From positions 1 to 64,000 of the forward strand of contig PKWL01000156.1 of the NCBI GenBank assembly GCA_003133225.1: DNA of 64,000 nt, in the 5' to 3' direction. The notes under the pieces were generated by a model. The model did not search any database. It was not told where the DNA came from and saw only the letters and a list, made by a program, of their open reading frames with translations. Origin of the DNA: Janthinobacterium sp. (GTDB taxonomy: Bacteria; Pseudomonadota; Gammaproteobacteria; Burkholderiales; Burkholderiaceae_D). Below, piece after piece: positions 1-64,000 of the stretch (position 1 is the first letter of the stretch; the number at the start of each line of letters is the position of its first letter). A program made the position numbers and the translations under genes.

Positions 1-494
1 AAGTCCGACAGGCTCCTAGGGCGGTTGTGCCAGCAAACAGTGCCAGAATATCCGGCTGGCAAAATTTGGCTTGAATATTTTACGTCGTGAACTATAGTGA
101 AAGTGTAAAGCATTTAAAGGGGGACGAGATACATCATCTATTTTTGCCAGTACAGCCTAGATGTATGCTAGAAGAACTACCGACCGCATCTTGATGCGGC
201 ATTGAGAGAATTACAATTCCTCACAGTAGTCCTGCAATTGGGGACAGAAGATAGCGGCGCAATGCCGCTGTTTTCGTTGTGCGCCAAGAATCTTGGCGCT
301 GTAAATTGGAGCCTAAGTTGGAACCATAAGGCCGGGACTGTCTCGTAAGGCTGCTCTTTGAGTTGCCCGTTCACCCGGCAGCGCAGCATGGGGCAGGAAA
401 CCTGGGCAGAAAACCTGACAACCGCCAGCGCCACGGTCATAACGTCCACGGTCATGACTTGCTTGTGGCCGCACGCAGGGCGACCATAGGCAAA
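1..494. other. Gene-poor, AT-richer left edge with hairpins
   Basis: No convincing coding region is visible here. The first ~300 bases look clearly less GC-rich than the rest of the window. Three short perfect inverted repeats lie close together: CCGCATC/GATGCGG at about 184-199, AGCGGC/GCCGCT at about 253-269, and GCGCCAAG/CTTGGCGC at 281-299. They could be terminators or folded RNA belonging to a gene left of the window, or debris of a mobile element. I cannot assign them. Confidence 0.35.
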
Positions 495-878
495 CTAACA
501 GCTCGCCCCCATTAACCGCGCGTGCGGGTCGAGGCGTACTTGCGCGTCGTCCCGCGCATGTTCTCTGGCAAGCATCGATTCGTGCCGCGGCAGCTGGTCG
601 GCTGGATCCGCCTCGTCCATGCCGTCGGCGCCAAAGCCGCCAGCGGCCAGCCATGCCATGAAATGGGCGTGCGCGGCGTCGTGCCAGCGCGCCTGGCTGC
701 TCGGGCGCAAGGCTTTTTCCACCTGCATCTCAATTTCGCTATGACCACTGGTCCAACGGGCCAACGCTACCCGCGTGCTGTGCATGGCCGCTTGCTCGCT
801 CGCCCGTTGGCGGCGGGCGTCTGCTGCTGCTGCTGGTGTGACTGCGCCAAAAAAAACTTCTTCTTTGAACTGTGACAT
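495..878 (-). CDS. Small hypothetical protein (127 aa)
   Basis: Not recognised. The start is placed at the ATG giving MSQFKEEVFFGAV because AAGGA lies about five bases upstream; the longer track ORF (to 905) lacks this. The product is hydrophilic, without signal peptide or membrane segment, rich in Ala, Arg, His and Asp, with a helical-looking centre. An 8-bp inverted repeat (CTTAACGC/GCGTTAAG) lies 33 bases upstream and could be its operator. The gene stands alone, divergent from rsuA. Coding status rests on the ribosome binding site and open frame only. Confidence 0.4.
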   Translation of the reverse strand: MSQFKEEVFFGAVTPAAAADARRQRASEQAAMHSTRVALARWTSGHSEIEMQVEKALRPSSQARWHDAAHAHFMAWLAAGGFGADGMDEADPADQLPRHESMLAREHARDDAQVRLDPHARLMGASC

Positions 879-1257
879 ACGGATCCTTGGAGAACAGCTC
901 TGCAATGGTTCTTAACGCTATCCGGTAAATCCTAACGCGTTAAGCCGATTCCTACACAAGACAGAGTGTAACGACGAATTTTCGAAGGCAATTGATCTGG
1001 CTCAAAGAGAATGCCTAAACATCGGCACAATCGTGCATGCGCAAGACGTTTTTTTCTCTCACAGTTTAAGAGCCGTGCCGGAATTGATCGTCGCGTCCGA
1101 AAAACCACACGCCAGATGTTACTTAAATGCATGCCGGCACGTGCCGTGGCAGGGGCGCAATCGGCGGCGCGGAAACAGGGCCCATCCTGACCCGCGTCGC
1201 CCAAGATAGGGCCGGGGCCGCCTTCTCGGCCGATGCCCGTTCTGGTACAGTCTCGCC
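879..1257. other. Intergenic region between hypothetical gene and rsuA
   Basis: A divergent spacer without a credible gene; the ORFs called here run out of rsuA antisense. It should hold the promoters of the small minus-strand gene and of rsuA. The only distinct element is the inverted repeat at 911-944, listed separately. No sigma-70 promoter stands out. Confidence 0.4.
911..944. promoter_or_regulatory. Inverted repeat, possible operator
   Basis: CTTAACGC (911-918) and GCGTTAAG (937-944) are perfect inverted arms separated by 18 bases. They sit just upstream of the minus-strand hypothetical gene, where a dimeric repressor could bind. No specific regulator family is recognised. Confidence 0.3.
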
Positions 1258-1974
1258 ATGAGCAAATTATCCCTAGACCGCATCCTGCAATCGCAGGGTT
1301 TTGGCACACGTAAATATTGTCGCACCCTCATCGAGGATGGCGAGGTGAGCATCAATGGCGTCGCCGCCAGCGATTACCGTGTCAGCCTCGACACCGACCA
1401 GCTCGTGCTCGACGTTTTCGACGAGCCGTGGCTCTACCGCGAGCATGTGTATCTCGCGCTCAACAAGCCCGCCAATTTTGAGTGCTCGCGCAAGCCCAGC
1501 CACCACCCGGGCGTGCTGACCTTGTTGCCAGAGCAATTTACCTGGCGCGAAGTGCAACCGGTAGGGCGCCTCGATCACGATACGACGGGCCTGTTGCTGA
1601 TGTCGGACGATGGCCAATTCATACATGCCCAATCCTCGCCCAAGCGTCACGTTCCCAAGATTTACCTGGCCACCACAGAGGAGCCCGTGACCTGCGAATT
1701 GATCGCCCTGCTGCTCTCCGGCGTGCAGCTGCAAGACGAAGTGGCGCCGCTGGCCGCGCTGGTGTGCGAAAAGCGCGCTCCGCACGTGCTCGAAATCGTG
1801 CTGGAACAGGGCAAATACCACCAAGTCAAGCGCATGCTGGCGGCCGCCGGCCACCACTGCAGCGCTTTGCACCGGGCCGCAATCGGCAATTTGACCTTGG
1901 AATCGCTTGCCTTAGACGAGGGCGAGTGGTGTTATCTCGATCAGACTCAGCTGGACCAATTGGCGTCGCTCTAA
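1258..1974 (+). CDS. rsuA: 16S rRNA pseudouridine synthase (RsuA family)
   Basis: Isomerises a uridine in small-subunit rRNA (U516 in E. coli) to pseudouridine during ribosome assembly. The N-terminal ~60 residues look like an S4 RNA-binding domain (LSLDRILQSQGFGTRKYCRTLI). The catalytic domain follows, with the family motif GRLDHDTTGLLL carrying the catalytic Asp near residue 106, and a C-terminal GKYHQVKRMLAAAGH element. The length of 238 aa is normal for RsuA. RluE/RluB relatives share this fold, so the exact target is inferred. Monocistronic, upstream of the flagellar locus and functionally unrelated to it. Confidence 0.88.
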   Translation: MSKLSLDRILQSQGFGTRKYCRTLIEDGEVSINGVAASDYRVSLDTDQLVLDVFDEPWLYREHVYLALNKPANFECSRKPSHHPGVLTLLPEQFTWREVQPVGRLDHDTTGLLLMSDDGQFIHAQSSPKRHVPKIYLATTEEPVTCELIALLLSGVQLQDEVAPLAALVCEKRAPHVLEIVLEQGKYHQVKRMLAAAGHHCSALHRAAIGNLTLESLALDEGEWCYLDQTQLDQLASL

Positions 1975-2236
1975 GAAGGCGTCGCGGGCGCAACGCCATG
2001 CTGCGCCTTGATCGACTTTTCTTTCCTATTGAAACTGGCAACATTCTAGGACGGCGCGTGGGTCCCGGTCGGCTGCTGCGCCGGGCTTGCCACAATTTCC
2101 ATTAGGTTTCCATTAGGTAACACGGAACAGGAGGATCTTTCCGCGTTTGTTCCGCCGATGGCGCCGCCCCGGCCGCGCCAATAATGGCATGCTCCCAGTG
2201 TGCTTTCTGTGCGCATAGGGATAACGGGAACGGACC

Positions 2237-3415
2237 ATGGCAGAAGATAGCGACGCAGAAAAGACTGAATCCGCATCCGCCAAGCGCCTCGAGCAGGCGC
2301 GTGAAGATGGCGACGTGCCGCGCTCGCGCGAGCTGGCCACGTTTACCGTGCTGATGGCGGCCGGCTGCACTCTTTGGTTCGCCGGAGAAGGGGTGGTGCG
2401 GCGCCTGATGGCCGCGCTGGTGTCGGGCCTGGCGCTTGACCGCGAGCAGATATTTAACTCCGATGTCCTGATCCACCGCGTCGTCAACGACGTCGGCAGC
2501 CTGCTGCTGTCGTGCCTGCCGCTAGCGGCGGTCGTGATGGCGGTCGGGCTGGCGACGCCGCTGCTGGTAGGCGGCTGGTTGTTTAGCGCAAAAGCCGTCT
2601 TGCCCAACTTCATGAAGATCAACCCCGTCAAGGGCTTGGCCAATATCGTGTCGCCGAACGCTCTCGTCGAATTGCTGAAAGCGATCGCCAAAACCATCGT
2701 CGTTGGCGTCGTCGCGTATCTCGTCGTCAGGCATCAAAGGGAGGCGGTGCTGGGGTTGTCGGTCGAGCCGCTGCGATCGGGCAGCGCCCATCTCGTTAGC
2801 TTGCTCATCAGCGCCTTCTTGACCATTGTCGGCGCGCTCGGCCTGATCGCCGCCATCGACGCGCCGTACCAGATCTGGCATTACGCCAACAAGCTCAAGA
2901 TGACGCGCCAGGAATTGCGCCAGGAAACCAGGGAGTCCGATGGTAACCCGCAAGTGAAAGCGAAGATCCGCCAGATGCAGCGCGCCATGGCCAAGCGGCG
3001 CATGATGGCGGCCGTGCCCACGGCCGACGTGGTGGTCACCAACCCGACCCACTATGCCGTGGCGCTGAAATACGCCGACGGGGCGCGCGGCGCGCCGCAA
3101 GTCGTGGCCAAGGGCAGCGACGAAGTGGCGCAAAAAATCCGTGAAATTGCCCGCGCCAACAAGGTCGCTATCCTGGAAGCGCCGGCGCTGGCGCGCGCGC
3201 TGCATAAGCATACGGACATCGGCGACGAGATCCCGGAGGCGCTGTACGCGGCGGTGGCCGAAGTGCTGGCCTACGTGTTCCAGTTGCGCTCGTTTGGCAA
3301 GAACGGCGGCGCCCGTCCCGAGCGGCCGACCAAGCTGGCCGTGCCGCCGGAACTGGACCCGCAAAACCCGGCCTCGCAAACAAAGATGGACACGAATAAA
3401 GGAAGCACGCCATGA
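2237..3415 (+). CDS. flhB: Flagellar export switch protein FlhB
   Basis: Inner-membrane component of the flagellar type III export apparatus that switches substrate class from rod/hook to filament proteins. The N-terminal half (to about residue 215) has four hydrophobic segments. The cytoplasmic half contains the autocleavage motif NPTH at residues 269-272, in the context VVVTNPTHYAVALKY. The N-terminus (AEDSDAEKTESASAKRLEQAREDGDVPRS) is typical of the family. At 392 aa it is slightly long owing to a Pro/Lys-rich tail. It heads the flhB-flhA pair and overlaps flhA by ATGA. A 260-base spacer separates it from rsuA. A separate FhlB paralogue of its C-terminal domain lies near 41 kb. Confidence 0.97.
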   Translation: MAEDSDAEKTESASAKRLEQAREDGDVPRSRELATFTVLMAAGCTLWFAGEGVVRRLMAALVSGLALDREQIFNSDVLIHRVVNDVGSLLLSCLPLAAVVMAVGLATPLLVGGWLFSAKAVLPNFMKINPVKGLANIVSPNALVELLKAIAKTIVVGVVAYLVVRHQREAVLGLSVEPLRSGSAHLVSLLISAFLTIVGALGLIAAIDAPYQIWHYANKLKMTRQELRQETRESDGNPQVKAKIRQMQRAMAKRRMMAAVPTADVVVTNPTHYAVALKYADGARGAPQVVAKGSDEVAQKIREIARANKVAILEAPALARALHKHTDIGDEIPEALYAAVAEVLAYVFQLRSFGKNGGARPERPTKLAVPPELDPQNPASQTKMDTNKGSTP

Positions 3416-5511
3416 ACACTTTGAAAATGCCGGCCTGGCTAAGCGCAATGTCGGGCGGTGGCAAAGGGGTGGCCGCACCGATCATCATCGTCATGCTGCT
3501 GTCCATGATGGTCTTGCCTTTGCCGGCCTTCGTGCTCGACATCTTCTTTAGCTTTAACATCGCGTTGGCCATCATCGTTTTGCTCACCAGCTTGTATACG
3601 GTCAAGCCGCTCGATTTCATGGCCTTTCCGACCGTTTTGCTGGTCAGTACCATGCTGCGCCTGTCGCTCAACGTGGCATCGACGCGGGTCGTGCTAACTG
3701 AAGGCCATACCGGCGCCGACGCGGCCGGCAAGGTGATCGAAGCTTTCGGCCACTTCCTCATCGGCGGCAACTACACGGTCGGTATCGTCGTCTTCATTAT
3801 CTTGACCATCATTAACTTCACCGTCGTGACCAAGGGCGCAGGCCGGATCGCCGAAGTGGGTGCCCGTTTCGCGCTGGACGCGATGCCGGGCAAGCAGATG
3901 GCGATCGATGCCGACCTGAATGCGGGCTTGATCGCCGAGAACGAGGCGCGCCGGCGCCGCACCGAAGTGGCGCAGGAAGCTGAATTTTACGGCGCCATGG
4001 ACGGTGCCAGCAAATATGTGCGCGGCGATGCCGTGGCCGGCATCATGGTCACCGTGATCAACATCGTCGGCGGCTTGATCGTCGGTCTGCTGCAGCACGA
4101 CATGGGTTTTGCGGAGGCGCTCAAGAACTACACCTTGCTCGCCATCGGCGACGGCCTGGTGGCGCAAATTCCATCCTTGATCATCTCGACGGCGGCCGGT
4201 ATCGTCGTCTCCCGCGTGGCGAGTGAACAAGATATCGGAACCCAGCTCGTGGGCCAGCTGTTCGCCAAGCCGCAAGTGCTGTATATCACGGCCGGCATCA
4301 TCGGCGGCATGGGATTGATTCCCGGCATGCCCAACTTCGTGTTCCTGCTGCTAGCGGCGGTGCTGGGCGGCTCGGCTTACCTCCTAAGTAAGCGTGCCCA
4401 GGAGGTGGCGCGGGTGGGATCCCTAGAGTCAGCGGCCGCGGCCTTGCCGGCGCCGGCGCCGGAGCAGGAAGAAGCGAGCTGGCAAGACATCATGCCCGTC
4501 GACACGCTGGGGCTGGAAGTGGGCTACCGCCTGATTCCGCTAGTCGACAAGACTCAAGGCGGCGAGTTGCTCAAGCGCATCAAAGGCATACGCAAAAAAT
4601 TTGCCCAGGATGTCGGTTTCCTGGCGCCGCCGGTGCATATCCGCGACAACCTGGAATTAAAGCCATCGGCTTACCGCATCACTCTGAAGGGCGTCGAAAT
4701 GGGTAGCGGCGAGGCCTTCAGCGGCCAGTTCTTGGCCATCAACCCGGGCATGGCGAGCGGCGTCTTGCCGGGCGTTCTGACCAGCGATCCCGCCTTCGGT
4801 CTGCCCGCGACGTGGATCGAGGCCGGGTTGCGCGACCAAGCCTCGAGCATGGGCTATACCGTGGTCGACACGGGCACCGTGGTGGCGACTCATTTGAATC
4901 ATCTGATCACGAGCCATGCCGCGGAACTGCTGGGCCGGGCCGAAGTGCAAGCGCTGCTCGACCATCTGGGCAAGGAGGCGCCCAAGCTGGTGGAAGACCT
5001 GGTGCCAAAACTGGTCTCCTTGTCGACGCTGCAAAAAGTCCTGCAAAACCTGCTCGTCGAAGGCGTGCATATCCGCGACATGCGCTCCATCATCGAAACC
5101 CTGGCCGAGCACGCCGTGCATACCCAGGACGCGAATGAACTAACGGCACTGGTGCGCATTGCCCTGGGGCGGGCCATCGTGCAGCAGCTATTTCCGGGCG
5201 CGGCCGAATTGTCCGTCATGAGCCTCGATAATCGCCTCGAGCGCCTGCTGATGCAAGCCTTGGCGGCCAGCGGGCCGGACGGGGCCGGAATCGAGCCGGG
5301 CCTGGCCGATACCATTGCGCTGCAGGCCGGTCAAGCCTGCGCCAAGCAAGAGGCGCTGGGCTTGACGCCCGTGCTTCTGGTGCCGGGGCCGCTGCGCTCC
5401 TTGCTGTCGCGCTTCCTGCACCGCGCCTTGCCGCAAATGAAAGTGTTGTCCCACTCCGAGATCCCGGAAACCAAGACGATACGGGTCACGGCGCTCGTGG
5501 GCGCGCAGTAG
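3412..5511 (+). CDS. flhA: Flagellar export gate protein FlhA
   Basis: Largest membrane protein of the flagellar type III export gate. It couples proton flow to export and docks chaperone-substrate complexes through its cytoplasmic domain. The N-terminal ~330 residues carry the multiple transmembrane helices and the FHIPEP loop (GRIAEVGARFALDAMPGKQMAIDADLNAG, near residue 145). The remainder is the cytosolic FlhA-C domain. The 699 aa length matches the family. The start overlaps the flhB stop (ATGA), so translation is probably coupled. Confidence 0.97.
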   Translation: MNTLKMPAWLSAMSGGGKGVAAPIIIVMLLSMMVLPLPAFVLDIFFSFNIALAIIVLLTSLYTVKPLDFMAFPTVLLVSTMLRLSLNVASTRVVLTEGHTGADAAGKVIEAFGHFLIGGNYTVGIVVFIILTIINFTVVTKGAGRIAEVGARFALDAMPGKQMAIDADLNAGLIAENEARRRRTEVAQEAEFYGAMDGASKYVRGDAVAGIMVTVINIVGGLIVGLLQHDMGFAEALKNYTLLAIGDGLVAQIPSLIISTAAGIVVSRVASEQDIGTQLVGQLFAKPQVLYITAGIIGGMGLIPGMPNFVFLLLAAVLGGSAYLLSKRAQEVARVGSLESAAAALPAPAPEQEEASWQDIMPVDTLGLEVGYRLIPLVDKTQGGELLKRIKGIRKKFAQDVGFLAPPVHIRDNLELKPSAYRITLKGVEMGSGEAFSGQFLAINPGMASGVLPGVLTSDPAFGLPATWIEAGLRDQASSMGYTVVDTGTVVATHLNHLITSHAAELLGRAEVQALLDHLGKEAPKLVEDLVPKLVSLSTLQKVLQNLLVEGVHIRDMRSIIETLAEHAVHTQDANELTALVRIALGRAIVQQLFPGAAELSVMSLDNRLERLLMQALAASGPDGAGIEPGLADTIALQAGQACAKQEALGLTPVLLVPGPLRSLLSRFLHRALPQMKVLSHSEIPETKTIRVTALVGAQ

Positions 5512-5821
5512 AGGCGTCCTCACGTCCTCAAACAGCGCCCTATTTTGGCGCGCCCCAGTTTGCCATCGGCGAGCTGCGCGATCGTTTCTCGAACGCGTTG
5601 GAGAAGCCTGTTAGGAGAGCGCGCTTAGCCAGGCGTCCGACCGGATCGAGCACCGCCAAGGGCGGGGCTAGGGCGGCGCCGAGTAGCTAAGCGGCAAAGT
5701 TGAAATGCGGGCCATTTTGGCGCCTGTTCCATCGATCGCATGCCTCATGCATCGTCAATAATCGACCTGTCAGATCATTTTGCGCCTCATGTCGTAGGCG
5801 CGCTGCGCGTAACAGGAGTAC
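5512..5821. other. Spacer between flhA and flhF
   Basis: About 310 bases with no credible ORF. A weak GCGCC/GGCGC hairpin follows flhA (around 5535-5555) but lacks a T-run. The strong AGGAG at 5814-5818 belongs to flhF. A promoter for flhF-flhG-fliA is expected here, but I could not identify one by consensus. Confidence 0.4.
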
Positions 5822-7159
5822 ATGATGGCCCAACAGAACGATGCAAGCTCCCCGCAAGCTCCCCACCACAGCGGGGGGGCGCCCTTGAACGTGCAAAAAT
5901 TCACGGCCGCGACGTCGCGCGAGGCGCTGCGCAAGGTGCGTGAGGCGCTCGGCCCGGATGCTGTCATCTTGTCGAACCGTCCCACCGATGGCATGGTCGA
6001 GATCCTGGCGCTGGCCAATGACGACATGGCCTCGCTGGCGCCGTTTGCGGGCGCGTCCGACATGACGCCGGCGCGCTCGCACCATGGCGCCCCGTTGGCG
6101 CCGCGCCAGCCGGCTGCCGGCCTCGACATGGCGCACATGTCGCAGCTGATGGCGGCCGCCGTAGCGCAGGCCAAGGACAGCGCAGCCGTCGAAATGAGCG
6201 GCATGATGAGCGAGATTCGCGCCATGCGCGGCATGATGGAAACCCAGCTAGCTGAAATTTCCTGGGGCTCGGTTCAGCAGCGCGAGCCGCAAAAAGCGGC
6301 CGTTTTGCGGCAGATGCTGGCCGCCGGTTTCAGCGCCAGCCTGGCCCGTTATCTGATCGAAAAGCTGCCGCCCGGACGCGACGCCCAAGCCAGCCTGGCC
6401 TGGATCAAGAGCGTCTTGCAGCGCAACTTGAACACGGTCGCCAATGAAGACGCGATGCTCGAGCAGGGCGGGGTGTTCGCGCTGGTCGGCCCGACCGGCG
6501 TTGGCAAGACGACCAGCACGGCGAAACTGGCGGCGCGCTGCGTGATGCGCCACGGCGCCGAGCAGCTGGCCCTGATCACCACCGACGCCTACCGCATCGG
6601 CGCCCACGAACAGTTGCGCATCTACGGCAAGATCTTGGGCGTGATGGTCCATTCGGTGAAGGACGAGGCCGATCTGCGCATCGCCTTGCGCGAACTGAAA
6701 AACAAACATACGGTGCTGATCGATACGGTTGGCGTTAGCCAGCGCGACCAGATGGTGACCGAGCAGGTGGCCATGTTGCAAGGCAGCGGCGCCGACGTCA
6801 AGCGCTTGCTGTGCCTGAACGCGACCTCGACCCAGGAAACCTTGAACGAAGTGGTGCAAGCCTATCAGGGCAGCGGCCTCGCCGGCTGCATCATGACCAA
6901 GCTCGATGAAGCAGCCTCGATCGGCAATGTGCTCGACGTCGTGATCCGCCAAAAGCTCAAGCTGCATTACATCTCGAACGGCCAGCGCGTGCCGGAAGAC
7001 TTGCACCTGGCCGACAGCGCTTACCTGATCGACCGCGCCTTCAAACTCAAACGCGACGCCGCGGCCGCGCAGTATCTGGATGCGGAATTGCCGCTGCTGA
7101 TGGCGGGCGCCAGCCACGCCTGCAACGACCGTACCTTGCGCGAGGTTCATCTTGGCTAA
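5822..7159 (+). CDS. flhF: Flagellar SRP-type GTPase FlhF
   Basis: SRP-family GTPase that, with FlhG, sets the position and number of polar flagella in many bacteria. The N-terminal B domain (NVQKFTAATSREALRKVREALGPDAVILSNR) is followed by helical N and GTPase G domains. Visible G motifs are GPTGVGKTTSTAKLA (P-loop, near residue 223), TTDAYRIGAHEQL, DTVGVSQRD (usually DTAG) and TKLDEA. Two adjacent ATG codons exist; AGGAG lies 3 bases before the first and 6 before the second (5825), so the true start may be the second. The gene overlaps flhG by 8 bases. Confidence 0.96.
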   Translation: MMAQQNDASSPQAPHHSGGAPLNVQKFTAATSREALRKVREALGPDAVILSNRPTDGMVEILALANDDMASLAPFAGASDMTPARSHHGAPLAPRQPAAGLDMAHMSQLMAAAVAQAKDSAAVEMSGMMSEIRAMRGMMETQLAEISWGSVQQREPQKAAVLRQMLAAGFSASLARYLIEKLPPGRDAQASLAWIKSVLQRNLNTVANEDAMLEQGGVFALVGPTGVGKTTSTAKLAARCVMRHGAEQLALITTDAYRIGAHEQLRIYGKILGVMVHSVKDEADLRIALRELKNKHTVLIDTVGVSQRDQMVTEQVAMLQGSGADVKRLLCLNATSTQETLNEVVQAYQGSGLAGCIMTKLDEAASIGNVLDVVIRQKLKLHYISNGQRVPEDLHLADSAYLIDRAFKLKRDAAAAQYLDAELPLLMAGASHACNDRTLREVHLG

Positions 7160-7979
7160 TTTCGATTTCGACCAGGCCGAGGGCCTGCGCCGGATGTTAG
7201 CTGGCCCCAAGCCGCGCATCGTCACCTTCTTGTCGGCCACACCGCAAGACGACAAAGGCGCCATGCTGGTCAATCTGGGCGCCTCGCTGGCGCGTGCCGG
7301 CAACAACTTGTTGCTAGTGGATGCCGGCGCCAGCGCGCACGGCGTCGCCTCGCGCCTGGGCGTGGCGGGCGGCGCCAGCCTGCTCGACGTCGCGCGCCAG
7401 GAATGCGGCCTCAATCAGGTGATCCACCAGGTGCCACAGGGTTTCGGGGTGGTCTCGATGCTGCCCAATAGCGCGCGCGCGGCCGACCCTGACGAGGCGC
7501 GCCGCCTGGCCAAGGCGTTTGACGTGCTAGTCAAGCAGACCGGCATCGTGATCGTCGACGGCGACTTCGACGGCGCGACTTTTCCGGTGCCGATCATGGC
7601 GTCCTCCGAGATCGTGGTGCAAGTGTCCAGCAGCGCCACCTCGATCAAGGCCGCTTACTCCATGATCAAGCGCTTGAATCAGGAATTGGGGCGGCGCCCG
7701 TTCGGCATTCTGGTGACCGGGGCTTCCGAATTGGAAGCAAAGGTGGTATACGATAATATGGCGCAGGCGGCGAGCCGCTACTTGGCGGTCAACTTGACTT
7801 CCATGGGTTCGGTGCCGGCCGATGAATACCTGCACCGCGCGGCGCGACTGGGACGCGCCGTGGTCGATGCCTTTCCGCTGGCCGGGGCTTCGGTCGCGTT
7901 CCGCCAGCTGGCGGGGCGCTTCGCCCTCTCGGCGGTACCGTCTTTTCGCACTGGGAGCAACAGCCATTTTAGCGCCTAA
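7152..7979 (+). CDS. flhG: FlhG/FleN-type MinD-like protein with degenerate P-loop
   Basis: Homologue of the MinD/ParA ATPase FlhG (FleN, YlxH), which stimulates FlhF and limits flagellar number. The chosen TTG start preserves an N-terminal DQAEGLRRML segment, like the FlhF-activating motif of FlhG proteins; the next ATG would remove most of it. The MinD fold is recognisable (MLVNLGASLARAGNNLLLVDAG; IVIVDGDFDG). Yet where the deviant Walker A KGGVGKT is expected the sequence reads SATPQDDKGAM, with the GKT core absent. Nucleotide binding may therefore be altered or lost. Co-transcribed with flhF (8-bp overlap) and followed by fliA. Confidence 0.88.
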   Translation: MANFDFDQAEGLRRMLAGPKPRIVTFLSATPQDDKGAMLVNLGASLARAGNNLLLVDAGASAHGVASRLGVAGGASLLDVARQECGLNQVIHQVPQGFGVVSMLPNSARAADPDEARRLAKAFDVLVKQTGIVIVDGDFDGATFPVPIMASSEIVVQVSSSATSIKAAYSMIKRLNQELGRRPFGILVTGASELEAKVVYDNMAQAASRYLAVNLTSMGSVPADEYLHRAARLGRAVVDAFPLAGASVAFRQLAGRFALSAVPSFRTGSNSHFSA

Positions 7980-7992
7980 CCAAGCATAACCG

Positions 7993-8727
7993 ATGATGTA
8001 CACGGCCAAAGGGAAAACGGACAAGGATTATTTGCTGACGGAGCACATCCCGTTGGTAAAGCGTCTGGCGCACCAGATGAAAGCAAAATTGCCGCCTTCC
8101 GTGGAAGTGGACGATTTGGTGCAGGCCGGGATGATTGGCTTGCTCGACGCCATCAACCGCTACGAGGACACGCATGGCGCCCAGTTCGAGACCTATGCCG
8201 TCTTGCGTATCCGCGGCGCGATGTTAGACGAACTGCGCAGCAGCGACTGGATGCCGCGCAGCATGCGCCAGAACATGCGCAAGATCGAGGTGGCGATGAG
8301 CACCTTGCAGCAGCGCCTGGGCCATCCCCCCAGCGAATCGGAAGTGGCCAAGCTGCTCAACCTGTCGCTCACGGAGTACCAGGACATGCTCTCTGACGGT
8401 GGCGGCCACCAACTGGTGTATTACGAGGACTTCAAGGATCCCGACGGCAACGACAGCTTCCTCGACCGCCACTGCGTCGACACCGACAGCGATCCCTTGC
8501 GCGCGCTGCTCGACACGGATTTTCGCCAAGCCGTGATCGATGCGATCGACGCTTTGCCGCCGCGCGAGAAGATACTGATGGGCCTCTATTATGAACAGGA
8601 CTTAAATTTGAAGGAAATCGGAGCGGTGATGGGCGTGTCCGAGTCGCGCGTGTCGCAGCTCCATACCCAGGCCGTGGCGCGCCTGCGGTCCACATTGCGG
8701 GAGCAGGCTTGGACTGGGCCAGCGTAA
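7993..8727 (+). CDS. fliA: Flagellar sigma factor FliA (sigma-28)
   Basis: Alternative sigma factor directing late flagellar gene transcription, held inactive by FlgM until hook completion. Region 2 is clear (HIPLVKRLAHQMKAKLPPSVEVDDLVQAGMIGLLDAINRYE, then AQFETYAVLRIRGAMLDELRSSDWMPRSMR), followed by region 3 and region 4 (LPPREKILMGLYYEQDLNLKEIGAVMGVSESRVSQLHTQAVARLR). The length of 244 aa is usual. It lies 13 bases after flhG and overlaps motC by 19 bases. Its likely target promoter is the perfect sigma-28 site before flgM. Confidence 0.97.
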   Translation: MMYTAKGKTDKDYLLTEHIPLVKRLAHQMKAKLPPSVEVDDLVQAGMIGLLDAINRYEDTHGAQFETYAVLRIRGAMLDELRSSDWMPRSMRQNMRKIEVAMSTLQQRLGHPPSESEVAKLLNLSLTEYQDMLSDGGGHQLVYYEDFKDPDGNDSFLDRHCVDTDSDPLRALLDTDFRQAVIDAIDALPPREKILMGLYYEQDLNLKEIGAVMGVSESRVSQLHTQAVARLRSTLREQAWTGPA

Positions 8728-9455
8728 CCGGCCTCTTGCTGGCCGCGGCCGGGGTCTTGATCGGCCAGGGCATTGACGGCGGCAAGCTGGCCTCTCTGCT
8801 GCAGCCGGCCGCTTTCGCCATCGTCGTCATCGGCACCGCCGGCGCGGTCCTGCTGCAAACGCGGCTGCCCGCGTTTGTGCGCGGCGTCGTCATGCTGCGC
8901 TGGGTCTTTGTCCCGCCCTCGGACCTGCGCCCCGCTCTGGCGCGCGACATCAATGCCTGGGCCATGAGTGCGCGCCGCGACGGCCCCCTGTCCCTGGAAC
9001 GGTATCTCGATTCGAACGTCGATCCCTTGGTCGTCAAGGGCCTGCGCATGGTCATCGACGGCATCGCCCCCGACAAGCTGCGCCAACTGCTCGACGTCGA
9101 GATCAGCGCCCTCGAGGCGGCCGAGCGCCAGGCGGTCCGGATCTGGGAGGCGGCGGCCGGTTATTCGCCCACCATCGGCATTCTGGGCGCGGTGCTGGGC
9201 CTGATCCACGTCATGGAAAACCTCACCGATCCCAGCAAACTAGGGGGCGGCATCGCGGTTGCCTTCGTCTCCACTATCTACGGCGTGGGCTTGGCCAACT
9301 TGTTTTTTCTACCGGTCGCCAACAAGCTTAAGGCGCATTTGGCGCACTCGGTGCAGCAGCAAGAGCTGATGGCGGCCGTGTTTTACGACATTGCCAGCGG
9401 CGACCATACACGCGTCATCGAAGAGCGCGTGGCCAGCTTGCTGCGCGAGTATTAA
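8709..9455 (+). CDS. motC: Flagellar motor stator protein MotC (MotA/PomA type)
   Basis: Proton- or sodium-conducting stator subunit of the flagellar motor, partner of MotD. Four hydrophobic segments are visible: near residues 3-20, 30-50, 150-172 (YSPTIGILGAVLGLIHVM) and 182-205 (GIAVAFVSTIYGVGLANLFFLPVANKLK). The start is a TTG inside fliA, giving MDWASVTGLLLAAAGVLIGQ, the expected N-terminus, with AGCAGG-like spacing upstream. The 19-bp overlap with fliA suggests translational coupling. MotC/MotD is usually a second stator beside MotA/MotB; MotAB is not in this window. Confidence 0.93.
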   Translation: MDWASVTGLLLAAAGVLIGQGIDGGKLASLLQPAAFAIVVIGTAGAVLLQTRLPAFVRGVVMLRWVFVPPSDLRPALARDINAWAMSARRDGPLSLERYLDSNVDPLVVKGLRMVIDGIAPDKLRQLLDVEISALEAAERQAVRIWEAAAGYSPTIGILGAVLGLIHVMENLTDPSKLGGGIAVAFVSTIYGVGLANLFFLPVANKLKAHLAHSVQQQELMAAVFYDIASGDHTRVIEERVASLLREY

Positions 9456-9459
9456 GGTC

Positions 9460-10239
9460 ATGTACCGGCGCGCGCGCAAAAAGTTTGACGAGGAGGGCGA
9501 CAACCATGACCGCTGGCTTATTTCCTACGCCGACTTCATTACCTTGCTGTTCGCGTTCTTTGTCGTGATGTACGCGCTCTCTTCCGTCAACGAGGCGAAA
9601 TACCGGGTCTTCAAGGACGCTCTAGGCAATGCCTTCGGCCTGCGCCAAGGCCCGTCGCCCATCATGATCGAGGCGCCGCCCACGCTAACGCTGCCCAATC
9701 CCGCGCTCAAGCGGCGCGGCGAAGCGTTGCGCCGCGAAAAGGAACACATGCGGCGCTTGGCGCAGGACCTGTTGTCGACCTTGGCCCCGCTCGTCAAGGA
9801 AGGCAAGGTCAGGGTCACGCAAAACAGCCGCGGCGTTAGCGTCGAGATCAATGCCAGCGTTTTGTTCGACCCGGGCGCGGCAAAACTGACCTCCCGCTCG
9901 AGCGAGGCGCTGCGCGCGGTGGCCGTTCTCCTCAAGGACGACCCGCACGCGGTCCAGGTCGAGGGCCACACGGACAAGCAGCCGATCAAGAACTTGCAGT
10001 TCGCATCGAACTGGGAATTGTCGGCCGTGCGCGCCAGCGCCGTGGTCCGCCTGTTCATCGACAATGGGGTGGCGCCGGAGCGCCTGACGGCCGTCGGCCA
10101 CGGCGCCAACCTGCCCGTCGCCTCCAACGACGAGGCCGAAGGGCGCGCGCGCAACCGGCGCGTCGCCATCACCATCTTGTCCGGCTTGCCCGACACAGTG
10201 ACGGAAGTGCCGACCGGCCTGCCGAACGAAGCAAAATAG
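9460..10239 (+). CDS. motD: Flagellar motor stator protein MotD (MotB type)
   Basis: Stator subunit anchoring MotC to peptidoglycan. The ATG four bases after the motC stop is used, giving MYRRARKKFDEEGDNHDRWLISYADFITLLFAFFVVMYALS. The earlier ORF start lies inside motC in another frame. One transmembrane helix near residues 18-40 holds the ion-binding Asp in SYADFITLL. The C-terminal half is an OmpA-like peptidoglycan-binding domain (VEGHTDKQPI..., NWELSAVRASAV, GHGANLPVASN, NRRVAI). The gene ends the flhB-motD group and converges on flgN. Confidence 0.95.
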   Translation: MYRRARKKFDEEGDNHDRWLISYADFITLLFAFFVVMYALSSVNEAKYRVFKDALGNAFGLRQGPSPIMIEAPPTLTLPNPALKRRGEALRREKEHMRRLAQDLLSTLAPLVKEGKVRVTQNSRGVSVEINASVLFDPGAAKLTSRSSEALRAVAVLLKDDPHAVQVEGHTDKQPIKNLQFASNWELSAVRASAVVRLFIDNGVAPERLTAVGHGANLPVASNDEAEGRARNRRVAITILSGLPDTVTEVPTGLPNEAK

Positions 10240-10472
10240 GAAGGCGGGCGGTTTCAGTGGAACAGCGGTGTCGGTGGTACACCTGTCCCCGCATTCCCCT
10301 GCCTAGTTTGCGTTGCGCAGACAGGTAGGCGCAAGCCGACCGGACGGGAGGGGGTCAAGCCCTTTGGTCCTCGTTGCGGCCTTGCGAGCATGTTCTTTAA
10401 TGCCTCGGGTAGCCATGCGCGTAGCGCTGGCGCGGAAAACGCGCCGGATGCTTTAGAAGGAGGGAGTTCCGG

Positions 10473-10940
10473 TTAACCGAGCACAAAGCGGCGGTTGGCG
10501 CGGCCCGTCGTCGCATAGCCATTGGCGCCGTAGATATTGCCGCCCAGGGCGGGCGGGCGCAGGAAATTCAAGGCGCTGCGGGTGTACACCATGTGTTTGT
10601 TGATCAGCATGCCGTTCAGGCGGTTGCATTCCTTGGCTGCCCGCGTCAGGCGCAGCACTTCCTGCCACAAGGCGGCGCCGGCGGCATCGCTGGCGGCCCC
10701 GATCCAGGCCGCCATGCCGGCCTCGCTGGCGGCAAAACCGGCCGCGGCCAAGGCCTGGTGCCGGGCCCCCGCCAAGCGCGTCATCTGGGCAATTTGCAGC
10801 GCTTTTTGCGCCGTCGTCTCGCCCAGCTGGTCGATCTGGGCTGCGATCAGTTGCTGCTGTTCTTGCTTTAACAACTCGAGCAGGAGCGTGATGGCCTGGC
10901 GTTCTTCGCCAAGTCGGCTAATGGGAGCGCTCTGTTGCAT
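10473..10940 (-). CDS. flgN: Flagellar export chaperone FlgN
   Basis: Cytoplasmic chaperone for the hook-filament junction proteins FlgK and FlgL. It is helical throughout and has the C-terminal FlgN signature: VLRLTRAAKECNRLNGMLINKHMVYTRSALNFL. The length of 155 aa is usual. It lies 19 bases downstream of flgM on the minus strand, so the sigma-28 promoter before flgM should also drive it, as in the enterobacterial flgMN pair. Its clients flgK and flgL are about 9 kb away. It converges with motD across 230 bases without an obvious terminator. Confidence 0.9.
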   Translation of the reverse strand: MQQSAPISRLGEERQAITLLLELLKQEQQQLIAAQIDQLGETTAQKALQIAQMTRLAGARHQALAAAGFAASEAGMAAWIGAASDAAGAALWQEVLRLTRAAKECNRLNGMLINKHMVYTRSALNFLRPPALGGNIYGANGYATTGRANRRFVLG

Positions 10941-10959
10941 GACTTAGCTATCCTTGGCG

Positions 10960-11274
10960 TTAACGTTGACGTGAATGGAGCAAACCCTTGACGGTGTCGA
11001 GCAGGCCGTCGGCCACTTTTTCCGAACTGACTTGGAACTGGCCGCCCGCGATGGCTTGCTTGATGCGCTCGACTTTTTTTGTATCGAACACGGCGCTGCT
11101 GCCGGCGGCGCTGGCAGCTAACGCTTGGCCCTGGGAGGACAGGCGCACGTTGGCGGCCGCGCCCGGATTCACGGTAACGGCAGCCGTTTCGGCGGCGGGC
11201 GCGCCCGCGCTTGGCGCGGGCGCCGGCAGCGGCGTGATGCCCGGCGTGCTGTTGGCGGTATCGGTAATTTTCAC
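10960..11274 (-). CDS. flgM: Anti-sigma-28 factor FlgM
   Basis: Binds FliA until the hook is complete, then is exported. The C-terminus (FDTKKVERIKQAIAGGQFQVSSEKVADGLLDTVKGLL) is the sigma-28 binding signature; the middle is Ala/Pro-rich and disordered-looking. The track ORF (123 aa) starts at an ATG that lies inside the -10 box of a perfect sigma-28 promoter and so cannot be the start on that transcript. The GTG at 11274 gives VKITDTANSTPG, the usual FlgM N-terminus, with GAGG 8 bases upstream, and a normal length of 104 aa. Confidence 0.93.
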   Translation of the reverse strand: MKITDTANSTPGITPLPAPAPSAGAPAAETAAVTVNPGAAANVRLSSQGQALAASAAGSSAVFDTKKVERIKQAIAGGQFQVSSEKVADGLLDTVKGLLHSRQR

Positions 11275-11320
11275 AACATCATCCTCGTCTGGTTGGAGCT
11301 TTTCTCCGGGATATGTGCAA

Positions 11321-11347
11321 TTATCGGCCATATCGTGCCAAACTTTA
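11321..11347 (-). promoter_or_regulatory. Perfect sigma-28 (FliA) promoter for flgMN
   Basis: On the minus strand the sequence reads TAAAGTTT, eleven bases, then GCCGATAA. This is identical to the E. coli/Salmonella FliA consensus in both boxes and in spacing. It points at flgM, leaving a leader of about 40 bases to the GTG start. This makes flgMN a class III transcript controlled by the sigma factor FlgM inhibits, a feedback loop. Confidence 0.93.
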
Positions 11348-11376
11348 GTGCTTCGTATCGGCGCTCCATTATCCGG

Positions 11377-12075
11377 CTAAAACGCCACTTCCACCAGGCC
11401 GCCGGCCTTCGCCACGCCGCTAATTTGCTGCCCGCCCACCGTCCTTACCTGCACCACCTGTCCTTCGCTGGCGTTGCCGATGGCCCTCGCTTCGGCCGAG
11501 ACGCGAAAGCCGGGACCGCTCGAGACGACACGCACCACCTGCCCTTGCAGCACCACCGGCCTGCTGCGCAGCGTATCGAGGCGCAAGGGGGTGCCCGACG
11601 GCAAGGATACATTCGCGCTGCGCCCCACCACCTGGGCCATTTCGGTCGCGATGCCGGCCGGCATCGCCGTCAAGTCGCCTTGCATGCTGATCAGTTGGCC
11701 CACTTCGATGGCTTGGCCTTGGGCCAGCGGCACGGCGCTGGCGATGTAGGTGGCTAGCACGGCCACATTAGCTTGAATATACACGGTCCAGGGCGAAGGC
11801 GCCGCACAGCGCACGCCGACCGTGGTCTTGCCCCAAGCCCGGCTGCCCGGCGCCAGGAACGCTTGCGGGTCGGGGCAGGCGGCCAAGTTCAAGCGCGGCT
11901 CGATGGGGCCGACCGTGACCGTGACCTGGCCCGGCAAGCCGGCGCTCTGAATTTGCAAAAATTGCTGCACTTCCTGGCGCAGCACGGCCACGTCCTGGCG
12001 TCGCGGCGCCTGCGCCGATGCCGCTGGCGAACTCAAGATTAAAACGGTCAACAGCAGGAGCGGAAAATTCGTCAT
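11377..12075 (-). CDS. flgA: Flagellar P-ring assembly chaperone FlgA
   Basis: Periplasmic chaperone needed for FlgI polymerisation into the P-ring. A signal peptide is visible (MTNFPLLLLTVLILSSPAASAQA). The C-terminal half is an SAF-type domain followed by the FlgA fold (AVPLAQGQAIEVGQLISMQGDLTAMPAG ... QGQVVRVVSSGPGFRVSAEARAIGNASEGQVVQVR). The length of 232 aa is usual. It is divergent from flgB and lies upstream of flgM with the sigma-28 promoter between, so flgA and flgMN may be expressed at different times. Confidence 0.94.
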   Translation of the reverse strand: MTNFPLLLLTVLILSSPAASAQAPRRQDVAVLRQEVQQFLQIQSAGLPGQVTVTVGPIEPRLNLAACPDPQAFLAPGSRAWGKTTVGVRCAAPSPWTVYIQANVAVLATYIASAVPLAQGQAIEVGQLISMQGDLTAMPAGIATEMAQVVGRSANVSLPSGTPLRLDTLRSRPVVLQGQVVRVVSSGPGFRVSAEARAIGNASEGQVVQVRTVGGQQISGVAKAGGLVEVAF

Positions 12076-12256
12076 GAAGGGGCCTTTGGAATGCCACCAT
12101 CATAGTCAAGCGGGGCCGGCCCGAAACCTTGAACAGCGTGGCAAAGCGCGGTCTTTTCCGCTGATCGTGGCGCCCACAAGGCCCGTATCATCGATCCTGT
12201 CAATCATCCATATCGCCTTGCCGAGCCCGGTGCAGCGATTCTTTTCGGAGCCTGAA

Positions 12257-12694
12257 ATGATCGGGAAACTCGACGATTACCTGCAGTTTAATCAAGCCGC
12301 GCTCAACTTGCGCTCGCAGCGTCAGCAAGTATTGGCGTCCAATATCGCCAATGCCGATACGCCCAACTTCAAAGCGCGCGACATCGATTTCGCGAGCGCC
12401 TTGCAAGGGGCCATGAGCGCAGCGAGTCCGGGCCCGGGCCAGCTGAGCCCGGCCTCGAGCCCGAACGCGGTGGTCTTTAGCGGCGCCGGCGCCGCCCAAG
12501 CGGGCGCCGCCCAAGCGGGCGCCGCCCCCCTGTTATACCGCGCTCCGCTGCAGGGCGCCATCGACGGCAACACGGTCGATATGGACGTCGAACGCAACCA
12601 GTTCGCCGACAACGGCATTCATTACGAGGCCGGCATCACGATGCTCAACGCGCAGATCCGCAACATGATGACGGCCATCCAAGCCTCGCCATAA
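12257..12694 (+). CDS. flgB: Flagellar proximal rod protein FlgB
   Basis: Proximal rod component of the basal body. The start at 12257 follows GGAG with 7 bases spacing and gives [45 protein letters not shown], the conserved N-terminus; the 61-residue extension in the ORF track is rejected. The C-terminus ([24 protein letters not shown]) pairs with the N-terminus in the axial fold. A short Ala/Gly/Gln insert ([15 protein letters not shown]) is encoded by a 15-bp tandem repeat. First gene of flgB-flgL. Confidence 0.95.
12488..12527 (+). repeat. 15-bp tandem repeat inside flgB
   Basis: The unit GGCGCCGCCCAAGCG occurs twice in full and a third time in part. It encodes repeated GAAQA residues in the variable middle of FlgB. 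In-frame units mean copy number can change without breaking the gene. Confidence 0.85.
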
Positions 12695-12696
12695 TC

Positions 12697-13098
12697 ATGT
12701 CCCTACTTAATATTTTCAATGTGTCTGGCTCGGCCATGAGCGCCCAGTCGCAGCGCCTGAACACGGTGGCGAGCAACCTGGCTAACGCCGACAGCGCCAC
12801 CAGCGCCAGTGGCCAAGCCTACCGCGCCAAGCAGGTGGTGTTCGAGGCGGTGCCGCTGGAAAACGGCGGCACCGCCGTCAAGGTGCAGCAAGTGATCGAA
12901 GACGCGGCGCCGCTGCGGCAGATGTACGACCCGAAGAACCCGATGGCCGACGGCAAGGGATTCGTTTCCATGCCCAACGTCAACGTGGTCGATGAAATGG
13001 TCAACATGATGTCGGCTTCGCGCTCCTACCAGAACAATGTCGAGGCCATGAACACGGCTAAAACCTTGTTGCTGAAAACCTTAACGCTCGGCCAATAA
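12697..13098 (+). CDS. flgC: Flagellar proximal rod protein FlgC
   Basis: Proximal rod component, assembled after FlgB. The N-terminal motif [38 protein letters not shown] is the flagellar basal-body rod signature, and the C-terminus ([40 protein letters not shown]) is the axial helix. The length of 133 aa is normal. It begins two bases after the flgB stop, so the two are surely co-translated. Confidence 0.96.
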
Positions 13099-13110
13099 TC
13101 AAAGGCAATC

Positions 13111-13818
13111 ATGACCATATCTAGCCCAAGTAACGCTATTTCCAGCTCCCTGATGGCGACCATGAACGGCGCGCCGAGCACGGCCGCCACCTCGAGCGCT
13201 GGCGCCGCCGGCGCCAGCGCCAGCGTCAGCACGGACGAGAGCAATTTCCTGCAACTGTTGGTGACGCAGATGAAAAACCAGGACCCCTTGAATCCGCTCG
13301 ACAACGCCCAAGTCACGAGCCAGTTGGCGCAGCTGTCGACCGTCACCGGCGTCAACCAGTTAAATACGACCTTGAGTTCGCTGGTGAGCGACTTCCAGTC
13401 CTCGCAGACGGTGCAGGCAACTAGCATGATCGGACACAGCGTGCTGAGCGCGGGCAACACCTTGGCCCTCACGAACGGCAGCGGCGCCCTCGGCTTGCAG
13501 CTGGGCACGGCCGCCAACGACGTCAAAGTGACCATCACGAATGGCGCCGGGGTGGCCGTCAACACGATCGACTTGGGCCCGCAAGCGGCCGGCACCTTGC
13601 CCTTGACGTGGAATGGCAAGGATAGCTCCGGCAACCAGCTGCCCGACGGCACCTATTCGTTTGCGGTGGCGGCGACGGCAGCGGGCGTGCCCTTGACCGA
13701 CGCCACCACCCTGGGGCTTAGCACCGTCAACAGCATCTCGACCAATGCCCAAGGCGTGACGCTCAACACATCGGCGGGCAACGCCGTCAGCTTGGCCGCC
13801 ATCAAGCAGGTCATGTAA
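13111..13818 (+). CDS. flgD: Flagellar hook-assembly scaffold FlgD
   Basis: Hook cap protein required for polymerisation of FlgE and removed when the hook is finished. The conserved N-terminal segment is FLQLLVTQMKNQDPLNPLDNAQVTSQLAQLSTVTGVNQLN. The C-terminal part shows FLG-D Tudor-like and Ig-like (FlgD_ig) features (LTWNGKDSSGNQLPDGTYSFAVAATAAG). The length of 235 aa is usual. It sits between flgC and flgE with short gaps. Confidence 0.95.
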   Translation: MTISSPSNAISSSLMATMNGAPSTAATSSAGAAGASASVSTDESNFLQLLVTQMKNQDPLNPLDNAQVTSQLAQLSTVTGVNQLNTTLSSLVSDFQSSQTVQATSMIGHSVLSAGNTLALTNGSGALGLQLGTAANDVKVTITNGAGVAVNTIDLGPQAAGTLPLTWNGKDSSGNQLPDGTYSFAVAATAAGVPLTDATTLGLSTVNSISTNAQGVTLNTSAGNAVSLAAIKQVM

Positions 13819-13861
13819 TTTCCGGTCCGATCCACCCCATACTTCAATCCAGGAGAACACC

Positions 13862-15343
13862 ATGTCTTTTCAGCAGGGACTTAGCGGCCTGAACGCCTCG
13901 GCGCAATCGCTCGACGTGATCGGCAACAATATCGCCAATTCAAGCACGGTCGGCTTCAAGAGTTCGACAGTCGAGTTCGCCGACCTGTATGCGAGTTCGC
14001 TCAACGGGGGCGGCGGCAACCAGGCCGGGATCGGGGTCCAGGTGGCGCAGATTTCCCAACAGTTCTCCCAAGGCGGCATCGAAACGACGACCAATCCGCT
14101 CGACATTGCCATCAACGGCGGCGGTTTTTTCCGCACCGTCACCAACGGCGCCGTCGAGTACACGCGCAACGGCCAGTTTTCGCTCGACAAGAGCGGCTAC
14201 GTGGTCAACGCCGAGGGAGCCCAGCTGACAGGGTACCCTGCCAATGGGTCGGGCCAGATCCTGGCCGGCTCGCCCGTGCCGCTGCAAATTGCCAATGTTG
14301 ACTTGAGTCCCGTGGCCACGACCCAGGTCGCCACGGCGCTCAATCTCGATTCGACCAGCGTGGCCCCCAAAACGGGCCTGTTTAACGCGAACGACCCGAC
14401 TAGCTACAATGAGCAGAGTTCGACCGACGTTTTCGACAGCCTGGGCGGCGCGCACATGATGTCGACCTATTATGTCGCGACCGCCACGCCCGGAACTTGG
14501 AACGTATATACGGCCGTGGACGGCGCCGAAGTCGCGGCCGCGAAAGTGGCGGCAGCGGTCCAGGCCGATGCGCCGTCAGTAGCCTCGCGCGCGACATATC
14601 TGGCGGCTCAGGGGGCGGGAGCGGGGGCGGCGGCCTTGGCGGTGGACGCCACAGCGTATGCTCTTGCTGCCAGTACCGCGGCCTCTGCTGCCTCGCCAGG
14701 CAATGCGGCGGCCATCACCGCCGCCGCCAATACGCCGGCTGCTCTCGCCGCCGGCCCGGCCGGAATCGATGCCGCCATTGCCGCCGCCGTTCCGGCGGTC
14801 GCGACGGGCACGCTCACCTTCAACACGAACGGCACCTTGAGTGGCGCGACCAGCCTGCCGATCACCTTGCCGATCGCCGTCAGCTCGGGCGCGAACACGC
14901 CGCTCAGCTTGACCATGAGCTTCGCCGGCAGCACGCAGTACGGCGCCGCCACCAGCATCAACTCGACGACGCAAAACGGTTACACGGCCGGCAGCTTGAC
15001 CAGTTTTAGCGCCGGCGCCAACGGCGTCATTCAGGGCCAGTACAGCAATGGCCAGTCGCAAGCTCTAGGCCAGATCGTGCTGGCCAATTTCACCAATCCG
15101 GGCGGCTTGTCCGTGCTCGGCAACAATGCCTTTGTCGAAACCGCGGCCTCGGGTACGCCGCAAGTGGGGGAACCTAGCACCGGCAGCCTGGGCGCGCTGC
15201 AATCGTCGGCGGTGGAAAGTTCGACCGTCGACTTGACGACGGAACTGGTCAATCTGATCGTCGCCCAGCGCGCCTATCAGGCCAATGCCCAGACCATCAA
15301 GACGCAGGACCAAGTACTGCAAACGCTGGTCAACTTGCAGTAA
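13862..15343 (+). CDS. flgE: Flagellar hook protein FlgE with Ala-rich insertion
   Basis: Structural subunit of the hook. The N-terminal signature is FQQGLSGLNASAQSLDVIGNNIANSSTVGFKSSTVEFADLY, and the C-terminus is VESSTVDLTTELVNLIVAQRAYQANAQTIKTQDQVLQTLVNL. At 493 aa it is longer than common FlgE proteins of about 400-420 aa. The excess maps to residues ~219-314, a low-complexity stretch dominated by Ala with Gly, Val and Thr (KVAAAVQADAPSV, ALAASTAASAASPG, AAITAAANTPAALAAG), placed after the DVFDSLGGAHMMSTYYV region of the surface domains. The reading frame is intact. Confidence 0.95.
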   Translation: MSFQQGLSGLNASAQSLDVIGNNIANSSTVGFKSSTVEFADLYASSLNGGGGNQAGIGVQVAQISQQFSQGGIETTTNPLDIAINGGGFFRTVTNGAVEYTRNGQFSLDKSGYVVNAEGAQLTGYPANGSGQILAGSPVPLQIANVDLSPVATTQVATALNLDSTSVAPKTGLFNANDPTSYNEQSSTDVFDSLGGAHMMSTYYVATATPGTWNVYTAVDGAEVAAAKVAAAVQADAPSVASRATYLAAQGAGAGAAALAVDATAYALAASTAASAASPGNAAAITAAANTPAALAAGPAGIDAAIAAAVPAVATGTLTFNTNGTLSGATSLPITLPIAVSSGANTPLSLTMSFAGSTQYGAATSINSTTQNGYTAGSLTSFSAGANGVIQGQYSNGQSQALGQIVLANFTNPGGLSVLGNNAFVETAASGTPQVGEPSTGSLGALQSSAVESSTVDLTTELVNLIVAQRAYQANAQTIKTQDQVLQTLVNLQ

Positions 15344-15461
15344 TTCTTGGGCGCGCTGCCCGCGCAGGCGCGGGCAGCTTGGCACGCGCTGTCCGCGGTT
15401 TGCGCGCGGCATCCGCGGCGCCCGCGCGTCCCCATCGCAACGTCCCCAGCAGGAGAAAAAG

Positions 15462-16202
15462 ATGGACCGCCTCATTTACACCGCCATGACCGGCGCCAAG
15501 CACATCTTGGAACAGCAGGCCACGACGTCGAACAACCTGGCCAACGCCAGCACCAGCGGGTTTCGGGCCCAGATCGACTCGTTTCGCGCCGTTCCCGTGC
15601 AAGGCGACGGCTTGGCGACCCGCGCCTTCGTCGTCGATGCGACGGTCGGTGCCGATTTTACGCCCGGCACGGTGCAAAGCACCGGGCGTCCGCTCGACGT
15701 GGCTCTGCAGGGCAAGGGCTGGCTGGTGGTGCAAATGGCGGACGGCAGCGAAGCCTACACCCGCGGCGGCGGCTTAAGCACCAGCGCCAACGGCTTGCTG
15801 CAAACGGGCGCCGGCCTGACCGTCCAGGGCGAAGGCGGGCCGATCGCGGTGCCGCCCGCGGCGACGGTCGCCATCGCCAGCGACGGCACGGTGAGCACCA
15901 TCGCGACCGACACCAAGCCTGCTTCGACGACGGTGATAGGACGCCTCAAGCTGGTCAATCCGCCCGAGCAGTCGCTGGTGCGCGGTGACGACGGCTTGTT
16001 CCGCCTGCGCGACGGCAGTACGGCCGAGGCCGATCCGGCCGTCACCGTCGTCGCCGCCGCACTCGAGGGCAGCAACGTCAATCCGGTCGATGCGATGGTC
16101 GACATGATCAGCTTGGCGCGCCAGTTCGACACCCAGATGAGTTTATTGAAGAATGCCGAGAGCAACGCCGGAAAAGCCACTGAGATCCTCACTTTGAATT
16201 GA
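15462..16202 (+). CDS. flgF: Flagellar rod protein FlgF
   Basis: Proximal rod component. The ATG at 15462 follows AGGAG and gives MDRLIYTAMTGAKHILEQQATTSNNLANASTSGFRAQIDSFRAVPV, the conserved start; the track ORF is extended upstream by 59 residues without support. The C-terminal axial helix is LEGSNVNPVDAMVDMISLARQFDTQMSLLKNAESNAGKATEIL. The length of 246 aa is usual. It lies in the flgBCDEFG series. Confidence 0.95.
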   Translation: MDRLIYTAMTGAKHILEQQATTSNNLANASTSGFRAQIDSFRAVPVQGDGLATRAFVVDATVGADFTPGTVQSTGRPLDVALQGKGWLVVQMADGSEAYTRGGGLSTSANGLLQTGAGLTVQGEGGPIAVPPAATVAIASDGTVSTIATDTKPASTTVIGRLKLVNPPEQSLVRGDDGLFRLRDGSTAEADPAVTVVAAALEGSNVNPVDAMVDMISLARQFDTQMSLLKNAESNAGKATEILTLN

Positions 16203-16265
16203 TGCATGGCACTTCATAATGCACAGGTGGGATTGGCGCGGTGCGCCGTATAACGGGAGAAAAAG

Positions 16266-17048
16266 ATGATACGTTCCTTATGGATTTCCAAGACCGGTCT
16301 GGAGGCGATGCAAACGCAGATGGACGTGATCGCCAATAACCTGGCCAACGTCAGCACCAACGGCTTCAAGAAGTCGCGCGCCGTGTTCGAAGATTTGCTG
16401 TATCAGAATGTGCGCCAGCCGGGCGCCCAGTCGTCCCAGCAAACCCAGCTGCCATCCGGTCTGCAAATGGGCACCGGGGTGCGCGCCGTGGCCACCGAGC
16501 GCATCGACACCCAGGGCAATCCCCAGTCGACGGGCAACACGAAAGACGTGTGCATCAACGGCGCCGGCTATTTCCAGGTGCTGATGCCCGACGGTACCGC
16601 TGCCTATACGCGCGACGGCTCCTTTCAGACCAACAGCACGGGCCAGCTCGTCACCTCCAGCGGTTATGTGGTGCAGCCGCCGATCACGGTCCCGGCCAAC
16701 GCGCTCAGCCTGACGGTGGCGTCCGACGGCACCGTCTCGGTGACCTTGCCCGGCAGCGTGGCCACGACGCAGTTAGGCTCGCTCCAATTGTCGACCTTCG
16801 TCAATTCGACCGGGCTCGAATCGATGGGCGAGAACATGTATACGGAGACCAGTTCGTCGGGCAGCCCGCAGACGAGCGCCCCTGGCATCAGCGGCGCCGG
16901 GGTCCTGATGCAAGGCTATGTCGAGACCTCGAATGTCAACGTGGTCGAGGAAATGGTGAACATGATCCAGACCCAGCGCTCCTACGAGATCAACAGCAAG
17001 TCGATCACCACTTCCGACCAAATGTTGGAAAAACTGTCGCAGATGTAA
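16266..17048 (+). CDS. flgG: Flagellar distal rod protein FlgG
   Basis: Distal rod subunit forming the drive shaft through the P- and L-rings. The N-terminus [54 protein letters not shown] includes the FlgG-specific stretch that keeps the rod straight. The C-terminus is [45 protein letters not shown]. The length of 260 aa is exact for the family. The GGGAGAAAAAG upstream supplies the ribosome binding site. Confidence 0.97.
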
Positions 17049-17091
17049 AGCAACTAGTGCGCCGTCCCCTAGGGCGGCGCGGGAGTGTGTC

Positions 17092-17736
17092 ATGAAACGG
17101 GTTCTCTTTTTGTTATTTCTGGCCTTGGGCGGATGTTCGATCACGCCCACCACCATCGTGCAGCGCACGCCAACGGCGCGCGCGCCCGCGCCCGCCCCGC
17201 AAATCGCAGCAGACGGCGCTATTTTCCAAAACAGCGCCTTCCGCCCATTTTTTGAGGACCGGCGCGCGCGCCTGGTGGGTGACTTGATCACCATCACGAT
17301 CACGGAAAAAACGGATGCCGTGAAGGCCGGCGCCAGCTCCGGCAACAAGTCAGGCAGCGTCGGCTTCAATACGCCGGGCCTGCTGCAAAGCCGCCTGGGC
17401 GCCAACGTGTCGACCGCGACCGCCAGCAAGTTCGCCGACGGCGACAACCAGAGCGCCAGCAACGCCTTCAACGGCACCATCGGCGTGACCGTCATCGAAG
17501 CGCTCCCGAACGGCAACCTGCTCGTCTCCGGCGAGAAAAAGATCGCCATGAACAAGGGTATCGAATTCATCCGCTTTTCCGGCATGGTCAGCCCCGATAC
17601 CATCGCCACCGGCAACATCGTGTCCTCGACCCAGGTGGCCGACGCCCGTGTCGAATACCGCACCAACAGCCAGATCGACCAGGCTGAAGTGACGTCGATG
17701 GTGTCGCGTTTCGTCCAAAGCATGTTGCCATTCTGA
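17092..17736 (+). CDS. flgH: Flagellar L-ring lipoprotein FlgH
   Basis: Outer-membrane lipoprotein forming the L-ring bushing. A lipoprotein signal is visible: MKRVLFLLFLALGGCS, with the lipobox LGGC and the lipidated Cys at residue 15. The mature protein has the FlgH core (FEDRRARLVGDLITITITEKTDAVKAGASSGNKSGSV ... IEALPNGNLLVSGEKKIAMNKGIEFIRFSGMVSPDTI). The length of 214 aa is usual. Its stop overlaps the flgI start by one base. Confidence 0.96.
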   Translation: MKRVLFLLFLALGGCSITPTTIVQRTPTARAPAPAPQIAADGAIFQNSAFRPFFEDRRARLVGDLITITITEKTDAVKAGASSGNKSGSVGFNTPGLLQSRLGANVSTATASKFADGDNQSASNAFNGTIGVTVIEALPNGNLLVSGEKKIAMNKGIEFIRFSGMVSPDTIATGNIVSSTQVADARVEYRTNSQIDQAEVTSMVSRFVQSMLPF

Positions 17737-18872
17737 TGATGGCCGCCTCCTCCCACCGGCGCGGCGCCCGCATCTGCATCGGCTTGATTGGCCTGTGCGC
17801 GGCCTTGCTGCTGGCCGCGCCCGCCCGCGCCGAGCGCCTAAAGGACTTGGTTAGCGTGGCCGGCGTGCGCGAGAATCAGCTGATGGGCTACGGTTTGGTG
17901 GTCGGCTTGGATGGCAGCGGCGACCAGACCACGCAAACTCCGTTCACGGTGCAAAGCGTGGTGTCGATGCTGCAGCAGCTGGGCGTGAACTTGCCGCAAG
18001 GCGGCACCTCCTTGCAGCTGAAAAACGTGGCCGCCGTGATGGTCACGGCTTCGCTGCCCGCCTTTGCCCAGCCCGGCCAGACTCTCGACGTCACCGTCTC
18101 GTCGATGGGCAACGCCAAAGGCTTATCCGGGGGCACCTTGCTGATGACGCCGCTCAAAGGCGCCGACGGCCAGATCTATGGCATGGCGCAGGGCAATGTG
18201 TTGGTCGGCGGCGTCGGCGCCTCGGGCTCCGGCAGCTCGGTGCAGATCAACCATTTGAGCGTGGGCCGGATTTCCGCCGGCGCCACCGTCGAGCGCGCCG
18301 TCCCCTCCAGCTTGGGCGAGAACAACATGATCCGCCTGGAGCTGAACTACACGGATTTCTCCACCGCCAGCCGGGTGGTCGAGGCCATCAATAATCATTT
18401 CGGCGGCGGCACCGCCACCGCGCTCGACGGGCGCGTAGTGCGCGTGCAGTCGCCCAGCAGCAGCGACCAGCGCGTGGCCTTCCTCGGTGTCCTGGAAAAC
18501 CTGAACGTGATCCCGGCCCAGATGGCGGCCAAGGTGATCATGAATGCGCGCACGGGCTCGGTGGTGATGAACCAAGCTGTCACGCTCGACACTTGCGCCA
18601 TTTCGCACGGCAACTTGACGATCACCATCACCACCGACAACCAGGTCAGCCAGCCCGGCCCCGCCTCGGGTGGCAAGACGGCGGTGGTGCAAAACGCAGA
18701 AATCGACATCAAGAAGGACGCCGGCAAGGTGCTGCTCCTGAAGGGCGGCGCCTCGCTGGCCGATGTGGTCAAGGCGCTCAACGCGATCGGCGCCTCGCCG
18801 CAAGACTTGCTAGCGATCCTGCAAGCGATGAAGGCGGCCGGGTCCTTGCGCGCCGAGCTTGAAATCATCTAA
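17736..18872 (+). CDS. flgI: Flagellar P-ring protein FlgI
   Basis: Periplasmic P-ring subunit. The signal peptide region is ICIGLIGLCAALLLAAPARAERLKDLVSVAGVRENQLMGYGLVVGLDGSGDQT, where the mature start (ERLKDLVSVAGVR) is a family signature. Two adjacent ATG codons exist at the start, the first overlapping the flgH stop. The length of 378 aa is normal. FlgA, encoded just left of flgB, is its chaperone. Confidence 0.96.
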   Translation: MMAASSHRRGARICIGLIGLCAALLLAAPARAERLKDLVSVAGVRENQLMGYGLVVGLDGSGDQTTQTPFTVQSVVSMLQQLGVNLPQGGTSLQLKNVAAVMVTASLPAFAQPGQTLDVTVSSMGNAKGLSGGTLLMTPLKGADGQIYGMAQGNVLVGGVGASGSGSSVQINHLSVGRISAGATVERAVPSSLGENNMIRLELNYTDFSTASRVVEAINNHFGGGTATALDGRVVRVQSPSSSDQRVAFLGVLENLNVIPAQMAAKVIMNARTGSVVMNQAVTLDTCAISHGNLTITITTDNQVSQPGPASGGKTAVVQNAEIDIKKDAGKVLLLKGGASLADVVKALNAIGASPQDLLAILQAMKAAGSLRAELEII

Positions 18873-18881
18873 GGGGGAAGC

Positions 18882-19787
18882 ATGATCAGCCAAACCGACT
18901 TGTCCGGCAACCTCGCGCTCGACGTCAAGGGCATGGGCGCGCTGCGCGCATCCGCCAAGGCCAATGATCCGGCCGCCCTGAAGACGGCGGCGACCCAGTT
19001 CGAAGCCATGTTCATCAACATGATGCTAAAGAGCATGCGCGACGCCACGCCTTCGGACGGCCTGATGGACAGCGGCCAAGGCAAGATGTTTACCTCGATG
19101 CTGGACCAGCAGACCAGCCAGAACCTGGCCAAGCGCGGCACCGGCTTGGCCGACATGTTGATTCGCCAGTTGTCGCTTGCGGGCGCCGCCGCCCCGCTTG
19201 CCATCGGCAGCGACCCGGGGGCGCCGAACCCGGCGGCCGCCCTGGCGGCGGCGTTTGATGCCGCCAAGCTCGAGCCCGGCGCCAGCGCAACCGACGCCGC
19301 GCCGTCCAAGGCAGCTTCGAACCAAGCCCCGCATGTGCGCGCATTTCAACAAAAAATGGGGGCGGACGCGGAAGAGGCGAGCCGCGCCAGCGGCATTCCC
19401 GCCAAATTCATGCTCGGCCAAGCCGCGCTCGAGAGTGGCTGGGGCAAACACGAGATCAAGGGCCGCGACGGCGCGGCTAGCCATAATCTGTTTGGCATGA
19501 AAGCGGGCCCGGGCTGGACCGGCAAGGTTGCCGAAGCGGTCACGACGGAGTACGTGAACGGGGTGCCGCAAACCCGCGTCGAAAAATTTCGCGCCTACGC
19601 TTCCTATTCGGACAGCTTCAAGGATTATGCCAAGTTGCTCACCAACAATCCACGCTATGGCAAAGTATTAGCCAGCGCGGGCGACGCCTGCAGTTTCGCG
19701 CGCGGGCTGCAGCGCGCCGGCTACGCCAGCGATCCCCACTACGCGACCAAGCTGAGCCGCATCATCACGCACTCCCTGGTCGGCTGA
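18882..19787 (+). CDS. flgJ: Rod cap and peptidoglycan hydrolase FlgJ
   Basis: Bifunctional: the N-terminal domain (residues ~20-110; AANDPAALKTAATQFEAMFINMMLKSMRDA) caps the growing rod. The C-terminal glucosaminidase domain (residues ~145-300) opens peptidoglycan for rod passage. The hydrolase carries IPAKFMLGQAALESGWGKHEIKG, where the Glu of ALESGWG is the likely catalytic acid, and HNLFGMKAGPGWTG. The dual-domain form is characteristic of beta- and gammaproteobacteria. The linker is Ala-rich. It follows flgI by nine bases. Confidence 0.96.
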   Translation: MISQTDLSGNLALDVKGMGALRASAKANDPAALKTAATQFEAMFINMMLKSMRDATPSDGLMDSGQGKMFTSMLDQQTSQNLAKRGTGLADMLIRQLSLAGAAAPLAIGSDPGAPNPAAALAAAFDAAKLEPGASATDAAPSKAASNQAPHVRAFQQKMGADAEEASRASGIPAKFMLGQAALESGWGKHEIKGRDGAASHNLFGMKAGPGWTGKVAEAVTTEYVNGVPQTRVEKFRAYASYSDSFKDYAKLLTNNPRYGKVLASAGDACSFARGLQRAGYASDPHYATKLSRIITHSLVG

Positions 19788-19824
19788 GCGGGCGTGGCCG
19801 GGCACGGGTTTTCTTTTTCCCAAC

Positions 19825-19851
19825 TCATGTTTCAGCCGCCGGTGCCGTATA
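19825..19851 (+). promoter_or_regulatory. Putative sigma-28 promoter for flgKL
   Basis: TCATGTTT, eleven bases, GCCGTATA lies about 40 bases before flgK. The spacing equals the FliA consensus; the -35 box matches 6 of 8 positions and the -10 box 5 of 8, including the invariant GCCG. The alternative is a sigma-70 -10 hexamer (TATACT) at 19848, which lacks a good -35 box. flgKL are often class III genes, which favours FliA control. Confidence 0.42.
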
Positions 19852-19889
19852 CTAACTAATAACGACAGCACGTTAAAAGAATCCACACC

Positions 19890-21872
19890 ATGTCAGACAT
19901 TCTCAGTATCGGCAAAAGCGCCCTGTTGGCGGCGCAGACGAGCCTTTCGGTGACGGGCCAGAATATCGCCAACGCCAGCGTGACCGGCTACAGCCGCCAG
20001 GCCACGGTCCAAGTTGCCTCGCCGGCCCAAAATACGGGCCATGGCTTCGTCGGCAACGGCACGGACATCACGACCATCCAACGCTACGCCGATACATTTT
20101 TGGCATCGCAAGTTAATTCCGCGCAAAGCGCGACCAGCTTGCAGCAAACGTACAACGCGCAAATTACCCAGGTCGACAACATGCTGGCCGATTCGACGAC
20201 GGGCCTGTCGCCGGCCATGCAAAAATTTTCTAACAGTGTGCAAAGCGTCAGTGCCAATCCGGCCTCGGCGGTGTCGCGTCAGTCCATGCTGGCGGCCGCC
20301 AACTCCCTCGCCGCCAGCTTCAATAGCGCGAGCGCGAGCATCGCGCAAGTGGCCGCCGGCATCGATACGCAGATCGCCTCGAGCGTCTCGCAGATCAATT
20401 CCTACGCGGCCCAAATCGCCCAGCTAAACCAGCAGATCGCCAGCGTGGGCACGACCAACGGGCCGCCCAATGACTTGCTCGACCAGCGCGATGTGCTGGT
20501 GAGCGAATTGAACCAGCAGATCACGGCCACAGTGCTCCCTGGCAACAACAACATGCTAAATGTGTCGATCGGCAACGGCCAGCCTTTGGTGATGGGCAAT
20601 CAAGCCATGCAGCTGACGGTGATCCCCCCCACCACCACGGCCGGCCAGAACGAGGTCGGTTATGTGACGGGCAATGTGATCACCCCCTTGCCCGAGGCGA
20701 CGCTCAGCGGCGGCGCCTTGGGCGGCTTGTTTGCCGTCCGCAGCAATGCCCTGATCCCGGCCCAAACGGCGCTCGACACGATCGCTTCCGGTATGGCCGC
20801 CAGCTTCAACAACCAGCAGGTGCTGGGCTTGGACCAGAACGGCAAACCGGGCTCGCCTCTTTTCACGATGGCGCCCCCCACAGTGACGGCCGGCGCGGGC
20901 AACATTGGCAGTGAGAAGGTGGCCGCCGCCGTCACCGACCCCTCTCAAATAACGGCAAGTAGCTATACACTTAAGGTCACGGGTACCGACGCCTTTGGCA
21001 ACATCAATAGTTTTACGCTGACTCCTTCGCCTAATGGCACGTATACAACAATGCCGCAAACCATCGCTGGCGTCACGTACTCGGTCTCGGCCGTCGCGGC
21101 CACAGTGGGCGACAGTTTCGTGATCCAGCCCACGCTAAATGCCGCAGCTAGCATGAGCGTGGCGCTGACGGCCGGCACGCAGATCGCGGCCGCAGCTCCA
21201 ATCGTCACGGCCGCCGGCTCTGCCAATACGGGCAGTGGCACCATCAGCGCGGGCAGCGTTGACATTAATTTTCTGAACTCTCCCCCGACATTGCCCGTGG
21301 CCGCGGCATTGCCCATGGCCCTGACATACGATTCTGCGACCAAGACGCTAACTTACGAATCGCCGCCGGGCACCCCAGCTAGTTTCCCGCTTGATGCCAC
21401 CGTTAATGGCGTATCGCCAGGTGCGCCGTTTCCGGCCAGCGTGACGTACACTCCAGGCATGACGGTCAGCTTCGGCGGCGTCAGCGTGGTCCTGAGCGGC
21501 GCGCCAAACAACAACGACACTTTCACCGTCGGCCCCAACCCGAGCGGGGCGGGCGATAACCGCAATGCCGTGTTGATGGGTAATTTACAGTCCACCAATA
21601 TTCTCGACGGCGGCACCGCGACCTTCCAGAGCGCGTATGCGCAGCTGGTCAGTTTTGTCGGCAACGCGACGCAGGAAAGCCAGGTCAACGGCGCCGCCAG
21701 CGCCGCCTTGCTGGCGCAAATGCAGACGTCGCAGCAAAACGTGTCGGGCGTCAACCTCGACGAGGAAGCCGCCAACCTGTTGAAATACCAGCAAGCCTAT
21801 CAGGCCGCCGGCAAAGTCATGGAAATCGCCAGCGCGATGTTCGCCACTTTGCTGACGATCGGCGGGCCATAA
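19890..21872 (+). CDS. flgK: Hook-filament junction protein FlgK (HAP1)
   Basis: First junction protein between hook and filament. The N-terminus DILSIGKSALLAAQTSLSVTGQNIANASVTGYSRQATVQVASP and the C-terminus GVNLDEEAANLLKYQQAYQAAGKVMEIASAMFATLLTIGG are family signatures. At 660 aa it is long for FlgK; the excess is in the variable central domain, which contains Thr/Ala/Gly-rich beta-type sequence. It is separated from flgJ by 102 bases carrying a possible own promoter and is followed by flgL. FlgN should be its chaperone. Confidence 0.95.
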   Translation: MSDILSIGKSALLAAQTSLSVTGQNIANASVTGYSRQATVQVASPAQNTGHGFVGNGTDITTIQRYADTFLASQVNSAQSATSLQQTYNAQITQVDNMLADSTTGLSPAMQKFSNSVQSVSANPASAVSRQSMLAAANSLAASFNSASASIAQVAAGIDTQIASSVSQINSYAAQIAQLNQQIASVGTTNGPPNDLLDQRDVLVSELNQQITATVLPGNNNMLNVSIGNGQPLVMGNQAMQLTVIPPTTTAGQNEVGYVTGNVITPLPEATLSGGALGGLFAVRSNALIPAQTALDTIASGMAASFNNQQVLGLDQNGKPGSPLFTMAPPTVTAGAGNIGSEKVAAAVTDPSQITASSYTLKVTGTDAFGNINSFTLTPSPNGTYTTMPQTIAGVTYSVSAVAATVGDSFVIQPTLNAAASMSVALTAGTQIAAAAPIVTAAGSANTGSGTISAGSVDINFLNSPPTLPVAAALPMALTYDSATKTLTYESPPGTPASFPLDATVNGVSPGAPFPASVTYTPGMTVSFGGVSVVLSGAPNNNDTFTVGPNPSGAGDNRNAVLMGNLQSTNILDGGTATFQSAYAQLVSFVGNATQESQVNGAASAALLAQMQTSQQNVSGVNLDEEAANLLKYQQAYQAAGKVMEIASAMFATLLTIGGP

Positions 21873-21920
21873 CCGTTTTTTGATGCGGCCCGGCGCCGCA
21901 TCCGTTGGAAAGGTCAGATC

Positions 21921-23189
21921 ATGCGCATCAGCACCAAATCGTTTTACGACACGGCCACAGCCCAGGTCGACAGTATACAGGCGGCGTTGGCGCACACCCA
22001 GCAGCAGGTTGCGACCGGGCTCAAGAACCTGACCCCGTCCGACGACCCGCTCGCCACGGCGCAAGCTCTAGTGGTGAGCCAGGCGCAGGCGAACAATACC
22101 CAGCTGGCGGCGAACCGGCAAAACGCCGAGACGTCCTTGACCACCGAGGCCGCGGCGCTAGCTAGCACGACGGCCTTGATCCAGAATGTGCAAACGCTGG
22201 CGGTCAGCGCCAGCAACGGCAGCATGAACGACAGCGACCGCGCCACCCTCGCCATGCAGCTGCAGGGAAGCTTGAACGACCTGATGGGCTTGGCCAATAC
22301 GACGGACGCCAGCGGCAACTATATCTTTTCCGGCTTCCAGGCCAGCACCCAGCCCTTCACGCCCAGCGCCGGTGGCGCGACCTACCATGGCGACCAGGGC
22401 CAGCTTCAATTGCAGATCGGCGCGACGCAGCAGACGGCCATCAACGACTCGGGCAGCAGTGTCTTCGAAAACAATATGACGGGCAATGGCACGTTCACGA
22501 CCGCGGCCGGCACCGTTCCCCCCAACACGGGAACGGGCATCGTGGCGGCCGGGTCGGTGACGAATGCGGCCCAGCTGACCAATCATAATTACTCGATCAA
22601 CTTTTCCATTGGCATCATCGCGCCCAGCACGACCCCTAGCACCACCTACACCGTCACTGATAACACGCAGTCGCCGGCGGTACAGGTGCTGCCGCCGCTG
22701 CCGGCGGTGTCTGCCCCGTACGTCAGCGGCGGGCAAATCGCGTTTGACGGCCTGCAGCTCAACGTCACGGGCGCTCCCGCCAATGGCGACACGTTCACGG
22801 TGGCGCCGAGCCAACAGGCACCGCTGTTTGCCACCTTGAGCAACTTGATCGCTTTGTTGAATACGCCCGTGGCGGGCGCTGCGGTGCCGGCGACGGCGCA
22901 GGCGGCCTTGACCAACGGCTTAAACACGGCCCAGGCCAACCTGAATAGCGCCCTCAACAACGTGCTGTCGGTATCGACTTCGGTCGGCAACCGCCAAAAC
23001 CAGCTGACCGCGCTTGACACGGCCGGCAGCAATTTGGACTTGCAATACGCGAGCACCTTGTCCGGCCTGCAAAACGTTGATTACGTCCAGGCCGCCTCGC
23101 TGTTGACGCAGCAGCAAACGACCCTTACCGCGGCGGAAAAATCGTTCCAGGTGCTCTCGGGCTTGTCACTGTTTAATTACATCAACTGA
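21921..23189 (+). CDS. flgL: Hook-filament junction protein FlgL (HAP3)
   Basis: Second junction protein, flagellin-like at both ends. The N-terminus is MRISTKSFYDTATAQVDSIQAALAHTQQQVATGLKNLTPSDDPLATAQAL, and the C-terminus is DYVQAASLLTQQQTTLTAAEKSFQVLSGLSLFNYIN. The 422 aa length is longer than the enterobacterial 317 aa but within the range for FlgL with an expanded middle. It is the last gene of the rightward flg run and converges on fliR with only eight bases between stop codons. Confidence 0.95.
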   Translation: MRISTKSFYDTATAQVDSIQAALAHTQQQVATGLKNLTPSDDPLATAQALVVSQAQANNTQLAANRQNAETSLTTEAAALASTTALIQNVQTLAVSASNGSMNDSDRATLAMQLQGSLNDLMGLANTTDASGNYIFSGFQASTQPFTPSAGGATYHGDQGQLQLQIGATQQTAINDSGSSVFENNMTGNGTFTTAAGTVPPNTGTGIVAAGSVTNAAQLTNHNYSINFSIGIIAPSTTPSTTYTVTDNTQSPAVQVLPPLPAVSAPYVSGGQIAFDGLQLNVTGAPANGDTFTVAPSQQAPLFATLSNLIALLNTPVAGAAVPATAQAALTNGLNTAQANLNSALNNVLSVSTSVGNRQNQLTALDTAGSNLDLQYASTLSGLQNVDYVQAASLLTQQQTTLTAAEKSFQVLSGLSLFNYIN

Positions 23190-23197
23190 TCGGATGT

Positions 23198-24037
23198 TCA
23201 AGGCGGCGCCGCTGGCGCCGCCAAGGTGGTTGGCGTCCTTGCCGGCGCGCTTTTTGCGCCCCAGTTGCGCGGCATGCTGCGCGTGTGTTCGATGCCATCC
23301 AAAAGCAGGTTCTGCACGGGGGTAGCCAGATACGGCAGCGTGATCATGAGGGTCAAGAATCCGACCCCGAGAGTGATGGGAAAGCCGATTCCGAACAGGT
23401 GCAGCTGCGGCGCGGCGCGGGTCAAGATCCCGAGCGCGATGTCGGTGATGAGGAGGGCGGCCACGATGGGCAGGGATAATTGCACCCCGGAACTGAAAAT
23501 TTTGCCGCCCCAGTCGGCCAGCAGCTTGAAGCCGCCGCCGCCCACCGGCACGGCGGAGATCGGCAGGCTGATAAAACTTTCCGCCAGCGCCGACAGGAGA
23601 ACGAGGTGGGCATTTACGGCGAGAAACGTCATGGTCGCCAACATCGACATGAACTGGCTGATGGCCGCCGATTGCCCCTGCGTTTGCGGATCGAAAAAGC
23701 TGGCAAACCCCAGGCCCATCGACAAACTGCTGATCTCGCCGGCCATTTCGACGGCGGCGAACACGACACGGATTGAAAATCCCAGCGCCAGTCCGATCAA
23801 AGTTTCCTGCACCAGGATCAGGAGGCCGGCCAGGGACATCGGGTCGGCCGCCGGCATGGCCGGCACCATTGGCGCCACGATCAAAGCGAGGAAAACGCCG
23901 AGCCCGACCTTCAGCGAGAGCGGCACGCTGGCATGGCCAAACACGGGGGCGGCAGCGATCAGGCCGAGGATGCGCGCCAGGGGCCACAACAGGGCTGCGA
24001 TCCACGTATTCATGTCGGCGCTAGACAGGGTCAGCAT
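23198..24037 (-). CDS. fliR: Flagellar export gate protein FliR
   Basis: Membrane protein of the FliPQR export pore. About six hydrophobic segments run through the 279 aa (TWIAALLWPLARILGLIAAAPVFG; GVFLALIVAPMVPAMP; SLAGLLILVQETLIGLALGFSIRVVF; ILTLMITLPYLATPVQ). The conserved VFAAVEMAGEISSLSMGLGFASFFDP segment is family-specific. Its C-terminal AAPAAPP is encoded in the terminal hairpin. It is the last gene of the fliE-diverging minus-strand run. Confidence 0.95.
   Translation of the reverse strand: MLTLSSADMNTWIAALLWPLARILGLIAAAPVFGHASVPLSLKVGLGVFLALIVAPMVPAMPAADPMSLAGLLILVQETLIGLALGFSIRVVFAAVEMAGEISSLSMGLGFASFFDPQTQGQSAAISQFMSMLATMTFLAVNAHLVLLSALAESFISLPISAVPVGGGGFKLLADWGGKIFSSGVQLSLPIVAALLITDIALGILTRAAPQLHLFGIGFPITLGVGFLTLMITLPYLATPVQNLLLDGIEHTRSMPRNWGAKSAPARTPTTLAAPAAPP
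23202..23222. terminator. GC hairpin between flgL and fliR ends
   Basis: GGCGGCGCC-GCT-GGCGCCGCC forms a nine-bp stem with a three-base loop at the junction of the convergent flg and fli operons, inside the last codons of fliR. There is no T-run on either strand, so it may pause polymerase or need Rho. Confidence 0.35.
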
Positions 24038-24076
24038 CGGCGGGGGGCGCGTGGTGGACGGCGGCGCATGGTTGCC

Positions 24077-24346
24077 CTAGCCGACCAAGCCCGGAATGCC
24101 GGCAAAGACTTGGCGCATATAGTCGAGCATGACGGACAGCATCCATGGTCCGGCCACGATCAGCGTGACAAAAATGCCGACCAGCTTGGGAATGAAGGAC
24201 AGGGTAGCCTCATTGATTTGAGTCGCGGCCTGGAAGATGCTGACGATCAAACCGATGACGAGGCCCACCAGCAGGAGCGGCGCGGCCACCATCAGTGTGA
24301 TTTCCATCGCATTGCGGCCGATCGTCATGACGCTTTCGGGAGTCAT
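24077..24346 (-). CDS. fliQ: Flagellar export gate protein FliQ
   Basis: Small two-helix membrane protein of the FliPQR pore. MTPESVMTIGRNAMEITLMVAAPLLLVGLVIGLIVSIFQAATQINEATLSFIPKLVGIFVTLIVAGPWML shows both transmembrane helices and the conserved QINEATLSFIPK loop between them. At 89 aa it is the exact family length. It lies between fliP (10 bases upstream) and fliR. Confidence 0.97.
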   Translation of the reverse strand: MTPESVMTIGRNAMEITLMVAAPLLLVGLVIGLIVSIFQAATQINEATLSFIPKLVGIFVTLIVAGPWMLSVMLDYMRQVFAGIPGLVG

Positions 24347-24356
24347 CTTGGGCGCC

Positions 24357-25124
24357 TTAATAAAAACTCTGGGACAGGGAGCCGATCAGCAGCTGCCAGC
24401 CGTCCACCAGGACGAACAGCATCAGCTTGAAGGGCAGGGAAATGGAGGCCGGCGACATCATCATCATACCCATCGACATCAAGACGCTGGCGACCACCAT
24501 GTCGATGATCAGGAACGGGATGAAGATGGCAAAACCGATCTGGAACGCCGTCTTCAGCTCGCTGGTGATGAAGGAGGGGATCAAGACCCGCAGCGGCACA
24601 TCCTCCGGGCCCTGCAGGGCCGGCGTGCGCGAGATTTTGACGAACAACGCCAAGTCGGCCTGGCGCGTCTGCCTCAGCATGAAACTTTTCAACGGCGCCG
24701 CGCCCTTGACCATGGCCTCCGTCATGCTGATCTTGTTTTCCTGCAGCGGCAGATAGGCGTCCGTGTAAATCTGATCAAATACCGGTCCCATCACAAACAG
24801 AGTCAAGAACAGGGCGAGCCCAACCATCACCTGGTTGGGCGGCGCGGTCTGGGTGCCGATGGCTTGGCGCAGCAAGGAGAGCACGATGATGATGCGGGTA
24901 AAACCCGTCATCATCAGGAGCGCGGCCGGCAGGAACGTCAATGCCGTCATCAACAGCAGCGTTTGCACCGGCAGCGTATAGTTCTGGCCGCCGCCGGCAG
25001 ACGGGGTGCTGGTGAAAGCGGGGATGCCGGGCGCGGCTTGCGCCCACAGCGGCAAGGTCAAGGCGGTCAAGGTCAACAGGCATTTTATTGCGGTGATGAG
25101 GCTCTGGTGCTGCTTATTTCCCAT
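24357..25124 (-). CDS. fliP: Flagellar export gate protein FliP
   Basis: Core membrane protein of the export pore. A signal-like N-terminus ([19 protein letters not shown]) is typical of FliP. Conserved blocks are visible: [67 protein letters not shown] and [44 protein letters not shown]. The length of 255 aa is usual. It overlaps the end of fliO by 11 bases. Confidence 0.97.
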
Positions 25125-25671
25125 TGCGTTTTTCTAAAGTCTGTTTTAGCCAGTCGGCAAAATTGGTCGCTGGCAGCCCATGCGCAGCAGCTGCCACGGG
25201 GCCGGCCTGGCGCGCCATGGTGGCGAGCGCATTGACCCGTCCCGGCGCCGCGCCCACCACGATCCATTGGTCCGCCACTTCGACGACGATGATGCGCTCG
25301 CGTCCGCCCAGGCTGAGCGAGCCCACCAGGCGTACCGTGCCGCCGCCGCCCGCCGCTTGCGGTCCATACCGTTTGAGCAGCCAGGCCAGAGTGCCCAGCA
25401 AGGTCAGCACGAACAGGAGAGCCAGGATGGTTCGCCACAGGCCGCCCGCCGAGGCGGCCGGCAGGGCCGCGATGGGTGGCGCCGCGAGCGGCGCGGCGGC
25501 CACTCCCAACGGGCCCAAGGTTCTTGCGGCGGGCCCTGTGGCGGGCGTTGCGGCGGGCACAGGAGCCAGAAGAGCCGGAGCTGCCTCAGGAGCCGGAGCG
25601 GCCGATTGGGCCACGCCGGCGCCGCCAAGGCAGCACGCCACGGCCAGCGCCAAGCAAATGCTGCGCTTCAT
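25114..25671 (-). CDS. fliO: Flagellar export accessory protein FliO
   Basis: Membrane protein that helps FliP assemble. It has a signal peptide ([24 protein letters not shown]), a long Ala/Pro linker, one transmembrane segment ([26 protein letters not shown]) and a small cytoplasmic domain ([40 protein letters not shown]), which is the FliO signature. At 185 aa it is at the long end. Its ATG overlaps the fliN stop (ATGA) and its end overlaps fliP. Confidence 0.92.
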
Positions 25672-26084
25672 TTATTGAGTTTTCTGATGCGTTCGGACGG
25701 CGTGATGATGTCGGTCAGGCGAATCCCGAATTTTTCATTGACTACCACCACCTCGCCTTGGGCGATCAGGCAGCCGTTGACCAGTACATCCATCGGCTCG
25801 CCAGCCAAGCCGTCGAGCTCGACCACCGAGCCTTGCGCCAGCTGCAACAGGTTCTTGATGGCAATCTTGGTGCGGCCCAGTTCGACCGTCAGTTGCACTG
25901 GGATATCGAGAATGAAGTCGATATCGTTGTGCGTCTCGCTTTTGGACGCCTGTTTCGAGAAGTCCTTGAAGACCGCCGCGCTGGCCGCCTGATTTTGCAA
26001 TGCCACCGCTTCCGCCTTGGCCTGCTCGGCGATGGCCGCGCCCCAATCGTCTTCCGCGCTTTGATCGTCTAAATTGTCAGACAT
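25668..26084 (-). CDS. fliN: Flagellar C-ring switch protein FliN
   Basis: Distal C-ring component, involved in switching and export cargo docking. The C-terminal SpoA domain is clear: IDFILDIPVQLTVELGRTKIAIKNLLQLAQGSVVELDGLAGEPMDVLVNGCLIAQGEVVVVNEKFGIRLTDIITPSERI. The N-terminal ~60 residues are acidic and variable. The length of 138 aa is usual. It lies between fliM (45 bases upstream) and fliO (ATGA overlap). Confidence 0.97.
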   Translation of the reverse strand: MSDNLDDQSAEDDWGAAIAEQAKAEAVALQNQAASAAVFKDFSKQASKSETHNDIDFILDIPVQLTVELGRTKIAIKNLLQLAQGSVVELDGLAGEPMDVLVNGCLIAQGEVVVVNEKFGIRLTDIITPSERIRKLNK

Positions 26085-26129
26085 GTGGCTCTCCTGTTGT
26101 CGTGCCCCTGGCGGCCTTTCCGCCAGTTT

Positions 26130-27110
26130 TTATTTAATGTGGTCCGCATTGCCGAGCAGTTTCTCCACCTTCAGCGCGTATTGTCCGTTCAGTACGCCAT
26201 AACTGCAGTCCATCACGGGCACGCCATCGACGGTGGCCGGAATCATGTCCGGGATGTGCAAAGGGATGATGTCGCCCACCTTCATGTTCAAGATCTCGTC
26301 GAACGAGACCTTGGCCGTGCCCAGCGAGGCCACCAGTTCCACTTCGGCGATCTGGATTTGCTGCGTCATCAGGCGGATCCAGCGCTTGTCCACTTCCAGC
26401 GCCTCGCCTTGCAAACTGGAGGTGAGCGCGTCACGGATCGGCTCGATCATCGAATACGGCATGCAAAAATGGATCTGCCCGTTCACGGGGCCCAGCTCCA
26501 CCGTAAAGGTGGACGCCACCACCACTTCGTTGGGCGTGGCGATATTGGCAAACTGGGTATTCATTTCCGATCGGATGTATTCAAATTCAACGGGAAACAC
26601 GGGTTCCCATGACTTCGCGTAGGCTTCGAACACGATGTCTAAGATGCGCAAGATGATGCGCTGCTCGGTCTGCGTGAAGTCGCGCCCTTCGACCCGGGTA
26701 TGGAAGCGGCCATCGCCGCCGAACAGGTTATCGACCAGCAAAAACACCAAGCCCGGATCGAACACGATCAGCGCGGTGCCGCGCAGCGGCTTCACGTGCA
26801 CCAAATTGAGGTTGGTCGGCACCACCAGATTGCGGATGAATTCGCTGTATTTTGACACCCGCACCGAGCCCACCGACACTTCGGCGCTGCGGCGCAAGAA
26901 ATTGAACAGACCGACCCGCAACAGGCGCGCGAAGCGCTCGTTGATGATTTCCAGCGTCGGCATACGGCCGCGCACGATGCGCTCCTGGGTGGCCAGGTTA
27001 TAGGTGCGCACGCCGCCCGCTTCTTCCGGCGCCTGCACATCATCCTGGTCGCCGTTGACGCCCTTTAGCAGAGCATCGACTTCTTCCTGGGAGAGGAAAT
27101 TATCGGCCAT
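26130..27110 (-). CDS. fliM: Flagellar switch protein FliM
   Basis: C-ring protein that receives the CheY-P signal. The N-terminal motif NFLSQEEVDALLKGVNG matches the CheY-binding segment. The middle CheC-like domain (RLLRVGLFNFLRRSAEVSVGSVRVSKYSEFI ... FDPGLVFLLVDNLFGGDGRFHTRVEGRDFTQTEQRII) and the C-terminal SpoA domain (SFDEILNMKVGDIIPLHIPDMIPATVDGVPVMDCSYGVLNGQYALKVEKLL) follow. The length of 326 aa is usual. The intact N-terminal motif implies chemotaxis genes elsewhere in the genome. Confidence 0.97.
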   Translation of the reverse strand: MADNFLSQEEVDALLKGVNGDQDDVQAPEEAGGVRTYNLATQERIVRGRMPTLEIINERFARLLRVGLFNFLRRSAEVSVGSVRVSKYSEFIRNLVVPTNLNLVHVKPLRGTALIVFDPGLVFLLVDNLFGGDGRFHTRVEGRDFTQTEQRIILRILDIVFEAYAKSWEPVFPVEFEYIRSEMNTQFANIATPNEVVVASTFTVELGPVNGQIHFCMPYSMIEPIRDALTSSLQGEALEVDKRWIRLMTQQIQIAEVELVASLGTAKVSFDEILNMKVGDIIPLHIPDMIPATVDGVPVMDCSYGVLNGQYALKVEKLLGNADHIK

Positions 27111-27115
27111 GAAAC

Positions 27116-27607
27116 TTATTGAATGATAAACGAAGTAAACAACACGTCCGTCACATCCTGCGGCGGTCCCTTATCCTCAAACGGCAGCCTAACTAGGGCG
27201 ACGATCTCCTTGATCAGTTCCTGCTTGCCGTCCACGGTATTGAGTTCCGAGGCTTTTTTCCCCGACAGCAGCAGCAGCAAGCGGCTGCGCACCTTGGGCA
27301 TATTCACTTTGATCAGCTCGACCTGTTCCTGGCTCGCCACTTGCAGCGTGAACGCGATTTGCAAGTACTGGTCGCCCGTTTCGGGCTGCAAATTGACGGT
27401 GAAGGACTCGATTGGCACGAATACGGGCGGACCCACCTTGGCCACGACCTTGTGCGCCGGGTCGGTCTTGTTATGCAACAACGACCAGGCGGTCGCGCCA
27501 CCGCCGCCGATGAGCACGAGCGCGCCGATGATCAGGATCAGCAGCTTTTTTTTCTTGGGCGAGCCGGGCGCCGGCGCCGCAGCTTCTGCTTTCGGATCAG
27601 CCTTCAT
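27116..27607 (-). CDS. fliL: Flagellar basal-body protein FliL
   Basis: Inner-membrane protein that surrounds and stabilises the stator. A short Lys-rich cytoplasmic tail precedes one transmembrane helix (KKKKLLILIIGALVLIGGGGATAWSLL), then the periplasmic domain (FVPIESFTVNLQPETGDQYLQIAFTLQVASQEQVELIKVNMPKVRSRLLLLLSGKKASEL). I use the ATG at 27607; a TTG six codons upstream (27625) is also possible, and neither has a strong ribosome binding site. It precedes fliM by five bases. The 180-base gap to fliK shows nothing certain. Confidence 0.92.
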   Translation of the reverse strand: MKADPKAEAAAPAPGSPKKKKLLILIIGALVLIGGGGATAWSLLHNKTDPAHKVVAKVGPPVFVPIESFTVNLQPETGDQYLQIAFTLQVASQEQVELIKVNMPKVRSRLLLLLSGKKASELNTVDGKQELIKEIVALVRLPFEDKGPPQDVTDVLFTSFIIQ

Positions 27608-27788
27608 TTGTGGATTCGCTTTCAAGGGTGCCTATATTTGCGGAAAATGGATGATGACGCCATTATGTCATTACCAGCGGCAAGGAGATACGAAAAAACC
27701 GAGCTCAAGGGCATGCATCTTGCAGTTTCCATGGCGGCATGGGTCTCCTATGTGTCTTGGCAACGACAAAGTGGTGCCCGCGCGGGCT

Positions 27789-29135
27789 TCAAGCGAAGGT
27801 GTCGACCAAGCCCTGGATGGCGCCGCGCAGGGCCGGCGCCGGCGCGCGCAGGGCGGCATTCGTGCCACCGTTGTTGGCGCCGCCGCTGCCGCCTTGTTGG
27901 GCGCTAAATTGCTGCTGCTGCGAGCTGCCGGCCGAGACCGTGGCATCGCCAAGCGAAATGCCGGCGCCGCTCATCATTTCGCGCAGCATCGGCATGGCCG
28001 CTTCCAGCGCTTGGCGCACTTCCGGCTGGGCCGAAGTGAATGTGGCGCTCGCTTGGTCGTTGGACACTTTCAAGACCACTTGCAGCGGACCCAGGTCGGG
28101 AGGATTCAAAGTGAGCGAGGCGCTTTGCTCGCCACCGGCCACCATCCACACGATTTTTTGGCCCAGTTGCTGGTCCCAGGCCGGACTGCCGATGCGCCCG
28201 CTCAACTGGTCGGACCCGTGCGCCGAGGCGGCTTGGGCAATTTCAAACGAGGCTTGCTCAACGGGCGCGGCCATGCCGGCCACAGGCCCCATGGCCGCTA
28301 GCGCCGGACCGGGTGTGGTGGCGAGCATTTTAATGGCACTTTCGGTCACAGGCAAGGCGGCTGCGGCCACGGCCAAGTTCTTGTCGCCGGCGGCGCCAAT
28401 TTCGGGCGCCACCAGCGCCTGCGCGGCTGGCGCCGTTTGAGCTGCGCCGGCCTGCGCCGCGCTTGCGGCGGAGCTTGCCGCGCCGTATGCTACGCCCGTG
28501 TCGGCGCCGGCGGCCGCGCGCTGTGGCGCCCCCGCCTGCGTGGCCACGCGCGCCGGGCCGCCTGTCACAGGCGCAGCCCGCACCGCTAGTGCGCCGCCTG
28601 CGGCGCTCTTTGCCGCAGGGGCCGCCCCCGTCGCCGCGGCGACGGCAGGGTTGAAGCTGGCGACCAGGGCCAGCAAATCGGCGACCGGGCTGGCGAGCGC
28701 GGCCTGTGCGTCGCTCGCCATGGCTGTTGCCGGCGCCGGCGTGGCAGCGGCGTCGGCCGGCGCCTTGTCATTCGCCTGGGCCGGTGCCGTTTTGCCGTCG
28801 GTCTTCGTTTTCGATGGCGCACCATCCGCCGCGGCGGATTTGGACGGGTCCGGGGCGGCTGGCGCGCCCGACTGCTGCGGCGCGCTCGGCGTGGCTGGCG
28901 TGGCTGGCGTGGCCGGCGCTGGCGTCGGCGTCGGCGGCACTGGCGTTGGCGCCGCATAGGCCGGAGCTGGCGCCGCGCTGGCCTTGTCTTGGACTTGGCG
29001 CTGTTCCGTCTGGCGTTGTTCCACTTGGCGCGCCAAGGCGCGCTGGAATTCGTTGTCGGGCGCGGCATTGGCCTTGGGCGGCGGGGCACTGCTTTGGATC
29101 GGAGAAATCGGGGTTTGCAGAATCGGGGTTTGCAT
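27789..29135 (-). CDS. fliK: Flagellar hook-length control protein FliK
   Basis: Secreted molecular ruler that measures hook length and triggers the FlhB specificity switch. The N-terminal three quarters are low-complexity Ala/Pro/Gln sequence. The C-terminal Flg_hook domain is recognisable: GRIGSPAWDQQLGQKIVWMVAGGEQSASLTLNPPDLGPLQVVLKVSNDQASATFTSAQPEVRQALEAAMPMLREMMSGAGISLGDATVS. The length of 448 aa is usual. Located between fliJ and fliL. A second FliK-like gene lies at 41-42 kb. Confidence 0.94.
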   Translation of the reverse strand: MQTPILQTPISPIQSSAPPPKANAAPDNEFQRALARQVEQRQTEQRQVQDKASAAPAPAYAAPTPVPPTPTPAPATPATPATPSAPQQSGAPAAPDPSKSAAADGAPSKTKTDGKTAPAQANDKAPADAAATPAPATAMASDAQAALASPVADLLALVASFNPAVAAATGAAPAAKSAAGGALAVRAAPVTGGPARVATQAGAPQRAAAGADTGVAYGAASSAASAAQAGAAQTAPAAQALVAPEIGAAGDKNLAVAAAALPVTESAIKMLATTPGPALAAMGPVAGMAAPVEQASFEIAQAASAHGSDQLSGRIGSPAWDQQLGQKIVWMVAGGEQSASLTLNPPDLGPLQVVLKVSNDQASATFTSAQPEVRQALEAAMPMLREMMSGAGISLGDATVSAGSSQQQQFSAQQGGSGGANNGGTNAALRAPAPALRGAIQGLVDTFA

Positions 29136-29170
29136 AGGGGCGCCGTTTGGTCAAGGTTATCGAGTCGGGC

Positions 29171-29611
29171 TCAGCGTTTATAAAACGCCTGTCTGGCTGC
29201 GTGTTCGTCCATCAGTTTCTGGTCGCGCTTGGCTTCCACCCGCACCGCTTCCTGCTGCGCCCGGTTGTCGAGGGTGGTATAGGACATGCGTTTGCGTTCA
29301 CTCGCCTGCCAAGCCGTTTTTTCCAAGTCACTACGGCGCTGGGCTTGCCGCAGCACTTCCTGCTGGCCAGCGATGGCATTGTCAAGCTTGCCCAAAAACG
29401 CTTGAAAATTACGGTACGCCATGGGCGTCATGCCGATCGCCATCGCAGCCTCGAAGCCCTTTGCATAATCGTTGCGGTAGCCCACCAGCATGTCCAGCTT
29501 TTTCTCGGCATCGCCTGCCGCCTTGATTGCCGCGCCCAGCCGTTTGGCCGCGTCGTCGCTGGCGCGGCGCGCCAGGTTGATCAAGGTTTCAAGTTGGGAG
29601 CGGGAGTCCAT
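29171..29611 (-). CDS. fliJ: Flagellar export coiled-coil protein FliJ
   Basis: Stalk of the FliI ATPase and chaperone-escort protein. The 146 residues are predicted to be almost entirely coiled coil (LETLINLARRASDDAAKRLGAAIKAAGDAEKKLDMLVGYRNDYAKGFEAAMAIGMTPMAYRNFQAFLGKLDNAIAGQQEVL), with the conserved FQAFLGKLDNAI segment. It follows fliI by about 36 bases in the same operon. Confidence 0.94.
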   Translation of the reverse strand: MDSRSQLETLINLARRASDDAAKRLGAAIKAAGDAEKKLDMLVGYRNDYAKGFEAAMAIGMTPMAYRNFQAFLGKLDNAIAGQQEVLRQAQRRSDLEKTAWQASERKRMSYTTLDNRAQQEAVRVEAKRDQKLMDEHAARQAFYKR

Positions 29612-29647
29612 GGTGCATCAATTATAAGTCGCACGGCAGACCCGGCA

Positions 29648-31048
29648 TCATACGAACAGAGCGGTAAGTTGGGCCAAGCTCTCGGCCATGCCGACCCGTT
29701 CCCCGATTTGCTGTTGCAAAAAGAGCTCGATCTTCTCGTGCAAGACGATGGCTTGGTCGAGCACGGGATCGGTGCCGGCAGCATAGGCGCCCACGCTGAT
29801 CAAGTCACGGCTGCGCTCGTAGCGCGAGTACAGTTGCTTTAGCTTGCGCGCCTGCTGCTGATGGGGCGCGCTGGTGATCGAATGCATGGCGCGGCTAATC
29901 GATTGCTCGAGATCGATGGCCGGATAATGGCCAGCCTCGGCCAGGCGCCGGTTGAGCACGATGTGCCCGTCCAGGATGGCGCGCGCCGCGTCGGCGATCG
30001 GATCTTGCTGGTCGTCGCCTTCCGTTAGCACGGTATAGAACGCGGTGATCGAGCCGCCGCCTACGACGCCATTGCCGGCGCGCTCGACTAGGACCGGCAG
30101 TTTGGCAAACACGGACGGCGGATAGCCCTTGGTTGCTGGCGGCTCGCCGATGGCCAAGGCGATCTCGCGCTGGGCCATCGCGTAGCGGGTCAAGGAATCC
30201 ATGATCAGCAAGACGTTCTGGCCCCGGTCACGGAAGTATTCGGCGATCGCGGTGGCATAGGCTGCACCCTGCAGGCGCATCAAAGGGGGCGTGTCGGCCG
30301 GCGCTGCCACCACCACCGAGCGCGCCAATCCCGCCGCGCCGAGAATTTGTTCAATGAATTCCTTGACCTCGCGGCCCCGTTCGCCAATCAGGCCGACCAC
30401 GATGACGTCGGCCTCCGTGTAGCGCGCCATCATGCCCAGCAGCACGCTCTTGCCGACGCCGGACCCGGCAAACAGGCCCATGCGCTGGCCGCGGCCAACC
30501 GTCAGCATGCTGTTAATCGAGCGCACGCCCACGTCGAGCGTGTCGATGATGGGGGCGCGCCCCAGCGGATTGGCCGGGCGCACATTGATGGGGGCGCTGT
30601 CGGTCGTGTGCAGCGGGCCCAGGCTGTCGAGCGGGCGGCCGGCGCCGTCCAGCACGCGCCCCAGCAATTGGGGGCCGACCGGCAAGTGGCGCGCGCGGTC
30701 GCTCGGTCGGCGCCGTGGATGCTCGACCTTGCCCGGACGGGGGATGGTCGGCTCGACCGGGAATACGCGGGTGCCCGGGACAATGCCTTCGACATCGCTT
30801 TGCGGCATCAGGAACAGGCGATCGCCGTCGAAGCCGACCACTTCGGCCTCGACCCGGCTGCCGCTTTGCAGGGGCACGGTGCAAGCGGCACCCACGGCCA
30901 GGCGCAGGCCGACCGCTTCCATCACGAGACCGGCCACGCGCGTGACGCGCCCGGAAATTTGCATCGGCTCGACAAAGTCGAGCACGGCGTTGCAGTCGTT
31001 CAGATACGCGCGCCAGCGCCCGCCATGCAAGTTGGCGCCGTCGCTCAC
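29648..31048 (-). CDS. fliI: Flagellar export ATPase FliI
   Basis: Cytoplasmic ATPase that powers substrate unfolding for export. The start is the GTG at 31048, which overlaps the fliH stop as GTGA and yields [19 protein letters not shown] and 466 aa. The ORF track adds 200 spurious residues read through fliH. Walker A ([18 protein letters not shown]), Walker B region ([42 protein letters not shown]) and the [14 protein letters not shown] segment are all intact. Confidence 0.96.
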
Positions 31049-31695
31049 GGCGCCAGCCAGTCGAGGTCCTTGCCCAGCGCATGGGTCAGGCGCTGCCAGC
31101 GCGTGGCCACCTGGGCGTCGATCTGGTTGCTGGCGGTGTCGATCTTGCAGCCGCCGCGTTCCACTTGGGCATCTTCCACCACGCGCCAGCCGCCCTTGTC
31201 GAGATCGTCGCCGATGCCGTCCCGCACCACCTGCGCATCGGCCGGGTTGAGGAGGAGCAGGGCGGGAGCTTGCAGCACGGGCAGGTAGGCGATCGCTTCC
31301 CGCACCACGGGCAAGATGAGTTCGGGTCGCACCGGTAGCGCGCTTTTCAGCATGTTCTTGGCCAGATGCAAGGCCAGATCGAGCACATCGGCGGCAATCA
31401 ACTGGTCGGCCTCGGCTAGAGCGCCGGCAAAGGCCAAGGCCACGCTTTTCAGATGGGCCAGTTCGACGGCGGCCGCGGCCAGTCCTTGCGCCAAGCCGTC
31501 GGCATGGCCGGCCAAGCGTCCTTCGTCGTAGCCGACGAGGCGCGCTTGCTCGCCGAGCTCGGCGACGGTGGCGGGCAACGGCTCGTCCGCCGCGATCGCT
31601 TCGTCCGCGCGCGCGGCGCCCGCGCGCGAATCGCCAAAGGAAGTCATCTCCCAACGCTGGTACGCGCTTTGCTGCTCCTTTGGAATATTAGACAT
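31045..31695 (-). CDS. fliH: Flagellar export ATPase regulator FliH
   Basis: Negative regulator and stator of FliI that links it to the C-ring. The start used is the ATG at 31695, inside the end of fliG (8-bp overlap), giving [26 protein letters not shown], whose Trp/aromatic-containing N-terminus fits FliH docking to FlhA/FliN. The C-terminal V-ATPase subunit E-like domain follows ([59 protein letters not shown]). The length of 216 aa is usual. Confidence 0.94.
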
Positions 31696-32686
31696 ACGAA
31701 TCGTCGCCTTTCCCGCCCAACACGATCTGGCCTTCATCGGCCAGGCGGCGCACGATCTGCAAGATCTGCTTTTGCTGAGCTTCGACTTCCGACAAGCGCA
31801 CCGGCCCCTTCGATTCTAAGTCCTCGCGCATCATCTCGCCGGCGCGCTGCGACATGTTCTTGAAGATCTTGTCGCGCAAGTCTTGCGAGGCGCCCTTGAG
31901 AGCGATGATCAGCATTTCCGACTGCACTTCGCGCAGCAGCAGTTGGATGCCGCGGTCGTCGATATCGATCACATTGTCGAACACGAACATTTCGTCCATG
32001 ATCTTCTGGGCCATGTCGTTATCGTAATTTTTGATGTTGTCCATGACCGCGCCTTCTTGCTCGCCGCTCATGAAATTGAGAATTTCGGCGGCCGCGCGCA
32101 CCCCGCCGAGCGAGGATTTCTTGATGTTTTCGTTGCCCGACAAGAGTTTGGTCAACACATCATTGAGCTCGCGGAGGGCAGCCGGCTGCACCCCGTCCAA
32201 GGTGGCGATGCGCAGCACCACGTCGTTGCGCAGGCGGTCGGTGAAGAGGCCGAGGATTTCGCAGGCCTGGTCGCGCTCCAGGTGGACTAAGATGGTGGCG
32301 ATGATTTGCGGGTGCTCGTTGCGGATGAGTTCCGAGACGGATTGCGCATCCATCCACTTCAGGCTCTCGATGCCGGAGGCATCCTTGCCGCCCAAAATGC
32401 GCGACAGCAGGACCGACGCCTTGTCGTCGCCCAGGGCCTTGGTCAGCACCTGGCGGATGTATTCGTCGGAATCGAGGCCGACGGTCGAATTGAGCTCGGT
32501 CTGTTGGCGGAAGGCGTCCAGCACCACCACCACCTCTTCGTGCGCGATGCCTTTCATGGTCGCCATCGCTGCGCCCAGCTTGAGCACTTCGCGCGGGCCG
32601 AGAAACTTCATGACTTCGGCTGCCTCGAATTCGCCCAGCGCCAGCATCAAGATGGCGGCCTTTTGCAGCCCGGTACTATCACTCAT
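31688..32686 (-). CDS. fliG: Flagellar rotor protein FliG
   Basis: C-ring protein that contacts the stator and generates torque. Translated from the ATG at 32686, which overlaps the fliF stop by eight bases: MSDSTGLQKAAILMLALGEFEAAEVMKFLGPREVLKLGAAM. The middle domain contains the family EHPQIIATILVHLERDQA segment. The C-terminal torque helix is DDRGIQLLLREVQSEMLIIALKGASQDLRDKIFKNMSQRAGEMMREDLESKGPVRLSEVEAQQKQIL, with the charged residues in place. The length of 332 aa is exact. Confidence 0.97.
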   Translation of the reverse strand: MSDSTGLQKAAILMLALGEFEAAEVMKFLGPREVLKLGAAMATMKGIAHEEVVVVLDAFRQQTELNSTVGLDSDEYIRQVLTKALGDDKASVLLSRILGGKDASGIESLKWMDAQSVSELIRNEHPQIIATILVHLERDQACEILGLFTDRLRNDVVLRIATLDGVQPAALRELNDVLTKLLSGNENIKKSSLGGVRAAAEILNFMSGEQEGAVMDNIKNYDNDMAQKIMDEMFVFDNVIDIDDRGIQLLLREVQSEMLIIALKGASQDLRDKIFKNMSQRAGEMMREDLESKGPVRLSEVEAQQKQILQIVRRLADEGQIVLGGKGDDSYV

Positions 32687-34352
32687 TGGTGCCAACCCAT
32701 GCTTTGACAACGTTGGCAACCACGCGCGGATCTTCCTTGGCCAGTGCCTTTGCCATGGTCAGGTTTTCCCGGTAGCCGCGGGCATTGCTGTCTTGCGCGG
32801 CGCTCATCGCTTTGACCGCGCTGCCAGGCTCGCGCTCGGCGAAGGCGAGGGCCGGCGCGTCCACTTCCGGCGTTGCCGCCGACACTTCATCGATCTTGCG
32901 CAGCACCGGGCGCAGCATGGGGCGCAGCACCTTGAAAAACAGGTATAACAAGATGACGGCGCTAATCAGATATTTGCCCGTCTCTTTGGCCAGTGCTAGA
33001 TTGCCCGGGTCGCGCCACCATTCGACGACCAGCACCGCGTCGACGGGGCGGTCGACGCCATTGAAGGGCGAATTGGCGACGTTGTAGGTATCGCCCCGTT
33101 CCTTGTTGTAGCCCATGGCTTCTTTGACCAGGTCATTGATCTGGGCCACCTCGGCCGCCGACAACGGCTTGATGGTCACCTTGCCTTGCGCGTCCACCAC
33201 GCGCCGGTAGTTCACCACCACCGCCACCGACAGGCGGCGCAGGCCGCCCATGGATTTTTGTTCGTAGCGTACCGTTTTGTCGACTTCGTAATTGGTGCTC
33301 GAATCGCGGCGCGCCGGGGCCGCTGCGCCGCCGCTGGCGGGGACGGCTGGCGCGCTCGTTAAGGGTGCGCTGGCGCTGCTCGGCGGCTGGTTCGACAAGG
33401 CGCCGGGAACGCCGGCGGCGGCGGCGCCGGCCGCGCCGCCGCCCTCGCTGGTCTGCTGGCTGCGGATCGACGTGGGGCCCGGTGGCGAATTCGGCTTATA
33501 AGTTTCGGCGGCCTGTTCAGATTGCGAAAAGTCGACGTCGGCCGTTGCTTCGGCGCGCACATTGCCTTCGCCAACGAGGGGAGTGATGATCGATTCGACC
33601 TGCTTGACGATGCTTTGCTGTAACTGTTGCACATACTTCAGCTGGTTCGGATCGAGGTTCTTGGCGTTGCCCGCCGCGCCGCTGCGGCTGGTGTCTGACA
33701 GAAGGGAACCGGCCTGGTCGACCACGGTCACGCTAGAGGGCAGCAGTTCGGGCACGCTCGAGGCCACCAGATGCACGATGGCGCTCACTTGGGCAGCGTC
33801 GATGGCGCGCCCCGGATGCAAGTTGAGCAAGACCGAGGCGGTGGGTTTTTGCTGCTCGCGCACGAATACGGACGGTTTTGGCAAGGCCAGATGAACCCGC
33901 GCCGTGGCGACCGCGGCCAGCGATTCGATCGAGCGCGCCAGTTCGCCTTCGAGGGCGCGCTGAAAATTGACTTGCTCGAGAAATTGCGACACGCCCAGTT
34001 TCTGGTTTTCCATCAGTTCGAAACCGACGTTGCCACCCTTGGGCAAGCCTTGCGCCGCCAATTTCAGGCGCGCGTCGTGCACCTGGTCGGCCGGCACCAG
34101 GATCGCCCCGCCGCCGTCCGAGAATTTATGCTTGATGTTGAGTTGATCGAGGGACGCGGTGATGGCGCCGCCATCGCGGTCCGTGTAGTTGGCGAAAAGA
34201 ACGCGGTATTCGGGCTGCTGGTTCCACATCCACAGGGCCGCCGCGATCGCCACCACCACCGCCACCCCCAAGCCGCGCAGGAAGTTTTTCCCGAGAGGGG
34301 TCTGGATAAACGGCGTGGCCGGGTTCAGTTGGAGTTGGTCCGCTACTGCCAT
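32679..34352 (-). CDS. fliF: Flagellar MS-ring protein FliF
   Basis: Forms the inner-membrane MS ring, the base of the basal body. Transmembrane helix 1 (FLRGLGVAVVVAIAAALWMW, near residues 25-45) is followed by ring-building motifs (EYRVLFANYTDRDGGAITASLDQLNIKHKFSDGGGAILVP; ALEGELARSIESLAAVATARVHLALPKPSVFVREQQKPTASVLLNL). Transmembrane helix 2 is ETGKYLISAVILLYLFFKVLRPML. The C-terminal FliG-binding tail is conserved. At 557 aa it is normal. It is divergent from fliE across 261 bases, which should contain two class II promoters that I could not place. Confidence 0.97.
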   Translation of the reverse strand: MAVADQLQLNPATPFIQTPLGKNFLRGLGVAVVVAIAAALWMWNQQPEYRVLFANYTDRDGGAITASLDQLNIKHKFSDGGGAILVPADQVHDARLKLAAQGLPKGGNVGFELMENQKLGVSQFLEQVNFQRALEGELARSIESLAAVATARVHLALPKPSVFVREQQKPTASVLLNLHPGRAIDAAQVSAIVHLVASSVPELLPSSVTVVDQAGSLLSDTSRSGAAGNAKNLDPNQLKYVQQLQQSIVKQVESIITPLVGEGNVRAEATADVDFSQSEQAAETYKPNSPPGPTSIRSQQTSEGGGAAGAAAAGVPGALSNQPPSSASAPLTSAPAVPASGGAAAPARRDSSTNYEVDKTVRYEQKSMGGLRRLSVAVVVNYRRVVDAQGKVTIKPLSAAEVAQINDLVKEAMGYNKERGDTYNVANSPFNGVDRPVDAVLVVEWWRDPGNLALAKETGKYLISAVILLYLFFKVLRPMLRPVLRKIDEVSAATPEVDAPALAFAEREPGSAVKAMSAAQDSNARGYRENLTMAKALAKEDPRVVANVVKAWVGTNE

Positions 34353-34613
34353 GGTGAGGTTCCGGTAACGTGGTCTTTAAGGATGATTAATTGGGCGGGC
34401 AACCCCCGTCGGAGAGTCTGAAGCATCATTATCGCGCGCCGCCACGGGTTCCAATCGCCGAAACAGAGCCCCGTTTCAGGCCCTGCTCGGCCCTGCGGCC
34501 GGCGCCACGGGTGCTATTGTGAGAGCCTGACGATGGCTATTGTACTCGGCGTGGTCGGCGCCGCCGGAGATTTGTTCTTGGGCAGCAACACATGTCAGCA
34601 ATCAGGAGGCAAC

Positions 34614-34961
34614 GTGATCACAGGCGGTATCAGCAGCAGCACAATTGAAGCCATGATTTCCCAATTAAAGGCGGCCGCCACGCGCCCGCAAGGTGAATTG
34701 CCCAGTTTGGGGGCGGCGGCGGAGACGCCGGCGACCAAGGTCAACTTTGCCGACGCACTGAAGGCCTCGCTCGATTCGGTCAACAGCAGTCAAGTCCAGG
34801 CAGACGAGCTGGGCAAGAGCTTTTCGATGGGCGACGACAAGGTTAGTTTGTCGGACGTGATGATTTCTATGCAAAAGGCCAATATCTCCTTGCAGGCCAC
34901 GGTCCAGGTGCGCAACAAGATGATCGCGGCCTATCACGAGATCATGAGCATGCAGGTATAG
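34614..34961 (+). CDS. fliE: Flagellar MS-ring/rod adapter FliE
   Basis: Links the MS ring to the rod. The start is the GTG at 34614, preceded by a full AGGAGG at 34604-34609, giving VITGGISSSTIEAMISQLKAA. The 27 residues added in the ORF track are rejected. The core KVNFADALKASLDSVNSSQVQADELGKSFSMGDDKVSLSDVMISMQKANISLQATVQVRNKMIAAYHEIMSMQV is a perfect family match. At 115 aa it is usual. It is the only member of the fliE-R group on the plus strand. Confidence 0.95.
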   Translation: MITGGISSSTIEAMISQLKAAATRPQGELPSLGAAAETPATKVNFADALKASLDSVNSSQVQADELGKSFSMGDDKVSLSDVMISMQKANISLQATVQVRNKMIAAYHEIMSMQV

Positions 34962-35096
34962 AACGGCGCGCCCATGACAGGGCGGGCAATGGTCGCTTGA
35001 GCTTAGTTTTCCGATGCCAGTTCCCCCCTGTTTTGGAAATGACGGACGGAAGGTTTGCGCCATGCAAGGCACGCTGTGAAAGAGACGACGAAGACG

Positions 35097-36515
35097 ATGG
35101 CAAAAAACGCCAAGCCCACGGATTGGGACGCAGATCGGCTAGCTTTGCTGGAACGCGCGCTGGACGCTGCGCCCCTAGACGCTTCCGCTTACCGGGCGCT
35201 GGCTACAGCTAGGCGCCTGGGCGGCGACGAACTGGGCGCGCTGGCGCATTCGATTGCGGCGCAAACGGTGGAAGCGCATGCCGCGGGATCCCTGACAGAC
35301 TCGGGCTTTGGACTGTGCAATGTCGCCACCGGCTACTTCATGAAGGGCGAGCATGAAACGGCGGCGCGCTGGTACCGGCTCGTCTTGATGATCAATCCCA
35401 ATCTGGCCAGCGCCCACCAGAACCTCGCTGCCATCCATGCCGATGCGGGACGCGTCGGCCAAGCGCAATTTTGCCGCGATCGCGCCTACCAGATCCAGCG
35501 CGTCTTCATCGAGAGCGCCGGCAATCGAACCCGGCGCGTGCTCATTTTGTGCGTCGGGCGAACGGCCGGCAATACTCCGCCTGAAACGCTGCTGCCAGCC
35601 CAGACGTGCTGCCGCATCAAATACGTCATCGATTACGCGGCGGAAGAAGAGGACGCGCGGCTGCCCCCGTTCGACTTGGTGTTTAACGCGATCGGCGAGC
35701 CGGACGTGGCGGCGCCGTTACAAGACAGGCTGGAACGGTTTGCAAGGGGCTGCGGCCGGCCTTTGCTCAACCCGCCCCAAGCCGTAGCCCGAACCCAACG
35801 TCAGCAACTGCCCGCCCTGTTAGGCGAGATCGAGGGTGCCGTGGCGGCGCCCTGCATCGTGGCGGGAGCGCCATCATCTGTTGCCGCCGTGGCCGCGCAG
35901 GTGGCCACGGCGGGCATCCATTTTCCCCTCTTGGTGCGGCCTGCGGCGAGCCACGGCGGCGCTGGGCTGGTGCGCTGCGAAAATATCGAAGAGCTCGCCT
36001 GCCATCTTCGCGGCTGCCATGGCCCCGCCTATGTGAGCGCATTTTGCGACACCCGCAGCGCCGACGGTTACTACCGCAAGTACCGCATCATCTTCGTCGA
36101 TCGGGAACCCTTTGCCTATCACCTCGCCATCTCGTCCCACTGGATGGTGCATTACTTTTCCGCCGACATGGAAGTGAGCCCCTGGCGGATCGCCGAGGAG
36201 CGGCGTTTTCTGGACGATCCCGGCGCCGCGTTGGGGGCGCGGGCCATGGCCGCCATCGCCGCCATCGGGCGTGCGCTCGACCTGGACTATGGCGGGATCG
36301 ACTTCGCGCTCCTGCCCGACGGGCGCGTGTTTGTCTTCGAAGCGAACGCGACCATGCTGGTGCACCGCGAGCGCCACAATGGCGTGCTCGTGCATAAAAA
36401 TTGTCAAGTGCAACGGATCGTCGACGCCTTCGAACGCTTGCAAGAACGCCGACTCGGCGCCGCGGCAGACGGCTTGTCGGCTGCGGCTGCCCCTATCGAG
36501 CCCGCTCCGCCATGA
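35097..36515 (+). CDS. TPR and ATP-grasp domain protein
   Basis: Function unknown. The N-terminal ~140 residues hold tetratricopeptide-like helices (FGLCNVATGYFMKGEHETAARWYRLVLMINPNLASAHQNLAAIHADAGRVGQAQFCRDRAYQ). The C-terminal ~280 resemble an ATP-grasp ligase (FPLLVRPAASHGGAGLVRCENIEEL; YRKYRIIFVDREPFAYHLAISSHWMVHYFSADME; LDYGGIDFALLPDGRVFVFEANATMLVHRE, where the Glu/Asn pair of VFEANATM would bind metal). ATP-grasp enzymes ligate carboxylates to amines or thiols. A GTG at 35076 is an alternative start. Its place after fliE suggests a flagellar or cell-surface role, which is inference. Confidence 0.72.
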   Translation: MAKNAKPTDWDADRLALLERALDAAPLDASAYRALATARRLGGDELGALAHSIAAQTVEAHAAGSLTDSGFGLCNVATGYFMKGEHETAARWYRLVLMINPNLASAHQNLAAIHADAGRVGQAQFCRDRAYQIQRVFIESAGNRTRRVLILCVGRTAGNTPPETLLPAQTCCRIKYVIDYAAEEEDARLPPFDLVFNAIGEPDVAAPLQDRLERFARGCGRPLLNPPQAVARTQRQQLPALLGEIEGAVAAPCIVAGAPSSVAAVAAQVATAGIHFPLLVRPAASHGGAGLVRCENIEELACHLRGCHGPAYVSAFCDTRSADGYYRKYRIIFVDREPFAYHLAISSHWMVHYFSADMEVSPWRIAEERRFLDDPGAALGARAMAAIAAIGRALDLDYGGIDFALLPDGRVFVFEANATMLVHRERHNGVLVHKNCQVQRIVDAFERLQERRLGAAADGLSAAAAPIEPAPP

Positions 36516-36712
36516 AAGCGCCGCTTGCCCGGCGCCGTGGTGGCAGGGCTTTCCCGGGACGAGGATGGGCTTGGCTGTGCCGGCCACGCAAACGACTTGG
36601 CGCTCGCCCCGGCCCGCCATCCTTGCCGCGGCCGTCGCCCGTTCCTGTCGGCGATGCAAGGTTGGGCACAAGCTGGGCACAGACAAACATTCATACAACG
36701 TGAGGCTTAGGC

Positions 36713-37192
36713 TTGAACCAGACGACTACCTTGATACGGGCCGCTGTTGCCGCCGATGCGAGCGCCCTCTGTACTATTTATAATTACTATGTGCAACATA
36801 CGACGGTCAGTTTTGAAGAAGAACCTGTCAGCGCTGCGCAAATGCAGGGCCGCATCGGCGCCTCCGGCTTGCCCTGGTTGGTGTTCGAACAGGATGGCGC
36901 CGTGCAAGGCTACGCCTATGCGAGCCCATGGCAAAGTTACGCCGTGGATGCATCCGTGTTTGTGGCACCGGACGCGCGGCGCCAGAAAATCGGCTTGGCT
37001 CTTTACACGCAATTAATCGAGGCCTTGCGCCAGAACGGCGTCCACAGCGTGGTGGGCGGCATTGCCCAGCCCAATCCCGCCAGCGTTGCCTTGCATGTGA
37101 GACTGGGGTTTCAGAAAGTCGCCCATTTCTCCGAAGTGGGCCGGAAACACGGACGCTGGATCGACGTCGGCTATTGGCAATTGTTGTTGTAG
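36713..37192 (+). CDS. GNAT N-acetyltransferase (phosphinothricin acetyltransferase-like)
   Basis: Acetyl-CoA-dependent N-acetyltransferase. The 159 residues match the Pat-like GNAT group: IRAAVAADASALCTIYNYYVQHTTVSFEEEPVSAAQMQGRI, then PWLVFEQDGAVQGYAYASPWQ, the acetyl-CoA loop DARRQKIGLALYTQLIEALRQNGVHSVVGGIAQPNPASVALHVRLGFQKVAHFSEVGRKHGRWIDVGYWQL. The start is TTG at 36713. The substrate cannot be read; methionine sulfoximine, phosphinothricin or a protein amine are possible. It lies 197 bases after the ATP-grasp gene. Confidence 0.8.
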   Translation: MNQTTTLIRAAVAADASALCTIYNYYVQHTTVSFEEEPVSAAQMQGRIGASGLPWLVFEQDGAVQGYAYASPWQSYAVDASVFVAPDARRQKIGLALYTQLIEALRQNGVHSVVGGIAQPNPASVALHVRLGFQKVAHFSEVGRKHGRWIDVGYWQLLL

Positions 37193-37280
37193 GATGGGCG
37201 CCGCAGCGGGCAATAGGGCGCGCCGCCCCATGGCTTGGCTGCGCCCAGGCGACGTTTTTTGGAAGGGCAGGGTCGCGCCT

Positions 37281-37820
37281 TCAGAGCTTCGATCCGCGCC
37301 TTTTTCCAGGCCCGGATCGCGCGCTTGGCGCCGCCTCCTTTACCGCTTTGGAGCGCGCGCCGGCGCCGCGTTTTGCGGCCGGCGTTTTCGATTCCGGGGC
37401 GGATCGGGTGGCCGCCACCGTCGCCGCGGCGGCCCTGTGGCCCGGCAACGCCGCGATCATGTTATGCAATATTTCAATTTGCGCGCTCAAGGCTTTGATG
37501 TCATCGTGGGTGGGTAGGCCGATGTTGCGCAGCGCCCGCGCCAGGCGGTCTTCGAACGCATAATCAAACCCGTCCCACGAACCCCATTGGGGGTTTGCCA
37601 TTTGCGTGGCGGAAAAATCTGGCGCATGCTGCGCCCCCTGCCTTCGCTGCTGCAACTCGCTTGCCGCCTTGATCAGGCTGGCAAATAGCTTGTCGCCTTC
37701 TTCCTGCGCCTTGGAAAATGCGCCGAGGCCGGCTTGCCAGATCAGGTGCGCCGAGCTTCGCAGCACGCCAAGCAAGGCATTGTCGTCCGCTTCAGCCGAT
37801 GATTTCACTTTGTTTGCCAT
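37281..37820 (-). CDS. Phasin, PhaF-like, with histone H1-like tail
   Basis: Polyhydroxyalkanoate granule-associated protein. The ATG at 37820 has AGGACAGGA upstream and gives MANKVKSSAEADDNALLG; the 55-residue extension in the track is rejected. The phasin core is SSAHLIWQAGLGAFSKAQEEGDKLFASLIKAASELQQRRQ, and DYAFEDRLARALRNIGLPTHDDIKALSAQIEILHNMI matches the PhaI/PhaF group. The last ~40 residues (AAKRGAGARSKAVKEAAPSARSGPGKRRGSKL) are Ala/Lys/Arg-rich, like the DNA-binding tail of PhaF. It is convergent with the GNAT gene and isolated from other polyhydroxyalkanoate genes. Confidence 0.82.
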   Translation of the reverse strand: MANKVKSSAEADDNALLGVLRSSAHLIWQAGLGAFSKAQEEGDKLFASLIKAASELQQRRQGAQHAPDFSATQMANPQWGSWDGFDYAFEDRLARALRNIGLPTHDDIKALSAQIEILHNMIAALPGHRAAAATVAATRSAPESKTPAAKRGAGARSKAVKEAAPSARSGPGKRRGSKL

Positions 37821-38189
37821 TCCTGTCCTGGTCTGGTTTTGACTGCCGAGCCCATAAATTCCGCCAACGATCGGCCCGCCGCTGTGCTCGCATTCGAAGC
37901 TCATGCGCCGGCGCCCCATGACGATCTGCCATGGTGTCGCAACTGCGGTGCACCTACGTGAAAATGCGCGACTCTGAAACGCCACGATGCCTCCAATTGG
38001 GACTCTTGATTTTGATGCCGATCAGGGCTCGACAAATATTCTTGTCCCGGCGTCGTCTCCAGTGCTTTGGACGGTTTGGGACCCCGGCGCCGTTCGGACG
38101 GCAAAATGCGCGAACTGTGGCCACGAAGGGCGCAGCTCGGGTGCGGGCCGGAAAAAGCGCATGGAGGCCAACATCCAGTTTAAATAAAT

Positions 38190-38195
38190 TATAAT
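38190..38195 (+). promoter_or_regulatory. Candidate -10 box (TATAAT) before DUF5672 gene
   Basis: A consensus TATAAT sits in a distinctly AT-rich patch (TTTAAATAAATTATAATAAG) in an otherwise GC-rich spacer. The best -35 match at 16-17 bases spacing (CCAACA) is weak. If active, transcription would start near 38202 and read toward the DUF5672 gene. The rest of the 37821-38190 spacer holds nothing recognisable. Confidence 0.4.
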
Positions 38196-38201
38196 AAGCA
38201 A

Positions 38202-38382
38202 GGGTAACTTTGGGGCCGACGCTCTTTGGCAGCGCCGCCCGAGCGGCGCGAATTTGAATTTGCCCGCGCGCCTCGCGCTCAAGAACGGGCCTGCATCGCT
38301 GTGTAGACGGCGATGGCGAAATTGATGCGGGCCTCGCCTTGATACGGGGACGAGGGAGCCGCCCTGTCCATTTCTTTTTTTT
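38202..38382 (+). ncRNA. Candidate structured leader RNA or sRNA
   Basis: About 180 bases between a TATAAT box and an intrinsic terminator contain no gene. They include a seven-bp GCGCCGC/GCGGCGC stem with a CCGA loop at 38232-38249. The layout of promoter, folded region and terminator fits either a free small RNA or an attenuating leader for the gene starting at 38460. No known riboswitch class is recognised. The call rests on layout alone. Confidence 0.3.
38348..38382 (+). terminator. Intrinsic terminator upstream of DUF5672 gene
   Basis: Stem GGAC(G)AGGG pairs with CCCTGTCC around an AGCCG loop (38348-38369, one bulged G). It is followed by A and a T-rich tract TTTCTTTTTTTT ending at 38382. 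It lies on the plus strand only ~80 bases before the next plus-strand start, which is odd because no annotated plus-strand gene ends here. Confidence 0.55.
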
Positions 38383-38397
38383 AAAAAACCGACCAGC

Positions 38398-38463
38398 ATG
38401 CGCTACGACACCATCGAAACCACGGCCAACGGGGCCCATTTGCCAGTGCGCGGCCAAGCATGA
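38398..38463 (+). CDS. Possible 21-aa leader peptide
   Basis: An ATG 16 bases after the terminator opens a 21-codon frame (MRYDTIETTANGAHLPVRGQA) whose TGA overlaps the DUF5672 start as ATGA. Such overlap is typical of translational coupling. There is no clear ribosome binding site. It could be a leader peptide, the remnant of a lost upstream gene, or chance. Confidence 0.25.
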   Translation: MRYDTIETTANGAHLPVRGQA

Positions 38464-39293
38464 CGGGGCGCAAGGCGGATCTGCGCAACGTCAGCCTCGT
38501 CTGCGTGGAAACCCGCTACCCGGAGCTGGCCCGATACGCTATCGAGCGCTGCCGGGCGGCCGCCAGTTTCAAGGAATGCCTGCTACTTAGCCCGACCCGG
38601 CACCCATTGCCCTCCTATATCGAACAAATCGAGATCGCCCCTATCCATAGTGTCGCGGCCTATTCAGAGTTCATGCTGCGCGACTTGGGACGCTACTTCC
38701 ACGGCGAGCACGTGCTGGTGATTCAGTGGGACAGCTTCATCTTGCGCGGTGATCTGTGGCAACCGGAGTTCTTGCAATACGATTACATTGGCGCTCCTTG
38801 GCCGCATCGGCCCGTGGCAGTGGGCAACGGCGGCTTTTCTTTACGTTCCAGACGTCTGATCGAGGCCTTGCAAAAAATCGATATCAGCATAACGCACCCA
38901 GAGGACTACGTGATCTGCGAGCGCCACCGCGACCAGCTAATGAGCGAGTACGGCATTCAGTTCGCGCCGGCCGCGCTCGCCGCGCGCTTTGCCTTCGAAT
39001 GCAAAACAGAGGACGCGACTTTCGGATTCCACGGTTTCTTTAATTTTCACCATGCGTTAGACGACGCCGAATTGACCCGCTACATCGGGCATTGCGATGA
39101 TGCGATCATGCACGCGGAGGCGGCCCGCAACTTGGTGAGAAATCTTTACCACAGCGGCCGCTACGCGATGGCGCGGCGCATTCTCAAGCGGCGCCTGACA
39201 GGCGCGCCGGGCAAATTTGGCGAGACCGTTTGGCTTGGCGTGCGCAGCTGCTGGCACGCCATGACCCACCGCCGCCAGCGGCCGGGCAGTTAA
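38460..39293 (+). CDS. DUF5672 family glycosyltransferase-like protein
   Basis: The 277 residues carry the DUF5672 pattern: NVSLVCVETRYPELARYAIERC, then HVLVIQWDSFILRGDLWQPEFLQYDYIGAPWPH, VGNGGFSLRSRRLIEAL, HPEDYVICERHRDQLMSEYGIQFAPAALAARFAFE, and TFGFHGFFNFHH. The family is regarded as glycosyltransferase-like (GT-A-type fold); WDSF and GNGGFSLRS probably bind the nucleotide sugar. The C-terminal ~70 residues are helical and variable. Placed between flagellar segments, it may modify a flagellar or surface component, which is inference. No activity can be assigned. Confidence 0.82.
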   Translation: MTGRKADLRNVSLVCVETRYPELARYAIERCRAAASFKECLLLSPTRHPLPSYIEQIEIAPIHSVAAYSEFMLRDLGRYFHGEHVLVIQWDSFILRGDLWQPEFLQYDYIGAPWPHRPVAVGNGGFSLRSRRLIEALQKIDISITHPEDYVICERHRDQLMSEYGIQFAPAALAARFAFECKTEDATFGFHGFFNFHHALDDAELTRYIGHCDDAIMHAEAARNLVRNLYHSGRYAMARRILKRRLTGAPGKFGETVWLGVRSCWHAMTHRRQRPGS

Positions 39294-39300
39294 GGCACCG

Positions 39301-39876
39301 TTATTTTGCGGGCTCGAAAGTCACCACCAGGGCGCTCGGCGTCGTATTGATTTGGGTCGGCACAAACTGCACGCCGGCGAAATGCAAGTCTTCCTGGTGG
39401 AATCGATACAGGGGCAGGTCCCGCATCAGCTTATCGGTGAGCCCATTGGCCACCTGCGCCAACTGGCGCTGGCGCGCCTGATCGGCACCTTCGAATGAAA
39501 TCCGGTCGATTCTTACCTCATTCATCAAGATTGCGTCGCGGGCCGCATCTAGGACCAGGCGCCCGGATACGGTCACGCTGCCGCGCCAGTTTTTCTGAAT
39601 TAACGGCAAGCCGACGCGCGCGTCCATCGTCAGGGCAATTCGGTCACTGACGGACAATAGCGCCAGCTGCGGCCGGGTCAGCTCGATATCGAACATCGTT
39701 AGTAGATGGCGCTCGAGGGGAAAACGCCGCTCCAGCCCGTCTTGCAATCGGCTCAAGGGCAATTCAACGCGGCGGACGCCGACCAGGCTCGCACATGAGC
39801 TTAGTAGTTCACAAGCTAGCAGCGCTGCCATAATGAATGCGAACGCCTTGCATCGAGTTCTGCTATTGCATGTCAT
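39301..39876 (-). CDS. DUF1439 lipoprotein (YceB-like)
   Basis: A lipoprotein signal is visible at the N-terminus: FAFIMAALLACELLSSCAS, with lipobox LSSC. The rest is the DUF1439 beta-rich domain: PLSRLQDGLERRFPLERHLLTMFDIELTRPQLALLSVSDRIALTMDARVGLPLIQKNWRGSVTVSGRLVLDAARDAILMNEVRIDRISFEG. E. coli YceB is a family member of unclear function in the outer envelope. It is convergent with the DUF5672 gene (eight bases between stops), so a separate transcription unit. Confidence 0.82.
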   Translation of the reverse strand: MTCNSRTRCKAFAFIMAALLACELLSSCASLVGVRRVELPLSRLQDGLERRFPLERHLLTMFDIELTRPQLALLSVSDRIALTMDARVGLPLIQKNWRGSVTVSGRLVLDAARDAILMNEVRIDRISFEGADQARQRQLAQVANGLTDKLMRDLPLYRFHQEDLHFAGVQFVPTQINTTPSALVVTFEPAK

Positions 39877-39940
39877 TTTTTATTCCTGTTGGCCTCGGCC
39901 GAATGGCTTTGGCAGGCTCAAGGTTGCGCTGCCGGCCCGA

Positions 39941-40702
39941 TCAGCCGAGGCCGTTAAGGCGGGCGTTGCGTTCGCGCTCGAGCTTGGTGATGTAGCGCTG
40001 CACACGGGTTAACATCGGGCGCTCGATGTTGATAAACTGGCAGCCAAGGCGGCGGTTCGATTTGTTGTTGAGTAAGGTCAGGGCGACCACGTTGCGGATC
40101 TGTAGCGACGTCGTCACCGTGCCCTCCATGGGCAATTCGATGCGGCAGGCGCCGTATTTGTTGCCTATGCCATCGCCCAGTATCAGTTCCTTGTCGAGGA
40201 TGGCGACGCCGCCGCAGCTGATGTCTGCCAGCGGGAAGGCGCAGTTGCCGCCCCCTAGCTCCGCGGGCAGGGCAATGATGACGCGCACGGGATTGCCGAC
40301 GGGCGTCGTCATCCGGTAATGCTCGCGCCGCTGCAGGCGGATCATCGACGGCGGCACGGCGATCTTGAACGCAGGGCGATTTTGATGCACGCATTCTTCC
40401 ACGTGCTCACAGGTAAACAGGATGCGGATCTTGTCGAGCGCCGTTTCAAACGAGACGCTGCCGGCGTTGACGATACGGCGGTTCTGCTCGTTGTCGATCG
40501 AACCGTCGAGGACGACGCTGCCGTTGCCGGCATCGACTTCTAAAATCGCGCTTAGGCACACCTCAGACTCGCCACGGATCAGGATGCGGATGAGCTTGTG
40601 TTGGGCGCCGATGGCGCGCAGCAGGGCGACGATTTCATTGCGCGAACGGATTTCAAAATCATGCCAATTCTCTAATCCTGCATCCAAAATAAGTGCGTGC
40701 AT
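39941..40702 (-). CDS. ycgR: Flagellar brake protein YcgR (PilZ domain)
   Basis: c-di-GMP-binding protein that slows the flagellar motor. The ATG at 40702 overlaps the fhlB stop (TAATG). The N-terminal YcgR domain (NEIVALLRAIGAQHKLIRILIRGESEVCLSAILEVDAGNGSVVLDGSIDNEQN) precedes a C-terminal PilZ domain with both ligand motifs: RREHYRM (RxxxR) near residue 125 and DISCGG (DxSxxG) near residue 160. Length is 253 aa. It ends the fliT-fliK2-fhlB-ycgR operon, directly left of a diguanylate cyclase gene, which suggests local c-di-GMP control. Confidence 0.9.
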   Translation of the reverse strand: MHALILDAGLENWHDFEIRSRNEIVALLRAIGAQHKLIRILIRGESEVCLSAILEVDAGNGSVVLDGSIDNEQNRRIVNAGSVSFETALDKIRILFTCEHVEECVHQNRPAFKIAVPPSMIRLQRREHYRMTTPVGNPVRVIIALPAELGGGNCAFPLADISCGGVAILDKELILGDGIGNKYGACRIELPMEGTVTTSLQIRNVVALTLLNNKSNRRLGCQFINIERPMLTRVQRYITKLERERNARLNGLG

Positions 40703-41046
40703 TAAGACCGGTCCGTTATGTCGATGAGTGGGCCTGTGGCGGGCGGCGGGGCGGGAAGCATGGCGCCGCTCTTTTGCGCAGATTCGACATGATATAACCA
40801 CGCCAACAGTTCCGCAATCACCCGATACAGGGCGGGCGGAATTTGACGATCCAAGTCGAGCTCCATCAACAAGGCAACCAACTCTTTTGATTCGTGCACA
40901 AACACGCCGTGCTCGCGGGCGCGCAAGATGATCTGCTCGGCCACCAGGCCGCTCCCCTTGGCCACCACTTTGGGCGCGCCGGCGCCGTCCTGGTAAGCGA
41001 GCGCAACCGCTGTTTGCAGACCTTGCTGGGCGCGCTCATTTGCCAT
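40702..41046 (-). CDS. fhlB: FhlB: FlhB C-terminal domain paralogue
   Basis: A soluble 114-aa protein equivalent to the cleaved C-terminal part of FlhB/YscU: TAVALAYQDGAGAPKVVAKGSGLVAEQIILRAREHGVFVHESKELVALLMELDLDRQIPPALYRVIAELLAWLYHVESAQ. It begins beyond where NPTH would be, so there is no autocleavage site and no membrane domain. In some gammaproteobacteria FhlB can replace the FlhB C-terminal fragment in export. It overlaps fliK2 by 11 bases and ycgR by one, which indicates coupled translation. Confidence 0.88.
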   Translation of the reverse strand: MANERAQQGLQTAVALAYQDGAGAPKVVAKGSGLVAEQIILRAREHGVFVHESKELVALLMELDLDRQIPPALYRVIAELLAWLYHVESAQKSGAMLPAPPPATGPLIDITDRS

Positions 41047-42172
41047 CGATCGCTTCGCGGATCGTCAATGAGGACAGGGGCGCACCGGCGGCCTCGAGTG
41101 CCTGTTCCAGGGCGCCCGCGCCGCCGCGCAAGGCGTGCGCGCTGGCCGTCGAAGCCGTCTGCATCTGAATGTGGACGCGGTCGCCAGAGAGGACGATCGA
41201 GGCCGAGACCGACCCTAACAGGGGGAATTGGAAACGCACGCCGCTGCGCCAAGCGGCCGGCGCCGGCGCCGCTTCCCCGTCGTGGCCGCCTTGCGGCGCG
41301 TCCTTTTGGATTTCCCACTGCATGCCCTGGCCCGGCCAGGCTTCGCCCTGCCACTGGACTCGGGCTTGCTCCTGGGTATGCAATTGCAGGTCAATCATTT
41401 GGGCCGCGGCCAAGCTGGGGGCGGCACCCGCCACATAGCTGCCTTGCTGCGCCTGTTGCATCTGGGGCTCTTGCATCAGCTCGGGCAAGGTGAATTTGCC
41501 GCCGGCCCACAAGGCCACGTGAGATTCATAAAACAGGCCACTCGTGCTTAACGCCGCCCGCAGCTGCTGCGCCAGCTGCTCGGGGGGCGCCGTGGGCGTG
41601 GTGACGAGCGGCGTCTTGCCAAGGATGGACAACGCCGGGTTGGGCCCGCTCTGGGCCGTCGCCAAGACCATGGTGATGGCGCGCGCGGCGCTGCTTAGCA
41701 TGGTCGCCGGCGCGCTCGGATCGAAGTCAAGCAATTCGCCGGTCGCGGTCAAAGGCGCCTTGCCAAGCAAGGCGGCGGCCAGGCTGGTCGGGAGCAGCGC
41801 CAGGTCCACGGGGCCGGATTCGGGGCCCGTTGGCGCCGGCCCCGCCGGCAAGTTGGGCAGCGTCGGCAGCGCTTGCGCGCTGCCGCCAATTTGAAAGGTT
41901 GGACGGGGATTGATGGCAACTAGGGTCATCGGCACTTGGGCGCCGACCTGGGGCGCGCCCGGCAACATCATGCGGGCCGAGGCGCCCGCCACTTTCACCA
42001 TGAAGCTGCCATCGGTCAGGCGCGCCAGCACTTGGCCTTGTACCGACTTGCCCAACAAGGTTTGCAGCGAGCGCTGAAACGCTTCCTGTTGTGCATCGCC
42101 AATGGCCTCGGCCGGGGTGGACGGATGAACCGATGTGACCGGCAAAACGCTGATGAGCTCGGTCGGCAGCAT
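41036..42172 (-). CDS. FliK-like hook-length control protein, second copy
   Basis: A 378-aa protein with a variable Ala/Pro/Gln-rich N-terminal region and a C-terminal part resembling the Flg_hook domain (FQFPLLGSVSASIVLSGDRVHIQMQTASTASAHALRGGAGALEQALEAAGAPLSSLTIREA). Its N-terminus (QRSLQTLLGKSVQGQVLARLTDGSFMVKVAGASARMMLPGAPQVGAQVPMTLVAI) is not found in the first FliK. It lies directly upstream of fhlB with an 11-bp overlap. A FliK-like/FhlB pair would make up a ruler and switch set apart from FliK/FlhB. Weak similarity leaves room for another role. Confidence 0.72.
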   Translation of the reverse strand: MLPTELISVLPVTSVHPSTPAEAIGDAQQEAFQRSLQTLLGKSVQGQVLARLTDGSFMVKVAGASARMMLPGAPQVGAQVPMTLVAINPRPTFQIGGSAQALPTLPNLPAGPAPTGPESGPVDLALLPTSLAAALLGKAPLTATGELLDFDPSAPATMLSSAARAITMVLATAQSGPNPALSILGKTPLVTTPTAPPEQLAQQLRAALSTSGLFYESHVALWAGGKFTLPELMQEPQMQQAQQGSYVAGAAPSLAAAQMIDLQLHTQEQARVQWQGEAWPGQGMQWEIQKDAPQGGHDGEAAPAPAAWRSGVRFQFPLLGSVSASIVLSGDRVHIQMQTASTASAHALRGGAGALEQALEAAGAPLSSLTIREAIDGK

Positions 42173-42182
42173 GGCCTAGGGC

Positions 42183-42512
42183 TTAAGCGTCGCCGTAGGC
42201 AATGGCTAGGCGCCGTTTGGCATTGCCGCTGCTAATGAGGGCCGACAATTGGAGCATCCACGGCATGGTCAAGTCGCAAATTTTGCGATCGGCGGACAGT
42301 AGTTTTTTGATGATTTCGATTTTTTTGTCGCGGCAAGGGCCCAGCATGGCCGGCGCCGGCCCGCTGTGTTTGAGGGTGCGCACGTGAGCAGCGCAACGCT
42401 GCTCCAGCGCGACCAACTGATCCCAGTCGTCACTGCGGGCCGCCGCTAGCATCTGCTCGGTCAGGTCAACCATGGCTTCATACACCGATAAAACTTCTTG
42501 ATTCGTCATCAT
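42183..42512 (-). CDS. fliT: Flagellar protein FliT (chaperone)
   Basis: Small helical protein, 109 aa: MMTNQEVLSVYEAMVDLTEQMLAAARSDDWDQLVALEQRCAAHVRTLKHS ... CRDKKIEIIKKLLSADRKICDLTMPWMLQLSALI. The DWDQLVALEQRC stretch is the FliT signature. FliT is the export chaperone of the cap protein FliD and, in enterobacteria, a FlhDC inhibitor. Two ATGs are adjacent at the start. It heads a four-gene operon with fliK2, fhlB and ycgR; its usual partners fliD and fliS are not in the window. Confidence 0.85.
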   Translation of the reverse strand: MMTNQEVLSVYEAMVDLTEQMLAAARSDDWDQLVALEQRCAAHVRTLKHSGPAPAMLGPCRDKKIEIIKKLLSADRKICDLTMPWMLQLSALISSGNAKRRLAIAYGDA

Positions 42513-42726
42513 GGATCAGGCATTCGCAAAGGTGGGGCAATCGGGCTGGGTGGTCATTCGTCGTTCCCCTACCGCAAGTCATAGTAGCGTTTTTTTTGGG
42601 CCGAATCAATCAGTTCTTGAGCCGGCCATGGAGGCGCTATTTTTTCAGGAGGTCAGGTGCGTCGGGTGCAAAATTGATTCTCGTCGCAGCGAAGGCGCCG
42701 GGCGGCCTGGGCCGCAACGGCGGCGC

Positions 42727-44313
42727 CTAGTCGGCCACCACCACCCGGTTTTTGCCGCTCTGCTTGGCCTGGTACATGGCGCCATCGGCGCGCTTGACCA
42801 GCGCGGCCTGCTCTTCGCTGGGGGCGCGCAGGGCCACGCCGGCGGAAAAAGTGATGAGCACCTTTTCATTCTCGTGCAGGAAAAAGTGCTTGGTCAGTTC
42901 CCGTTGCAAGCGCGTCATGGTCAACGCTGCCGCCTCGACCGTGGTTTCCGGCAACAGAATCAAAAACTCCTCGCCGCCGAAACGGGCGATCACGTCCATC
43001 GAGCGCAAGGTGTCCTTGACAATCTTGACCAAGTGCTTGAGGGCGGCGTCGCCGGCCAGGTGGCCATAAGTGTCGTTCAAGCGTTTGAAATCGTCCAAGT
43101 CCAGCATCGCCAGGCACAGCGGCGTGCCGCGGCGGTCGGCGCGCGCCGTCTCGCGCTCGAACACATCGTCTAGGCCGCGCCGGTTCAAACTGCCCGTGAG
43201 CTGGTCTTCGCGTACCAGTTCGCTCATATGCTGCAGCTTCGCTTCCAAGCTGTGGATGCGCTGCTCCGCGTCCTGCACTTCCTGGCGCGCCAGGACCATT
43301 TTGTCGCGCGCGCGCAGGGCTTCCGTTTGCACGATGCGTGTCTCGCGCAGCACTTCGTCCAAAATCTGGTTCAGTTCGCCGATATTGTCGGCGCGGCCGA
43401 TTTTCTCGGAATAGCCGCCGATCCGTTCGTGGTAGTCGCCAGTACTGGCAGCCATCTGCCCCAGGCGATCGATGAACGTAATCATCATGTTCTTGACCGT
43501 CATCTTGACGTCCGACAGGCTGTGCTTTAACTGGCTTTGCTTGTAGACCACTTCCTTCAGGCTGCGCGTGGCGTCTTCCAGCGCACGCTGGTCGATGGGG
43601 CCGGAGATCAGGTTTTGCACGGCGTCGATCTGGCCGCGCAGCCAACTGTCGTCGTCGAGTAATTCGCTGATATTTTCCAGCAAGAGCTTAAATAGTCGCA
43701 GCAGCAATTCCTGCTGCTCGGCCGTATCGCCGCTCTTTAACTCGATCTGGTAGCACAACTGTTTCAGGCGCAGGGCGATTTCGCTGAGCGCCTCGTCGGT
43801 ATGGGCTTGCTTGACGGCGCTGCCGAGCGCCTCCGATTCGCTGACCATGGACGGGTTGCCGCTCAGCAGCGAAGCGACGGCCACCGTCAGCGTACGGCTG
43901 AGTAAATCGCGCAACATGCGGGTTTGCTCACCGTCGCTCAGGGGCGCAAGTTCGATGTCGCCGCCTTTTTTTACCTGTTTGTCGACTAGTTCCGACAGGC
44001 TGTGCGCGTAGGCGTCCCAGTCGCGCGCTTTCACGGCGCGGTTGAAGCGGCGCCCGAAGTCGGCCAATTCGCCCGGGGTTTCGCTCATCTTGGTGGCAAA
44101 CTGGCTGAGCACGTTTTCCGCGCCAGCCGGGCCCGGCACTTCGGCCGCCACGCTGCTGCCCGCGATTTCATGGTAGATGTCGCTATATGCTTGGGGTGTC
44201 GGCGCGACGCGGCGCGCGGCCAGGCGGCGGAACGCCTCGCGGGCGATATCGGCCGGATTCGGCGCCGGCGTGGCAGCGGCCGGCGTAGGCGGTCTGGAAG
44301 ATTTGCTTGACAT
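42727..44313 (-). CDS. GGDEF diguanylate cyclase with long N-terminal helical domain
   Basis: Makes c-di-GMP from two GTP. The C-terminal ~170 residues form a GGDEF domain: DQLTGSLNRRGLDDVFERE, LAMLDLDDFKRLNDTYGHLAGDAALKHL, and RFGGEEFLILLPET (active site GGEEF near residue 446). An intact inhibitory I-site RSMD sits five residues before it, so feedback inhibition is expected. The N-terminal ~350 residues are helical, without recognised sensor or membrane segment, and include a coiled coil before GGDEF. It lies next to the ycgR operon with a 214-base gap. Confidence 0.92.
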   Translation of the reverse strand: MSSKSSRPPTPAAATPAPNPADIAREAFRRLAARRVAPTPQAYSDIYHEIAGSSVAAEVPGPAGAENVLSQFATKMSETPGELADFGRRFNRAVKARDWDAYAHSLSELVDKQVKKGGDIELAPLSDGEQTRMLRDLLSRTLTVAVASLLSGNPSMVSESEALGSAVKQAHTDEALSEIALRLKQLCYQIELKSGDTAEQQELLLRLFKLLLENISELLDDDSWLRGQIDAVQNLISGPIDQRALEDATRSLKEVVYKQSQLKHSLSDVKMTVKNMMITFIDRLGQMAASTGDYHERIGGYSEKIGRADNIGELNQILDEVLRETRIVQTEALRARDKMVLARQEVQDAEQRIHSLEAKLQHMSELVREDQLTGSLNRRGLDDVFERETARADRRGTPLCLAMLDLDDFKRLNDTYGHLAGDAALKHLVKIVKDTLRSMDVIARFGGEEFLILLPETTVEAAALTMTRLQRELTKHFFLHENEKVLITFSAGVALRAPSEEQAALVKRADGAMYQAKQSGKNRVVVAD

Positions 44314-44439
44314 GGATACGCAGCCTCTCTGAGCGTTTTCTTATGGCCTTATGATATGCCGCCATCGAGCCGGCCCATTGCCCCAATAGGAGCCATAAGG
44401 CGTCTCACTTTGAGGCATCAGGCGTGGCCGCCGGCAAGT

Positions 44440-45087
44440 CTACTCGATTAGCTGGTTGCGAATCGCATAATGGGTCAGCTCGGCGCTGTTTTTCAGCTTC
44501 ATCTTGAGCAGCAGGCGGGTCCGGTATTCGCTCACGGTTTTTACCGACAGCGACAGTTCCTTGGCGATCGCGCCCACCGTCTTGCCCGAGGCAATCATGG
44601 TCAGCGTCTGGTACTCGCGGTCGGACAGGGCATCGTGCAAAGGAAGCTCGCGGTTCTCGCCTATGTTATTGGCCAGTTCTTGCGCCAACGTGGCGCTGAT
44701 GTATTTCAAGCCTGCCGCCACTTGCCGGATCGCCGTTACCAATTCGCGCGGCGCGCTCTGTTTGGTCAGATAGCCGGCTGCGCCCGCTTTCAGCGAGCGG
44801 ATCGCGTACTCGTCTTCGCGGTGCATCGACAGCATCAGCACGGCCACCGCCGGGCGCTCCTTCTTAAGTTGCTTTAAGACTTCAATGCCACTGCGATCCG
44901 GCAGGGAAATATCGAGCAAGACGACATCGCACTCGGCCTTGCGCATCAGCTTGATGGCGTCGAGCCCGTTTTCCGCTTCGCCGTCGACTACGATGTCGCC
45001 CGTCTCCGCTAGGATTTGCTTCAAGCCTTCGCGCACGATGGCGTGATCGTCGGCGATGAAGACCTTGATTTTATTTTTTTCTGTCAT
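44440..45087 (-). CDS. NarL/LuxR-family response regulator
   Basis: Two-component DNA-binding regulator. The receiver domain (residues ~8-125) has the phospho-acceptor Asp in CDVVLLDISLPDRSG near residue 59, the acidic pair in FIADDHAIVREGL, and the conserved Lys in GYLTKQSAPRELV. The C-terminal LuxR-type helix-turn-helix is LSDREYQTLTMIASGKTVGAIAKELSLSVKTVSEYRTRLLLKMKLKNSAELTHYAI, close to UvrY-like regulators. It follows the histidine kinase gene by 22 bases; the two form one operon. Confidence 0.93.
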   Translation of the reverse strand: MTEKNKIKVFIADDHAIVREGLKQILAETGDIVVDGEAENGLDAIKLMRKAECDVVLLDISLPDRSGIEVLKQLKKERPAVAVLMLSMHREDEYAIRSLKAGAAGYLTKQSAPRELVTAIRQVAAGLKYISATLAQELANNIGENRELPLHDALSDREYQTLTMIASGKTVGAIAKELSLSVKTVSEYRTRLLLKMKLKNSAELTHYAIRNQLIE

Positions 45088-45109
45088 GGAGTGGCTTCAA
45101 TCCTGCTGG

Positions 45110-46609
45110 TTAATCGTGAGCCGGGGCCGGCGCGCAAACGGCCTGGAGATTTCGCCTTATTTTGATCGCGACCACCGTGCCGCCCCCGGGCGCGTGGCTC
45201 AGCGTCACGCTGCCTCCTAGCGCATCGGCCCGCTCCACCATGCCGCGAATGCCAAACGCTTGCGCCTTGGCTCGGTCCGACTGGACCATGCCGCTGCCAT
45301 TGTCGGTGATTTTCAAGCTCACGTGATGGCGCGCGCGTACCAAGCGTACCGTAACCCGGGTCGCGCCCGCATGTTTGGCAATATTGGTGAGCGCTTCTTG
45401 GACGATGCGAAACAGGGCGGTGGCCTCGTCCTGGCCGAGATCGATTTCGCTTTGGGTCGAGCTAAATACGCAGTCTATTCCGGCGTGCTTGCCGAATTCC
45501 TTGATCTGCCACTCGAGCGCGGCGACAATGCCGAAATCGAGCACGGACGGGCGCAAGTCAAGCGAGATCCGGTGCACCGCCTCGATGGTGCGATCGACCA
45601 GGGCGTCGACGTAGGCCGCCTTGGCCTGCAGCTGCGAGCTCTCGGGTGGCAGGCGCCGGCTCAAGATGGCCAGCGCCATCTTGATGGCCGTTAGGTTGCC
45701 GCCCAAGTCGTCGTGAATCTCGCGCGCGATGCGGGTGCGCTCTTGTTCCTTGACGTTGTCCATGTGGGCAGTTAGTTCGGCCAGGCGCGCGCGTGAATGG
45801 CGCACTTCCAGTTGTTCAAGCTTGCTTTCGGTGATATTGGTCATGATGCCGTCCCATTGCACGCCGTCCTGCGGCGCCGCTCGCGCATGGGGAGTCGAGC
45901 GCAGGTTGATCCACTTCACGTCTTTCCAGGCCTCAACCCAAATCCGGCCCTCCCAGTTCCAGCTTCGCAGCGTCGCCGCTGAAACTTGCATCGCGTCGCG
46001 GTAAGACACGCGGTCGTAGGGCAAAATCAAGTCCAGGAACAGGGCCGGAGCCTGCTGCAACTGCGGCGCGCTCAGCCCCAGCAAGGAATGGCAGCCTTCG
46101 CTCAGGTAGGGGAAGCTCACCTGGCCCGTGCCAGAGAGCGCGAACTGGTACACCAGTCCTGGTGTGTTCGAGACGATGGCGTTAAAGCGCGCCTGGCAGT
46201 GCGCCAGTGCAGCGGCGCCGGCCTGCGCCGCGCTCAAATCCTCGCCGATGGCAAGGATTTGCGCCTTGCCGCCGCTGCTGCAACGTTGCAGGCGCAAGGT
46301 GAGCGGATAGCTTGAGCCGTCGCAGCGCCGGTGCCGCGTTGGCAGGTGCAGCGTGGCCACCGGGTCACCGCTGCCTAGCAAAGCGGCCAAATGCGCGGCC
46401 GACAATTCAGGCGCCAAATCGAACGGCGTTAGCCCCAACAAGCGCGCCCGGTCATAGCCTAGATTGGCGCAAGCCGCCAAATTGACGTCGGAAAAGCGCC
46501 AGGTGGTGGCGTCGATCACGTAAATTTCCGAGATCGAGGCGCGCATCAGTGCCGCCAGGCAGGGCTCGTCGTCGCCTGCTTGGGAGGTCCGGTTTTCGCT
46601 TTGGCTCAT
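45110..46609 (-). CDS. PAS-domain sensor histidine kinase (HisKA_3)
   Basis: Cognate kinase of the neighbouring regulator. Two PAS-like segments: residues ~15-120 (LMRASISEIYVIDATTWRFSDVNLAACANLGYDRARLLGLTPFDLAPEL) and ~145-270 (FNAIVSNTPGLVYQFALSGTGQVSFPYLSEGCHSLLGLS). A HisKA_3 box with the phosphorylated His follows (ERTRIAREIHDDLGGNLTAIKMAL), then HATPase motifs (ALFRIVQEALTNIAKHAGATRV, DNGSGM, FGIRGMVERADALGG, PGGGTVVAI). No transmembrane segment is visible, so it probably senses a cytoplasmic signal. The start gives MSQSENRTSQAGDDEP. Confidence 0.93.
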   Translation of the reverse strand: MSQSENRTSQAGDDEPCLAALMRASISEIYVIDATTWRFSDVNLAACANLGYDRARLLGLTPFDLAPELSAAHLAALLGSGDPVATLHLPTRHRRCDGSSYPLTLRLQRCSSGGKAQILAIGEDLSAAQAGAAALAHCQARFNAIVSNTPGLVYQFALSGTGQVSFPYLSEGCHSLLGLSAPQLQQAPALFLDLILPYDRVSYRDAMQVSAATLRSWNWEGRIWVEAWKDVKWINLRSTPHARAAPQDGVQWDGIMTNITESKLEQLEVRHSRARLAELTAHMDNVKEQERTRIAREIHDDLGGNLTAIKMALAILSRRLPPESSQLQAKAAYVDALVDRTIEAVHRISLDLRPSVLDFGIVAALEWQIKEFGKHAGIDCVFSSTQSEIDLGQDEATALFRIVQEALTNIAKHAGATRVTVRLVRARHHVSLKITDNGSGMVQSDRAKAQAFGIRGMVERADALGGSVTLSHAPGGGTVVAIKIRRNLQAVCAPAPAHD

Positions 46610-46785
46610 CAGTTTTGCCTCGCTAAAACCGGACTTGTTCGAATGGTGGTATGCATGATCGTGATGTGAATGCGGGTCCAGGTTGAAAAAGCGTGGCGTC
46701 CATGGCGGGCACGACAGACCAGATTATCCCCGGCGCGGCGCGCAGTTTCAAGGCACAAGCTGAAAAACGCGTAAACAGTAAACAA

Positions 46786-47376
46786 TTAGCGGCGCCGCGT
46801 GCGCCACATGGCGATGAAACGGCGCAGCACGCGGGTCGGGCGCGAACTGGTGCGCCCGCCGCGCGGGCGCACCCGCGCCCACGCCGCGCACCAGCCGGCC
46901 TTCAAGGCGCGCGTCATGGCGCTCGCCTGCTGCCAGGCCCGGGTGGCGCAAAGGCGCCCGATCCAGCGCTCCTTTTGCGCAATGAACCGATACATCCATC
47001 TGGCGAACCAGCCCAGCGTCAGCAAAGCCGGTCTGGTCAGTGTATATAGGCGCGCCACCGCGGCGACCCCGATCAGCTTGGCAAACACGATCATGCACAG
47101 GCCGGAACCGAGATGGCCGCGGGCAATAACGAACAGGGCCAGGACCTTCACGGGGAACAGCAACAGGGCCGGCAATACGAAGATCGCCAGCGCCGCATAG
47201 GGTCGTTGGCGCCCGATCCAGCCCTCTAGCGACCTTAGCAGCGGCACGCGTGCCAAGTGCGCCATCAGGCGTGCGCCCGCGTACCACAGCCATTCCTCGA
47301 ACAGGAGGAAAATGGCAGCCAGATAAACCAGCGGCGTCAATAGCGCACGCTTGCATGTATGAAGGCGACTCGTCAC
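46786..47376 (-). CDS. Integral membrane protein of unknown function
   Basis: 196 residues starting from GTG (47376). Three hydrophobic segments are visible: ALLTPLVYLAAIFLLFEEWLWY (near 10-32), YAALAIFVLPALLLFPVKVLALFVIA (near 58-84) and GLCMIVFAKLIGVAAVARLYTL (near 90-112). The rest is a basic, Arg-rich cytoplasmic tail ending in a WRTRRR cluster. I recognise no family domain. It is flanked by the histidine kinase gene and greB and shares no operon. Confidence 0.6.
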   Translation of the reverse strand: MTSRLHTCKRALLTPLVYLAAIFLLFEEWLWYAGARLMAHLARVPLLRSLEGWIGRQRPYAALAIFVLPALLLFPVKVLALFVIARGHLGSGLCMIVFAKLIGVAAVARLYTLTRPALLTLGWFARWMYRFIAQKERWIGRLCATRAWQQASAMTRALKAGWCAAWARVRPRGGRTSSRPTRVLRRFIAMWRTRRR

Positions 47377-47715
47377 GGCATCCTAGTCGCTTGCCGCTTT
47401 GATCATAGCTGTTCCTTTAATGGGCCCACAAGCCTTGTGCAAGCGCTGCCTTTGGCTAAGGGCGCAGCTCAACAGCGGCGTTTTTGCGCTCGCCGCACAG
47501 CGCCGTCGGTTCCATCACTTGGCCAGGAAACATTTCCGACTCAGCCTTGGCTTACTCTTATCCAATTTTATCTCGTGTTTGCGGCGCATCGTGAAGGCCG
47601 GCGCCACCAGCCAAGCGTCCGGCGCCAGCCGCTTGGCCCTTCATTGCGCAAGATGATACGTGAAAAAGCGCGGGGGCCAGCGCGCGATCCCGTCAGTCCC
47701 GTTACAATAGGCGCC
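47377..47715. other. Spacer between membrane-protein gene and greB
   Basis: About 340 bases between divergent genes, with no gene of its own; plus-strand ORFs here are read-ins to greB. It should hold the promoters of greB (plus) and of the membrane protein gene (minus). No consensus promoter is certain. Confidence 0.4.
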
Positions 47716-48276
47716 ATGAGCAAAGCATTTGTTAAGGAATCGGACGACGACGACGACGAGGCCGCAGTTGCGGCATTAAGCATACCTGCGGGCGCGAAAA
47801 ACTACATTACGCCGGCCGGCTACCAGCGCATCAAGGACGAATTATTGCACCTGATCGATGTTGACCGCCCGGAAGTGGTGAAAATCGTGCACTGGGCCGC
47901 CTCCAACGGCGACCGTTCCGAAAACGGCGACTACATTTACGGCAAGCGCCGTTTGCGCGAGATCGACCGCCGCATCCGTTTCCTGACCAAGCGCATGGAT
48001 CTGGCCGCCATCGTCGAGCCCAGCTTGCACTACGGCCATGACCAAGTGTTTTTCGGCGCCACCGTCACCTACCGTAATCAGGCCGGCGAGACCCGCACCA
48101 TCACCATCGTCGGCATCGACGAGCTCGACCCGCTCAACGGCAAGATCAGCTGGGTGGCGCCGGTCGCGCGCGCCATCACCAAGGCCCGCCAAGGCGATAT
48201 CGTCACTTTGACGACGCCGCATGGGTCGGAAGAGCTCGAATTGCTGCGAGTCGAATATCCGGCCCCGGGCGGCTAG
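47716..48276 (+). CDS. greB: Transcription elongation factor GreB
   Basis: Rescues stalled RNA polymerase by stimulating cleavage of the transcript's 3' end. The ATG at 47716 gives MSKAFVKESDDDDDEAAVAALSIPAGAKNYITPAGYQRIKDELLHL; the 119-residue extension in the track is spurious. The N-terminal coiled coil has EVVKIVHWAASNGDRSENGDYIYGKRRLREIDRRIRFL, with acidic tip residues (SENGDY). The C-terminal FKBP-like domain follows (FGATVTYRNQAGETRTITIVGIDELDPLNGKISWVAPVARAI). Acidic N-terminal insertion EDDDD is notable. Length is 186 aa. It converges on spoT. Confidence 0.96.
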   Translation: MSKAFVKESDDDDDEAAVAALSIPAGAKNYITPAGYQRIKDELLHLIDVDRPEVVKIVHWAASNGDRSENGDYIYGKRRLREIDRRIRFLTKRMDLAAIVEPSLHYGHDQVFFGATVTYRNQAGETRTITIVGIDELDPLNGKISWVAPVARAITKARQGDIVTLTTPHGSEELELLRVEYPAPGG

Positions 48277-48289
48277 GCCCGCGCCAGCG

Positions 48290-50551
48290 TCAGGCGCGCT
48301 CGCGCAAGATGCGGTTGACGCCGGTGACGCGGCGCACATTGCGCAGCAGACCGGCCAGATGCACGCGGTCCTTGACCTGGACCGTAAAGCGCAGTTGGGT
48401 CAGCAGGTGTTCCTTGTCCTCATCCATGCCGACGTAGATGATGTTGGCGTCGGATGCTCCGATTTCGGCCGCCACCCGCGCCAGAATGCCTTTTTCATTA
48501 CTGGCCAAGAGCTTGATACGGCTGTCAAAACGGCGGTTCAGTTCCGTGTCCCACTCGACGGCGATCCAGCGGTCCGGTTCCTTGATGCGCTGGCGCTTGG
48601 CGATGCTGCATTCGCCCGTATGCACGAGCAAGCCCTGGTCGCGCCGCAATTGGCCGACAATTTCGTCGCCCGGGATCGGCAGACAGCACGGGGCCAATTG
48701 CACCGATACTCCTTCGCTGCCGCAAATGATGACCGGGTCGAGCTCGGCCGCCACATTGCGATCGACCGGCATGCTGGCCGAGTCGCCGCCCACTAGGCCA
48801 AAGATGTGGCGTGCCACCAGCGCCGCCATGCGCTTGCCGATACCGATTTCGCTGTACAGGTCGTCAAGCGATTTGGCGCTCGATTCCTTGAGTAAACGCT
48901 CCACCAGATGGGGCGCCAGCTCCGCCTTCAGGCCCAGCGCGTTGAGCGCCTGCGCCAGCAACTGTTGGCCCAGGCTGACCGATTCGGCGGCGCTGATGGT
49001 GCGCAGATAGTGACGGATGGCCGAACGCGCCTTGCCGGTGCGCACAAATGACAGCCAGGTCGGGCTCGGGCGCGACGACGGATCGGTGACGATTTCGACG
49101 ATGTCGCCGTTGCGCAGTTCCGTGCGCAGCAGCGCCGCTTCATTGTTGATCGCGACGGAGACCGTATGGTCGCCAATGCCGGTATGGATCGAGTAGGCAA
49201 AATCGATCGCCGTGGCGCCGCGCGGCAGGGCGATGATCTTCGACTTTGGTGTGAATACGTAGACGGAATCGGGGAAGAGGTCGACCTTGACGTGCTCTAG
49301 AAACTCGGCCGAGTCGCCCGTTTGCTGCTGGATGTCGAGCAGCGACTGCAGCCAGGCATGGGTGCGCTGCTGCAAGTCAGAAAGGTTCGACTCGCCGTTC
49401 TTGTACAACCAGTGCGCCGCCACGCCCGACTCGGCGGTGCGGTGCATTTCTTGCGTGCGGATCTGAAATTCGACCGGCGTGCCGTACGGGCCGATCAAGG
49501 TGGTGTGCAGCGACTGATAGCCGTTCAGTTTGCGGATCGCGATGTAATCTTTGAACTTGCCCGGCATCGGCTTATACAGGCTGTGCAGGGTGCCCAGTGC
49601 CACGTAACAGTGCAGGAAACTGTCGACCACGACGCGAAAGCCGTAGACGTCGAGCACTTGTGAAAAAGACAGGTGCTTGTTGCGCATTTTGCAATAAATG
49701 CCATACAGAGTCTTTTCGCGGCCGTATACTTCGGCCTCGATCTCGGCCATGGCGAGCGTGTTTTTGACGGATTCCAGGATTTTCTTGACCACTTCACGCC
49801 GGTTGCCGCGCGCCGCCTTGACCGCTTTGGCCAAGGTGCGGTAGCGCAGCGGGTACAGGTGCGAAAATGACAGGTCCTGCAACTCGCGGTAAATGTTGTT
49901 CAGGCCGAGACGGTGCGCAATCGGCACATACACTTCCATCGTTTCGCTGGCGATGCGGCGCTTTTTGTCGGGCGCCATCACGTCCAGGGTGCGCATATTG
50001 TGCAGGCGGTCGGCCAACTTGATCAAGATCACGCGCACGTCGCTGGCCATGGCCAGCAGCATCTTGCGGAAATTTTCCGCCTGCGCCTCGATCTGGCTCT
50101 GGAATTCGATTTTTTCCAGTTTCGACAGACCGTCGACCAAGCTTGCCACGGGCGCGCCAAAGCGCTCGATCAACTCTTCTTTTTTGACGTCCTGGTCTTC
50201 CATGACGTCATGCAGCAGGGCGGCCATGATGGCTTGGGCGTCGAGCTTCCAGTCGGCACAAATTTCAGCGACCGCAATCGGATGGGAAATGTAGGGCTCA
50301 CCCGAACGGCGCATCTGGCCCAGATGCTTCTCGTCGGAAAAACGATAGGCTTCCTTGACTTTTTTCAGGTCAGACGGGCTCAGGTACTCGGCCACCTTTT
50401 CCACCAGATGGGTAATCGAGATCGCGCCAGGCACAACAACGCCGGACGTGCCAGCGCCCAACGTTTTGGCCGCCGCACGCATGGTCCGGGTAGCGGCGCT
50501 GCCTGCCGCAGTCGAATCGGCTGGAGTCAGATTGGCTGGAGTCAGATTCAT
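48290..50551 (-). CDS. spoT: Bifunctional (p)ppGpp synthetase/hydrolase SpoT
   Basis: Makes and degrades the alarmone (p)ppGpp. The start at 50551 (GGATGG upstream) gives MNLTPANLTPADSTAAG. Domains in order: HD hydrolase (YISHPIAVAEICADWKLDAQAIMAALLHDVMEDQD; HD at residues 114-115), synthetase (GREKTLYGIYCKMRNKHLSF; YKPMPGKFKDYIAIRKLNGYQSLHTTLIGPYGTPVEFQIRT), TGS (IALPRGATAIDFAYSIHTGIGDHTVSVAINNEAALL), and C-terminal ACT (GILARVAAEIGASDANIIYVGM). The retained HDxxED supports hydrolase activity. Last gene of the gmk-rpoZ-spoT operon. Confidence 0.96.
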   Translation of the reverse strand: MNLTPANLTPADSTAAGSAATRTMRAAAKTLGAGTSGVVVPGAISITHLVEKVAEYLSPSDLKKVKEAYRFSDEKHLGQMRRSGEPYISHPIAVAEICADWKLDAQAIMAALLHDVMEDQDVKKEELIERFGAPVASLVDGLSKLEKIEFQSQIEAQAENFRKMLLAMASDVRVILIKLADRLHNMRTLDVMAPDKKRRIASETMEVYVPIAHRLGLNNIYRELQDLSFSHLYPLRYRTLAKAVKAARGNRREVVKKILESVKNTLAMAEIEAEVYGREKTLYGIYCKMRNKHLSFSQVLDVYGFRVVVDSFLHCYVALGTLHSLYKPMPGKFKDYIAIRKLNGYQSLHTTLIGPYGTPVEFQIRTQEMHRTAESGVAAHWLYKNGESNLSDLQQRTHAWLQSLLDIQQQTGDSAEFLEHVKVDLFPDSVYVFTPKSKIIALPRGATAIDFAYSIHTGIGDHTVSVAINNEAALLRTELRNGDIVEIVTDPSSRPSPTWLSFVRTGKARSAIRHYLRTISAAESVSLGQQLLAQALNALGLKAELAPHLVERLLKESSAKSLDDLYSEIGIGKRMAALVARHIFGLVGGDSASMPVDRNVAAELDPVIICGSEGVSVQLAPCCLPIPGDEIVGQLRRDQGLLVHTGECSIAKRQRIKEPDRWIAVEWDTELNRRFDSRIKLLASNEKGILARVAAEIGASDANIIYVGMDEDKEHLLTQLRFTVQVKDRVHLAGLLRNVRRVTGVNRILRERA

Positions 50552-50632
50552 ACACCATCCGTCGCAGTGGGGAAACAAAGGTACTGGGCAAACCTGGGCC
50601 GACACTGTTGGGACCCCACGCAGGTGTCCAAC

Positions 50633-50836
50633 TTACATGGGAACCTTTTTTAGCATTTCGATACCGATTTTGCCAGCTGCAATCTCGCGCAAGGCGATCA
50701 CGGTCGGCTTGTCCTTGGCATCGACCTTCGGGGTATGCCCCTGCAGCAGCTGGCGTGCGCGATAGGTCGCAGCCAAGGTCAGCTGAAAACGGTTCGGGAT
50801 ATGTTTGAGGCAATCCTCAATTGTGATACGGGCCAT
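50633..50836 (-). CDS. rpoZ: RNA polymerase omega subunit RpoZ
   Basis: Small RNA polymerase subunit that helps assemble the beta-prime subunit and takes part in the ppGpp response. The start at 50836 (AGGAG upstream) gives [67 protein letters not shown], 67 aa; the N-terminal 34 residues in the ORF track are not coding. Between gmk and spoT with short gaps, a conserved arrangement linking it to ppGpp metabolism. Confidence 0.96.
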
Positions 50837-50876
50837 CTTGACTCCTAAAATAGACGATCTTGGTCGTGCTGTCTGC

Positions 50877-51515
50877 TTATTCAGCGTGAATGCCCAGTTG
50901 GGCGAAGAGCGATGCCTTACGCGCCGCTTGTTGCGCAAACCGGCAACGGGTGGCTTTGACGATCGCGCTCAATTCGGACAAAGCGACCGAAAACTCTTCG
51001 TTGATAATAACATATTCGAACTCCGGAGCGTGCGCGATTTCGCCCCCCGCCGCCAGCAGGCGCCTGGTGATGACGTGCAGCGCGTCCTGGCCGCGCTTGT
51101 TGAGGCGTTCTTCGAGCGCGTCGATCGAGGGCGGCAAAATGAAGATGCCGGCCGCTTGCGGGAATTGCTTGCGCACTTGGCGCGCGCCTTGCCAGTCGAT
51201 CTCGAGCAAAATATCAGTGCCCGACTGCATCTTTTGTTCCACGAGAATGCGCGAGGTGCCGTAATAATTGCCATGCACTTCGGCCCATTCCAGAAATTCG
51301 CCGTGGCTGGCGCGCGCCGCAAAATCCTCCGTCGACGTGAAAAAATATTCGCGCCCATGGCACTCACCCGGACGGGGCTGGCGGGTGGTGGTGGAAATGG
51401 ACAGCTCGACTGCGCGCTCTTGCGCCAAGAGCGCGTTGACCAGTGTCGATTTGCCGGCGCCGGACGGGGCGACGACCATAAACAGGCTGCCGCAAAAAAC
51501 GTTCGATTGGCTCAT
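50877..51515 (-). CDS. gmk: Guanylate kinase
   Basis: Phosphorylates GMP to GDP using ATP, feeding GTP, dGTP and ppGpp pools. The P-loop is [19 protein letters not shown] near residues 13-31. The GMP-binding region contains [19 protein letters not shown] and [17 protein letters not shown]. The length of 212 aa is usual. It is followed by rpoZ and spoT on the minus strand, the conserved gmk-rpoZ-spoT order. The 320-base upstream gap holds a heptanucleotide repeat. Confidence 0.96.
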
Positions 51516-51835
51516 GCTCGTCTTTCTAAAACGGAAATGGTTGGGCCCGGCGGCGGCGCTTCACGCGTGGCCCTGGGCTCTATTTTACCAAGGGTCATCA
51601 CCGTCGGGCGCCGATTTTAGCGTGTTTTTCAAGCGCCAGCTTCGCTCTGGCACCCCGCACCCCGCACCCCGCACCCTGCACCCCGCACCCCGCACCCCTA
51701 ATGGCGTGGGCCATCGTGCAACGCCGCAGGCAAGCGCAGCTTGGGCGCACCTGGTCGTGCTCAAAGGCGCCCCAGTCCAGGAAGCAGCTTACATGCGGCG
51801 TTGCCGAGAGCGCGTCTGGATCTGCGGCCAAGGCC
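51516..51835. other. Spacer between yicC and gmk with heptanucleotide repeat
   Basis: No gene is visible; short ORFs here are read-ins or repeat-driven. The clearest element is a run of CACCCCG units at 51651-51698, listed separately. The gmk promoter on the minus strand is expected in this spacer, so the repeat lies where it could affect transcription of gmk-rpoZ-spoT. Confidence 0.5.
51651..51698 (+). repeat. CACCCCG heptanucleotide tandem repeat (about 7 copies)
   Basis: Six complete 7-bp units plus a shortened seventh, one unit differing by one base (CACCCTG). It is not coding in any supported gene. The G-rich complementary strand (CGGGGTG)n has runs of four G and could fold into a G-quadruplex. 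Short tandem repeats of this type can vary in copy number by slippage. Confidence 0.85.
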
Positions 51836-52741
51836 TTACTCCAGATTTTGCACCTGCTCGCGCATCTGCTCGATTAACAGCTTGAGCTCCATTGACGCGT
51901 CGGCCAGCTCCTTGACGGCCGCCTTGGCGCCCAAGGTGTTGGCCTCGCGGTTGAGTTCTTGCATCATGAAGTCGAGGCGCTTGCCGACCTGGCCACCTTT
52001 TTTTAAAATATGGCGCGTCTCCGTCAGGTGCGTTGCCAGGCGCGACAGCTCCTCGGAGACGTCGATGCGGATGCCATACAGGATCACTTCCTGGCGAATG
52101 CGCTCCATCGCTTCCTGGCGCGACAAGGCGGAGTTGCTGCTCTGGCAAGCCAGTCCCAGCGCGTCTTGCATGCGTTCGACGGCTTTTTGCTCGAATTGCG
52201 CCACCACTTGGGGAATGAGCGGCGTGATGCGCTTGACGATGAGATCCATGGCGTCGATGCGCGCCACGAGCATCGACGCTAGCGCAGCTCCTTCGCGCTG
52301 GCGGCTGTCCACAAATGCCGCCACGGCGCGTTCACCGAGGGCGCCGACATCGGCGCGCAGCGATTCCTGGCCCAATTGCGCCTCTTCGATGACGCCCGGC
52401 CAGCGCAATAATTCTGCCACCGACATCACCGGTGCCGCCACAAAATGCTTGCCGATCTCCGTTTGCAAGCGCGCTAATTCGGCCAAGAGGGGCGCGTTCA
52501 GGGCTTGCGTGCCGGCACCGACGGCCTTGCGCCCGAAACTGAGGCGCACCTCGATTTTGCCGCGCGTAATGGCCGCCATGACGGCCGTGCGCAGATCCGG
52601 TTCCAGCGCCCGCAAGTCGTCGTTGATGCGGAACTGCAGATCAAGAAAGCGCGAATTGACGCTCTTGATTTCAATCGTCAATGTGCCCGCCGCACCCTCG
52701 CTGGTCGCAACGGCGTAGCCTGTCATGCTTGAAATGCTCAA
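51836..52741 (-). CDS. yicC: YicC/YloC family endoribonuclease
   Basis: YicC proteins are endoribonucleases that cleave small or structured RNAs. The core is SISSMTGYAVATSEGAAGTLTIEIKSVNSRFLDLQFRINDDLRALEPDLRTAVMAAITRGKIEVRLSF, and the DUF1732 C-terminus is EELSRLATHLTETRHILKKGGQVGKRLDFMMQELNREANTLGAKAAVKELADASMELKLLIEQMREQVQNLE. I use the TTG at 52741 (GGGGA upstream), which restores the usual SISSMTGYA start; ATG at 52726 is the alternative. Divergent from the kinase gene. Confidence 0.92.
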   Translation of the reverse strand: MSISSMTGYAVATSEGAAGTLTIEIKSVNSRFLDLQFRINDDLRALEPDLRTAVMAAITRGKIEVRLSFGRKAVGAGTQALNAPLLAELARLQTEIGKHFVAAPVMSVAELLRWPGVIEEAQLGQESLRADVGALGERAVAAFVDSRQREGAALASMLVARIDAMDLIVKRITPLIPQVVAQFEQKAVERMQDALGLACQSSNSALSRQEAMERIRQEVILYGIRIDVSEELSRLATHLTETRHILKKGGQVGKRLDFMMQELNREANTLGAKAAVKELADASMELKLLIEQMREQVQNLE

Positions 52742-52816
52742 TGGAGTCCCCGGTTTTAACTTTACAAAACTGCGTTTCATCCACACAATTGGGTTTGTTG
52801 AGTCGAGGAACCCCTA

Positions 52817-53827
52817 ATGGCCGCACAAAACAACGCCCCATTGCCCGATGGTCTGGAAATTGCTGGTTACCACATTGTAAAGAAAATTGCTTGCGGCGGG
52901 TTCAGTATTGTTTATTTGGCGTATGACGCCGAGGGCAACGCAGTAGCGATCAAGGAGTATTTGCCGAGCGCACTGGCCTTGCGCCAGCCCGGCCAGCTTG
53001 TGCCGACCATTTCGAAAGGCAATCTGCCCGTGTTTCGCATCGGTTTGAAGTGCTTTTTCGAGGAAGGTCGCGCCCTAGCCCTGATCGCCCACCCGAACGT
53101 GGTGCGCGTGCTCAATTTCTTCCGTGCCAACGAGACCGTCTACATGGTGATGGCCTATGAGTCCGGCTATTCGCTGCAAGAACACATTCAGCGCCAGCGC
53201 GCCAAGGGCAGCAAGCTGAGCGAGGCATTCATTCGCCACATCTTCAGCCAGATCATTAACGGCTTGCGCGAAGTGCACGCCAACAAGCTGCTGCACTTGG
53301 ACTTAAAGCCAGCCAACATCTACTTGCGCACCGACGGCCGGCCGATCCTGCTTGACTTCGGTGCGGCGCGCCAGACCATCAACGCCGACTTACCCAAGCT
53401 GACGCCGATGTACACGCCCGGCTTTGCGCCGCCCGAATTGTATTCGAAGACGGGCCTCCTGGGACCTTGGTCGGATGTCTACAGCATCGGCGCGGCGATG
53501 TTCGCCTGCATGCTTGGAGCAGCGCCGCAGCCGGCCGACCAGCGCAAGAGCGAAGACAAAATGGAATTGGGTTTCGGTAAGCTCGATGGCGCCTATTCGG
53601 AGACCCTGGTGCGCCTGGTGCGTTGGTGCCTTGAGATCGATGTGCTGGCGCGCCCGCAAAGCTTGTTCGCCTTGCAAAAAGTTCTGCTGGCGCCGCCGCT
53701 GCCGGTGGCCGCGCCGGGCGCCTTGGCCGCCCTGCGCGGCCAGATGCGGGCCCTGGGCGCTCGCATGGGCACGTTGCTGCGCAAGAAGAGCGAGAGCGCG
53801 GCCCAACCCGACACGCTGCAATTTTGA
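52817..53827 (+). CDS. Serine/threonine protein kinase (Hanks type)
   Basis: 336 residues. The kinase domain covers residues ~18-290: glycine loop IACGGFSIVYLA, ATP-binding Lys near residue 46 (AVAIKEYL), catalytic loop HLDLKPAN (D162), DFG at residues 180-182 (LLDFGAARQ), and the APE-equivalent FAPPELY. The catalytic loop reads HLD instead of HRD, so it is a non-RD kinase. There is no transmembrane segment and only a short basic tail with no sensor domain. The following gene is a PP2C phosphatase, a common pairing. Confidence 0.9.
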   Translation: MAAQNNAPLPDGLEIAGYHIVKKIACGGFSIVYLAYDAEGNAVAIKEYLPSALALRQPGQLVPTISKGNLPVFRIGLKCFFEEGRALALIAHPNVVRVLNFFRANETVYMVMAYESGYSLQEHIQRQRAKGSKLSEAFIRHIFSQIINGLREVHANKLLHLDLKPANIYLRTDGRPILLDFGAARQTINADLPKLTPMYTPGFAPPELYSKTGLLGPWSDVYSIGAAMFACMLGAAPQPADQRKSEDKMELGFGKLDGAYSETLVRLVRWCLEIDVLARPQSLFALQKVLLAPPLPVAAPGALAALRGQMRALGARMGTLLRKKSESAAQPDTLQF

Positions 53828-54037
53828 AGCGCCATGGAGGAAGCGCGCGGGCTTGGCGCAGCATCCACCAGGCGCTGCCACCGCGCGCGCTCCGCTGGTC
53901 GTCGGGGCACCCTATCGGAGCTCGCTTAACAGTTTCCGACGATGTATTCAAACCGTTTGCATCCCCCCTGCTGTCGAACCTTGCTGCTGGCGGCGGGCGA
54001 GCGGAAATGCGCAGACAACAGTTCAAAAGGCAAAACC

Positions 54038-54982
54038 ATGCAATTTTCCGTGTATCAGGAAAGCCATATCGGCGCTCGCAAAGTCAACCAGGACCGCATG
54101 GGCTACAGTTTCACGCGCGATGCACTGCTGCTAGTGTTGGCCGATGGCATGGGCGGCCACTTGCAAGGCGAGAGCGCGGCGCAGATCACGCTGCAAACCA
54201 TGTCCAGCCTGTTCCAGCAGCACGCGACGCCCTATGTCAAGAAGCCGGAGCGCTTTCTGGAAGACGCCTTTCTGGCGGCGCACCATGAAATACACCGTTA
54301 TCGCGCCAGCAACGGGTTGCCCGACACGCCCCGCACCACCGTGATCGCCTGCCTGATCCAGCACAATACGGCCGTCTGGGCCCACTGCGGCGATTCCCGT
54401 CTGTACTGGATGCGCGGGGGCCAGATCCTGGCGCGCACGCGCGACCATTCCTATGTCGAGAGCCTGATTGGCAAAGGCTTGGTCGCGCCGTCCGAGCGCA
54501 GCACTCATCCGGACCGCAATAAACTATTTAACTGTCTGGGGGCATCGGCCGTGCCGATGGTGGAAATGTCCCGCCGCGCCAGCTTGCTGCCTGGCGATGT
54601 GATGTTATTATGCTCGGACGGCTTGTGGACCATGTTAGATGACGACGATCTCGCCTGCCGCCTGCAAAAGCACACCATCGTGCGCGCCGTGCCCGAGATG
54701 CTGCAGGCCGCACTGGCCATCGGCGGCAAGCAAAGCGATAACGTCACGGCGTTGGCCATCATGTGGCAAGGCAGTTCGGTGGTCGATAGCGCACTGGGCG
54801 CGACGGTCGCCCTGTCCACCGTCATCTCCACCGAAGCTTTGCCGCTCGACCTGGTTAGCACCACCGTCCTGGGCGTGGCCGAAGTGGCGCCGGAAATCGA
54901 TGCCTTCCATGATGACGAGATCGAAAAAGCCATCGCCGAGATCCGCGGCGCCATCGAAAAATCATCCCACGTACTGAAGTAA
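54038..54982 (+). CDS. PP2C-type serine/threonine phosphatase
   Basis: Presumed reversal partner of the upstream kinase. The ATG at 54038 follows AAAAGG and gives MQFSVYQESHIGARKVNQDRMGYSF. Metal-binding PP2C motifs are present: VLADGMGGHLQGESAAQ, VWAHCGDSRLYWMR, VMLLCSDGLWTML and KQSDNVTALAIMW. The 64-residue C-terminal tail beyond the phosphatase domain is variable. Length 314 aa. It lies 210 bases after the kinase and 15 bases before rph, so it may be co-transcribed with rph. Confidence 0.92.
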   Translation: MQFSVYQESHIGARKVNQDRMGYSFTRDALLLVLADGMGGHLQGESAAQITLQTMSSLFQQHATPYVKKPERFLEDAFLAAHHEIHRYRASNGLPDTPRTTVIACLIQHNTAVWAHCGDSRLYWMRGGQILARTRDHSYVESLIGKGLVAPSERSTHPDRNKLFNCLGASAVPMVEMSRRASLLPGDVMLLCSDGLWTMLDDDDLACRLQKHTIVRAVPEMLQAALAIGGKQSDNVTALAIMWQGSSVVDSALGATVALSTVISTEALPLDLVSTTVLGVAEVAPEIDAFHDDEIEKAIAEIRGAIEKSSHVLK

Positions 54983-54997
54983 ATACAGGAACCGACC

Positions 54998-55732
54998 ATG
55001 TCATTTGAAAATCGCCCCAGCGGACGCGCGCAAGACGCGCTGCGCCCCGTACGCCTCACGCGCCACTACACCAGACACGCCGAAGGCGCCGTTCTGATCG
55101 AATGTGGCGATACCCAAGTCATCTGCACCGCCAGCATCGAAGATAAGGTGCCCGGGTTTTTGAAAGGCAAAGGGCAGGGCTGGCTGACGGCTGAATACGG
55201 CATGCTGCCGCGCTCGACGCACACGCGCATGGAGCGCGAAGCAGCGCGTGGCAAGCAATCGGGCCGCACCCAGGAAATTCAGCGCTTGATCGGCCGCTCG
55301 CTGCGCGCCGCGTTTGACTTACAGGCCTTTGGCGAACGCACGCTGCACCTTGACTGCGATGTCATTCAGGCCGACGGCGGCACGCGCACGGCGTCGATCA
55401 CGGGCGCCATGGTTGCCGCTTATGACGCCTTCGCGCTGCTGGTGGCGCGCGGTGCGCTAGCTGCGCTGCCGCTCAAGCATTTCGTGGCGGCGATTTCGGT
55501 TGGCGTCTATCAAGGCGTGCCTGTGCTCGATCTCGACTATGTGGAGGACTCCGGCTGCGACACGGACATGAACGTTGTCATGACCGATGCCGGTCATTTC
55601 ATCGAAGTGCAGGGCACGGCCGAAGGCGCCGCGTTCGACCGCCCCAGCATGAACCGCCTGCTCGACCTAGCGCAAGGAGGTATCGCCAGTTTGATCGCGC
55701 TGCAAAAGGACACGCTCGGCTTGACCGCGTAA
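54998..55732 (+). CDS. rph: RNase PH
   Basis: Phosphorolytic 3'-5' exoribonuclease that trims tRNA 3' ends. Conserved blocks: [103 protein letters not shown] and [26 protein letters not shown]. The length of 244 aa is complete, so this is not the truncated allele seen in some laboratory strains of E. coli. First of rph-rdgB-hemW. Confidence 0.97.
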
Positions 55733-55853
55733 AATAGGACGAAGACATCGCTCGTTCGTCTTGCTCGCCGTCATCAACGGGGGACGCTCGCGGCCCCATC
55801 GATGACGGTTCGGATGTCGTTGCCCTCGCGGGCCACCAGAATCGGTCACGCTC

Positions 55854-56447
55854 ATGACTCAAAAGACTCAAAAACTCATTCTTGCATCCAATAATGCGGG
55901 CAAACTGCGCGAATTGAATGGGCTGCTGACGGGCATCGGCTTTCGCGTCCACGCGCAAGGCGAATTTGGCGTGCCCGAAGCGGAAGAGCCGTACATCACA
56001 TTCGTTGAGAACGCCTTGGAAAAGGCGCGCCACGCGGCGCGCCTGACCGGGTTGCCGGCGCTGGCCGACGATTCCGGCGTGTGCGTCAATGCGCTCGGCG
56101 GGGCGCCGGGCGTGAATTCGGCCCGCTATGCTGGAACACCGAAATCGGATGCGCGTAATAACGCCAAGCTGGTGGCCGACTTGGAAGACCGGGCCGACAA
56201 ATCAGCTTATTATTATTGCGTGCTGGTGTTTGTGCGCCATGCCGACGATCCGCAACCGGTGATTGCCGACGGCCGCTGGGAGGGCGAGATTGTCGCCCTC
56301 CCTCGCGGCACGGGCGGCTTCGGCTATGACCCGCACTTCTGGCTGCCGGCCCTGGGCAAGTGCGCCGCCGAATTGTCGGCGGACGAAAAAAACATGCTGT
56401 CGCACCGCTCCCGCGCCCTGCGTAGCCTGGTCGAGAAATTGCGATGA
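55854..56447 (+). CDS. rdgB: XTP/dITP diphosphatase (RdgB/HAM1)
   Basis: Hydrolyses non-canonical purine nucleotides such as dITP and XTP to keep them out of DNA. The family motif ILASNNAGKLRELNGLL is at the N-terminus, with FVENALEKARHAARLTGLPALADDSGVCVNALGGAPGVNSARYAG and FGYDPHFWLPALGKCAAEL, where GYDP is the conserved catalytic region. The length of 197 aa is usual. It overlaps hemW (ATGA). A 121-base gap with a weak hairpin separates it from rph. Confidence 0.96.
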   Translation: MTQKTQKLILASNNAGKLRELNGLLTGIGFRVHAQGEFGVPEAEEPYITFVENALEKARHAARLTGLPALADDSGVCVNALGGAPGVNSARYAGTPKSDARNNAKLVADLEDRADKSAYYYCVLVFVRHADDPQPVIADGRWEGEIVALPRGTGGFGYDPHFWLPALGKCAAELSADEKNMLSHRSRALRSLVEKLR

Positions 56448-57673
56448 TACCGATCACCTTGGCCGGCGCCCGAGCGCGCCCGGAAGCGGCTTGCAGTGCT
56501 CTGAAATACCTGCAGCCGGGTGCGCTGAACTTGACGGCGCTGCCGCCCCTGTCGCTGTACATCCACTTTCCATGGTGTGTCAAAAAATGCCCGTATTGCG
56601 ATTTCAATTCGCATGAAGTGCGCGGAACATTTCCGGAAGAGGCGTATCTGGCGGCCTTGCGCTTGGATCTGGAGATGGCATTGCCACTCATCTGGGGCCG
56701 CAAAATAGCGACGGTTTTCATCGGTGGCGGCACGCCCAGCCTGATTTCGGCGGCCGGGCTCGATCGCCTGATGTCGGACCTGCGCTCCCTGCTGCCGCTC
56801 GACAGCGCGGCCGAGGTCACGCTGGAAGCGAACCCCGGCACGTTCGAGGCCGAGAAGTTCAAGTCGTTCCGGGCCAGCGGCATCAATCGCCTATCCATCG
56901 GCATCCAAAGTTTCAATGCCCAGCATCTGCGGGCGCTGGGACGTATCCACGACGATAGGGATGCCCGTCGCGCGATCGACATCGCGTTAGCCAATTTTGA
57001 TAATTTCAATCTCGATCTGATGTATGCCTTGCCTTCGCAGACGCTGGAACAGGCCAGGCGCGATCTGGATACGGCGCTTGCCTTTGCGCCACCGCACCTG
57101 TCGCTGTACCAACTGACGCTCGAGCCGAACACCTTGTTCGCCAAATATCCGCCGCCACTGCCCGACGACGACGCCAGCGCCGACATGCACGAGATGGTAG
57201 CCGGCACGTGCAGCGCGGCCGGATTCACGCACTACGAAGTGTCGGCCTACGCCCAGCCCGGACGCCAGGCGCGCCACAATCTCAACTACTGGCAGTTCGG
57301 CGATTACATCGGCATCGGCGCCGGCGCCCATTCGAAAATATCGTTCCCGCACCGGGTGCTGCGCCAAGCTCGCTACCAGCAACCGAAGGCGTACATGGAG
57401 GCGGCAAAAAACGGTAATCCGGTGCAGGAAGAGGCCGAGATCGGCCGCGCCGACATGGGATTCGAGTTCATGCTCAACGCGCTGCGACTAAACGGCGGCG
57501 TCGCGCCGAATCTGTTTAGTGAGCGCACCGGCATGAGTCTTAACGCGATTGCGCACAGTCTCGACCTGGCGGAAGCGAAGGGCTTGCTGTACCGTGACCA
57601 CCAGATCATCAAGCCGAGCGCGCTCGGACAGCGTTTTCTCAACGATTTGCAACAATTGTTTTTGGCCGGCTAA
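56444..57673 (+). CDS. hemW: Radical SAM haem chaperone HemW
   Basis: Radical SAM protein of the HemN family; HemW relatives carry haem to respiratory proteins. The iron-sulfur cluster motif is CxxxCxxC (C45, C49, C52) in FPWCVKKCPYCDFNSHE, preceded by the typical LSLYIHFP. Other blocks: FIGGGTPSLISAAGLDRLM, VTLEANPGTFE, RLSIGIQSFNAQHLRALGRIHD and FNLDLMYALPSQTLEQAR. The absence of the N-terminal extension of true HemN supports HemW. The length of 409 aa is normal. It overlaps rdgB by ATGA. Confidence 0.93.
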   Translation: MIPITLAGARARPEAACSALKYLQPGALNLTALPPLSLYIHFPWCVKKCPYCDFNSHEVRGTFPEEAYLAALRLDLEMALPLIWGRKIATVFIGGGTPSLISAAGLDRLMSDLRSLLPLDSAAEVTLEANPGTFEAEKFKSFRASGINRLSIGIQSFNAQHLRALGRIHDDRDARRAIDIALANFDNFNLDLMYALPSQTLEQARRDLDTALAFAPPHLSLYQLTLEPNTLFAKYPPPLPDDDASADMHEMVAGTCSAAGFTHYEVSAYAQPGRQARHNLNYWQFGDYIGIGAGAHSKISFPHRVLRQARYQQPKAYMEAAKNGNPVQEEAEIGRADMGFEFMLNALRLNGGVAPNLFSERTGMSLNAIAHSLDLAEAKGLLYRDHQIIKPSALGQRFLNDLQQLFLAG

Positions 57674-57739
57674 GGCGCGTTTCCCGTGCCGACGCGAATG
57701 GCCAACGGCGGATGGAAAAATCGGCTTTGGCGCCCGGCT

Positions 57740-58675
57740 CTAGCGCAGCGCGGCGATCATTTGTTTGAGCCGGCCCGAGTCGGCGCAAAACGCGCGGATG
57801 CCCTCGGCCAGCTTTTCGGTCGCCATCGCATCCTCGTTGAGCATCAAACGGAAGGTGCTTTCGTCCAGCGACTTTTTGATGAGGCGCGCCGGCGGCGCCG
57901 CTTCATCGCACAATTTGCGTTCCAGGGGCGCATCGCAGTCGGCCAGTTGCTGCAAAAGGTCGGGGCTGATGGTCAGGAAATCGCAGCCGGCCAGTTCCAG
58001 AATTTGCGCCGTATTGCGAAAGCTCGCGCCCATCACTTCCGTCTGATAGCCGCATTTGCGGTAGTAACTGTAGATGCGCTTGACTGACTGCACGCCCGGA
58101 TCGTCAGCGCCGGCGTAATCGATGCCGGTCGATTTCCTGTACCAGTCGTAGATGCGGCCGACGAAGGGCGATATCAGTTGTGCGCCAGCTTCGGCGCAGG
58201 CGATGGCCTGGCCCAGCGAAAACAGCAAGGTCATGTTGCAGCGGATGCCGTCCCGTTCGAGCACTTCGGCGGCGCGGATTCCTTCCCAAGTTGCGGCGAT
58301 CTTGATTAGCACCCGTTGGCGCCCGATGCCCGCCTGCTCGTACAGGGCGATCAGGGCGCGTCCCTTGGCCACGGTGCCTGCCGTGTCAAACGAGAGCCTA
58401 GCGTCGACTTCGGTCGAGACGCGCCCTGGAATGAGGTCGAGGATGCGGGCGCCAAAAGCGATCAGCAAATGGTCGATGACGGCGGCGGCGGCGGCGTTCG
58501 GATGGTCGCGCACCGCCCGTTCCAGCAAGGGCTTGTACTCGGCCCTTTGTACGGCCTTGAGGATCAAGGACGGGTTTGTGGTTGCGTCGCGCGGCGTGTA
58601 GGCCTGAATGGACTGGAAGTCGCCCGTGTCGGCCACCACCGTGGTAAATTGCTTGAGCTGTTCGAGTTGGTTCAT
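57740..58675 (-). CDS. tal: Transaldolase
   Basis: Transfers a dihydroxyacetone unit between sedoheptulose-7-phosphate and glyceraldehyde-3-phosphate in the non-oxidative pentose phosphate pathway. The Schiff-base Lys lies in [19 protein letters not shown], with the signature [13 protein letters not shown] at the N-terminus and [37 protein letters not shown]. At 311 aa it is a TalB-type enzyme. It is the last gene of the zwf-hexR-tal run, 89 bases after hexR. Confidence 0.96.
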
Positions 58676-58764
58676 GAGTGTTGTTCTTCGCGTGGTTTGG
58701 TTAATGTATCCGGTACTGCTGGCTTGCCGGACGTGCCGGGCTCCGAGGCCGCCTGGCCATGGCG

Positions 58765-59619
58765 CTAACCGATGAAGGAATCGAACTGCATGTCGAATTC
58801 CTGCAGGGCTTTTTGGGCCATTTGCATCTTCTTGCGAAATTCCGGACCGCGCTGCAGGGCCAGTCCGACCGCCAGCACGTCGATCACGACCAGATACGCG
58901 AGGCGCGCCGTAATCGGGGTATACGGATCGGAGTCGAAGACGAGGTCGATCGGGATCAAGACCGTGGCTAGCCCGGCTAGCGGGGTGCCCGAAGGCGCCA
59001 GCACAATCACCTCGGCGCCGCTGCGGCGGGCCAGCTTGACCGAACGCACCAGGGCCGGGTTGGTGCCGCGCTGGGAGATGGCCACTACCGCGTCGCCGCC
59101 GTGCAGCAAGGATGCCGCGATGCTATGTATGGCAGGATCCGCGTACGCCACGGTGGGCACACCGGAGCGAAAAAACTTGTGCTGGGCGTCGGCTGCGATG
59201 ATGCCCGAGGTGCCTTGGCCGTATAGTTCGATCTTGTTGGCACGCGCCAAAATATCGAGTGCGCGCTGGATCGCCTCCGGGTTCAGATTGTTGCGCAAAT
59301 CGAGCAGCGTATTGATGGAACGGCTGCACACCTTGCTAACCAGGTCGGCCGCCAAATCGTCCTGTGACGCTTGCGCGCTGCTGCCCGGCAGCGCCAGCGC
59401 CAGGGCTTGCGCCAGCTTGAGCTTGAATTCTTGCCAGCCGTCGTAACCGAGGGAGCGGCAAAAACGCACCACGGTCGGCTCCGACACATGGGCGCTTTTA
59501 GCGAGCGCGGTGATGTTCTGGCTGACCGTTTGCGCGGGCTCTTGCAATACCGCGAGGGCGACCTTTTTCTCGGATTTGGAGAGCGCGTCGAGCTGGTTGC
59601 GAATCGCATCTAATAACAT
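58765..59619 (-). CDS. hexR: HexR-type RpiR-family regulator
   Basis: Repressor of glucose catabolism genes, released by 2-keto-3-deoxy-6-phosphogluconate in Pseudomonas. The N-terminal helix-turn-helix is [36 protein letters not shown] (residues ~33-68). The C-terminal SIS sugar-phosphate domain has [60 protein letters not shown]. It lies 3 bases after zwf, and a HexR-type operator stands in front of zwf, so autoregulation is likely. Length 284 aa. Confidence 0.93.
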
Positions 59620-59622
59620 GGA

Positions 59623-61092
59623 TTAGTCTTCCGGCAGCGCTTCTTCGCGCCATTGCAAACCGTCGCGACCGATCAGGGCGCTGGCGGCGGCGGGGCCCCA
59701 GGTGCCGGCCATGTACGGGATCGGCATGCTGTCGTCTTGCTCCCAGTAGTTGAGGATGGGCTCGACCCATTCCCACGCCGCTTCCAGTTCGTCACTGCGC
59801 ATGAACAGGGTCAGCTGGCCGCGCAGCACGTCTAGCAACAGCCGCTCATAGGCGTCCATGCGGGCCGCCTTGAACGACTCGCGAAAGTCGAGTTCCAGCT
59901 CGGCCGGCTTCAGGCGCATGCCGTCGCCCGGCGTTTTTGCCATCAGGTTCATACGCAGGCCCTCGTCCGGTTGCAGGCGGATCACGAGGCAGTTGGGCTG
60001 GAAGCTAGACGTGCTCTGGGAAAAAATGGAATGGGGGATAGTCTTAAAGCGCACCACGATTTCAGCCAAGCTGTCGGCCATGCGTTTGCCGGTGCGAAGG
60101 TAAAATGGCACGCCGGCCCAGCGCCAGGTGTCGATTTCCGCCTTCAGCGCGACGAAGGTCTCCGTGCGCGAATGCTCGGGTGCGTCCGCTTCGTCGCGGT
60201 AGCTTGGCACCGCCACGCCATCGACATGGCCGGCGCGGTATTGGCCACGCACGATGTTGCGCGCCAGCGTGACGGGCGTGAATTTCTTGAGCGAGCGCAG
60301 CACCTGGAGCTTGGCGTCGCGCACCGCGTCCGGGGCAATCGAGGTCGGCGGCTCCATGGCGACGATGCACAACAATTGCAGCAAGTGATTTTGCAGCATG
60401 TCGCGCAGGGCGCCCGAGGTGTCGTAATAGCCCATGCGGTTGCCGACACCGATCTTTTCGGCAATGGTGATCTGGACGTCGGAAATCCATTCGCGGCGCC
60501 ACAGCGGCTCGAACAGGATATTGCCGAAGCGCAGTGCCAACAGGTTTTGCACGGTTTCCTTGCCAAGGTAATGGTCGATGCGGTAAATTTGCGACTCGGC
60601 AAATACCTTGCCCACTTCGGCATTGATCTGTTTGGCACTGGCCAAGTCGCGCCCGAGCGGCTTTTCCAGCACGACGCGCGAATTGGGCGTGACGAGCTCG
60701 TTGGCGGCCAGGTTGTCGCAAATCCGGGCGAAAAGATGGGGCGGTGTCGCCAGATAATAGACACGGATCAAGGCCGGATCGGGGCGCAGCGCTTCCGCCA
60801 GCGGGCCATAACTGTCCGCCTCGGTCGCGTTCAGCGAGACATACACGAGGCGCGCGCTAAAGCGGGCCCACGATTCCGGGGTCAGCGTGCTCTTGATGTG
60901 CTGCCCGGACATGTGCTCGACCGTATGCAGGAAGTCTTGTCGAGCATAAACCTGGCGCCCCACGCAGATAATGCGCGCGTTGGCAGGCAAGTCGTTGGCC
61001 ACGTCGCGCGCATGCATCGCAGGTAATAATTTACGCATCGACAAGTCGCCGCTGCCGCCGAACAGAACTAGATCAAAATCGGTGAGAACCAT
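59623..61092 (-). CDS. zwf: Glucose-6-phosphate 1-dehydrogenase
   Basis: Oxidises glucose-6-phosphate to 6-phosphogluconolactone with NADP(+). The Rossmann motif is LVLFGGSGDLSMRKLLPAM at the N-terminus; the active-site segment is RIDHYLGKETVQNLLALRFGN. I use the ATG at 61092 (489 aa); the TTG at 61110 is an alternative. It is the first gene of zwf-hexR-tal on the minus strand, with its promoter in the 227-base gap beside a HexR operator. The long plus-strand ORF of 351 aa across this gene is antisense shadow. Confidence 0.96.
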   Translation of the reverse strand: MVLTDFDLVLFGGSGDLSMRKLLPAMHARDVANDLPANARIICVGRQVYARQDFLHTVEHMSGQHIKSTLTPESWARFSARLVYVSLNATEADSYGPLAEALRPDPALIRVYYLATPPHLFARICDNLAANELVTPNSRVVLEKPLGRDLASAKQINAEVGKVFAESQIYRIDHYLGKETVQNLLALRFGNILFEPLWRREWISDVQITIAEKIGVGNRMGYYDTSGALRDMLQNHLLQLLCIVAMEPPTSIAPDAVRDAKLQVLRSLKKFTPVTLARNIVRGQYRAGHVDGVAVPSYRDEADAPEHSRTETFVALKAEIDTWRWAGVPFYLRTGKRMADSLAEIVVRFKTIPHSIFSQSTSSFQPNCLVIRLQPDEGLRMNLMAKTPGDGMRLKPAELELDFRESFKAARMDAYERLLLDVLRGQLTLFMRSDELEAAWEWVEPILNYWEQDDSMPIPYMAGTWGPAAASALIGRDGLQWREEALPED

Positions 61093-61209
61093 AATGTCAG
61101 CCGTCGCCAAGACGGCGCGTGTGGGGTTAATGCCGAAGCATCTCGACGCTCATTTTGCATCGCTCATGGCGCCAGAGGAGAATGTGTAGGTCTATATGTC
61201 GGTCCAGAT

Positions 61210-61224
61210 AGTAATTTTACTACA
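61210..61224. promoter_or_regulatory. HexR operator before zwf
   Basis: The minus strand reads TGTAGTAAAATTACT. The known proteobacterial HexR palindrome is TGTAATwwwATTACA, so 13 of 15 positions agree, and the G-for-A change at the fifth base is the natural variant (R). It lies 118-132 bases before the zwf ATG, with hexR in the same operon, which supports autoregulation. Confidence 0.78.
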
Positions 61225-61246
61225 TTTTCGACGGTGCCGAGCTCAG

Positions 61247-61276
61247 AAAAAAAGCGCGTTGGGCCGGGTGCGGCCC
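61247..61276 (-). terminator. Intrinsic terminator after the SMP-30 gene
   Basis: On the minus strand, stem GGGCCG-CACC-CGGCCC is followed by AACGCGC and TTTTTTT. It lies 44-73 bases beyond the SMP-30 stop. It separates the pgi/SMP-30 transcript from zwf-hexR-tal, whose operator stands just past it. Confidence 0.6.
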
Positions 61277-61319
61277 CCCTAATTGGCGCGCCCGCCAGCT
61301 TCGGCGGCACCGGCACCTC

Positions 61320-62237
61320 TTATTCGATATAGGCCGGCTCTTCGCGCCCGGGGACATCGACGCGCAGCGACAGCAGGCGCCCCGTCAGTGGATACTTTGC
61401 CAGTTCTGCGCCAGGGCGCTTGGCGCTGGCGCTGGTGATGTAGAGCGTGCGCAGGTCGGCGCCGCCAAAGGCGAGCATGGTCGGGCAGCGTAGCGGCATG
61501 GCGATTTCGCTGAGGATGGCGCCGTCCGGAGATAGGCGCAACAGACGGCCCCCCTCGAACATCGCGCACCAGTAGTTGCCCTCGCTGTCGACGGCCGCGC
61601 CATCGGGGCGGCCGCCATAACGATGGGCCTTGTCGGCCGAAAATTGGTGCAACAGCCGGGGCCGGGAAACGTTGCCGGTGGCGACGTCGAAGTCGTACTG
61701 GTTGACGCGGTGGGCCGTCGTGTCGGCGTGATACAGCGTGCGCTGGTCAGGGCTGAAGCCGAGGCCGTTCGACACCGTCATCCCGCCCGACCAGACCAGC
61801 TTTAGCACGCCCCGTTCCAAGCAAAACATTTGCGCCAACGGCGCGTCGCGCGGCTCGTACAGGGTGCCGATCCAAAAGCGTCCCGCCGCGTCGGCCCGGC
61901 CATCGTTAAAGCGGCAAGTGCCCGTGTTGTAAGGAGCGGGCGCGATGTCATGCAAGCTGCCGTCGCGCGCATTTAAATGGATCAAGCCGCTGCGCAGCGC
62001 TACGATCAAGCCGCCGCTGGCGCTGCGCGCCAGTGCGGACGGTTCGGTCGCCATGCGCCACTGCTGATGCGCGCCGCTAGACGGGTCCAGGCGGTGGACG
62101 GCGAAGCCTTCGATGTCGACCCAGTACAAGGCCGCTTCCTCCGGATGCCAGAGCGGGCATTCGCCCACCTGCATGATGGCGTCATAGGCAACTTCAAAGG
62201 CGTAACTGGTCATGGGATGGGCGCGGTTTTGGGTCAT
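61320..62237 (-). CDS. SMP-30/gluconolactonase family lactonase
   Basis: A six-bladed beta-propeller hydrolase of sugar lactones. Metal-coordinating Glu in QVGECPLWHPEEAALYWVDIEGFAVHRL, then CRFNDGRADAAGRFWIGTLY (Asn/Asp ligands), NGLGFSPDQRTLYHADTTAHRVNQYDFD and RPDGAAVDSEGNYWCAMFEGGRLLRLSPDG. The length of 305 aa is usual. Between pgi and zwf, the natural substrate would be gluconolactone or 6-phosphogluconolactone, in place of a classical Pgl, which is absent here. Two starts are possible (62237 and 62213). It follows pgi by eight bases, so is co-transcribed. Confidence 0.86.
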   Translation of the reverse strand: MTQNRAHPMTSYAFEVAYDAIMQVGECPLWHPEEAALYWVDIEGFAVHRLDPSSGAHQQWRMATEPSALARSASGGLIVALRSGLIHLNARDGSLHDIAPAPYNTGTCRFNDGRADAAGRFWIGTLYEPRDAPLAQMFCLERGVLKLVWSGGMTVSNGLGFSPDQRTLYHADTTAHRVNQYDFDVATGNVSRPRLLHQFSADKAHRYGGRPDGAAVDSEGNYWCAMFEGGRLLRLSPDGAILSEIAMPLRCPTMLAFGGADLRTLYITSASAKRPGAELAKYPLTGRLLSLRVDVPGREEPAYIE

Positions 62238-62245
62238 GGTGGGAC

Positions 62246-63883
62246 TTAGGAGGTCAAGCGGGCCGCTCGCGCCAGCGCCATCAAGCCGCTGGTCGAACTG
62301 TCATGGTAAGCGGGCGCGGCCTTGCCACTCCATTCGGCTTGAATTTTTTTTGCCAACTCCTTGCCCAGTTCGACACCCCATTGATCGAAGCTGTTCACGT
62401 TCCACAGCACGCCTTGGACGAAAGTTTTGTGTTCATACAAGGCGATCAGCGCGCCCAGAGTCGTCGGCGTCAACTGGTCCATCAAAATAGTGTTGCTAGG
62501 TCGGTTGCCGGGGAAGCTCTTGTGCGGGACCAGATCATCGATGGCCGCGCCCGTCAAGCCTTGCGCGGCCATCTCGGCGCGCACTTCAGCGCCGCTCTTG
62601 CCCATCATCAAGGCTTCCGATTGTGCAAAGCAGTTCGCCAAAAGCGCGTCGTGGTGCCCCGGCAGATCGTGGGTCGCACGCAAGGCGGCGATGAAGTCGA
62701 CCGGCGTAATGGCGGTGCCCTGATGCAGCAGCTGGAAGTAGGCATGCTGGGCATTGGTGCCGCAATCGCCCCAAACTACCGGGCAGGTCGGGCCATCGAC
62801 CGGCGCGCCGTGGCGGGTGACGCGCTTGCCGTTGCTCTCCATTTCAAGCTGCTGCAAATAGGCAGCGAAGTAGCTCAAGTCATGATGGTAGGGCGCGATG
62901 CAAATCGAGCTGCACTGCAGGAATTGGCGGTTCCAGAAGCCGACCAGGGCGAGCACCACTGGCATGTTCTGCGCCAGGGGCGCCTGCTGGAAGTGCTGGT
63001 CCATCGCGTGCGCGCCGGCCAGAAAATCGCCAAAGTAGGCGAAGCCGACACACAGAACCAGCGCCAATCCAATCGCCGACCAGACCGAATAACGCCCGCC
63101 CACCCAATCCCAGAACGGAAACATGTTTTCCGGGTCGATGCCAAAGGATGTGATCGCCTCAATGTTGGTCGACACGGCCACGAAGTGGCGCGCGAGGTCG
63201 GCCGGCTGGCCGTGGCACAGGAACCAGGCGCGCGCAGTTCGCGCATTGAGCATGGTTTCGGCCGTGATAAAGGTTTTCGAGGCGATGATGAACAGCGTCG
63301 TTTCCGGATTCACTGTCGACAGCACGGCATCCATAGCGTGGCCGTCGACGTTGGAGACGAAGTGCATGGCCAGACCCGGGTTCGCGTACGAGCGCAACGC
63401 CAAACAAGCCATCTTGGGGCCGAGGTCGGAGCCGCCAATGCCGATGTTGACGATGTCGGTGATCGGCTTTCCCGTGTAACCTAGCCATGAACCGCTGCGT
63501 ACGCGCTCGCTGAAGCTGCGCATATGCTCGAGTACCGCATGCACGTCCTGGTTCACGTCGCGGCCATCGACGTGCAGCGCGCGCCCGCGCGGCGCGCGCA
63601 AGGCCGTGTGCAATACGGAACGATGCTCGCTCTGGTTAATTTTTTCGCCGGCAAACATGGCGTCGCGCTGAGCTTCGAGCCCGCGCTCGCGCGCCAGGTT
63701 CGCCAACAACGTCAATGCCGTGGCGTCCAGGCGGTTTTTTGAAAAGTCGAGAAAGAGACCGGCGGCAGCGAGCGTCATGTGCGCAAACCTGTGCCCATCG
63801 GCCGCAAACAACTGCGCCAATTGCTCTTCTTTGGTGGCGGCGTAATGGGATTGCAGGGCGTGGAAACTGGCGGTGGCGGTCAT
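62246..63883 (-). CDS. pgi: Glucose-6-phosphate isomerase
   Basis: Interconverts glucose-6-phosphate and fructose-6-phosphate. The ATG at 63883 gives MTATASFHALQSHYAATKEEQLAQLFAADGHRFAHMTLAAAGLFLDFSKNRL, aligned with E. coli Pgi; MRQPA five codons upstream is also possible. Signature blocks: VNIGIGGSDLGPKMA, FVAVSTNIEAITSFGIDPENMFPFWDWVGGRYSVWSAIGL and GVLWNVNSFDQWGVELGKELAKKI. The length of 545 aa is normal. First gene of the pgi/SMP-30 transcript; the last ~117 bases of the window hold its upstream region with no recognised regulatory site. Confidence 0.96.
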   Translation of the reverse strand: MTATASFHALQSHYAATKEEQLAQLFAADGHRFAHMTLAAAGLFLDFSKNRLDATALTLLANLARERGLEAQRDAMFAGEKINQSEHRSVLHTALRAPRGRALHVDGRDVNQDVHAVLEHMRSFSERVRSGSWLGYTGKPITDIVNIGIGGSDLGPKMACLALRSYANPGLAMHFVSNVDGHAMDAVLSTVNPETTLFIIASKTFITAETMLNARTARAWFLCHGQPADLARHFVAVSTNIEAITSFGIDPENMFPFWDWVGGRYSVWSAIGLALVLCVGFAYFGDFLAGAHAMDQHFQQAPLAQNMPVVLALVGFWNRQFLQCSSICIAPYHHDLSYFAAYLQQLEMESNGKRVTRHGAPVDGPTCPVVWGDCGTNAQHAYFQLLHQGTAITPVDFIAALRATHDLPGHHDALLANCFAQSEALMMGKSGAEVRAEMAAQGLTGAAIDDLVPHKSFPGNRPSNTILMDQLTPTTLGALIALYEHKTFVQGVLWNVNSFDQWGVELGKELAKKIQAEWSGKAAPAYHDSSTSGLMALARAARLTS

Positions 63884-64000
63884 TGCGGGCTGGCGCATGG
63901 GGGTGGCGTCGTCATGGAGAGGTTGAAGGGGGCGGCGGCGCAAACAGCGCGCCGCTCGCGAGTATTGTATTGCGTATTTCACTAGACGTGGAAATTTTTG

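Follow-up and report, generated by a model that had tools for sequence, protein, structure and literature searches.

A putative pseudo-ATPase form of FlhG, partner of the GTPase FlhF, in a clade of Burkholderiales

Introduction

What remains of FlhG when the loop that binds ATP has been replaced? In current models, ATP-dependent localisation or dimerisation is central to this protein. Membrane binding of FlhG requires the ATP dimer together with a C-terminal helix (PMC12826062), Walker A mutants lose the ATP-dependent functions (PMC7226244, PMC12327844), and binding to FlrA/FleQ is known from monotrichous species only (PMC12826062). The question is raised by an flhG gene of Janthinobacterium sp., located in a stretch of 64,000 nucleotides (the window), for which the first-pass annotation proposed an FlhG that keeps only its FlhF-activating function and has no ATP switch.

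Results

The flhG gene, its neighbours and the predicted fold

The flhG gene lies on the forward strand (7152..7979) and encodes 275 residues from a TTG start, as assigned by homology to FleN/FlhG and by predicted fold; its coding part, 7152-7976, aligns with Pseudomonas FleN without gaps. It is placed directly downstream of flhF (5822..7159, forward strand) and overlaps the 3' end of that gene by 8 bp. The translated FlhF partner GTPase carries GPTGVGKT, DTVG and TKLD, all in place, in agreement with the initial reading of its motifs as intact. The genes ahead of flhF are taken, by sequence recognition, to be flhB and flhA, and those following flhG are presumably fliA and a mot-type gene pair. 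The TTG of flhG lies inside the last flhF codons (7152-7159), and among 80 named relatives 71 have TTG as the aligned start and 73 share the 8-bp overlap. The recurrence of the start and the overlap in relatives suggests that translational coupling of FlhF and FlhG is conserved.

In a family search the window FlhG falls below the Pfam cut-offs. Its phmmer match to the FleN structures is at 1.7e-21, and the family profile reaches 4.7e-47 for FleN and 7.9e-27 for Geobacillus FlhG. The AF2 model, built from a shallow alignment of 50 sequences that are 75-90% identical, predicts with moderate confidence a MinD-like fold nearest to FleN/FlhG (mean pLDDT 72; below 50 for residues 225-246), and FleN and FlhG structures are its best PDB matches (Foldseek E 1.9e-15). 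Synteny, the activator helix, phylogeny and fold all place the protein in the FlhG lineage, in which it is filed here as a putative pseudo-ATPase variant.

Replacement of the nucleotide site

Residues 28-38 (7233..7265, forward strand), where the deviant Walker A motif would be expected, read SATPQDDKGAM, as the first-pass annotation had stated. No gap interrupts the loop when the protein is aligned with FleN (5j1j) and Geobacillus FlhG (4rz2/4rz3): GGKGGVGKTNV of FleN is overlain by SATPQDDKGAM, with V-T-G-G-K-G-G-V-G-K-T-N-V pairing with F-L-S-A-T-P-Q-D-D-K-G-A-M, and TPQDDKG stands at the place of the canonical KGGxGK[ST]. The signature Lys is replaced by T30, the loop glycines by Ala, Pro, Gln and Asp, with Asp before K35, and the following Thr by G36, leaving two acidic residues in the former phosphate loop. 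The claim that the GKT core is gone holds for the Gly and the Thr but not for the Lys, which is kept at the aligned place as K35 (7254-7256). Across the clade (n=75) the motif is found in no member, D or E occupies position 34 in 70 and K or R position 35 in 71, and in about two-thirds the Thr/Ser following K35 has given way to Gly, Asn or another residue.

The losses extend to both switches. In switch I (7320..7328, forward strand), D57-A58-G59 replaces D-A-D and the second, catalytic Asp is lost; Asp at position 59 is present in 29 of 29 other Gammaproteobacteria versus 3 of 75 clade members. In the Walker B/switch II region (7557..7574, forward strand), D136-GDFDG replaces DTAAG, the first Asp being kept (Asp in 69 of 75 of the clade) and the rest lost. 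The segments at the canonical DxD and DTAAG thus read VDAGA and VDGDFDG.

The C-terminal tail (residues 256-275, 7917..7976, forward strand) reads FALSAVPSFRTGSNSHFSA, without the canonical membrane-targeting amphipathic helix, whereas the 29 other Gammaproteobacteria have a membrane tail of the GHLEFFVERLI type. In most Burkholderiales of the GK[ST] type, the membrane tail is modified, for example EAFMQRLIQSSR. Pattern matching with one regular expression overlooked several genuine helix tails and wrongly picked up L010, so the tails were inspected by eye as well; no membrane-targeting helix was found in those of the clade. Sites that are invariant in the 29 outgroup sequences yet variable in the clade fall mainly within the nucleotide site and the tail.

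At residue 167 (7650-7652), all 29 other Gammaproteobacteria have the Asp of SI-T-D-AY, where the clade mostly has Ala, Asn or Thr. The position is aligned here to MinD D152 and Vibrio FlhG D171, and in the Vibrio protein a D-to-A change at D171 activates the ATPase (PMC7226244). Q157 (7620-7622) is clade-specific (65/75), with Val in 29 of 29 other Gammaproteobacteria, and may lie close to the former nucleotide site.

Selection on the loop and alternative readings of the pocket

The dN/dS of flhG is 0.12-0.19 in ten printed pairwise comparisons, and among close relatives the loop codons have a pN/pS of 0.06 versus 0.23 for flhG as a whole. Judged from these codon ratios, flhG is under purifying selection, which preserves the loop as it now stands.

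The loop might still bind nucleotide in an unorthodox manner through K35 and D136, making FlhG a weak or altered ATPase or an ATP sensor. Both residues remain in the window FlhG, where weak nucleotide binding is possible, and their frequency in the clade (K/R35 in 71/75, D136 in 69/75) agrees with such a role. It is nevertheless an unlikely reading: acidic residues stand where glycines would bind phosphate, about two-thirds of the clade have lost the Thr/Ser that follows K35, and the signature Lys, the switch I Asp and DTAAG are all lost. The pocket could instead have been reused, with the [DE]K pair and the clade-specific Q157 and E138 forming a site for a new ligand or partner. This would account for the recurrence of D/E34 (70/75), Q157 (65/75, Val in 29/29 of the outgroup) and E138 (56/75), and for a loop that, among close relatives, changes at a slower pace than the remainder of flhG, but a salt bridge closing the emptied pocket would yield the same pattern, and the window FlhG has D, not E, at 138. 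We know of no ligand or partner for the former ATP pocket, and consider its reuse quite improbable. Sequencing error, frameshift or decay, to which Pfam matches below cut-off and one in-frame TGA in a few relatives could point, is hardly credible and is rejected for the window gene, because most clade members share the [DE][DE]K replacement under strong purifying selection (dN/dS 0.12-0.19), the same loop recurs in 80 named loci with its core clade-wide, the frame is open, and KGGVGKT is not encoded at 7233-7265 in either of the remaining frames.

Parts kept for FlhF activation and C-ring binding

The FlhF-activating helix is preserved as DQAEGLR (residues 7-13, 7170..7190, forward strand), as first read, and its Q8 is found in 168 of 168 aligned FlhG. 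FlhF is stimulated through the Gln of DQAxxLR (PMC12826062), and stimulation of the FlhF GTPase is probably retained, a prediction made from the conserved Q8 only. K173 (7668..7670, forward strand) occupies the position of Geobacillus FlhG K177, a residue needed to bind the C-ring protein FliY (PMC12327844), and Lys is present there in 167 of 168 aligned FlhG. Position 210, a Tyr corresponding to Geobacillus F215, is aromatic in 74 of 75 clade members. The clade has likewise kept flhF and flhG together as a pair, as well as the MinD/FlhG fold. Among the three known C-ring-binding residues of Geobacillus, K177 alone is strictly kept, F215 being Tyr and R207 Asn in the window protein. C-ring binding of FlhG is nucleotide-independent (PMC7226244, PMC12327844), and the conserved K173 suggests that this property is kept too. 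Loss of the ATP switch together with a kept FlhF-activating helix has good support in the sequence, but the "only" of the first-pass annotation is too strong, K173 being conserved.

Distribution in Burkholderiales and comparison with known systems

With one genome sampled per species, 98 of the 116 genomes from the window's own family have an FlhG match. In the 65 window-type sequences read there, the motif is present in none, K/R35 in all 65 and D/E34 in 62. Alignment with relatives gives the [DE][DE][KR] loop in 80 of 80 named Oxalobacteraceae-group loci, from Duganella, Rugamonas, Massilia, Pseudoduganella, Janthinobacterium and others. In a tree of 168 FlhG, made by a quick method and containing several long branches, the clade forms one group of 75 rows with support 100, consisting of Oxalobacteraceae and members of a few close Burkholderiales families. 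KGGxGK[ST] is found in 0 of 139 Burkholderiales FlhG versus 29 of 29 from other Gammaproteobacteria, in all of which the full Walker A, switch I DxD and switch II AAG are intact. GK[ST] remains in 21 of the 139. The loop glycine is kept in 60 of 64 Burkholderiales FlhG outside the clade, at the place where 70 of 75 clade members have D or E.

The gammaproteobacterial FleN/FlhG (P. aeruginosa FleN, PDB 5j1j, 7ejw, 8p53) is, like the window protein, an flhF-downstream orthologue with DQAxGLR and the same predicted fold (TM 0.72-0.79), and both have K173, N41, D57, D136, P222 and D224. It differs in possessing KGGVGKT, DxD, DTAAG and a C-terminal EFFVERLI helix, all absent from the window protein, and most of its genomes have FleQ, which the window's genome lacks. 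The other Burkholderiales FlhG (L159, L166 and L178 with GK[ST]; L184-L191 with G-x-T) share with the window protein DQAxGLR next to FlhF, a mostly lost signature Lys, a lost switch I DxD and, where surveyed, no FleQ, whereas they retain the loop glycine (60/64), GK[ST] in part and, in many, a modified tail xFMQRLIQSSR. They represent an intermediate stage. Bacillus/Geobacillus FlhG (YlxH; PDB 4rz2, 4rz3) has the fold, DQAxxLR and the C-ring-binding Lys (K177) in common with the window protein but, unlike it, has an intact Walker A, forms an ATP dimer and carries a membrane helix; it binds FliY and, when in the ATP form, GpsB (PMC12327844). MinD shares the SIMIBI fold but is without the DQAxxLR helix.

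A second FlhG type occurs in the same family (L066-L070, in genomes G054, G076, G061, G028 and G096), with GSSPxVGATS and similar loops from which the lysine is lost; it lies in a different clade and is called unrelated to the window type. Horizontal exchange of flagellar clusters in the family is possible, because G076 has this type and other members of its genus the window type. Genome G091 carries two window-type flhG on different contigs (L019 and L056, 75% and 48% identical to the window's), which points to either an additional flagellar cluster or an assembly of mixed origin. A single in-frame TGA lies within the matched flhG stretch of L024, L065, L154, L155 and L170, possibly a recent loss, a shifted end or an assembly error.

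FleQ and FlhC in the genome

In the window's genome, a profile search detects FlhC, and the FleQ N-terminal domain PF06490 has no match (assembly 98% complete). The ATP-dependent transcriptional partner of FleN is therefore absent, and since the antiactivator role of FleN needs a FleQ-type partner, it cannot operate here in its known form. The genome contains one FlhF and one FlhG; a second, canonical FlhG was not found in it, and its normal, intact MinD is a separate gene on another contig. Of 25 non-Burkholderiales genomes with FlhG that were surveyed, 20 have a strong FleQ match (E<1e-8) and none a strong FlhC match (E<1e-70); of 55 Burkholderiales, none has the former and 29 have the latter. 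The loss first proposed for this genome is broader than described: switch I, switch II and the membrane helix are lost as well, in keeping with the missing FleQ. It is, however, shared by the entire clade and not peculiar to this genome.

FlhC is present in 16 of 18 surveyed Burkholderiales without the loop motif versus 11 of 33 in which part of it remains (Fisher p=1.5e-4, in a sample weighted to one family and with related sequences that are not independent). FlhC as the driver of loop erosion is a lead only, because of this one-family sample, the kinship of the sequences and the FlhC carriers that keep GKT (L183, L198, L199 and L209).

Discussion

The clade FlhG has lost the parts that drive the MinD-like cycle of ATP, dimer and membrane, whereas strong constraint still holds on its DQAxGLR helix and its C-ring-binding patch. 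Because the C-ring and FlhF parts are kept and the membrane and FleQ-type parts lost, an apo-like, ATP-independent FlhG is proposed. We consider it fairly probable, from sequence comparison, that the FlhG of this Burkholderiales clade is a pseudo-ATPase, with no productive ATP binding and no ATP dimer, which retains FlhF activation and C-ring binding. Such a protein would stay soluble, apo-like and probably monomeric, and would bind the C-ring without nucleotide. Through Q8 it would stimulate GTP hydrolysis by FlhF, leading to release of FlhF from the growing basal body, a trigger without ATP timing. Flagellar number would then be set by the amounts of FlhF and FlhG, a coupled pair, and by FlhDC-driven expression, rather than by an ATP-gated dimer of FlhG with FleQ repression as a second task. 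Because Vibrio FlhG Walker A mutants are hyperflagellated (PMC7226244), an ATP-blind FlhG would need some compensation. The wider proposal, that the clade runs the FlhF-FlhG switch with a non-ATPase FlhG, an ATP-independent FlhF activator and C-ring chaperone that arose stepwise in Burkholderiales without FleQ, is one that we weigh evenly for and against.

Searches of an open-access collection of papers, which mostly leaves out subscription journals, turned up no previous description of a degenerate betaproteobacterial FlhG. In the review by Bange et al., the action of FlhG where the master regulator is not FlrA/FleQ is an open question (PMC12826062), and the Burkholderiales clade makes the role of FlhG in that setting testable. 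In conclusion, if the proposal is true, natural evolution separated the FlhF activation of FlhG from its ATP-gated choice of partners, and FlhF activation is separable from the cycle of ATP, dimer and membrane across a large flagellated lineage. The clade would offer natural mutants with which to learn what function of FlhG determines the number of flagella.
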